Shown here: one piece after another, positions 1-30,136 of the stretch
Layout of the letters: each line of letters starts with the position of its first letter
Numbering within the stretch: position 1 is the stretch's first letter
DNA from: a virus
IMG/VR virus record: IMGVR_UViG_3300034407_001272
Coordinates: 1 to 30,136 of that record
DNA length: 30,136 nucleotides
Reading direction: 5' to 3' (one strand)
Made by a program: the position numbers and the translations under genes
Notes under the pieces: generated by a model
The model's input: only the letters and a program-made list of their open reading frames with translations
Told to the model about the DNA's origin: nothing
Database searches by the model: none

Positions 1-255
1 GGAACAGCGTTCTCCCAGTGGTTCTCCAAGGATCGTGTCGCGGCTGATCTCGCTTTGTTTGTCCAACAGGATAAGCGCGGCGGGATCGCTGCGATGCGTT
101 TAATTAAAGCATACGAGGCGTGGGCTAGAGACATTGGTGTCATGACAATCAGTCTCGGCGTTTCAACCGGTGTTCACCACGACCGCACCCTCGCGCTCTA
201 CGAAACATTGGGCTTCGAAGAACCCTCAGTCGCTCTCCAAAAAAGGTTATCATAA
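1..255 (+). CDS. GNAT-family N-acetyltransferase, C-terminal part (5' truncated by window)
   Basis: The reading frame is open from base 1 and stops at 253-255, so only the last 84 residues are visible. The segment VQQDKRGGIAAMRLIKAYEAWA matches the acetyl-CoA-binding loop and helix of GNAT enzymes (basic residue, then Gly-Gly-Ile, then a helix). The end, LALYETLGFEE, is the typical GNAT 'alone YExxGF' signature. The family moves an acetyl group from acetyl-CoA to an amine; the substrate here cannot be told. GNAT-like genes next to head genes occur in other T7-like phages. The stop codon overlaps the next start (TAATG), so it is probably co-translated with the structural module. Confidence 0.85.
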   Translation, partial: GTAFSQWFSKDRVAADLALFVQQDKRGGIAAMRLIKAYEAWARDIGVMTISLGVSTGVHHDRTLALYETLGFEEPSVALQKRLS

Positions 256-497
256 TGTGCTTTCCAAAAGCCCCTCCACCGCCACCACCGGCTCCGCCTC
301 CACCGCCGCCACCACCCGAACTAAAAGCCCCGACAGCACCTACGCCCAGCGCAGCAATTCTCCCTGATTCACAGGCTTATACGTCGGCATCGTCCAACAA
401 AAAAAAGGGCAAGTCTATACGCAGCAATCTCAGGATCGAACTGGGCAGCGGTAGTGCTTTAAAATCTGTTGGCACTGGGATCAATACAAACCAGTAG
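255..497 (+). CDS. Small Pro-rich virion/ejection-associated protein (T7 gp6.7-like position)
   Basis: An 80-aa protein starting MCFPK, followed by two near-continuous polyproline runs (residues about 7-21), a basic KKKGK segment and the C-terminus NLRIELGSGSALKSVGTGINTNQ. As I recall it, T7 gp6.7, a minor virion protein released at infection, also starts MCFSPK. T7 gp7.3 ends in a SLSV...GGGINI motif that resembles the end of this protein. Position just upstream of the portal also fits gp6.7/7.3. The start is set by AAAGG at about 242-246 with 8-nt spacing, overlapping the GNAT stop. Its last nine residues are identical to those of the next gene product. The role as an ejected protein is inference from position and termini. 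Confidence 0.7.
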   Translation: MCFPKAPPPPPPAPPPPPPPPELKAPTAPTPSAAILPDSQAYTSASSNKKKGKSIRSNLRIELGSGSALKSVGTGINTNQ

Positions 498-508
498 GAG
501 ACGAAACA

Positions 509-889
509 ATGTGTATGCCTAACTTGACGGGTAAAAAAGATCAGCCCCACACTCAAACTTATGCGAATGCGCGTAATGTCATGGATGAGCATTTCCCTGG
601 CAAAGGAGATCGTCCACTTGGTTTTAGTAAAGCCCATTCCTTTAATTCAATATTAGATGGACAGATTGCTAAACAATTGGGAAACGGAAAGCCAGTATCA
701 GATACCACCACAACAAATAGCGGTTCTTCCATCCCTGATCAAAAACCTATGGCAGCAAGTAAGCCGACAGGATCAGTCAGGCGGGTTAAAAAAAAGACCA
801 TAGATAGTAGCCGTGCGGGTTTGACTATAGGCCTAAACGCCAAACCAAGTAGTCAAACTGTTGGCACTGGGATCAACACTAATCAATAA
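509..889 (+). CDS. Small virion/ejection-associated protein, paralogous C-terminus to upstream gene (T7 gp7.3-like)
   Basis: A 126-aa protein starting MCMPNLTGKK and ending SSQTVGTGINTNQ, the same nine C-terminal residues as the preceding gene product. A basic RRVKKKT patch precedes the tail (residues about 91-97). The middle is polar and low in hydrophobics, as expected of a small unfolded protein carried in a phage tail or head. A good AGGAGA site lies just before the ATG. The gene looks AT-richer than its flanking genes. Position between a gp6.7-like gene and the portal suggests the equivalent of T7 gp7.3 (host-range/tail-associated). No enzymatic domain is visible. Confidence 0.65.
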   Translation: MCMPNLTGKKDQPHTQTYANARNVMDEHFPGKGDRPLGFSKAHSFNSILDGQIAKQLGNGKPVSDTTTTNSGSSIPDQKPMAASKPTGSVRRVKKKTIDSSRAGLTIGLNAKPSSQTVGTGINTNQ

Positions 890-900
890 AAGGTAATACA

Positions 901-2430
901 ATGTCAGAAACTGCAAAGGCCCGTTACGCCAAGATGAAGGCGAAGCGCGACCCGTATCTCCGACGCGCACGGGATTGTGCTGAACTGACCATTCCGTATC
1001 TAATGCCACCTGAAGGTCACAACGAACACTCTGTAATGCCCGAACCGTACCAAGGGTTAGGCGCACGGGCCGTTGTGTCCTTGTCGGCTCGGCTAATGGT
1101 TGCGATGTATCCCCCAGGGAAACCTTCGTTCAAGCTAGACATACCACCAGAGGCGCGTATTGCACAAGGTGAGATGGCGTTAGGCTCGGACATCGTGCAG
1201 GGACTAGTGCTTTCCGAACAGTTAATCCAAGCAGAGATCGAAAGAAAACAATGGAGACGTGCAACTAACCTTGCGCTCCAGTATCTTTTGGTCACCGGCA
1301 ATGCGCTCGAAATGATGCAAGCTGACAACTCTATTCGTGTTTTTCGACTAGACCAATATTGTGTGTCGCGTGACATCACCGGTGCTGTCAAAGAGATCAT
1401 TACTGAAGAGTACCTCAGTCCAGAAGCACTGCCAGAATCCGCACGGAAACTGGTGGCGGCTGACGATTTCTCACAGAACTCTGTGCCGCTCTACACGCAC
1501 TGCAAGATGGACAAGACGGGCGTTTTCGTTTGCTACCAAGAGATCAACAGCAAGAAAGTCGCTGGGTCTGAGGGTCGTTATGAAACACTCCCGTACAATG
1601 CATTGCGCTACACCAGTGTCATTGGCGAGGACTACGGGCGCGGCAAAGTCGATGAGCATTTACCAGATTTACGCACGGTTGACGCCTTGTCCAAATCGAT
1701 GCTCGACGGGGCCGCAATGGCTAGTCGCAACGTCACCATGATCCGTCCGAATGCTGCCGGTGGTCTTAACTTGCGACGTCGGTTCGCGAAGGCTGACAAC
1801 GGTGACATCATTGTAGGCAACCCAGAGGACGTTGTGATGTTGCAGTTCGCCAACAACAGCGGAATGCAGTTGTGTGCTAACGAACTCGAAAGACAAACAC
1901 GCGAACTGTCGGCGGCGTTCTTGATGGGCGCGGAGACCGTAAGGGACTCGGAACGTACTACAGCGTTTGAAGTCCGCAAGATGACTGAGCAACTCGAAGG
2001 TACTCTTGGTGGTGTCTACAGCCAGCTAAACGCTGATATGCAGCAAGCCCGTATGTCTCGTCTTGTTCTCCAAATGAAACGCAGCGGACAGCTACCGCCG
2101 TGGCCTGACGGAATGGTCGAGCCGGTAATCCTGACGGGGCTCGAAGCACTGGGTCGTGAGCAAGACATCTCGCGTGTCCAAACGGCTCTCCAGTTTATCC
2201 AAGGGATGCCACCCGAAACACTGGCTTACGTTAAGTTCAGCGAACTGTTGGGCAAAGCGTTCCACGGTCTGAACCTTCCCGACGCTGTTCGATCTGAAGA
2301 AGAAGTCCAAGAAATACAACAGCAACAACAACAGCAAGCCGCGATGCAGCAAGGTGCACAAGCGATGGCGGGTGCGGCTGGTCAAGCGGTCGGCGGTATG
2401 GCTGGCGAACAAGCGATGATGCAACAGTAG
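901..2430 (+). CDS. Portal protein (head-tail connector)
   Basis: 509 aa, close to the 536 aa of T7 gp8. Twelve copies would form the ring at the capsid vertex through which DNA is packaged and ejected. Typical features of T7-type portals are the N-terminal RDPYLRRARDCAELTIPYLMP segment, the region around LSARLMVAMYPPGKPSFKLDI, the TGNALE segment, and the C-terminal helical part with SAAFLMG and RTTAFEVRKMTEQLEGTLGGVYSQL. The C-terminus is a Gln/Ala-rich tail (QQQQQQQAAMQQGAQAMAG). AAAGG lies 7-8 nt before the ATG. Scaffold and capsid genes follow directly. Confidence 0.95.
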   Translation: MSETAKARYAKMKAKRDPYLRRARDCAELTIPYLMPPEGHNEHSVMPEPYQGLGARAVVSLSARLMVAMYPPGKPSFKLDIPPEARIAQGEMALGSDIVQGLVLSEQLIQAEIERKQWRRATNLALQYLLVTGNALEMMQADNSIRVFRLDQYCVSRDITGAVKEIITEEYLSPEALPESARKLVAADDFSQNSVPLYTHCKMDKTGVFVCYQEINSKKVAGSEGRYETLPYNALRYTSVIGEDYGRGKVDEHLPDLRTVDALSKSMLDGAAMASRNVTMIRPNAAGGLNLRRRFAKADNGDIIVGNPEDVVMLQFANNSGMQLCANELERQTRELSAAFLMGAETVRDSERTTAFEVRKMTEQLEGTLGGVYSQLNADMQQARMSRLVLQMKRSGQLPPWPDGMVEPVILTGLEALGREQDISRVQTALQFIQGMPPETLAYVKFSELLGKAFHGLNLPDAVRSEEEVQEIQQQQQQQAAMQQGAQAMAGAAGQAVGGMAGEQAMMQQ

Positions 2431-2439
2431 AGGTGACGC

Positions 2440-3234
2440 ATGACAGACCAAACGATCACAGAAGGTAGTCCAGAATATAACGAAGCGATGGCGACAAAGT
2501 TCCAAAATCGTGAAGTAGTCGACGTCGATCCGGTTGAGAAACTACCCGTTGAGGGCAAACCAGAAGGTGGACATGACAAGTTCTATAACGCTGAAACAGG
2601 TCAATACGATTGGCAAAATCACGCAAAAGAACTTGATTATCGGCTCAATGGTAAACCAGAAGAACCAGCGAAAGCTGAAGACACTACGCCTACTGCCGAA
2701 ACTGAGACAAACGACGAGGCTGTGGCTGACATCGTTACTACCGCCGGTCTGGACCCGTCAGAACTACAGACACAAATACAGACCAATGGTGATCTGTCAG
2801 ATGAGGCATACGCCGCATTGGCTAAAGTGGGTCTGCAACGCGAACTTGTTCAGACGTATGTCGAAAACATGGTGTACCGGCAAGAGGCCAGCACAAAGGA
2901 AGCAATCGATTATGCTGGCGGTGAAGCGGAATGGAATGCGTTGTCGAACTGGGCGAAGGACAACGTCCCAGAAACAGAACTAAATCGCTATAACGAGATG
3001 CTCGGATCGTCTGATTGGACGGTCGCAATCGACGCTCTTCGAACCCGACAACAGCAATCGACAGGTGAACCCTCGCTGTTAAACGGAACGGGCATCACCA
3101 CGTCCACATCGTCTGGCTATCGATCCAAAGCCGAAATGAAAGCGGACATGTCGAACCCCGCTTACCAGAGTGACCCAGCGTTTAGACAACAGGTCGCCAT
3201 GAAAATGCAACGCGCACAATGGGATTTAGAATAA
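2440..3234 (+). CDS. Capsid assembly scaffolding protein
   Basis: 264 aa, acidic and rich in Glu, Gln, Ala and Thr, lying between portal and major capsid genes as T7 gp9 does. It would guide procapsid assembly and then leave the shell. The sequence is low-complexity in the N-terminal third (many EETPKA residues) and helical later. The C-terminus is a short mixed-charge helix (FRQQVAMKMQRAQWDLE), the part that in scaffolds typically contacts the coat protein. The N-terminal PEYNEAMATKF and the YRSKAEMKADMSNPAYQSDPAFR segment near the end are like those of other T7-type scaffolds. Its stop overlaps the start of the next small gene (TAATG). Confidence 0.88.
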   Translation: MTDQTITEGSPEYNEAMATKFQNREVVDVDPVEKLPVEGKPEGGHDKFYNAETGQYDWQNHAKELDYRLNGKPEEPAKAEDTTPTAETETNDEAVADIVTTAGLDPSELQTQIQTNGDLSDEAYAALAKVGLQRELVQTYVENMVYRQEASTKEAIDYAGGEAEWNALSNWAKDNVPETELNRYNEMLGSSDWTVAIDALRTRQQQSTGEPSLLNGTGITTSTSSGYRSKAEMKADMSNPAYQSDPAFRQQVAMKMQRAQWDLE

Positions 3235-3365
3235 TGCCAAAGAAAAAAGGTCTCTATGCCAACATGAATGCGAAAAAGAAAGCTGGGACGTCAAACCCAA
3301 AGTCAAAATCAACTGTGAGTGCTAAATCGTACTCAAATATGAAAAAGGGATTTCCCAAAAAATAA
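3234..3365 (+). CDS. 43-aa basic protein (KKKGLYANMNAKKK type)
   Basis: The start codon shares one base with the scaffold stop. Translation is MPKKKGLYANMNAKKKAGTS, then a Ser/Lys-rich middle, ending KKGFPKK. About a quarter of the residues are Lys and none is Cys or Trp. Small proteins with a nearly identical KKKGLYANI/MxAKK N-terminus are, from memory, common beside capsid genes in marine phages; their function is unknown. It could be a DNA-binding or capsid-associated peptide. The gene ends just before a strong hairpin terminator, making it the last gene of the portal-scaffold transcript. Confidence 0.75.
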   Translation: MPKKKGLYANMNAKKKAGTSNPKSKSTVSAKSYSNMKKGFPKK

Positions 3366-3368
3366 ACT

Positions 3369-3396
3369 TAGGGGGCTTAACGCCCTCTATTTTTTT
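3369..3396 (+). terminator. Rho-independent terminator before the capsid gene
   Basis: An 8-bp stem (TAGGGGGC pairing with GCCCTCTA, one G-U) around a 5-nt loop is followed at once by seven T residues. It lies 3 nt after the stop of the 43-aa gene. It would end or attenuate transcription from upstream and so separate portal/scaffold expression from capsid expression. On the - strand the same stem is followed by a weaker T-rich stretch, so some bidirectional activity is possible. Confidence 0.8.
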
Positions 3397-3575
3397 GCTT
3401 TGCGGTCGTGCTTCTGCCGAACGCACTTGCCCCGCTGACGGCAACCAGAGGTTACTGACTGAGACCGGCAAGTCTCCAAGTGACCTAGCCCTGCACTGAT
3501 TACAATTTGACCCGATACGTCGGACAATCTTTTGGAAAAGACGAAGGCGAAAAGAAACCTTTTAATCTTATTCAA
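3387..3575 (-). CDS. Possible antisense small Cys-rich protein (doubtful)
   Basis: An open frame on the - strand fills nearly the whole capsid leader. Its C-terminal part reads GHLETCRSQSVTSGC followed by RQRGKCVRQKHDRKAKK. The spacing Cys-x8-Cys-x5-Cys, with basic residues around CRxxxxC, is like small Cys/Arg proteins I have seen annotated in alphaproteobacteria and their phages. Against it: only TTG start codons are available, no good ribosome site is visible, and every other gene here is on the + strand. The frame could be chance in a non-coding leader. Confidence 0.25.
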   Translation of the reverse strand: MNKIKRFLFAFVFSKRLSDVSGQIVISAGLGHLETCRSQSVTSGCRQRGKCVRQKHDRKAKK

Positions 3576-3587
3576 ATGGAGACTGAC
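3397..3587 (+). promoter_or_regulatory. Capsid gene leader, probable promoter region
   Basis: About 190 nt lie between the terminator and the capsid start. Since a terminator precedes the most highly expressed phage gene, a promoter (phage RNA polymerase type, as T7 phi10) must probably sit here. I could not identify a consensus, because the cognate polymerase is outside the window and no clear repeated promoter motif was found. The end carries the capsid ribosome site GGAG at 3578-3581. The - strand of this stretch contains a possible small Cys-rich reading frame, listed separately. Confidence 0.45.
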
Positions 3588-4592
3588 ATGGCCTTTGGCG
3601 ATGCATCAAGTCCAGTACGCTTTGGTAAAGGCGCGACGTCTGGTGGCTCACTAGACAACCGTAGCCTGTACCTTGATATCTTTGGTGGTGAAGTTCTCAC
3701 CGCTTTTGACAACGCGACTGTGACCCTCGACAAGCACACCGTGAAATCACTCAACGGTGGTGCTAAAAGTTACCGCTTCCCGAAAACTTGGAAAGCAACC
3801 AGTGAATACCATACTCCTGGGCAAGAAATGCTCGGCAATGATTTCACAACAAGCGAACTGACAATCAACGTAGATGACATTCTTGTGTCTCACTACGCGA
3901 TTGCAGACCTCGACCGCATCTTGTCACACTTTGACATGCGTTCTATCATCTCAGCCGAGATGGGTCGCGCTCTTGCTAAAGTGTTTGACCAGAACGTGTT
4001 CCGTCAGATGATCCTTGCAGCCCGTCAAGCGGCTGTGTCACCATTTCCTGGTGGTTCATCGATAACTGACACTGGTCTCGCACCATCTGCCAGTGGTGTA
4101 TACGACGGTAAGGAGTGGATCGAAGCGATCCGCAACGCCAACATCGTACTGTTCAACAAAGACGTCCCAGAGGACATGCCTAGGTATCTCGCTGTGACAA
4201 CTGAAGTCTTTGACGCGATCAAGTATGCTCAAGACGCTAGCAATCAGTACCTCGTTCTGAACCGTGACTTCGCGGGTCAGCCGAATTCGGGTGGTGTTGC
4301 TGGTCGTGCTGACACGATGGTAATTGACGGTGTGACGATCTGCAAATCGCGGAACATTCCGACTTCCGACGAGACGTCAACTGCGACTGTCTACAGCAAG
4401 TATCGGGCGAACTACACGAACACCGTTGGTGTCATGTGGTGTCCGCAATCTGTTGCGACCGTCAAGCTGCTTGACATCAGCATGGAAACTGAGCGCGACG
4501 TGCGTCGTTTGGAAGACTTTATGGTCTCCAAAATGTTCGTCGGTCACGGTACTATGCGTCCAGAAATGGCAATTGAGTTCAAGTCAGCTTAA
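3588..4592 (+). CDS. Major capsid protein (T7 gp10-like)
   Basis: 334 aa from the chosen ATG, about the size of T7 gp10A (345 aa). It builds the icosahedral shell (HK97 fold expected). The region SRSLYLDIFGGEVLTAFDNATV, the YRFPKTWKATSEYHTPGQEMLG loop and the LDRILSHFDMRSIISAEMGRALAKVFDQNVFRQ helix are typical of this coat family. The start at 3588 is chosen because GGAG at 3578-3581 has ideal spacing. The open frame continues upstream to a TTG at 3507 and an ATG at 3576, but these lack a ribosome site. A terminator follows, as after T7 gene 10. No convincing slippery site for a 10B-type extension was seen. Confidence 0.93.
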   Translation: MAFGDASSPVRFGKGATSGGSLDNRSLYLDIFGGEVLTAFDNATVTLDKHTVKSLNGGAKSYRFPKTWKATSEYHTPGQEMLGNDFTTSELTINVDDILVSHYAIADLDRILSHFDMRSIISAEMGRALAKVFDQNVFRQMILAARQAAVSPFPGGSSITDTGLAPSASGVYDGKEWIEAIRNANIVLFNKDVPEDMPRYLAVTTEVFDAIKYAQDASNQYLVLNRDFAGQPNSGGVAGRADTMVIDGVTICKSRNIPTSDETSTATVYSKYRANYTNTVGVMWCPQSVATVKLLDISMETERDVRRLEDFMVSKMFVGHGTMRPEMAIEFKSA

Positions 4593-4621
4593 TTGTGCGC
4601 GGCAAATGAGCCGCCGATCTA

Positions 4622-4663
4622 AGGGGCATCTGCGGGTAATTCCGTGGGTGTCCCTTTTTTTTT
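4622..4663 (+). terminator. Terminator after the capsid gene (T-phi-like position)
   Basis: An outer stem GGGGCA / TGTCCC (one G-U pair) encloses a weaker inner pairing and is followed by nine T residues at 4655-4663. It lies about 30 nt after the capsid stop and just before the ribosome site of the tail-tube gene. In T7 the main late terminator lies in the same place and is leaky, letting tail genes be made at lower level than capsid. A similar role is inferred here. Confidence 0.8.
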
Positions 4664-4680
4664 GAATTTGGAGAAACGTC

Positions 4681-5277
4681 ATGCTGACCAAGATCGAAGC
4701 AGTCAACATCATCTTGAATGTCATTGGTGAAACACCGGTGTCTAGTTTGGCTAGTGGATTACCCGACGCTGAAGCCGCCGAACTCAAACTGGACCAGACG
4801 GTCAAAGAGGTTTTGGCGAAAGGCTGGCAGCAAAACTCAGAACTAGGCATCACGCTTAGTCGAAACAGTGACAACGAAATCATGGTCCCTGACCAGTACC
4901 TACGTGTGGACACCGTGGGCGACGATAAGGACGTCAACGTGACGGTCCGCAAACAGGACGGTAAACGCAAACTGTTTGATATCGGCAAGTATGTCTACAC
5001 CTTCGACCGTGATCTCAAAGTAGACGTATTGATCTCGCTAGATTTCGATGCGCTAAACTTTGAGTTACAGAACTACATCGCATTCCGTGCGGCCCGTAAG
5101 TTCCAAGAGAGTGCTATGGGCAGCACATTGCTGGACAGTTTTGCCGCTCGACAAGAGCAAGAAGGCTATGCGGCTCTGATGGACATGGAAGCCGAAAATG
5201 AAGACAACAACATTCTGACTAGCAGTGCGTACATGTCTTACGCGACCTACCGCAACTCACCGATATCGGGGAGATAA
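4681..5277 (+). CDS. Tail tubular protein A (T7 gp11-like)
   Basis: 198 aa, matching T7 gp11 (196 aa). It forms the dodecameric gatekeeper ring under the portal. The N-terminus MLTKIEAVNIILNVIGETPVSSL is typical of the family (helix, then IGExPVxSL). Further family-like parts are VLAKGWQQNSE, the beta segment ending FDIGKYVYTFDRDLKVDVLISLDFDALNFELQNYIAFRAARKFQE and a C-terminal helix. GGAG lies 7 nt before the ATG. The tail tube B gene follows after only 2 nt. Confidence 0.93.
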   Translation: MLTKIEAVNIILNVIGETPVSSLASGLPDAEAAELKLDQTVKEVLAKGWQQNSELGITLSRNSDNEIMVPDQYLRVDTVGDDKDVNVTVRKQDGKRKLFDIGKYVYTFDRDLKVDVLISLDFDALNFELQNYIAFRAARKFQESAMGSTLLDSFAARQEQEGYAALMDMEAENEDNNILTSSAYMSYATYRNSPISGR

Positions 5278-5279
5278 CA

Positions 5280-7598
5280 ATGGGTAAACTAGTCCAACAA
5301 GCGATCAAAACGCTATACCAAGGTGTCAGCCGACAGCCCGACCCTGTGAGGCTCCCAGGACAAGTACAAGAAGCAGAGAACGTATTGGTCTCAGTGGTCA
5401 ACGGGGGCGTCGAAAGCCGTCCATCTAGCCGACACATTTCGAACATCGCTAGTATTTCTGCTAGTCACAAACCGGCGATCTATGCGTATGCGCGTGACAC
5501 CGCCGAACAATATATGATCGTGGTGAACAACAATGCGATCAAAGTGTTTGATCTCGACGGCGTCGAAAAGACCGTCACCACGCCAAACGGTGTGGGTTAC
5601 ATCACGGGTGCTGAACGAGACGATGTGTCTTTCGTGACACTGGCAGATTACACTGTGATCGCCAACGCGCAGAAAACCGTGGCGATGACTGCCAGCACCT
5701 ACACCGACCCGTACAAAGCGTTGATCAACTGTCGGACCACGAACAATGCGACTAGTTATTCAATCAGCATAACGACGGGTGGATCGACTAGTACCATTTG
5801 GTCTTACAGTGGGAACTCTATTAGTGGCACTGAAGTCCAATCGAACATCAATTCGAACATCTCGTTGCCCTCTGGGTTTACCCACACGGTACTCGACCAG
5901 ACCATCCTGATCCAAGGGAACGCAGCGTTCACAATCGCACACGCTGGCTCGGACGCGACGTATGGTCCGTGGAGCATGACTGAGGTCGTTTCGAAACGAG
6001 AATACTTACCGCTGACTGCACCTACCGGATACAACATTCGCGTCGGTGCAAACGTGGACGGCGAACAGTTTGGCTACTGGGCCAAGTTTGATCCCGACGA
6101 AGGCGGTTGGGTCGAAAGTGCCGATCCTTATGCTGACAATGCGTTTGACGCCACGACCATGCCGCACTTTCTTATTCGAAACGCTGATGGAACCTTTACG
6201 TTTAAACAAGGAACCTACGCTAGTCGGATCGCTGGTGACATCGAAACGGTCCCTGATCCAGACTTTGTGGGATCGAAGGTTACCGCATTGTTTTACCACC
6301 GCAACCGTCTAGGATTTGTGTCTGGCGAAACGGTGTTCTTCAGTCAGTCCGGTAAGTACTTTACTTTTTGGCCTGACTTTTCGACACAATCATTAGACAG
6401 CGATGGGTTTGGACTAACAGTGTCCTCAGACACGGTGAACAATTTGGTCCACGCTACAGCGTTTCGTAAGTCACTCTTTCTGACATCCGACAAGGCACAA
6501 TTCGAAGTCAGCGGGTCCGAGAAGCTGGCCCCATCGACTGCCAGTGTGGATCGCGCAACGACCTATCTGACAGAACCAAAGTGCCGCCCGATTACGCTTG
6601 GTAACACGCTGTACTTTGCGGCTCAGTCGGGCAGAGACGCAGTGGTCTTTGAGTATCAATACGATGACACGTCGGTGTCAAACGTCGCTCAAGACATTAC
6701 ACTTCACGCATTGTCGTATGTCCCTGCACCCATCGTAAGAATGACCGGCGATCCGACTAATGATCTCATATTTGTCCTCAGTGAGTCAGAACCAAACGCA
6801 CTCTACTGCTACAAGATGTACATGGACGGAAACACCAAGGCCCAATCAGCTTGGACCAAATGGACCTTTGGGACCGGCTCAGTCATTAAGTTCATGCAGA
6901 TCATCAACGGTGAACTGTTCATGGTCCTGACGCGCAACGGTGCGACTGTCTTTGAGAAAATCTTCTTGCGCTACGAGTTGTCAAACGAAAAGCACCCGTA
7001 CCAGATCAGCATGGATCGTCAGGTATCACTGACGGGAACCTATGCCGCCGGTACGGGTCTGACCACTTGGACCACTCCGTATCCGCACCAAGACGCCGCG
7101 ACCGTTGTGCTGTCTACCGACTTTACGACCGGCCTCGTTGGTGAAGTTCTAAACGTCTCGCACCCGACTAGCACAACGATCACAGCGGTTGGAGACTTTA
7201 GCACCGGTGCAGCTATCGTTGGGACCACGTTCACCTCTCGCGTAGTCCTCTCGAAGCTGTATCCGCGTGATCCTCAAAGTCAGCAAACGACTATTACCAC
7301 GGGCCGCTTTCAGTTGAAAAACATGAAGTTCAACTTCAAGGACACGGGTCATTTCAAGGTGCAAGTCACCGCTGACTTTCGAGCCGCAAAGACCTTTCAG
7401 TTCACGGGACGGATCGTCGGGTCTGGAGCCAACCTGATTGGTGTCCCTGCGATTGCCCCCTTGGGGTCATTTAAGTGTCCTGTGATGTCACGATCAGACA
7501 CCGTCGAAATACAAATACTCAATGACACAGAGAAACCCATGAACATCACGTCGATAGATTACACAGGATTGTTCAACGAAATTACGAGAGCGGGGTAA
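5280..7598 (+). CDS. Tail tubular protein B / nozzle (T7 gp12-like)
   Basis: 772 aa, close to T7 gp12 (794 aa). It forms the nozzle at the tail tip through which proteins and DNA leave. The N-terminus (QQAIKTLYQGVSRQPDPVRLPGQVQEAENVLVSVVNGGVESRPSS) is the diagnostic family segment: a YQGVSRQP motif and a segment ending in VxxGxxSRP. The rest is beta-rich; internal landmarks include FYHRNRLGFVSGETVFFSQSG (about residue 338) and ALSYVPAPIVRMTGDP. No hydrolase domain is evident. The gene is the second of a tightly spaced tail operon. Confidence 0.94.
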   Translation: MGKLVQQAIKTLYQGVSRQPDPVRLPGQVQEAENVLVSVVNGGVESRPSSRHISNIASISASHKPAIYAYARDTAEQYMIVVNNNAIKVFDLDGVEKTVTTPNGVGYITGAERDDVSFVTLADYTVIANAQKTVAMTASTYTDPYKALINCRTTNNATSYSISITTGGSTSTIWSYSGNSISGTEVQSNINSNISLPSGFTHTVLDQTILIQGNAAFTIAHAGSDATYGPWSMTEVVSKREYLPLTAPTGYNIRVGANVDGEQFGYWAKFDPDEGGWVESADPYADNAFDATTMPHFLIRNADGTFTFKQGTYASRIAGDIETVPDPDFVGSKVTALFYHRNRLGFVSGETVFFSQSGKYFTFWPDFSTQSLDSDGFGLTVSSDTVNNLVHATAFRKSLFLTSDKAQFEVSGSEKLAPSTASVDRATTYLTEPKCRPITLGNTLYFAAQSGRDAVVFEYQYDDTSVSNVAQDITLHALSYVPAPIVRMTGDPTNDLIFVLSESEPNALYCYKMYMDGNTKAQSAWTKWTFGTGSVIKFMQIINGELFMVLTRNGATVFEKIFLRYELSNEKHPYQISMDRQVSLTGTYAAGTGLTTWTTPYPHQDAATVVLSTDFTTGLVGEVLNVSHPTSTTITAVGDFSTGAAIVGTTFTSRVVLSKLYPRDPQSQQTTITTGRFQLKNMKFNFKDTGHFKVQVTADFRAAKTFQFTGRIVGSGANLIGVPAIAPLGSFKCPVMSRSDTVEIQILNDTEKPMNITSIDYTGLFNEITRAG

Positions 7599-7603
7599 AC
7601 ATC

Positions 7604-8179
7604 ATGTGTGATCCAATAACAGCCGGTCTGATGGGCTTGCAGATGATGAACGCACAGGCGGCTGAACGTGCTGCTATCACTCAAGCTAACCAAGCGGCTG
7701 AAAGAGCCAACGCGCAGTTACAGCAAGAATACGCAGCGGCCCAAGCGCAAACCAAAGCCGAATATCAAGAAACCAACAGGCAAATGGCTGACGAACAGTC
7801 ACGCGATTTTGACGAAAAGTCAGACGCTCTTCGTGCAGCTAATGAATCGCTAGGCACAATGAGGGCAACCGAAACAGCGTTGTCCGACGCAAGTCTTGGT
7901 ACGATCCTGTTTGAGGAAGCCTATGGGAATGCGTTGAACTATACGAGGCTCGACAAGACCAGCCAGAACGCGCTGTTGGCACTCGAAAGTCAAAAAGATG
8001 CTGCCAAGCAGAACTACATTAGTCGTACTACGCTGGCTCAAAATCAGACAACCAATACGCTGGCTGAAGTGTCTGCACGTAAAACCACGGCGAAACTCCA
8101 GAAGACGTCCACCATGTTGTCGATTGGTGCGAATGCTTACGGACAACAACAAACACTGAACGCGATCAAGGGAAATTAA
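7604..8179 (+). CDS. Internal virion / ejection protein (T7 gp14-like)
   Basis: 191 aa versus 196 aa for T7 gp14. The N-terminus MCDPITAGLMGLQMMNAQAAERAAITQ has the Met-Cys start and small hydrophobic helix seen in gp14 (MCW...), followed by a long Ala/Gln/Glu helical region. Gp14 is ejected first and is thought to form the outer-membrane part of the trans-envelope channel. Position, first of the internal core genes and directly after tail tube B, agrees. It lies 5 nt after the upstream stop and 1 nt before the next gene's start. Confidence 0.85.
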   Translation: MCDPITAGLMGLQMMNAQAAERAAITQANQAAERANAQLQQEYAAAQAQTKAEYQETNRQMADEQSRDFDEKSDALRAANESLGTMRATETALSDASLGTILFEEAYGNALNYTRLDKTSQNALLALESQKDAAKQNYISRTTLAQNQTTNTLAEVSARKTTAKLQKTSTMLSIGANAYGQQQTLNAIKGN

Positions 8180-8180
8180 A

Positions 8181-10688
8181 ATGGCTAGAATGGCACGGTC
8201 TCAGACCAACTATCGTGGAGCCACTGGTGGTCTCGCTGGTGTCAAAACTCAATCGTTTGCTCAACAAGTTCCCGAAATACAGAGCCAAGGTGCTGGGCTA
8301 GACCCGTTTCGCGGCGACCTTACGAATGCCTTTAATCAGTTCTTTGGTTCCGTTTCGCAAAGCATTGGTACTTTTCAAGACGCACACTTCCAGAACCAAA
8401 AGATCGAAGCGCAAGAATACGCAGTAGATATGAAGAAACAAGCGACTGTCTCCGCGACTGATTACTACATGGAGAACCCAAAGTCTCGCGATGTAGGAGC
8501 AGCGTTGAGTACTACAAGTCCCGAACAACAGGGAAATAAACATTTCGTTGACACCTTTAAGTCTAGCCTTGGTGCAAACATTGGGTCACGGATGTACAGC
8601 GACTTTGCCCTCGCGCAAGCGCAACGTGCACCTAGCACTTTCGAAGCGAATGCCTCGCAGTATTGGCAAGACAATTACAAAGATGGCACTGGTGACCCAA
8701 CAGTAGACATGGCTATGCAGACCGCTTGGGCTTCTAACTACGAGACCCAACGGGTCACCGCCGCGCAAGAAACTGTTAGACGTCAAAAGGCGGCGTCCGA
8801 TCTAGAGTATCGACGGTCGATCTACAACAAGATGGCCCAGCCTGAGATCACGGCAGCGGCGTTCAATTCGATCCTTAAAGGTGGTACATCACGGGCTGGT
8901 GAAACGACCGGTCAACTCCAAGCCAGAAACTTGGGGATCATGGTGAACGCTGCGATGACCGGACGTATGTCACAGAACGGGATCGCTAAATTCATTGCTC
9001 ATATGAACCACCAAGCGCAAGATCCAATGGACCCGTCTGCACCTCAGATGCCGTCAATCGCTCAGAAGTTCCCCATCATGAGTGCGAAAGCAGAGACCTC
9101 GTTGATGGATGCTGTGCAACGAAACACGACAATGGCGGGACAACAGGCGTTCTCTCAGATGTCCTCAGATTTCAACACCACGTTGACAAACACTCAGGAC
9201 GAATACGCAAAGCTAGCACTGATTGGGAACAGAGGGTCTGCCGTAGTCGCAAAGATGCAGAATACTCCAGGGATTTCCATGACGCAGATCGCTGCGTTCA
9301 AAAAAGACCTCAACACAGAACGCTCAAAGCTTGCTGAATACCATTTCAATCAGGTCGCAATGAACAACGTGGCTAATGGATTGCCACCCGCACCATCCTA
9401 TGATCCATCCGAAAACAAATCCGCATCCCTAGATTGGCTTAATCGTAATGCACCAATGGGTGTCGATGGCGCGTCAGTAAAGGCTGGGGCGTTCTTGAAA
9501 AATCACGTTCAGACTTTCGGCGCGGGTAATTTCCCTAAGAATGTACAACAGAAGTTTGCGTCACACCTGACGTCGGGCGATCCAGCACAGCAATCATACG
9601 CATTGGAAGCCTTGATGATTGCCGATCCGACCGGCGCAAGTCTAGCCTCATTGTTACCAAAGAACGACTTTGCTGCAAAACTCGGTGCAGAGGCGGCGTT
9701 TATCGAAATGCGGAATGGTGCATCCCCACAAGCTGCCGCTGCCAAGACTTTTAATCCAGGTTTTATTGAAGCAATGCAGCAACTAGACGGCAAAGGCATG
9801 GGTGAAATCCTAGTGCCTGATGCCGCTAATGAACGTGAACGTGAGCAAACTGTCACTGAACTGTTTAACGAAGACGCAATGGGCGCGATGATACAGCGTC
9901 AGCTTTTAAATGAGTGGCGATTTACAGGTTTATGGTCATCAATTAGTGGGATTGACATTGAGACTCAACGTAAACTGAGGGCGGCTGGTAAAGTGTACGT
10001 GGCCTATCAGATGTCGCAAGATCGTGACTACAGTACTGAGGATGTCCAACAAGCGGCATTCAACGCCGTGTCAAATCAAATGTGGGTTCAAAATGGCATC
10101 GTAAAGTCTGGACGGCAAGCGACCAACACGGCTGGTGGTATCGTGCTGGGCAAAGAGGTTCTCAACACAGCCACCGGAGAAGTCGAAGACACCGTCGCGA
10201 CCTTAGAGAATGACATATTGAACATTGAAAATGGTGCGTTTTCGATCTTCACTGAAGGTACACTTACAGCGAAACCTATACCACGGCTCGGAGATAACTC
10301 ACAGATCGTGGTTAACCAAAACGGAATGCCCGTATCACTTCAAGTCGGTCAAGCGATACAAGTAGACAGCCGGTATCACCCGTCCGGTAAAGAGCGTGGC
10401 TTTTTGTCTAACTCAGCGAATTGGGAATACAGCCAGACTTTCACGGGTGATCTTGCACTAGATCGTGCAGCCGCCGTGGCAATCTTTGGACCAGGAATTC
10501 GTTTAGAGCCAATCTATAACGGTCAAAATGGGGCGATTGGTGAGTACGAATTGATTGTCATGCCAAGATTTATTGGAACACCTAAATTGACTCAGGCAGA
10601 CATTGAGCGTCTCGCTCTTACGCCGCGTGAGTATCAACCCACCCGCTATGGTAGTGGTGGTCCCAAGCCATTTTACTTAGTTAAATAG
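8181..10688 (+). CDS. Internal virion core protein (T7 gp15-like)
   Basis: 835 aa versus 747 aa for T7 gp15; assigned by position and character. The N-terminus (MARMARSQTNYRGATGG) is basic. The main part is long, helical and rich in Ala, Gln and Asn, with regularly spaced hydrophobics (EYAVDMKKQATVSATDYYMENP, QRAPSTFEANASQYWQDNYKDGTGDP). A more globular C-terminal part includes ALDRAAAVAIFGPGIRLEPIYNGQNGAIGEYELIVMPR. Gp15 builds the periplasmic part of the ejection tunnel together with gp16. The stop precedes an AGGA site for the next gene. No enzymatic motif was recognised. Confidence 0.75.
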   Translation: MARMARSQTNYRGATGGLAGVKTQSFAQQVPEIQSQGAGLDPFRGDLTNAFNQFFGSVSQSIGTFQDAHFQNQKIEAQEYAVDMKKQATVSATDYYMENPKSRDVGAALSTTSPEQQGNKHFVDTFKSSLGANIGSRMYSDFALAQAQRAPSTFEANASQYWQDNYKDGTGDPTVDMAMQTAWASNYETQRVTAAQETVRRQKAASDLEYRRSIYNKMAQPEITAAAFNSILKGGTSRAGETTGQLQARNLGIMVNAAMTGRMSQNGIAKFIAHMNHQAQDPMDPSAPQMPSIAQKFPIMSAKAETSLMDAVQRNTTMAGQQAFSQMSSDFNTTLTNTQDEYAKLALIGNRGSAVVAKMQNTPGISMTQIAAFKKDLNTERSKLAEYHFNQVAMNNVANGLPPAPSYDPSENKSASLDWLNRNAPMGVDGASVKAGAFLKNHVQTFGAGNFPKNVQQKFASHLTSGDPAQQSYALEALMIADPTGASLASLLPKNDFAAKLGAEAAFIEMRNGASPQAAAAKTFNPGFIEAMQQLDGKGMGEILVPDAANEREREQTVTELFNEDAMGAMIQRQLLNEWRFTGLWSSISGIDIETQRKLRAAGKVYVAYQMSQDRDYSTEDVQQAAFNAVSNQMWVQNGIVKSGRQATNTAGGIVLGKEVLNTATGEVEDTVATLENDILNIENGAFSIFTEGTLTAKPIPRLGDNSQIVVNQNGMPVSLQVGQAIQVDSRYHPSGKERGFLSNSANWEYSQTFTGDLALDRAAAVAIFGPGIRLEPIYNGQNGAIGEYELIVMPRFIGTPKLTQADIERLALTPREYQPTRYGSGGPKPFYLVK

Positions 10689-10697
10689 GAAATTCAA

Positions 10698-13268
10698 ATG
10701 GACACCATAGACAACTATTTCACTGAAAATCCTATCGACATCACCACACTTAACGACGTCGGAGACCCGACTAAATACAACAGTCTGCTAAACGAAATGT
10801 ATCGCGGAGCATATCGCGACGGGGGGTTCGTCAGCCCGACGATTGGTGTGACGGTCGAGGACACGATGCTGGACCTACCACACGGCGACTACGTTGAGAT
10901 GCTGGAGAACGAGGTGTACTCAAAGATTGGACCATCAGCATTTGACACTGAAGCTGGTAGATACAATCGTGATCGTTTTGATTTCATTACGGGCCATCGC
11001 ATCTTCAGTCAAAACGTGCAAAAAGACGCGATTGGTCGTAATGTAATTGGCTACGAATTCAATCTGGACAACGCTGAGAACTTTGCGCTTGCGGCGGGTG
11101 TACTCGGAAAGACCCCCAAGCAGATGCAAGCACTAATGGACGGTACTGAAGGCGTCAGTAGTCGCGAAAGCCGTGCGCTATATGAGGCCCAAGTCGCTCA
11201 AGCAGACAAGCTGATCTCTGAGTTAACAGATGGTGCACCACTGCGCGGACCCCAGCGTATGACCTTAACGTCACTGGTGATGCACAACCCTGCGCTACTC
11301 GGTCCGAACTTAGTGAAACACATAAAGAACGGCGACGTCCAAAAGGCGATCCTTGAGATACGCGACAAGTCCAACGGAACCAAGAACAAATCGTTGGCTT
11401 TGCGTCGAAAGCAAGAAGCAATGCATTTTGGACATTATAGTATAAACGGACTCCTAGAGACCACTAGTCCAGAACTATTAGCACAAGCGGCAGACCACTT
11501 TGGGATGCCCAAGCCACGTAAAGTCACCGCCCCAGAGACCTCTTTGAAACCACAATTGAGACCCAATCAGGGCGCAAAGGTCGAAGGTGGTGGCGTCAAG
11601 CGATCATTACGTCCACGACTGAGACCAACGGTAAAGCCAGACAGTGGCTTGCAGAGTTCACTAAAACCACGCTTGAGACCTGACGATATGCCCGTACCGG
11701 CGTCGGCTGGTGGTGTCGCCAGATCGTTACTCCCACAATTGCGGCCCGACAGTGTCGGAACGGAAGCACTAGTGAGTGAGCTAGAGATTGCCTTGGGTGT
11801 CGAAAAGCCGACGCCGGTGGACACTGCGATAGACAACAACATTGTGCCTGTTGTCGTACCGGACACTGACGGTGAAATTACAGTGACGTCACTGGGTAAC
11901 ACAGACACCATGCGACTGTCGGAAGAACTCGGAGCGGCGATTGAGAACGCTGGGATGTCAACTGAAATGAACGACGCGCTCAAGCAGATCAGTGGGTCAA
12001 TGAATGACAAGCTGGCAGAACTTGACGTCGATATGGACAGCGCGATGTTCTTTGACAACACCCGTGATTACATCGCTGCGAGAGACGCAGGTGAACTGGT
12101 CGAGGGCGATGAGATCGTGATTGGTACAGACGGTAATCTATCGACCTTCTTGTACACTGAAGGTCGCGACGATCCACGGAACGCCGCCCCAACGGTGGAG
12201 CCTGTCAGTCAAGAAGTATTCTTGGACGATACCAACATGACTACCGTTAGTGCATTTAAGAAAGCCGAAAGAGCGTCACGCGCGACAGCAACACAAGCAG
12301 ACACAGAGGATCGCCTATCGACGGTACAATCGGTCCTTGAGCGTAACCGTAAAGTTCTAGATAAATCGAACTACACATTTGGAACCATTACCGACACGTC
12401 TGAAGAAGACTTTGAAGTCACCATCAGTACATCTGGTGACGTCTACGATTCTGAAGGAACACTGATGGACGCATACGTCGAAGACGGTACAGTCTTCAAT
12501 CGGGCCGGTGCAGTCATTGGATCGTTTGTCGAACAAGCCGCTGACCTTGCTGTTACAGGCGCGACGGTCGCAGCGGGTGGTGTCGCATTGGCGACAATTG
12601 CTGCTTACGAGGGTGTCAAAGGTATTGCGGAAGGTACTATCAATCTTGCAAAGAAGGTTAACCAAATGGGTGGGCTTGCATTCTCGACCCCAGGAAGATT
12701 GCTAATTGGTGACATTGTGCAGCCCGATTTCTTTAAAAAGAACGTCATTAAGATTGACGAGAGTTATCTTACGATGGACGAGTTTGAAGTTCTAATGGAC
12801 ATCGCAAGACGTAAGGGTGCTGGTAAAGTAAATTCAAAAACAGACTATAAAGGCGCAGGGTCTATCGACGTGCGTGGCGACAACTCACCAGAACTTTCAA
12901 ATTTGTCAGGAATGAACGCAGCAAGCCGAATGCAGAAATCGTTTGGTGACGCTATGATTAAGGTCATAGACGGTCATTACTATTTGGTCGATCAGTATGA
13001 CTTTAATATTTTCGTAGACTATTCGGACACCAATGCCCAAGGTAAAGGCAAAGTGTACAACACGGAAGAGTACGAAAAGAAGTTTGGCGGTTTGGGTGTT
13101 GCAAAGGCACTTTCAATAACAATGGGGTCCGACAGAACTCTGTTTGATAAAATACACAATCTTGCATTCATTATGGGGTCGCGGGACTACGAAGGTACAA
13201 ACAAAGATGTCGGGCGTCAGGTTCGCATTAAGCTTGGACCCGTCGATAAACGTGTCGCGTCTAACTAG
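10698..13268 (+). CDS. Internal virion protein with degenerate GH24 (T4-lysozyme-like) domain and Arg-Pro repeats
   Basis: 856 aa. Residues about 90-245 resemble GH24 muramidases: KDAIGRNVIGYEFNL corresponds to the 'DxxGxxTIGyG' turn, PNLVKHIKNGDVQKAILEI and LALRRKQEAMHFG to the C-terminal 'GD..A..E....RR..E' part. The catalytic Glu is not where expected (GHRIFSQNVQKD; H100/R101 in its place) and the usual Thr is Val116, so activity is doubtful. Residues 282-350 hold four copies of SL-x-P-x-LRP. A Gly/Ala-rich hydrophobic stretch lies near residue 614-640. The C-terminal domain has VIDGHYYLVDQYDF and ends in VRIKLGP. T7 carries its virion lytic domain in gp16; here it is in a separate protein. 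It would act at the cell wall during DNA entry. Confidence 0.75.
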   Translation: MDTIDNYFTENPIDITTLNDVGDPTKYNSLLNEMYRGAYRDGGFVSPTIGVTVEDTMLDLPHGDYVEMLENEVYSKIGPSAFDTEAGRYNRDRFDFITGHRIFSQNVQKDAIGRNVIGYEFNLDNAENFALAAGVLGKTPKQMQALMDGTEGVSSRESRALYEAQVAQADKLISELTDGAPLRGPQRMTLTSLVMHNPALLGPNLVKHIKNGDVQKAILEIRDKSNGTKNKSLALRRKQEAMHFGHYSINGLLETTSPELLAQAADHFGMPKPRKVTAPETSLKPQLRPNQGAKVEGGGVKRSLRPRLRPTVKPDSGLQSSLKPRLRPDDMPVPASAGGVARSLLPQLRPDSVGTEALVSELEIALGVEKPTPVDTAIDNNIVPVVVPDTDGEITVTSLGNTDTMRLSEELGAAIENAGMSTEMNDALKQISGSMNDKLAELDVDMDSAMFFDNTRDYIAARDAGELVEGDEIVIGTDGNLSTFLYTEGRDDPRNAAPTVEPVSQEVFLDDTNMTTVSAFKKAERASRATATQADTEDRLSTVQSVLERNRKVLDKSNYTFGTITDTSEEDFEVTISTSGDVYDSEGTLMDAYVEDGTVFNRAGAVIGSFVEQAADLAVTGATVAAGGVALATIAAYEGVKGIAEGTINLAKKVNQMGGLAFSTPGRLLIGDIVQPDFFKKNVIKIDESYLTMDEFEVLMDIARRKGAGKVNSKTDYKGAGSIDVRGDNSPELSNLSGMNAASRMQKSFGDAMIKVIDGHYYLVDQYDFNIFVDYSDTNAQGKGKVYNTEEYEKKFGGLGVAKALSITMGSDRTLFDKIHNLAFIMGSRDYEGTNKDVGRQVRIKLGPVDKRVASN

Positions 13269-13298
13269 TCCAGCAAATCGAGATAAACAGGAGCCGAC

Positions 13299-16200
13299 AT
13301 GGCTGAAGAACAAACGGTCCAACAGACCACGACTCAGACAAACGTCGAGACGGTCCAATCGATCCCCCGCCGGTACTCTACAGACAACGTCCAAGGTCTC
13401 GGCGTCATAGGCACAGCCGGTGAGATGTGGATGCAAGAAACGTGGATTGGCTCCACGATCCGCTACGGGTTCGACCGTGGTCGTGACGCTAACTCATGGA
13501 ACTACCGGCCCGACGAAAACTTTAATGTCTACGCGCACTGGAACGCGAACCGCGACAAAGACAACGACATGGAAGCGTTTGTCAAAGACGGTCAGTTCGA
13601 CATGGTCTATTCGCAACAACAGTACGAGGCCCGTGTGGCGTCGTTCCGCGCACAAGTCGCAGACCGTGCGAAGCTACAAAACGGCAGCGGCTTTGGAATG
13701 CTGCTTGGCGGCATTGGGTCCATTGTTGATATCTCCACGCTAATACCTGGGGTCAACATTGCGAAGCGTTTAGGGACCGCGAGTAAAGTCGGCAAGCTAA
13801 TGAACAAGCGTCCCGCTAAGTGGGCCACGGCTGGTGCACAATTCAGCGTCGTACAAGAAGCTGGTCTGCACTTGATGAACGACGTGCGGACCATCGAAGA
13901 GAGCGTATTGAACACCGCGTTGTCTTCCGGTCTCGGCGGTGGTCTTGGGCTATTCGTTTCGGCACGACGTGGTGACAGCTTTTTGAATCCATCGAACCCG
14001 AATTATGTCTTTAGGCCTGACAGCAAAGTCAGCATGGGCGTCCGTGGACTAGGCGAGTCACTGTCAGAAAGTGTCGTACTCAAGCGTGTCACCCGCGACG
14101 GCAAACAGGTGTACGAGGCGGTCGCAGAGACGGGTGCCGGTCGATCTGTTGGTGCGGCGGCTGTGAAGTCCAGCGAGATGGCTAAACGTGGCGCATTGAT
14201 GGGCCAAGGCGTTGCCCGTGCTGGTGTCAAAGCCGTTGGTGCTGCCGGTCTCTCAGTCGTTACGAAAACTGTAGGTCGCGCATCGCCTCTCATTCGTGGC
14301 ATGACGTCCAACAGTGGCACATTCCGAGACATTACGTCTCAACTGTACAACCGTGGTGGGATGATTGACGAGGCCGCTGAAGCCGGTGTGGCAACCAGAT
14401 CGATGGAAGAAGTCGCAACGAACCGCATCATGACATTCCGAATGGAAATCTTAGGGCCGGTCAACGAGGCATTCGAAAAGCTACGTTTTGATATGGCGGG
14501 TGCTGACGCCGGTCGCTTGCGGAGCGTGAAAGAAAAAGCTGCCGATCTTGGGGCTAATCTTAAAGGTCTGGCGTCTGACGTCGCGGCGGGACCAATGGCG
14601 TCCGGTGAGGCTAAAGCAGTTGAAGAAACTACCAGTGCCATCAGCAAAACCGAGTTCGAAGACATCATCGCGAAAGCGGCACATGAAGACATTGATGACG
14701 CCGTGATTGACAACCTGATCGACCGGTTTGGCAAAGGGAACGCCATGATGGTGATCCAACGAGCCAAAGAGCAAGCCAATGTGCTGCACGACTACAACTT
14801 GCGTCTGGAAGACGAACTGGTCGAACTGGGCATGATGACCGAAAAGGAACGTCTAGGTCGCAAGTTCGTATCGCCACAATTGTGGGACGGCAAGGCGATC
14901 AGACGCAGTCCGATTGCGGCTCGGAACTTCTTTATGCAACTTTTTGCAGACGATCCGACAGAAGAGTTTCTTGAAGCAACTTTTGGGATGACCAAAGAAC
15001 AGTTTGGAAAGCTGGGGGTCGAAGACGTCACGGTCAAGAATTCGGATGGTGAACCAACTGTATATACGGTCGAACAAGGTGCTACCGCTAAGAACGAAAT
15101 ACTGGGCGAGTGGACCGGCGACCTCTACCGGACTGACTTAAAGAAACTCCAGAAGATGGAAGAGGACGCCGATTTAGAAGCGACGGCATCGCGAAAAGAA
15201 GCTGTAAGAGCCGCTGCCGAGTTTAGGTCTACCAACTTCGACATCATCAAAGCGTCAGTCAAAGAAGCAAAAGACATTCTGCTAGAACAAATCGCAAAAC
15301 GCGATCAGCGGAAATTGAACCGTGACAATCGCAAGGCCAAGAATGATCGTATGCTGGACGAGGTTCGCAAGCTGGAAGCAGAAGCCAAGCAGCGTCAGCG
15401 TGATATCGAACAGATGGTTAAGACCGGACGCCCAGGACAAAAGATGCGTCTGCAAGCTGAAGAAACCGTCAAGGAAGCTAAAGCACTTCTGGACATGGTG
15501 AACTACCGTGGTCAAACGGCGGCTAAAAAAGAAGTGCTAGACGCTGAAGCAAATCTCACGGCGGCTGACATCGATCTGGCAAATATCGATAAGCCGATCA
15601 GAACGGATGCTGAAGGTCGTGCGAAAGCTAAACAGCCACGCAGCACACGTATCAGCTACCTACAAGGCAAGATCGATAAGAACACTCAAGTGATCAACAA
15701 GCTGGATAAAGAACTCGACAAGTTGAACGCTGGGATTGACCCACTGCAACGAAACGTCGTGGACGCTACGCAAAAGCGTAAGCACCTTTTGACCGTCCAA
15801 AAGCTACGCCGCGCAGCCATGAATGACCAAGCCAAAGGCGCACGGAAAGCCAAGCGTAAACTCAAGCAAGCCAAGCGTCTGACCAAACGTAAAGAAAACG
15901 ATCAGCCACTCGAACAATACGTTGAAGAACTAACGAATACTCTTGGGTCTCGCACAAGTTCTCAAGCACCACGCGGTGCACTATCGACTGACGTGCTGGA
16001 ATCGTCACGCCTCAAAGAGCGCATGATCAAGCTGACAAACGAACAGCGTCGGCAAGCCCAAGAGATGGGCATTTTGAAGAACGACATGTACGAAAGTCTG
16101 TATCGCGCCAACATCGATATCGCCCAGCGCATGGCGTTTCGAAAAACCTTTGGACACTACGGTGGAAGCGAAACGGAAATCCTCAAAGGAATGATCAAAG

Positions 16201-17588
16201 CGGTCGATGACGATTATCTCGACATGATCGCAAAGGCCACCCGCGAGGGCGCGACGAAAAAGCAGATCAACAAGCTGGACAACGAGAGACTGAAGGCAAC
16301 CAAGGACGTCGAACTGGGTGTCCAACGACAGCTTGGACAGCTAGACTTACCAGCCGATCCCGAATCCTTGCTGAACTTTACGATGCAAAAAGTCCGTGAG
16401 TTTAACTATATCCGCTACGGCTCTGGCTTTGTGATCCCCAGCCTGACCGACCTGTCAAACACGGCATTGACTACTGGTTTCGGCACGATGTCCTACCGCA
16501 ATCTCAAGGCACTCAATCAGACACTACGCAACATGGGCAACGCCGAGATCAAAAGTCTCGCTTACGCACTAGAACTGATGGGCCACGGTAACCGGACGAT
16601 GGCGATGAACGGCGCTGACGATGCTCGACTGCAAGCTGGCGTTGGTGACTATGGGACCGTCAAGCACTACACCACAAGCAGTGTCGATAGGATCATGCGT
16701 GGACTGTCTGATACCACCTCGTATGCCAGTGGAATGATGTGGTGGAACTCACGCCTCAAAATGTTGGCGATGGTCGAAATGCAGAACAATTTCACCCGTC
16801 TCTCAAAGGATTACGACAGCTTACTCGCGGCGGCTTCTGCCAATGATCCAATAGCCAAAGGCAAAATAGCACAGCTTGCGGCGTCAGGTCTCGGATCGAC
16901 TGAGATGCGTAATATCCAGAAGATGTTCAAGAAGTATCCACCCGCAGAGAACGATGCGGGTGTCTTTGAACTTGGAATGCATCGTTGGCTCAAAGAAGGA
17001 CGTGACGGACAAACTGCACATCAAGACGTTTTGATCGCTTTGGAGAACGCTGCGAACCGTGCCGTGATGACACCGTCCAAAGGTGACACACCGTTTCTGA
17101 TGTCCAACGAGTACGCTAAGATTATCGGTCAGTTTCAAACCTACGGGTTCGTGGTCATGACGAAGTTCATGGTCCCTGCGTTTCAACGAATGGCAAACTA
17201 TGGTGACATGCAAGCGTTCAGTTCGTTTGCCTTCGCACTTGCCTTGGGTACTGCCGTCGTAGGCGCGAAAGACATGCTGCGTTACGGCGAGATCAAAGAG
17301 CGGGACGCGGGTTCGTGGGCGTATGACGCGATAGATCGATCAGGATTCCTGACGTACCTATCGACACCCATCGACGCCATTGCGACCCAAACAGGATTGT
17401 CGGAAGGCGCATCACGATACAGCCGCGAGAACGCACGACTGTCTCTAGTGCTTGGGCCGTCAGCGGGTCTGCTTACCGACACCTTTAATTTGGCTTTCGA
17501 AGACAATCGTTTAGAGACCGCGCAGAAACTCCTGCCGTTCAAACTCTACCAGCAAATCTACAACGTCGCGACCGGCGGTTACAAATAG
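13299..17588 (+). CDS. Large internal virion core protein (T7 gp16-like)
   Basis: 1429 aa versus 1318 aa for T7 gp16, the largest gene of the window and directly upstream of the tail fibre as in T7. The N-terminus lacks the transglycosylase domain of T7 gp16. Instead it has a short Gln/Thr-rich leader, an aromatic segment (WNYRPDENFNVYAHWN) and the Gly-rich FGMLLGGIGSIVDISTLIPGVNIAKRLG segment. That segment is like the membrane-active region of large ejection proteins. Residues about 600-870 are a very long Lys/Arg/Glu-rich helix, probably coiled coil. The C-terminal part (YIRYGSGFVIPSLTDLSNTA to the end) is globular. The likely role is the inner-membrane end of the ejection channel and DNA translocation. 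AGGAG lies 7 nt before the ATG. Confidence 0.82.
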   Translation: MAEEQTVQQTTTQTNVETVQSIPRRYSTDNVQGLGVIGTAGEMWMQETWIGSTIRYGFDRGRDANSWNYRPDENFNVYAHWNANRDKDNDMEAFVKDGQFDMVYSQQQYEARVASFRAQVADRAKLQNGSGFGMLLGGIGSIVDISTLIPGVNIAKRLGTASKVGKLMNKRPAKWATAGAQFSVVQEAGLHLMNDVRTIEESVLNTALSSGLGGGLGLFVSARRGDSFLNPSNPNYVFRPDSKVSMGVRGLGESLSESVVLKRVTRDGKQVYEAVAETGAGRSVGAAAVKSSEMAKRGALMGQGVARAGVKAVGAAGLSVVTKTVGRASPLIRGMTSNSGTFRDITSQLYNRGGMIDEAAEAGVATRSMEEVATNRIMTFRMEILGPVNEAFEKLRFDMAGADAGRLRSVKEKAADLGANLKGLASDVAAGPMASGEAKAVEETTSAISKTEFEDIIAKAAHEDIDDAVIDNLIDRFGKGNAMMVIQRAKEQANVLHDYNLRLEDELVELGMMTEKERLGRKFVSPQLWDGKAIRRSPIAARNFFMQLFADDPTEEFLEATFGMTKEQFGKLGVEDVTVKNSDGEPTVYTVEQGATAKNEILGEWTGDLYRTDLKKLQKMEEDADLEATASRKEAVRAAAEFRSTNFDIIKASVKEAKDILLEQIAKRDQRKLNRDNRKAKNDRMLDEVRKLEAEAKQRQRDIEQMVKTGRPGQKMRLQAEETVKEAKALLDMVNYRGQTAAKKEVLDAEANLTAADIDLANIDKPIRTDAEGRAKAKQPRSTRISYLQGKIDKNTQVINKLDKELDKLNAGIDPLQRNVVDATQKRKHLLTVQKLRRAAMNDQAKGARKAKRKLKQAKRLTKRKENDQPLEQYVEELTNTLGSRTSSQAPRGALSTDVLESSRLKERMIKLTNEQRRQAQEMGILKNDMYESLYRANIDIAQRMAFRKTFGHYGGSETEILKGMIKAVDDDYLDMIAKATREGATKKQINKLDNERLKATKDVELGVQRQLGQLDLPADPESLLNFTMQKVREFNYIRYGSGFVIPSLTDLSNTALTTGFGTMSYRNLKALNQTLRNMGNAEIKSLAYALELMGHGNRTMAMNGADDARLQAGVGDYGTVKHYTTSSVDRIMRGLSDTTSYASGMMWWNSRLKMLAMVEMQNNFTRLSKDYDSLLAAASANDPIAKGKIAQLAASGLGSTEMRNIQKMFKKYPPAENDAGVFELGMHRWLKEGRDGQTAHQDVLIALENAANRAVMTPSKGDTPFLMSNEYAKIIGQFQTYGFVVMTKFMVPAFQRMANYGDMQAFSSFAFALALGTAVVGAKDMLRYGEIKERDAGSWAYDAIDRSGFLTYLSTPIDAIATQTGLSEGASRYSRENARLSLVLGPSAGLLTDTFNLAFEDNRLETAQKLLPFKLYQQIYNVATGGYK

Positions 17589-17598
17589 AAAGGACGTA

Positions 17599-20166
17599 AT
17601 GATGGCTAATGCCCGTGACGTTTACAATGTCGATGCCAACAAGGCTGGACTAGCTGATCCACAGAACCGGCAGTTTGACTTGTCGTTTCCGTACCTGTCT
17701 CAATCACATGTCAGCGTTACGGTCAACGGTTCAGCAACAACTGCATTCACCTTCGCGACAAGTACGCGCATCCAGTTGAACACTGGGCCAACTGCCGGTG
17801 ACGTCGTGGTGCTTAAACGTGCTACCTCACCAAACACACGGCTAGTGGACTACCAGACCGGCTCAGTGTTGTCTGATGAAATCCTCGACAAGGATAGTCT
17901 ACAAGCATTCTATCTGGCCCAAGAAGCCAACGACGTCGCAGAGATCGTGTTGTCTAAAAACGCGAGTAATCTTTACGATGCCGGTAACGAGCGGATCACA
18001 AACGTAGCAGACCCAACAGGCGCACAAGACGTCGCGACGAAAAACTATCTAGAAAACACTTGGCTTTCCAGTAGTGACAAAACGCAACTCAATGCGTTGA
18101 ACACCACGAACCTAAACACCGTCGCGGGTTCCGTTAGTAACGTCAACACGGTTGCCGGTGCGATCACTAACGTCAACACGGTCGCAGGGAAATCCACCGA
18201 GATCACCGCGTTGGCAACCACAGACAACATCCAGAACATGGACGATCTTGCAGCTACTGGTGTGATCGCAAATATCGCTACGGTTGCTGGTGTCGCCCCA
18301 ACGATGTCGGCAGCGGCGACTAACGCAACAAATGCAGCGGCATCTGCATCAGCGGCGGCGAACTCTGCAGCGGCAGCGGCAGCATCATTTGACACATTTG
18401 ATGACCGCTATTTAGGCAGCAAATCGTCTGAACCATCTGTGGACAATGATGGTAATGCGTTAGTTTCTGGTGCGCTATTTTTCGATTCAGCCGTTGGAAG
18501 CATGAAAGTTTACGACGGCGGGAATTGGATACTTGCGACAAGCGCAGGTGCTGCAAGCCTGTTGGACTACGAGTTTACGGCTACGGCTGGGCAGACCACG
18601 TTTACCGGTGCTGATAACAACTCGGCTTCGCTGAGTTATTCGGCTGGCAATCTAATTGTGACGCTTAATGGTATCGTGCTGGATAACGGCAGTGACTACA
18701 CAGCGACCAGCGGAACGTCGATTGTGTTGGCTAGTGGCGCGGCACTCAATGACCATTTGGCAGTTGTGGCGTTCAAATCGTTTACGGTTGCTGACACGGT
18801 AGCGGCTTCGACGGGCGGCACGTTTGCTGGTGGTGTGACGGTTAGCGGCACAATGACCGCAACGGCTGCACAAGTGAACGGCAACATTGCAGTCACAGGG
18901 ACAGTCGATGGTCGTGACGTTGCGGCTGACGGCACTAAGCTAGACACAAACATCCCGTCATCGCTTGGAACAGCGGGACAGATTTTAACGGTAAACGCTG
19001 GTGCAACAGCGGGTGAGTGGGCTGATGCTGGCGGTGCGTTTGCGGCAAGCACGGTTACAATAACTGCCCACACAACTTTAACCACTGCACAAAACGGCAA
19101 CCTTATTCGTGTGACTGCAACCGGCGAAAAGGTTATCTCTTTGCCAGCGGCGGCAACTGGTTTGTTCTATGTGTTCAGCAATGAAACTGCTTATCCAATG
19201 TATATTAAACCGAATGGCACACAAACAATAAATGGTATTAACGCAAGCATTATCTTAGCGGCGGGAGCCGATGGAATTATATCATGTGGTACGGCTGGAA
19301 CTAACTGGTCTAGCGTTGGCATAACTCGGAGTATGCTTGTTCATAAAGCAACAACTATTTACAACACACTAAGTAATAACGGTACAAGATTAACTGGCAC
19401 ATACACGCCTTCGATTGGTTCAGCTATGCTTATTTCTGTGGGTAGTGCTACGGCTGGTTCAGCAGGAACTACAAGTACTTATGGTTATACCAGTGGTGGC
19501 GGCGGGGGTCAGTCATACGCTGAAAAGTTTATAGCTAGTCCTGCCGCAAGTTACGCTTATGAAATTTGCGCGGGTGGTGCTGGTAACCCAGACTCAAGTT
19601 TTGATAAAACAACAACTGTAGCTGGAATGACTTGTACTCGCGGCTCTGACAGTCCTTACAATTCTTGGAATAATGGAAATGGTCTTGGCAGGGGTGGTGG
19701 AACAGCAACAGGCGGTACTGTTAACTTTACGGGTGGGGCCGGTGCAAGCCGTGTTAGTAATAGTTATCCCGGCGGCGGTGGTGGCGCAGCAACACGGGCT
19801 GGAAATGGTGGTAATGCCAACAACAGATACGGCGGCGGTACTGGCGGCAATCATGCTACAAGTAGCGCGGTTGGTGCGGCGGCAACTGCAAGAGATAGCA
19901 ATACTTACGCTGTTCCCAACAGCACATCTGAAACTTATGTAGCAGGTATTGTTGGTACTAATACTGGACACAGTAGTATAGGTTATGGTGCTGGGCCTAA
20001 AACTGTAGTTAATTTTGGCTCTGTAAATTTTACAATAGCAGACCATGAAAAGTTAGGTGATATTGCGATGAACTACCAAAGCGGCGGCGGTTCAAGAGGT
20101 GCAAATAATGGTGGGTATATCTCAAAAGGACAGGGCGGCTATGTTACATTTGTGGAGTTTATTTAA
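17599..20166 (+). CDS. Tail fibre protein (T7 gp17-type N-terminus, glycine-rich tip)
   Basis: 855 aa. The first ~150 residues are the T7 tail-fibre attachment domain (FDLSFPYLSQSHVSVTVNG to LSDEILDKDSLQAFYLAQEAND). Next come repeats of SNVNTVAG type, an Ala-rich coil (residues about 230-265) with the DDRYLGSK motif, and a fibre domain YEFTATAGQTTFTGAD. The VDGRDVAADGTKLD motif common to marine phage fibres follows. The last ~200 residues are rich in Gly, Ser and Asn and end GGYVTFVEFI; this is the likely receptor-binding tip. Two adjacent ATGs are present; the second (17602) has better spacing to AGGA at 17591. Base composition becomes AT-richer from about 19,050. The stop overlaps the next start. 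Confidence 0.92.
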   Translation: MMANARDVYNVDANKAGLADPQNRQFDLSFPYLSQSHVSVTVNGSATTAFTFATSTRIQLNTGPTAGDVVVLKRATSPNTRLVDYQTGSVLSDEILDKDSLQAFYLAQEANDVAEIVLSKNASNLYDAGNERITNVADPTGAQDVATKNYLENTWLSSSDKTQLNALNTTNLNTVAGSVSNVNTVAGAITNVNTVAGKSTEITALATTDNIQNMDDLAATGVIANIATVAGVAPTMSAAATNATNAAASASAAANSAAAAAASFDTFDDRYLGSKSSEPSVDNDGNALVSGALFFDSAVGSMKVYDGGNWILATSAGAASLLDYEFTATAGQTTFTGADNNSASLSYSAGNLIVTLNGIVLDNGSDYTATSGTSIVLASGAALNDHLAVVAFKSFTVADTVAASTGGTFAGGVTVSGTMTATAAQVNGNIAVTGTVDGRDVAADGTKLDTNIPSSLGTAGQILTVNAGATAGEWADAGGAFAASTVTITAHTTLTTAQNGNLIRVTATGEKVISLPAAATGLFYVFSNETAYPMYIKPNGTQTINGINASIILAAGADGIISCGTAGTNWSSVGITRSMLVHKATTIYNTLSNNGTRLTGTYTPSIGSAMLISVGSATAGSAGTTSTYGYTSGGGGGQSYAEKFIASPAASYAYEICAGGAGNPDSSFDKTTTVAGMTCTRGSDSPYNSWNNGNGLGRGGGTATGGTVNFTGGAGASRVSNSYPGGGGGAATRAGNGGNANNRYGGGTGGNHATSSAVGAAATARDSNTYAVPNSTSETYVAGIVGTNTGHSSIGYGAGPKTVVNFGSVNFTIADHEKLGDIAMNYQSGGGSRGANNGGYISKGQGGYVTFVEFI

Positions 20167-21422
20167 TGACTAGAGCAAGAGACGCAGCAACAAACAGTCA
20201 CGGCAATAACATTCCCGCTGGTGGTGCATCAGGTCAAGCGTTGGTTTTTGCAAGTTCTGGTACGGCTACTTGGGGTTCAGCGGGTACACCGTTTGCTGGC
20301 GGTTATCTAGCCGTAACGAGTAATGTTACCCTCACTGCTGGACAATCTGGTTATCAAATCTACGTTACTGGTGAGCGTTTAATTACACTTCCTGCCGTAG
20401 ACCAGAGTGTGTATTATATAATAAAAAATGGTGGATCAAATAATATATACCTTAAGCCGCATGGCTCTGAAACTTTAAATGGCTTTGCGACTGCTATTAG
20501 ACTGCGCGTTTCTGCTGGGTCAGATATAATAATTATAAACGATGGCGTTAGTAATTGGCAAACAATTTCAAATACTGTTGGTTCTACTTTGGCTGAGGCT
20601 ACGACACTAACAACATCACAAACATTTACGCCAAAGAGTATCACAACGTCACTATTGGTTTGCGTTAGTGGAAGTGCTTGCGGTGCAAATTCTCCACAAA
20701 ACGTACAAAACTCCATGCAATCTGGGGGTGCTGGTGGCCCTGGATACGCTGAAAAATTTATTAGCAGTCCAGCAAGTAGTTACGTTGTTTCAATTGGTAC
20801 GTTTGGCGATGTTAATGGAAGCGCGGGAACTAACACTACGGCGGCGGGTATAACTTGCCCACCTTCGGCGCATTTTGCTGCAAGATATACTTCATCAAAT
20901 GGTACTGGTAAAGCGGGAGGGGCTGCTGGAACGGGTGGTGATTTTTCTGCCGCTGGAGGAAATGGCGCGAGTCATAACGGTTCATCACTCTATCAGAGGA
21001 GCGGCGGCGGTGGTGGTGCAGGAACTCGCGCTGGAGTTGGTGGTAATGCTGGTGCCAACAGTGGGGGGTCTGCACATTTTTCTCACGGAGGAACAAACGG
21101 CGGAACGGGTGGAAATCATGGTGCTGATAATCAAGCTGGATATGCTGGCAGTGGTTATAATGGAGTTGCCGCTACAGCTAAAGCGTCTGGTGCTTATACC
21201 GTTTCGAGCGTGACGTCAGAAACATACCAATCAGGAGACTCAGGCACAGGTGGTGCTGGCGCACAAACAATAATGAACTGGAACGGCGGGACTTTTATAA
21301 TTGCTGAAGGGAGAACCGTAGGAGGAACGGCTGGAATAAAATATAACGGGCATGATTTAAATCAGAATAATGGAGCGTATGGCGGTTTAAGCGGCACTGT
21401 AACATTCGTGGAGTTTTTCTAA
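20166..21422 (+). CDS. Second glycine-rich tail fibre / adhesin, paralogous to the tip of the upstream fibre
   Basis: 418 aa, starting MTRARDAATNSHGNN, a short version of the N-terminus of marine fibre proteins, with no T7 attachment domain. A beta domain of about 100 residues (VTSNVTLTAGQSGYQIYVTGERLITLP to YLKPHGSETLNG) corresponds to one in the preceding fibre. It is followed by GGPGYAEKFISSPASSYVVSIG and long Gly-rich stretches (GGGGGAGTRAGVGGNAG), ending TVTFVEFF. It may cap the first fibre as a separate adhesin, as gp38-type proteins do in T-even phages, or form its own tailspike. The ribosome site GGAG at 20154-20157 lies inside the preceding gene. Codon use is AT-rich. Confidence 0.8.
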   Translation: MTRARDAATNSHGNNIPAGGASGQALVFASSGTATWGSAGTPFAGGYLAVTSNVTLTAGQSGYQIYVTGERLITLPAVDQSVYYIIKNGGSNNIYLKPHGSETLNGFATAIRLRVSAGSDIIIINDGVSNWQTISNTVGSTLAEATTLTTSQTFTPKSITTSLLVCVSGSACGANSPQNVQNSMQSGGAGGPGYAEKFISSPASSYVVSIGTFGDVNGSAGTNTTAAGITCPPSAHFAARYTSSNGTGKAGGAAGTGGDFSAAGGNGASHNGSSLYQRSGGGGGAGTRAGVGGNAGANSGGSAHFSHGGTNGGTGGNHGADNQAGYAGSGYNGVAATAKASGAYTVSSVTSETYQSGDSGTGGAGAQTIMNWNGGTFIIAEGRTVGGTAGIKYNGHDLNQNNGAYGGLSGTVTFVEFF

Positions 21423-21694
21423 TGGTTAGAATAGCAGCAATAGTAGCAGCAGACGGAAGTGATACAAACAGAATAGTAATTGGCGATGATTACATTCCCG
21501 AAGGCTATACTGAAATCTTCCCGTTTGTAGAGAGTACTGTGAGAGCGCGGCGTGACGAACTCTTAGCGGCGTCTGACAGCATGGCATTAGCTGACCGCAT
21601 TACCGACGAATGGCGAACGTACAGACAGGCACTCAGAGATTTACCACAACAGGACGGGTTTCCTGACGTGGCCTTCCCGACCCCACCAAGCTAA
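21422..21694 (+). CDS. Tail fibre assembly chaperone-like protein
   Basis: 90 aa. The C-terminal half RARRDELLAASDSMALADRITDEWRTYRQALRDLPQQDGF ending in TPPS matches the phage tail assembly chaperone pattern (R..RD.LL..sD.......W..YR.aLRDlP.Q.GFP...P..P). These proteins sit after fibre genes and help the fibre fold or trimerise. The N-terminal half is short and beta-like. Here it directly follows two fibre genes, and its GGAG site (21410-21413) is inside the last codons of the second fibre. Confidence 0.8.
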   Translation: MVRIAAIVAADGSDTNRIVIGDDYIPEGYTEIFPFVESTVRARRDELLAASDSMALADRITDEWRTYRQALRDLPQQDGFPDVAFPTPPS

Positions 21695-21698
21695 CAAC

Positions 21699-21899
21699 AT
21701 GATCCATGTGTTTTCCCTGATGTTGTTCATCGGGGGGAACCTGATCGAACCCCCCATGCATTTCCATAAGATCGAAACGTGTCTGTATTACGCAGAACGC
21801 GCAGTCACTCGGTATGGAACAATGGAAACCCAAAAACATTTTGGTCTCGCTTACTGTGTACCCACGGTGGTCGATCCGAACAAAACAACGGTGTACTAA
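21699..21899 (+). CDS. Small conserved hydrophobic-N-terminus protein, unknown function
   Basis: 66 aa: MIHVFSLMLFIGGNLIEPPM, then CLYYAERAV and a C-terminus AYCVPTVVDPNKTTVY. The N-terminus is a short hydrophobic strand rather than a full membrane helix. There are two Cys, at the helix CLYYAERA and in the YCVP motif. I recall very similar small proteins (xxVFSLxxF...EPMxF....CLYFAERL...YCVPxxVDP) in many marine phages, always without a function. The ribosome site is weak, so translation may depend on the upstream gene. The stop overlaps the next start (TAATG). Confidence 0.7.
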   Translation: MIHVFSLMLFIGGNLIEPPMHFHKIETCLYYAERAVTRYGTMETQKHFGLAYCVPTVVDPNKTTVY

Positions 21900-22150
21900 T
21901 GGACCACAGAGACAAACTAATTCACGCACCGCTAATCTTTGGCCTTGTGGTTCAAGGGGCCGCTATAGTGTGGACCGTGAGCATGATGATGTCTGACATC
22001 CATCGTAACAGCGAGGACATCGATGCGATGCAAATGCGCGTCGGGTCACTTGAAAGTTCCACGCAAGATCAAGCAGTGGCAATAGCCCGAATTGAAGAAA
22101 ACACAAAGAGCATCATGGCAGCAATCGAAAGGCTAGCGACACGACCGTGA
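21899..22150 (+). CDS. Small membrane protein with coiled coil (possible inner-membrane spanin or holin-like)
   Basis: 83 aa from the ATG that overlaps the upstream stop; the open frame extends 40 codons further upstream but within the preceding gene. Residues about 9-31 (HAPLIFGLVVQGAAIVWTVSMMM) are one membrane span after a charged MDHRDK start. The rest is a heptad-like coiled coil (VGSLESSTQDQAVAIARIEENTKSIMAAIERLA). An N-terminal span plus periplasmic coiled coil is the layout of inner-membrane spanins, and the location is the lysis region. However, no outer-membrane partner is seen and the length is short, so the role is inference. Confidence 0.7.
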   Translation: MDHRDKLIHAPLIFGLVVQGAAIVWTVSMMMSDIHRNSEDIDAMQMRVGSLESSTQDQAVAIARIEENTKSIMAAIERLATRP

Positions 22151-22165
22151 CTAAAGGAGATCAAA

Positions 22166-22621
22166 ATGGCGGTGGCAGAAATCTTAACGGGCATCGCACT
22201 GATCACCAAGTCGGTCGAGTTCTTAAAGTCAACCTTGGGAACTGCGAAAGATATCTCAAGCGTTGCCAAACAAATAGACGATCTCTTCGAAGGCTCTAAG
22301 CAACTAAAAGTTGAAGAGCGTAAAGCACGGCAGAACGGGCAGTCAGTCACAGAAATCGTTATAAACCAACAGCTTGCTGCGGAACACATCGCAGAAGTCA
22401 AAAAGTTAATCATTGGGCGTTTCGGTTACTATGCATGGCAAGACATCTTAAAGTTGCAGCGCGAAGCACAACTAGAACAGAAAGCCCGTGCCGCTGCAAA
22501 GCGTAGACAACAAGAAGCACAAGCCGAAATTCGCGGAGACATGGCGGTCGTTGGGACATCCGTTCTGATTGGCATTCTGATCATCGCCATTGTGGCGGCT
22601 GTGCTTCTCGCAATCCTATAG
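22166..22621 (+). CDS. C-terminally membrane-anchored helical protein, unknown function
   Basis: 151 aa with an excellent ribosome site (AAAGGAGATCAAA before ATG). The N-terminal part is helical (MAVAEILTGIALITKSVEFLKSTLG), followed by a charged, Gln/Arg/Ala-rich helix (REAQLEQKARAAAKRRQQEAQAEIRGD). One strong membrane span, VVGTSVLIGILIIAIVAAVLLAIL, lies at the very end. Similar coil-plus-C-terminal-span proteins occur next to holins in marine phages. It may be a lysis accessory or a tail/virion component; nothing in the sequence decides this. Confidence 0.7.
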   Translation: MAVAEILTGIALITKSVEFLKSTLGTAKDISSVAKQIDDLFEGSKQLKVEERKARQNGQSVTEIVINQQLAAEHIAEVKKLIIGRFGYYAWQDILKLQREAQLEQKARAAAKRRQQEAQAEIRGDMAVVGTSVLIGILIIAIVAAVLLAIL

Positions 22622-22630
22622 GAGTCATTA

Positions 22631-23035
22631 ATGTTAAACTTAATTACGTCGTTGTTACCCCAAGTCCTTGCGACGGTAGACAAAGTGATACCGGACGCTG
22701 ACGCAGCGCAAAAAGCCAAGCAGACAATCGAACTCGAATTGATCAAAGCGGCTAACGACATCAACTTGGCACAAGTCGAGACCAATAAAACAGAAGCAGC
22801 ACATCGATCTGTGTGGGTCTCTGGCTGGCGTCCCGCTGTCGGGTGGTGCTGTGCGCTGGGCGTCTTCTGGATGTTCATTGGCGCACCCGCTGCACAGTGG
22901 ATCGCTGTAGCCAACGACTACCCCCTAGACAAACTACCCGTGTTCCCCACCGATTTACTGTTTGAGTTGCTCTTCGCACTCTTGGGTATGGCTGGGCTGC
23001 GTAGTTTCGAAAAGATGAAAGGAATAGCTAAGTGA
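22631..23035 (+). CDS. Holin, GTA_holin_3TM type
   Basis: 134 aa. An N-terminal amphipathic helix and a charged helix (KAKQTIELELIKAANDINLAQVETNKTEAAHRSVW) precede the diagnostic SGWRPAVGWCCALGVFWMF segment. Further spans follow (FIGAPAAQWIAV, LLFELLFALLGMAGL), ending in SFEKMKGIAK. The pattern 'EVNKxEAxHxSxxVSGWRPxxGW' is that of the three-span holins named after gene transfer agents. It would open the inner membrane so the M15 endopeptidase encoded further downstream can reach the wall. The stop overlaps the TerS GTG start. Confidence 0.88.
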   Translation: MLNLITSLLPQVLATVDKVIPDADAAQKAKQTIELELIKAANDINLAQVETNKTEAAHRSVWVSGWRPAVGWCCALGVFWMFIGAPAAQWIAVANDYPLDKLPVFPTDLLFELLFALLGMAGLRSFEKMKGIAK

Positions 23036-23247
23036 AAGACACCGGACCCCTCAGAGACAAGCTGTTAAACCGCTTGAACACCATCGTCGCAGACACCTCG
23101 GAAGAACTAAGTCCGTCTATGGTGTCAGCATGTGTGAACTTTTTGAAGACGTTCCCGCCAGAAGCAGACCTGACTGACCTTGGGTCCAGCGTGAAGCTGG
23201 CTGACAGTCTCCATGCGTACAGCAAAGAAATGCCGTTCCGGTCATGA
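23032..23247 (+). CDS. Terminase small subunit (T7 gp18-like)
   Basis: 71 aa from a GTG start inside the holin stop (GTGA), with AAAGGA at 23018-23023 and 8-nt spacing. T7 gp18 is 89 aa. The sequence LRDKLLNRLNTIVADTSEELSPSMVSACVNFLKTFPPEADLTD is helical; SxxMVxACxxFLKxFPP is the part shared with gp18-like proteins of marine podophages. It recognises concatemeric phage DNA and directs TerL. Identification rests on position between holin and TerL, size and this segment. Confidence 0.75.
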   Translation: MKDTGPLRDKLLNRLNTIVADTSEELSPSMVSACVNFLKTFPPEADLTDLGSSVKLADSLHAYSKEMPFRS

Positions 23248-23408
23248 AGATCATTAAGTTCCCCGACCGGTCGCAGCGCGTCCAGCCGGTGTGCGACGTG
23301 GCGCGACAAGAGTTCGAACTGAAGCAACAAGCGGAAATCATCCGACAGCAAGCTTTAGAAATCAGAAAGAGACGTAAAGATGCTGAAAGAACTGGTGATA
23401 AACGATAA
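23244..23408 (+). CDS. 54-aa basic helical protein between terminase subunits, unknown
   Basis: The start overlaps the TerS stop (ATGA) and the end overlaps the first 29 bases of TerL in another frame. Translation begins MKIIKFPDRSQRVQPVCDV and continues with a strongly charged helix (ELKQQAEIIRQQALEIRKRRKDAERTGDKR). T7 has its spanin genes 18.5/18.7 in this place, but this protein has neither a membrane span nor a lipobox. A short helical partner of the terminase is one possibility; the sequence gives no firm clue. Confidence 0.6.
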   Translation: MKIIKFPDRSQRVQPVCDVARQEFELKQQAEIIRQQALEIRKRRKDAERTGDKR

Positions 23409-25233
23409 GGCCCACTGGGAAACTAACGCACCACCACATGTGTGGGCCGCATACGAGGACTTTCGAAACTTTCTGTACCTCACATGGCAACACTTGGGAT
23501 TACCAGAGCCTACCCCTGCCCAGTATGAGATCGCTTATCGTCTCCAATACGGCGTGGACACCACTGAGTCACCAGACGATCTCGCAAGTGGACCCAGGGA
23601 AGACATCATCAGGTGCTTCCGGTCGCTGGGCAAGTCGTACATCACCAGTGCCTACGCGATCTGGCGTCTCATGCGGAACCCTCGCGACGAAAAGATCATG
23701 GTCGTGAGTGCCACGGGTAGTAAATCCAAAGAGTTCGTGGCGCAAACTAAAGGTATCTGCCAATCGATGCCCCTCGTACAGTGGTTACTCGAAGGTCCGA
23801 GAGACAACGGCGCGACACGACGCGACATGGCAGAACAGTTTGACGTCGCTGGGGCCAGTTTGTCTCAATCGTATTCGGTCGTGGCGCGGGGTATCACTGG
23901 GCAGATCACTGGGTCACGGGCCACGTTGTTAATCGCTGATGACATCGAAGTAGAACGGAACTCACTGACTGAAGAAGCTAGACGTCGAATAGTTAAGATC
24001 GTGCAGTCAGATTTCGTTCCGATCACCAAGACAGAACACGGCAAGGGCGACATCATATTCCTTGGGACACCACAGACCGAGGAGAGTGTGTACAATACGC
24101 TGGTCAAAGAGATGGGCTTCCGGTGCTTCACGATCCCCGTCAGGTTCCCAACAGCCGACAAACTGAAGAACTACGTACTGACAGACAATCAAACGGGGCG
24201 TGAAGTAAATATCCTAGCGCACTACTTGCGTGATCTATTCGACAACAACAAGATCAAGCATGGTGGACCCACAGACAGTCGCTTTGCAGAAGACGAACTG
24301 ATGCATATCGAAGCGAAAGGCAAATCGTCCTTTGCGCTACAGTACATGCTCGACACGTCCCTCAGTGACGCAGAGCGTTACCCGCTGAGACAGTCCGATC
24401 TGATCGTGATGTCGTGCAATCCCCTTAAAGCACCACTGACTGTGCAGTGGGGAAGACACAACGATAAGCACAATCTGGTCAAAGACATACCAAACGTGGG
24501 CTTCTCTGGAGACCATATGCTGCGTCCGCTCTTTGTGGACACAGAATGGGAACCTTACGAGTCCAAGGTGCTATTCGTTGATCCATCAGGACGTGGTAAA
24601 GACGAAACGGCGTGGGCCATCGTAGGTGCACTCAATGGGATACTGTATGTCCTACAGTGTTGTGGCTTTGCGTCCGACCCCGCCGAGGCAATGGCACGGA
24701 TCGCGGTAGACGCGAAGAAATACAATGTGAGTACCATAGAGGTCGAGCCGAACTACGGGCAAGGCATGTGGACCGTAGCGTTCCAACCGATCTTGTCGAA
24801 CATATGGCAGGGCGGCTGCACCGTTAAGGAGTCCGAATGGGCTAAAGGTCAAAAGGAAGGCCGTATCATCGACACGTTGGAGCCGGTCATGGCGCAACAC
24901 AGGCTGGTACTGGACGAAGACCTAGCGAAACGTGAAGCACGTACAGAGGACCACACGTTCTCTCTACTGTACCAGCTAACGCACATCACAAGAGACCGTG
25001 GTGCACTGCGTCACGATGATCGCCTAGACGCTCTAGCAGGAGCCGTCGCGCACTACATGAGATCAATGGGTCAAGACGTCGATGAAGCAGCCAAAGGCGT
25101 ACTACGACAGCGCATGGATGACGAAATCGATGACTTCATGGAGTTCATGGAGGGCGGTGCGATCATGGGACGATCCCGTGGTGTCCGCAAGAACGGTCAG
25201 AGGACTGAAGTGTGGTCCACAGACCGGTCGTAA
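23380..25233 (+). CDS. Terminase large subunit (T7 gp19-like)
   Basis: 617 aa versus 586 aa for T7 gp19. It is the packaging motor ATPase and the nuclease that cuts concatemers. The Walker A-like loop is RCFRSLGKS (residues 78-86), in the T7-type form lacking the classic GxxGxGK. Walker B is LLIADDIE at about 183-190, followed by the coupling region DIIFLGTPQTEES. RNase H-like nuclease residues appear as FVDPSGRGKDE (D401) and RHDDRLDALAG (D546/D547, D550). The gene lies after TerS as in T7. The start codon overlaps the preceding small gene. Confidence 0.96.
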   Translation: MLKELVINDKAHWETNAPPHVWAAYEDFRNFLYLTWQHLGLPEPTPAQYEIAYRLQYGVDTTESPDDLASGPREDIIRCFRSLGKSYITSAYAIWRLMRNPRDEKIMVVSATGSKSKEFVAQTKGICQSMPLVQWLLEGPRDNGATRRDMAEQFDVAGASLSQSYSVVARGITGQITGSRATLLIADDIEVERNSLTEEARRRIVKIVQSDFVPITKTEHGKGDIIFLGTPQTEESVYNTLVKEMGFRCFTIPVRFPTADKLKNYVLTDNQTGREVNILAHYLRDLFDNNKIKHGGPTDSRFAEDELMHIEAKGKSSFALQYMLDTSLSDAERYPLRQSDLIVMSCNPLKAPLTVQWGRHNDKHNLVKDIPNVGFSGDHMLRPLFVDTEWEPYESKVLFVDPSGRGKDETAWAIVGALNGILYVLQCCGFASDPAEAMARIAVDAKKYNVSTIEVEPNYGQGMWTVAFQPILSNIWQGGCTVKESEWAKGQKEGRIIDTLEPVMAQHRLVLDEDLAKREARTEDHTFSLLYQLTHITRDRGALRHDDRLDALAGAVAHYMRSMGQDVDEAAKGVLRQRMDDEIDDFMEFMEGGAIMGRSRGVRKNGQRTEVWSTDRS

Positions 25234-25267
25234 CGAACGATTAAAGTACAGTAAGAGGAACTAAACG

Positions 25268-25663
25268 ATGACATTCAAGTTGTCTAAGCGGTCTATGGGC
25301 CGTCTCGAAGGCGTACACCCAGACCTCGTTGAGGTCATCACAGAGTCAATCAAACGAGTACCGATAGACTTTGGGATATCAGAAGGTATGCGGACAGTGG
25401 CACGGCAGAAGGAACTAGTCGCTTCTGGGGCCAGTACGACCATGAACAGCCGACACCTCACAGGTCACGCCATAGACTTCTTCGCAGTAGTCGCTGGAGA
25501 AGTTCGCTGGGATTGGCCTTTGTACCACCAGATCGCAGACGTGATCATTGAGGTCGCCAAGGAACTGGACGTCTCTATCGATGCGGGAGCCAAATGGAAG
25601 CGTTTTCCTGACGGTCCTCACGTCCAGCTTGCGTGGAAAGAGTACCCCAAGGGCGGTGCGTGA
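25268..25663 (+). CDS. Endolysin, M15-family peptidase (L-Ala-D-Glu or D-Ala-type endopeptidase)
   Basis: 131 aa, a single catalytic domain with no signal peptide or wall-binding module. The zinc-site motif SRHLTGHAID (residues 61-70, H63 and D70) and the second site DGPHVQL (D115, H118) are those of Peptidase_M15 (VanY/endolysin type). GMRTVARQKELVASGAS is the usual strand and helix before the metal site. It would cut the peptide stem or cross-link of peptidoglycan once the holin opens the membrane. T7 itself uses an amidase in the early region, so the lysis enzyme has been exchanged in kind and place. AGAGGA lies 9 nt upstream. Confidence 0.93.
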   Translation: MTFKLSKRSMGRLEGVHPDLVEVITESIKRVPIDFGISEGMRTVARQKELVASGASTTMNSRHLTGHAIDFFAVVAGEVRWDWPLYHQIADVIIEVAKELDVSIDAGAKWKRFPDGPHVQLAWKEYPKGGA

Positions 25664-25670
25664 CCACTGG

Positions 25671-25697
25671 ACGAACTAAACGAACTGAACGAACATA
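25671..25697 (+). repeat. Three tandem 9-bp repeats, ACGAAC-containing, between endolysin and next gene
   Basis: The copies are ACGAACTAA, ACGAACTGA and ACGAACATA, end to end, directly upstream of an AGAGGAG ribosome site. A related AACGAAC...TAAAG string occurs before the endolysin gene (about 25,233-25,246). They may be binding sites or a by-product of local slippage. Confidence 0.6.
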
Positions 25698-25712
25698 AAG
25701 AGGAGCGGGACG

Positions 25713-25940
25713 ATGTGGATAGGCGTCATTATGATCTGCGCTAATGTAACCATAGAAGACTTAACGATCACGGCAGAAGTCCAAAACTGCCACGCAATGG
25801 TACGCAATTCGATACTGTTCGATAACGAACAAGAGTGTCGGCAAGTGGTGCCATACGAACTGGACCTACTGACCCAAACGAACAACGGCTGGGGTAAATA
25901 CGATTGTCTGCCGTTAGACATGCAGGGACCAACTGTCTAA
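25713..25940 (+). CDS. Small Cys-containing protein with hydrophobic N-terminus, unknown
   Basis: 75 aa: MWIGVIMICANVTIEDLTIT, then NCHAMVRNSILFDNEQECRQVV and a C-terminal GKYDCLPLD. The MWxxVIMIC start, a Cys before a helix, a 'F.NEqEC' segment and a final Cys recall a small family I have seen in marine phage genomes near the end of the late module. The N-terminus is a hydrophobic strand or weak export signal. Four Cys could form disulfides outside the cytoplasm. AGGAGCGGGACG gives the start. No function can be assigned. Confidence 0.65.
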   Translation: MWIGVIMICANVTIEDLTITAEVQNCHAMVRNSILFDNEQECRQVVPYELDLLTQTNNGWGKYDCLPLDMQGPTV

Positions 25941-26099
25941 TCTAAGCGTGAACCATACGTGAACTAAGCGGATTCTAAAAGTTGCGGAAGATTCGTATGG
26001 GTATATCTCCCCCCGCGCGCACACAGAAAACCCCCATAGCCCCCCCGATCTTGGCGCAGACAAATCGATCTGGAAAGGGGGGTCGGGGCCGGTGCTTTT

Positions 26100-26218
26100 T
26101 GTGATCGATTGGCACACTATCGGACACACTATCGGACACGACCGACACAATCGCCTTGTTTTTATGGTGCTGTGCGATGCGGTCCGTATGTAAATCATAG
26201 TCGCGTGTGATCGATTGG
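26100..26218. repeat. 13-bp direct repeat (TGTGATCGATTGG) in the non-coding region
   Basis: Identical copies at 26100-26112 and 26206-26218, both on the + strand and both containing the palindrome ATCGAT. Each is followed within 20 nt by a CACAC- or CACTGTG-type sequence. The 106-bp distance and identical 13 bases are unlikely by chance in so short a region and suggest protein-binding sites. Confidence 0.7.
26113..26136. repeat. Two perfect tandem 12-bp repeats (CACACTATCGGA)
   Basis: Copies at 26113-26124 and 26125-26136, followed by a degenerate third unit starting CACGACCGA. They follow directly after the first 13-bp repeat. Short iterons next to a genome end or replication start often bind an initiator or terminase. 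Confidence 0.8.
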
Positions 26219-26326
26219 ACACTGTGCGACGTCGCGCCGGTGTCAAATGGTGCTGATTTTCGCTTGTTTTCCAATCGTTTACACTAATATGCAAACCACT
26301 GTTTTTTTCGTTTGACAATCGCACAG
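26170..26326. repeat. Three copies of CTGTGCGA, two direct and one inverted
   Basis: Direct copies at 26170-26177 and 26222-26229; an inverted copy (TCGCACAG) at 26319-26326. The inverted copy directly follows a TTGACA hexamer (26312-26317). These could be operator-like sites for control of the first early gene. Confidence 0.5.
26264..26290 (+). promoter_or_regulatory. Weak candidate sigma70-type promoter upstream of the GP88 gene
   Basis: TTGTTT (26264-26269) and TAATAT (26285-26290) are separated by 15 nt, shorter than the ideal 17. A perfect TTGACA at 26312-26317 has no good -10 box at normal distance. T7-like phages start early transcription with host polymerase, so a host-type promoter is expected here, but these matches are weak. 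Confidence 0.3.
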
Positions 26327-26408
26327 CACTCGACGCAGTCTTACGTTATCGCAATTCACTTGATCGAGTCGCGCTGTACAACAAAACGCAAGCTTTGAGG
26401 AAAACAAA

Positions 26409-27176
26409 ATGCAACAACTATCGAAAACCGAAATCGCCGTTATGACGTCGCGCAGTGTCTATAAAAACCGCGTAAAGAGCGTCACGGACTCAATGGGTAA
26501 AACCGAGAGAGTCATTAAGAAATCCACAAACGTTAAGCTTGGCAAAAGAGTTTCACGCGGCAAGCTTAAAGGTGCGCCAATCTATACAGTGACACTAGAA
26601 GAACGCGCGACGTGTCCGGTGTCATGTGCACATTGGAAAACGTGCTATGGTAACAATATGATGTTTGCCATTCGTTACGACGCAAACGACGCTTTGATTG
26701 AGACAATGGAAAGCGAATTGGTCGAACTGCAGCGCAAGCACCCAAACGGTTTCATGGTCCGGTTGCATGTTTTGGGCGATTTCTTTTCGGTCGCTTACGT
26801 CGCAAAATGGGCAAAATGGCTCACAATGTTTCCCGCGTTGAATATTTACGGTTATACAGCCAATCAACCGGACGCGACGGACACGCTTGAACGCTCTATA
26901 GGTCTCGCATTGTTAAGCTTGCGGTCTGCTAGTCCTACACGTTTCGCTATTCGTTTTAGCGGCAATTTTGAGCATGACACTTGGACCGCATTGAGCGCGG
27001 ACGATAGTCGTGCGGTCGATATGGTCGCCAATAAGCAAGCGTTTATCTGCCCTACGCAAATATCGGTTGAAACCGGTAAGCTTGCTAAAAAAGACGAAAA
27101 GACACTTGTTCCCGATTGTGGTGCTTGCGGTCTATGTTGGACCGCTCAAAAGCCGGTCGTATTTTTAACCCATTGA
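26409..27176 (+). CDS. GP88-family Cys-rich protein (early region)
   Basis: 255 aa. It resembles the 'gene product 88' family first named from mycobacteriophages and common in phages of Proteobacteria. Marks of the family are TCPVSCAHWKTCYGNN (Cys 69, 73, 79), VRLHVLGDFFS at about 115-125, IYGYTANQ, FAIRFSGN, FICPTQ (Cys 214) and DCGACGLCW (Cys 237, 240, 243), ending FLTH. Seven Cys at the two ends suggest a metal or Fe-S site; the repeated strand motifs suggest a barrel. No activity is established as far as I know. The leader has the ribosome site TTTGAGGAAAACAAA. It is the first gene after the presumed genome-end region, so it may be among the first expressed. Confidence 0.8.
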   Translation: MQQLSKTEIAVMTSRSVYKNRVKSVTDSMGKTERVIKKSTNVKLGKRVSRGKLKGAPIYTVTLEERATCPVSCAHWKTCYGNNMMFAIRYDANDALIETMESELVELQRKHPNGFMVRLHVLGDFFSVAYVAKWAKWLTMFPALNIYGYTANQPDATDTLERSIGLALLSLRSASPTRFAIRFSGNFEHDTWTALSADDSRAVDMVANKQAFICPTQISVETGKLAKKDEKTLVPDCGACGLCWTAQKPVVFLTH

Positions 27177-27209
27177 GTCCAGTAAATCGCGATTAATCAA
27201 ATAGGAGTC
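27177..27209 (+). promoter_or_regulatory. Short conserved leader element, shared with the leader of the gp16-like gene
   Basis: This spacer starts with GTCCAGTAAATCGCGAT and ends in AGGAG. The spacer at 13268-13295 starts GTCCAGCAAATCGAGAT and also ends in AGGAG: 15 of the first 17 bases agree. The copy here contains the 10-bp palindrome AATCGCGATT (27185-27194). It could be a phage promoter or a translation leader; with two copies no consensus can be drawn. Confidence 0.4.
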
Positions 27210-27215
27210 TACGCT

Positions 27216-27380
27216 ATGATACGCAAAGTACTAATCGAAACCGCATTGATTTTATGCATGACCGTCGTGCCCTACGCCGCATTCGTTTACGCGGTCCGCG
27301 CCGGTCATATTGAATTCTTTCCGGTGTCACCCGCTGACAATCTTTCCGAACATTCGATCTATGGCAGGGGTATGAAATGA
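27216..27380 (+). CDS. 54-aa single-span membrane protein, unknown
   Basis: AGGAG at 27203-27207 lies 8 nt before the ATG. Translation is MIRKVLIETALILCMTVVPY then AAFVYAVRAGHIEFFPVSPADNL..., ending YGRGMK. Residues about 4-26 form one membrane span, with positive residues before it. The short tail is acidic then basic. The stop overlaps the next start (ATGA). Small membrane proteins made early often act on host membrane functions, but no family is recognised. Confidence 0.65.
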   Translation: MIRKVLIETALILCMTVVPYAAFVYAVRAGHIEFFPVSPADNLSEHSIYGRGMK

Positions 27381-27469
27381 GACGCTTAGTAATCAAATCG
27401 ATTGCCCTATGGGTCGCGTTCTATTGCGTCGTTTCGATAACCTACATGGTCCTAATTGTTGGCATCTAG
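27377..27469 (+). CDS. 30-aa single-span membrane peptide
   Basis: Starts in the ATGA overlap with the previous stop and reads MRRLVIKSIALWVAFYCVVS followed by ITYMVLIVGI. It has a basic start and then hydrophobic residues to the end, so it is a minimal membrane peptide. The overlap with a well-supported membrane gene and the clean start-stop make it plausible despite its size. It could pair with the 54-aa protein. It could also be a chance frame. Confidence 0.45.
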   Translation: MRRLVIKSIALWVAFYCVVSITYMVLIVGI

Positions 27470-27547
27470 TGATCATTCCCTTGGACCGCATCGCGACATG
27501 GTGCGGTCTTATGGGACTGATCCCAAAGCAAACAAAGAGGAAACCAA

Positions 27548-27853
27548 ATGAAAGCTTCAAAGATTCTAAAAGTAGGCACCAATCGCGGGAAGCCTCGCGC
27601 GTGGGTCGAAGGTAAATTCTTGATCGACGCCGGTTGGGTCCGTGGTGTCACGTATCACCAGACCATTGAAAAAGACGCATTGGTCCTATCGGCTCATGAG
27701 GGCGGCAAGAAACGTGTGGCTGGTTCTGTGGGACGTCCGGTGCTCGATTTAAATGGTGGCTATCTGACGCCGCTATTTGAGGGCTGTGTGACGTTTTCTG
27801 TCACTCACGACGCTTTAAGCGATCAAATCGTAATCAAAGGAGTCAAATCATGA
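27548..27853 (+). CDS. SymE/AbrB-like small protein
   Basis: 101 aa with a good ribosome site (AAAGAGGAAACCAAA). The stretch GKPRAWVEGKFLIDAGWVRGVTYHQTIEKDALVLSA resembles the swapped-hairpin (AbrB/MazE) core of SymE-type proteins (PxLxLxGxWLxxAGFxxGxxv.v....L.L). The C-terminal half (AGSVGRPVLDLNGGYLTPLFEG to QIVIKGVKS) is beta-rich. SymE proteins are SOS-linked RNA-acting toxins or nucleoid-binding proteins; phage relatives are uncharacterised. The resemblance is by motif only. The stop overlaps the next start (ATGA). Confidence 0.65.
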   Translation: MKASKILKVGTNRGKPRAWVEGKFLIDAGWVRGVTYHQTIEKDALVLSAHEGGKKRVAGSVGRPVLDLNGGYLTPLFEGCVTFSVTHDALSDQIVIKGVKS

Positions 27854-27984
27854 CGATCACCGCGCAATCAATTGAAGAATTCACCGTGATCATTGCCGGT
27901 CTGGTGCGTGAAGGTCTCACATTTGAGGCACGGACCGACGCTGTAAACGGGCTTTTCAGAATTAAACTAACAGGGGGCTTTTAA
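27850..27984 (+). CDS. 44-aa conserved small phage protein ending LTGGF
   Basis: MTITAQSIEEFTVIIAGLVR then EGLTFEARTDAVNGLFRIKLTGGF. A helix (EEFTVIIAGLVREGL) is followed by a strand pair ending in the T-G-G-aromatic terminus. I recall many small phage proteins with the same end (…ITFTGGY/F), function unknown. It is translationally coupled to the SymE-like gene by an ATGA overlap. Confidence 0.6.
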   Translation: MTITAQSIEEFTVIIAGLVREGLTFEARTDAVNGLFRIKLTGGF

Positions 27985-27985
27985 G

Positions 27986-28204
27986 ATGCTTTTCAGTCAG
28001 TACTGCTGCATAGAAACACGCGCCGGTGGCGTAGGGTGTACCAATGTCGAATTCATTCGGTCCGCCCACAAATCACTATTTCACCCAGCACGATTCCACC
28101 GCGCGTATCGTGCCGACCGTCATGCGTGGCTGCGTGAAGGCCTCGCATTGCTCGAAAAGTCACGTCAACAGTATTCGCAAGTGATGCGCGGGGCGTCCCA
28201 ATGA
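27986..28204 (+). CDS. 72-aa basic protein, unknown
   Basis: MLFSQYCCIETRAGGVGCTN, then a basic helical rest rich in His, Arg and Ala (HKSLFHPARFHRAYRADRHAWLREGLALLEKSRQ). Three Cys lie in the first 18 residues. The ATG is 1 nt after the previous stop, with AGGGGG 8 nt upstream. The stop overlaps the next start. No family is recognised. Confidence 0.5.
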   Translation: MLFSQYCCIETRAGGVGCTNVEFIRSAHKSLFHPARFHRAYRADRHAWLREGLALLEKSRQQYSQVMRGASQ

Positions 28205-28410
28205 TTACCGGCGGGGCAACCGCTGCCGATTTCACAAAGTGGACCTTGGAAGCTCAGACGCTAACGATCAGGCAATTGCGTTTTGTGATTGCCGATTGCC
28301 GACGCGCGAAAGAGGCAATGGCGACGTTCAACACAGAACGTGAACTCTTTTACGCCGATCAATCGATGACGTTCAGCGACGAACTGCGCCGACGTCTCGC
28401 ACCACGTTGA
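28201..28410 (+). CDS. 69-aa conserved small phage protein (DFTKWTLEAQTL type)
   Basis: The sequence has DFTKWTLEAQTLTIRQLRFVIADCRRAKEAM, FNTERELFYADQSMTFSDELRRR. I recognise this layout (dFskWTleaqtl..reL.fvi.DCr.A..AM......G.Y.DQ..T...ELrRR) from small proteins in alphaproteobacterial phages; function is unknown. Predicted fully helical. It starts in an ATGA overlap with the previous gene. Confidence 0.7.
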   Translation: MITGGATAADFTKWTLEAQTLTIRQLRFVIADCRRAKEAMATFNTERELFYADQSMTFSDELRRRLAPR

Positions 28411-28417
28411 TCTATTC

Positions 28418-28441
28418 GAGCGACCGTTTCGGCGGTCGTTC
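28418..28441 (+). terminator. Strong hairpin after the 69-aa gene, without U-tract
   Basis: A 9-bp stem (GAGCGACCG with CGGTCGTTC, one G-U pair) closes a 6-nt TTTCGG loop, 7 nt after the stop codon. Only two T residues follow the stem, so it may be an mRNA-stabilising or processing site rather than a true terminator. Confidence 0.5.
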
Positions 28442-28469
28442 TGATGCACCAACGTGCAAATTCTGGGGG

Positions 28470-28482
28470 CCACATAATGTGG
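28470..28482. promoter_or_regulatory. 13-bp perfect inverted repeat (CCACATAATGTGG), operator-like
   Basis: The two 6-bp halves are perfect mirror complements around one A. It lies in the 99-nt spacer ahead of the next gene, 28 nt before its ATG. As a hairpin it would have an impossibly short loop, so a dimeric protein site is the more likely reading. Confidence 0.4.
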
Positions 28483-28509
28483 TCACCGTAGTGAATCGAG
28501 AGGTACGAT

Positions 28510-28806
28510 ATGAAGATGACATTTGACACACACACGAACCGGCGGGACCGCACACGTCGTGCACCGGCGGGGCTTCCCATTCCGACACATTTTGACATCC
28601 AAACGAACTACCGTAAGTCAACCGTTTCGATTCAATTTGAATTGCGGATCGACCTCGAAGGCGTCCGTGATGTGTACGATCTGCCCGACGTCCCAAAGGC
28701 GCACGAGGCGGCACGTAATGCACTCACTGAATATGCTAAAAGTGCAGCGGCTGATTGGCTTGAGACCATGCGAGTTCGCGGTGAAATCATTGAGCCAAAC
28801 CAATGA
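28510..28806 (+). CDS. 98-aa protein, unknown
   Basis: MKMTFDTHTNRRDRTRRAPA, then a beta segment (FDIQTNYRKSTVSIQFELRIDLEGV) and a helical end (KAHEAARNALTEYAKSAAADWLETMRVRGE). The beta-beta-helix order could be a small nucleic-acid-binding or double-psi type fold, but nothing specific is seen. GAGAGGTACGAT gives a ribosome site. The stop overlaps the next start. Confidence 0.55.
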   Translation: MKMTFDTHTNRRDRTRRAPAGLPIPTHFDIQTNYRKSTVSIQFELRIDLEGVRDVYDLPDVPKAHEAARNALTEYAKSAAADWLETMRVRGEIIEPNQ

Positions 28807-28982
28807 TTGTGCGCCGGTACAATTTCCCGCGCCTCGAAGACGTCCTGTTGAAATCTGAACGTGAACTTGACGGCCTGATATTCGACCAAGCGAGGCAATC
28901 CGAAATTCTATCAGTGACCCAACGCATCGCAGCGATCACAGCGGCGATGGCGGTCGGTGAGGAATATGAAGTTGACCATTAA
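28803..28982 (+). CDS. 59-aa helical protein, unknown
   Basis: Starts in an ATGA overlap with the previous stop and reads MIVRRYNFPRLEDVLLKSER followed by a helix (ELDGLIFDQARQSEILSVTQRIAAITAAMAVG), ending acidic EEYEVDH. Probably one long helix or helical hairpin. No Cys, no membrane span. Coupling to the previous gene supports its reality. Confidence 0.55.
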   Translation: MIVRRYNFPRLEDVLLKSERELDGLIFDQARQSEILSVTQRIAAITAAMAVGEEYEVDH

Positions 28983-28989
28983 GCAAAGT

Positions 28990-29016
28990 CCTGGGGGATC
29001 AATAGTGACTCCCAGG
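28990..29016 (+). other. Hairpin after the 59-aa gene
   Basis: CCTGGG and CCCAGG enclose a 15-nt loop that can add a short CA/TG inner pairing. There is no T run after it; A-rich sequence and then a ribosome site follow. It may protect or punctuate the transcript between micro-genes. Confidence 0.4.
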
Positions 29017-29040
29017 GAAACACAAAACGGAGACAAGCGT

Positions 29041-29241
29041 ATGACTGAACGTGAACCAAGCGAATTAGACCTAAGTACTAGTTTTTCGTGGAAAGACACA
29101 GCGCACATCCTCGCGGTGGTGCTGGAGAACGGCACTTGGGAAGGTCGGGTAGAGGCTCGAAAGGAATTGATGCGTATGGCGCAAGCCGCTGACCTTGCTG
29201 TCCACAAATGTATTCTAGACGGATCGGAGAACGACCTATGA
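29041..29241 (+). CDS. 66-aa small phage protein (FSWKDTAHIL type)
   Basis: The start at 29041 is chosen because GGAG (29029-29032) is 8 nt upstream; the open frame reaches back to 28957 but inside the previous gene. The core, FSWKDTAHILAVVLENGTWEGRVEARKELMRMAQAADLAV, is like small phage proteins with 'fsWr.aa.il..vLenGt..gr..Ar.EL.rMA..aD'. Predicted helical; function unknown. The stop overlaps the next start. Confidence 0.65.
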   Translation: MTEREPSELDLSTSFSWKDTAHILAVVLENGTWEGRVEARKELMRMAQAADLAVHKCILDGSENDL

Positions 29242-29570
29242 AACTTTACTCAAACGGGCTTGGGGCTTGGGCTGGCACACAAGCGGATGCCAAAAAGTTT
29301 GCCGAAACCTATTGTGACTTTGAGACAATAGACGTGCCTACCGATAAGGCCGGTCTATTACGGTTTTTAAACAGGCATGAGGTGAACAACGCTGATCGAA
29401 TGGATCATGGGCAGTTACATGATGATCTAGAACTTAAAACAGTGGTTAACGGCTGGGACTTAAAAGAAGCTGCCGACACGGCATCTCTGCAAGACTTACA
29501 ATATGTTGTTTACAAGTACATGATGCGTATTGATGATGAACTAGAACTCAAAAAGGAACTTAACGTATGA
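29238..29570 (+). CDS. 110-aa conserved phage protein (MKLYSNGLGxWxGTQADAK type)
   Basis: The start lies in an ATGA overlap, with GGAG 9 nt upstream. The N-terminal half MKLYSNGLGAWAGTQADAKKF to DFETIDVPTDKAGLLRFLNRHEV is a recognisable small phage family (MKLYSNxxGxWxGTQAxAK......VEVPTDKxGLLxFLN) without known function. The C-terminal half is acidic and helical and ends ELKKELNV. The next gene starts in an overlap with its stop. Confidence 0.7.
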   Translation: MKLYSNGLGAWAGTQADAKKFAETYCDFETIDVPTDKAGLLRFLNRHEVNNADRMDHGQLHDDLELKTVVNGWDLKEAADTASLQDLQYVVYKYMMRIDDELELKKELNV

Positions 29571-29815
29571 CTAATGAACTTACAGCACCGCGATTAGACA
29601 TTTTGAATAGCCCGATACCTTTTGGCGGTAAAGGACGCACTCTGACCAGTTCAGAACTGAAGGCTTTACGAAATCACGGCTACAAATGCAGCACCGGCTG
29701 GACCGTTGTGCGTACTGGTGGTGATGTCGCTTGGATTGGCGCAGCGTATCGACCACACCGGCGGTGCGGGGGCTTTTCATCTGTGGGACTAGTGCTGACG
29801 TGGGGAGCAATCTGA
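29567..29815 (+). CDS. 82-aa protein, unknown
   Basis: MTNELTAPRLDILNSPIPFG, then GGKGRTLTSSELKALRNHGYKCSTGWTVVRTGGDVAWIGAAYRPHRR and a Gly-rich end. The LTSSELKALRNHGY helix could be DNA-contacting. The C-terminus after residue 65 is compositionally odd. It is coupled at both ends (ATGA, then TGATG). Confidence 0.5.
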   Translation: MTNELTAPRLDILNSPIPFGGKGRTLTSSELKALRNHGYKCSTGWTVVRTGGDVAWIGAAYRPHRRCGGFSSVGLVLTWGAI

Positions 29816-30033
29816 TGACTGACCTAAAAGGCAACCTACTGGTCCAGACGTTTCAAGCGGCTGGCTGGGTGTATCCAAAGGACCACGCACACACACACAA
29901 AGCCAGCGTTTATCGCGCTTATGAGGCTTTGCTAGATGACGGCTTAGTCGAGAAAGATTGGGACAGTTCAACCATTCGATATCGGACAACTGAGAAAGCA
30001 AAACGACAACTTTTGAGAGGACTGAACGTATGA
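29815..30033 (+). CDS. Small winged-helix-like protein, candidate regulator
   Basis: 72 aa starting at the ATG in the TGATG overlap: MTDLKGNLLVQTFQAAGWVY, then KASVYRAYEALLDDGLVEKDWDSSTIRYRTTEKAKRQL. Helix (SVYRAYEALLDDGLVEKD) followed by a short strand turn (IRYRTTEKAKRQL) is the pattern of a recognition helix plus wing in winged-helix proteins. It might regulate phage or host transcription; this is inference from the motif alone. Its stop overlaps the next start. Confidence 0.55.
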   Translation: MTDLKGNLLVQTFQAAGWVYPKDHAHTHKASVYRAYEALLDDGLVEKDWDSSTIRYRTTEKAKRQLLRGLNV

Positions 30034-30136
30034 CTGATCTTACCAGAGGCAACACGGAGTCGTGGTTCGAGACGATCTGGGACGTCATCGAAAATGCGGA
30101 ACGCAACACCGACGATCCCGAAAAGTGGGATGACGT
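30030..30136 (+). CDS. Start of an unknown gene, truncated by the window end
   Basis: Begins in an ATGA overlap with the previous gene: MTDLTRGNTESWFETIWDVI, continuing acidic (ENAERNTDDPEKWDDV). The first residues MTDLxxGN echo those of the preceding gene. Only 35 codons are visible, too few for assignment. Confidence 0.55.
   Translation, partial: MTDLTRGNTESWFETIWDVIENAERNTDDPEKWDD

Follow-up and report, generated by a model that had tools for sequence, protein, structure and literature searches.

What does the 255-residue protein encoded just beyond the late genes of a T7-like virus do, and what are its two sets of cysteines for? The window, by which we mean the whole stretch of DNA analysed, is a 30,136-base virus record in which T7-like late genes are present. 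The gene comes after the terminase and lysis end of this late region, and its surroundings are organized as follows.

23380..25233, + strand: terminase large subunit / DNA maturase B, sharing 41.5% identity with its counterpart (maturase B) in Roseobacter phage CRP-114
25268-25663: small endolysin-type gene, its DNA similar to phage M15-peptidase/endolysin genes
25664..26408, strand not applicable: 745-base stretch that separates the GP88 gene from the endolysin-type gene, the presumed genome-end junction
25713-25940: one small ORF inside the 745-base stretch
26409..27176, + strand: GP88-family protein, 255 aa, with an ATG start, a Pfam GP88 match and an AlphaFold2 model
27216..27380, + strand: 54-aa ORF directly 3' of the GP88 gene, read from the sequence
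27548-27853: early 101-aa ORF, no family match
29731-30033: early 100-aa ORF, weak winged-helix match (PadR, below cut-off) and weak match to phrog_4278

The 54-aa ORF gave no match in the PHROG search and possibly shares an early operon with the GP88 gene. At the other end of the window two small proteins adjoin (255-497 and 509-889), both of which begin with MC and finish with VGTGINTNQ; the former, rich in proline, has a match to phrog_13568 (unknown function), and the latter had no match in the PHROG search. The two neighbouring genes have this C-terminal tag in common.

A reading of the DNA from its letters alone (hereafter the sequence-only reading) had assigned the protein to the GP88 family, and the Pfam search agreed. 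The score against GP88 (PF17338) was 48.7 bits, with a cut-off of 24.4 bits and an E-value of 1.1e-12, which makes the protein a member, and the score against DUF7227 (PF23872) was 20.5 bits, below the cut-off of 27 bits. The matching PHROGs, 2554 and 1392, are both of unknown function. The window protein had no Pfam match up to E 1 to either DUF5131 (PF07505) or Radical_SAM (PF04055), and no match in NCBIfam; no SPASM/Twitch auxiliary-cluster model appeared among its Pfam and NCBIfam results, the Cys quartet being present nonetheless. The PDB sequence search returned nothing for the window protein and two chance-level matches (E 1.2 and 2) for the alignment A2, a plasmid search gave only 3 weak matches, and scans of viral contigs with a single DUF7227 sequence or with the window protein alone yielded no confirmed relative. 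The family had also been described as widespread in phages yet of no known function. Indeed, the EagleEye protein has matches in 375 records and a DUF7227 query in 186, so that hundreds of sequenced phages, D29 and P-SSP7 included, carry GP88 or DUF7227, and the annotations seen name no function, being hypothetical, uncharacterised or blank save for an HTH label in RcZahn. A literature search, with most subscription journals outside its scope, found nothing for PF17338, PF23872, PF07505 or DUF7227. Titles and the beginnings of abstracts within the same scope did not present GP88 as a radical-SAM protein, and we make no claim that the link drawn below is new to the literature.

The window protein contains exactly seven Cys, at the positions given by the sequence-only reading (69, 73, 79, 214, 237, 240 and 243) and nowhere else, which form two sets.

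26613..26645, + strand: N-terminal Cys triad in the loop after predicted strand 57-61, proposed radical-SAM-type [4Fe-4S] site (Cys69, 26613-26615; Cys73, 26625-26627; Cys79, 26643-26645)
27048..27137, + strand: C-terminal Cys quartet, proposed auxiliary Fe-S (or Zn) site (Cys214, 27048-27050; Cys237, 27117-27119; Cys240, 27126-27128; Cys243, 27135-27137)

In an alignment of 92 sequences including the window protein, positions 69, 79, 214, 237, 240 and 243 are Cys in 92/92 and position 73 is Cys in 80/92; the other 12 we take to be the 12 actinophage proteins, with the middle Cys elsewhere. The GP88 proteins of actinophages (12 aligned; D29 gp88 of mycobacteriophages is a member of the family) have both triad and quartet in common with the window protein, whereas the triad spacing is C-x3-C-x5-C in the window branch and C-x6-C-x3-C in the actinophage branch. 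DUF7227 proteins (five aligned) likewise carry the triad and quartet as in the window protein, and phrog_2554 is common to both. A wider alignment of 87 sequences, again with the window included, consists of A2 and nine additions, which include DUF7227, Methanomassiliicoccales virus and cyanomyovirus proteins. When scored by alignment columns, with the middle Cys allowed to shift, the triad is complete in 87/87 and the quartet in 85/87. Five triad spacings occur (x3/x5 in 67, x6/x3 in 14, x3/x6 in 4, and x5/x3 and x5/x23 in 1 each), and the canonical CxxxCxxC (x3/x2) is found in 0/87. As judged from these alignments, the seven-Cys pattern is not chance.

The two sets can be separated. The two proteins of the wide alignment that lack the quartet and keep the triad, vir335 and that of Synechococcus phage B23, were assigned to GP88 in the Pfam search (2e-36 and 3.8e-50). 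Proteins of DUF5131 (Gp37/Gp68), the family to which we return below, differ from GP88 in having the triad as C-x6-C-x2-C(Y) in 70/70 and the quartet pattern in 0/70. Since the quartet is lost without loss of the triad in both cases, one joint site is unlikely, and two separate Cys sites appear the better fit to the alignments. The sequence-only reading had envisaged a barrel closed by a metal or Fe-S cluster held by both Cys groups. The single metal site closing the barrel was rejected on these counts (triad kept without quartet in 2/87 GP88 and 70/70 DUF5131 proteins); the remainder of the proposal, a probable Fe-S or metal protein with a barrel-like fold, is supported.

The AlphaFold2 model of the GP88 protein, built from an alignment of 78 sequences (the window and contig proteins), had a pLDDT of 92.2 and a pTM of 0.89. 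Its N-terminal half is predicted to run from strand 57-61 through the triad loop (69-79), helix 94-110 and strand 115-119 to GDF, and its C-terminal half comprises helix 128-140, strand 144-150, helix 159-174, strands 179-184 and 193-196, the quartet, and strand 250-252. Three motifs fall within this order.

26760..26789, + strand: RLHVLGDFFS, residues 118-127, predicted strand 115-119 followed by the conserved GD
26844..26861, + strand: IYGYTA, residues 146-151, on predicted strand 144-150
26943..26966, + strand: FAIRFSGN, residues 179-186, on predicted strand 179-184, with S184 invariant

These motifs, starting at residues 118, 146 and 179, had been described as repeated and strand-like; they do lie on predicted strands and are not repeats of one another in sequence. 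Apart from the Cys, R118, G123, D124 and S184 are found in 87/87 sequences of the wide alignment, K43 in 86/87, and H120 and W134 in 82/87 each, and residue 150 within IYGYTA is T in 70/87 and S in 17/87. In the predicted structure the three conserved Cys lie in one loop after strand 57-61, as in a radical-SAM protein, and the invariant GD would occupy the place of the GGE-type motif after the second strand. One profile alignment puts GDF on GGE, with Phe on Glu, and we propose from sequence that GDF is the counterpart of the radical-SAM GGE motif.

GP88 resembles radical-SAM enzymes such as spore photoproduct lyase, RlmN, viperin and QueE in having a Cys loop after a strand of what is predicted to be a barrel-like fold, and is unlike them in lacking CxxxCxxC, in having GDF for GGE, and in having no Pfam Radical_SAM match. 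The likeness of the fold itself is weak for GP88, whereas it is strong for DUF5131. Foldseek of the GP88 model against the PDB gave no match at E <= 0.001, and VIA-align against the PDB gave low Z-scores, of which that of RsbS (5.4) was the highest. Among the best 50 VIA-align rows, 8 are radical-SAM enzymes (QueE, viperin, LIAS and RlmN), none ranked lower than 16th; their Z-scores of 4.6-5.1 are tied with those of unrelated folds, and by themselves they would be no more than a hint. Against viral models, Foldseek placed QueE-like, radical-SAM and PFL-activase proteins at ranks 22, 27, 32 and 44, with E-values of 0.05 to 0.4 and amid unrelated proteins. The profile search against radical-SAM families that had been suggested from the sequence gave a divided answer, with no Pfam match up to E 1 and an hhalign P of 0.0072 for A2 against 25 PF04055 domains (1/150 shuffles as high). 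In that alignment, C69 and C73 fall on the first and second Cys and GDF falls on GGE, and C79 misses the third Cys. With the wide profile the P-value against PF04055 was 0.029 over 111 columns (1/150 shuffles as high). The comparison with QueE gave P 0.038 for A2 (1/150 shuffles) and fails for the wide profile (P 0.14; 14/150 shuffles); as a positive control, QueE was compared with PF04055, for which the P-value was 5e-16.

DUF5131 offers a bridge. When 149 genomes were searched with the GP88 model, there were 9 matches, one to a GP88 protein and 8 to DUF5131 proteins; these 8 match DUF5131 in Pfam at 1e-105 to 4.5e-38, and 7/8 exceed the GP88 cut-off. Because the 8 were found by the GP88 model itself, a fairer count comes from 61 viral DUF5131 proteins, which are relatives of one of them: the Pfam GP88 model matched 30/61 at E <= 0.1, the best at 1e-7, and left 31/61 unmatched. 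No third Pfam family besides GP88 and DUF5131 matches any of the 61. By hhalign against 70 viral DUF5131 proteins, A2 gave P 2.3e-4 over 38 columns, with 0/150 column shuffles scoring as high, and the wide GP88 profile gave P 1.2e-3 over 76 columns, again with 0/150 shuffles as high. The wide alignment sets CY on CY, GDFFS on SDLFH and YTAN on LTKR, such that DUF5131, like GP88, has a three-Cys motif ending in CY, with SDLFH and LTKR corresponding to GDFFS and YTAN in conserved order. When Foldseek was run against viral models, all 14 matches with E <= 0.001 were GP88, DUF7227 or unnamed, and a Gp37/Gp68-like protein followed at rank 16 (E 1.8e-3; TM 0.48/0.51). Narrower GP88 HMMs (A2 and actinophage-only) matched 0/78 DUF5131 proteins at E 10; the link therefore depends on hhalign and on the broader model in Pfam, and we hold the step from GP88 to DUF5131 with moderate confidence. 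TcmP is a candidate partner of DUF5131. The parts of PMC12429752 and PMC12445080 that were available contained nothing usable on TcmP in this role.

The model of one phage DUF5131 protein (L243:3001-3693; relatives L244-L322) had a pLDDT of 95.2. Its top match in the PDB was spore photoproduct lyase, at Z 14.2 and an rmsd of 2.9 over 193 aligned residues, followed by RlmN (Z 11.6) and viperin (Z 11.5). The first 46 of the best 50 PDB entries are known radical-SAM enzymes, most of their titles being silent on this point, and a designed protein comes after them at Z 9.0. The Foldseek E-values were modest, spore photoproduct lyase appearing at 4.6e-3 behind designed TIM barrels. By fold, there is good evidence in this model that the phage DUF5131 (Gp37/Gp68) protein has a radical-SAM fold. 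Its closeness to spore photoproduct lyase is a finding in its own right; the spore photoproduct lyase family (PF20903) was present in only 1/120 genomes. At the level of sequence, the NCBIfam model 'radical SAM mobile pair protein A' matched 2/3 DUF5131 proteins at 5e-24 and 4e-23 (84.9 and 81.9 bits, far under the cut-off of 355) and the third at 0.0037. DUF5131 against PF04055 was not significant, at P 0.29 with 8 proteins and P 0.15 with 70, and the match to QueE (P 0.0059) placed a late GGE of DUF5131 on that of QueE, out of register with the triad. It is by way of DUF5131 that the early impression of a protein reminiscent of radical SAM, without its CxxxCxxC, is partly borne out.

The gene had been suggested to be the first early gene, lying right after the presumed genome end, and gene order in its relatives agrees with this. 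The nearest named relatives are gp1 of CRP-361 and gp1 of CRP-114 (70% identity, full length), from Autographiviridae isolated on marine Roseobacter. The GP88 orthologue is the first annotated gene in both isolate genomes, and is followed by small genes and by those for an annotated MarR regulator, an integrase and the RNA polymerase of the phage. Among the 156 loci searched, maturase B begins 2.1-3.0 kb before GP88 in four metagenome contigs (L010, L012, L013 and L027), an arrangement that matches that of the window, and 2/4 (L010 and L013) extend downstream to the integrase and polymerase. The first annotated gene of the Prochlorococcus cyanophage P-SSP7, PSSP7_001, is a DUF7227 protein, located ahead of gp0.7 (MarR), the integrase and the RNA polymerase, an order also seen in the Roseobacter phages. 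Counting from the right end of the D29 record, gp88 comes second among the annotated genes, and the copy in Streptomyces phage Peebs is close to the record end. Terminal repeats were sought in CRP-114 and CRP-361 and rejected, with 0 shared 12-mers between the first and last 1500 bases; since the isolate records share no terminal 12-mer, it is synteny that places the presumed genome end of the window at 25664..26408. Given the synteny in isolates, contigs and P-SSP7, the assignment of GP88 as the first gene of the early region is well supported by gene order, and early expression would be expected from this position. The available part of PMC9692554 calls PSSP7_011 an early gene, and the sole string in it resembling PSSP7_001 is PSSP7_0013; PMC5082946, as far as its available part goes, deals with a different phage.

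Several further observations concern this region. P-SSP7 gene 1 (L329:1079-1816) is uncharacterised, and is of DUF7227/GP88 type with the 3+4 Cys pattern. The 100-aa ORF at 29731-30033 of the window occupies roughly the slot of the CRP-114 MarR gene. A TTGACA occurs at 26312, upstream of GP88; a conserved early promoter was rejected, as TTGAC lies <=150 bp upstream in only 6/31 relatives, and a promoter scan showed no excess (2 found, 3.1 expected). In a conserved-neighbour search by all-against-all clustering, spurious ORFs drowned the signal.

Fusions point to the possible substrate. Two loci (L149:5905-7698 and L151:3884-5533) encode GP88 and a C-terminal ParB-like domain in one polypeptide (PHROG 1033; 1.8e-18 and 7.8e-16); they were the only two whose C-terminal extension was scanned alone, and they form a useful pair for the question whether GP88 works together with a ParB-like protein. 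In Thalassobaculum litoreum, GP88 is flanked within one 702-aa ORF (L123:5341-7449) by a preceding HTH and a following GcrA domain. The GcrA family comprises cell-cycle regulators of alphaproteobacteria. The GP88 relative of Ruegeria 45A6 contains HTH_23 twice. Among nine further long forms, 2 (L124 and L155) have an HTH above the Pfam cut-off, 5 have sub-threshold HTH, GcrA or repressor-type matches, and 2 have none; the ORFs of these loci start at the first in-frame start codon, and so the N-terminal parts may be over-long. Only 9/79 viral ORFs exceed 285 aa, which makes fusion a minority state. In Peebs, the GP88 gene shares 11 bases with the gene upstream of it, which is annotated as ParB-like, a label not supported by Pfam or PHROGs. 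Spore photoproduct lyase is a DNA-repair enzyme. The fusions, the ParB-like neighbour in Peebs and the match of DUF5131 to spore photoproduct lyase together make DNA the most likely substrate of GP88, though they are not proof.

The reading we prefer, at a probability of roughly 0.55, is that GP88 is a divergent Fe-S enzyme, radical-SAM-like and equipped with an additional cluster near its C terminus, encoded by the first early gene and carrying out radical chemistry on nucleic acid or nucleotides, most likely DNA. The protein would be a divergent branch of the DUF5131/radical-SAM-like fold; this homology by way of DUF5131, the clusters and the use of S-adenosylmethionine are what we infer. 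The triad, in the loop that follows a barrel strand, would bind a [4Fe-4S] cluster and leave one of its irons open for S-adenosylmethionine, GDF after the next strand would replace the GGE motif, and S184 would lie on a later strand. A separate auxiliary Fe-S cluster, fully ligated and proper to the GP88/DUF7227 branch, would be bound by the quartet CP...CxxCxxC at the C-terminal end. The phage would produce the protein from the first gene of its early region, and the protein would act on its nucleic acid or nucleotide substrate, DNA in the likeliest case, at the start of infection.

The same fusions could be read differently. GP88 might be a regulator that carries Fe-S (or Zn) on its barrel-like fold, in which SAM chemistry was lost or never present. 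Its clusters would then respond to redox or O2, or lend stability to a DNA-binding protein controlling early transcription. HTH or GcrA domains over the Pfam cut-offs in Ruegeria 45A6, L123, L124 and L155 would suit such a role, as would the weak direct fold match of GP88 to radical SAM and the missing CxxxCxxC. However, the window protein has no HTH match in Pfam, and with 9/79 viral ORFs above 285 aa there is little room for an HTH in the rest. R118, GD and S184, invariant besides the Cys, resemble an active site, and the DUF5131 relative has a clear radical-SAM fold in its model, so we regard a regulator as unlikely. A purely structural role is more doubtful still: the phage protein would be non-catalytic and its Cys sets would bind zinc, of which CxxCxxC beside a distant Cys-Pro could also be capable, but a triad kept in 87/87 with shifting spacing, and in 70/70 DUF5131 proteins of which the one modelled has a radical-SAM fold, would be an odd zinc site.

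If GP88 is an enzyme of radical-SAM type, its substrate could instead be RNA or free nucleotides, as for RlmN and viperin, with modification of tRNA or rRNA or the making of altered nucleotides as the outcome. The radical-SAM enzymes that the model of GP88 itself reaches are QueE, viperin, LIAS and RlmN, whereas the best match of DUF5131 is spore photoproduct lyase (Z 14.2 versus 11.6 for RlmN and 11.5 for viperin) and the HTH, GcrA and ParB-like fusions suggest DNA; we consider this reading improbable. The broadest statement of our preferred reading is also a tentative one that we rate at well under even odds: GP88, DUF7227 and DUF5131 may form one phage-rich radical-SAM-like clan, with a second cluster in GP88/DUF7227, which is the first gene of several T7-like marine phages and alters DNA.

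The radical-SAM-like reading provides a candidate chemistry for what is possibly the first protein made by these phages. If the one-clan reading is true, the incoming phage genome would be repaired or modified, or the host DNA damaged, and the first early gene of P-SSP7 and of the Roseobacter phages would have an enzymatic role in takeover.
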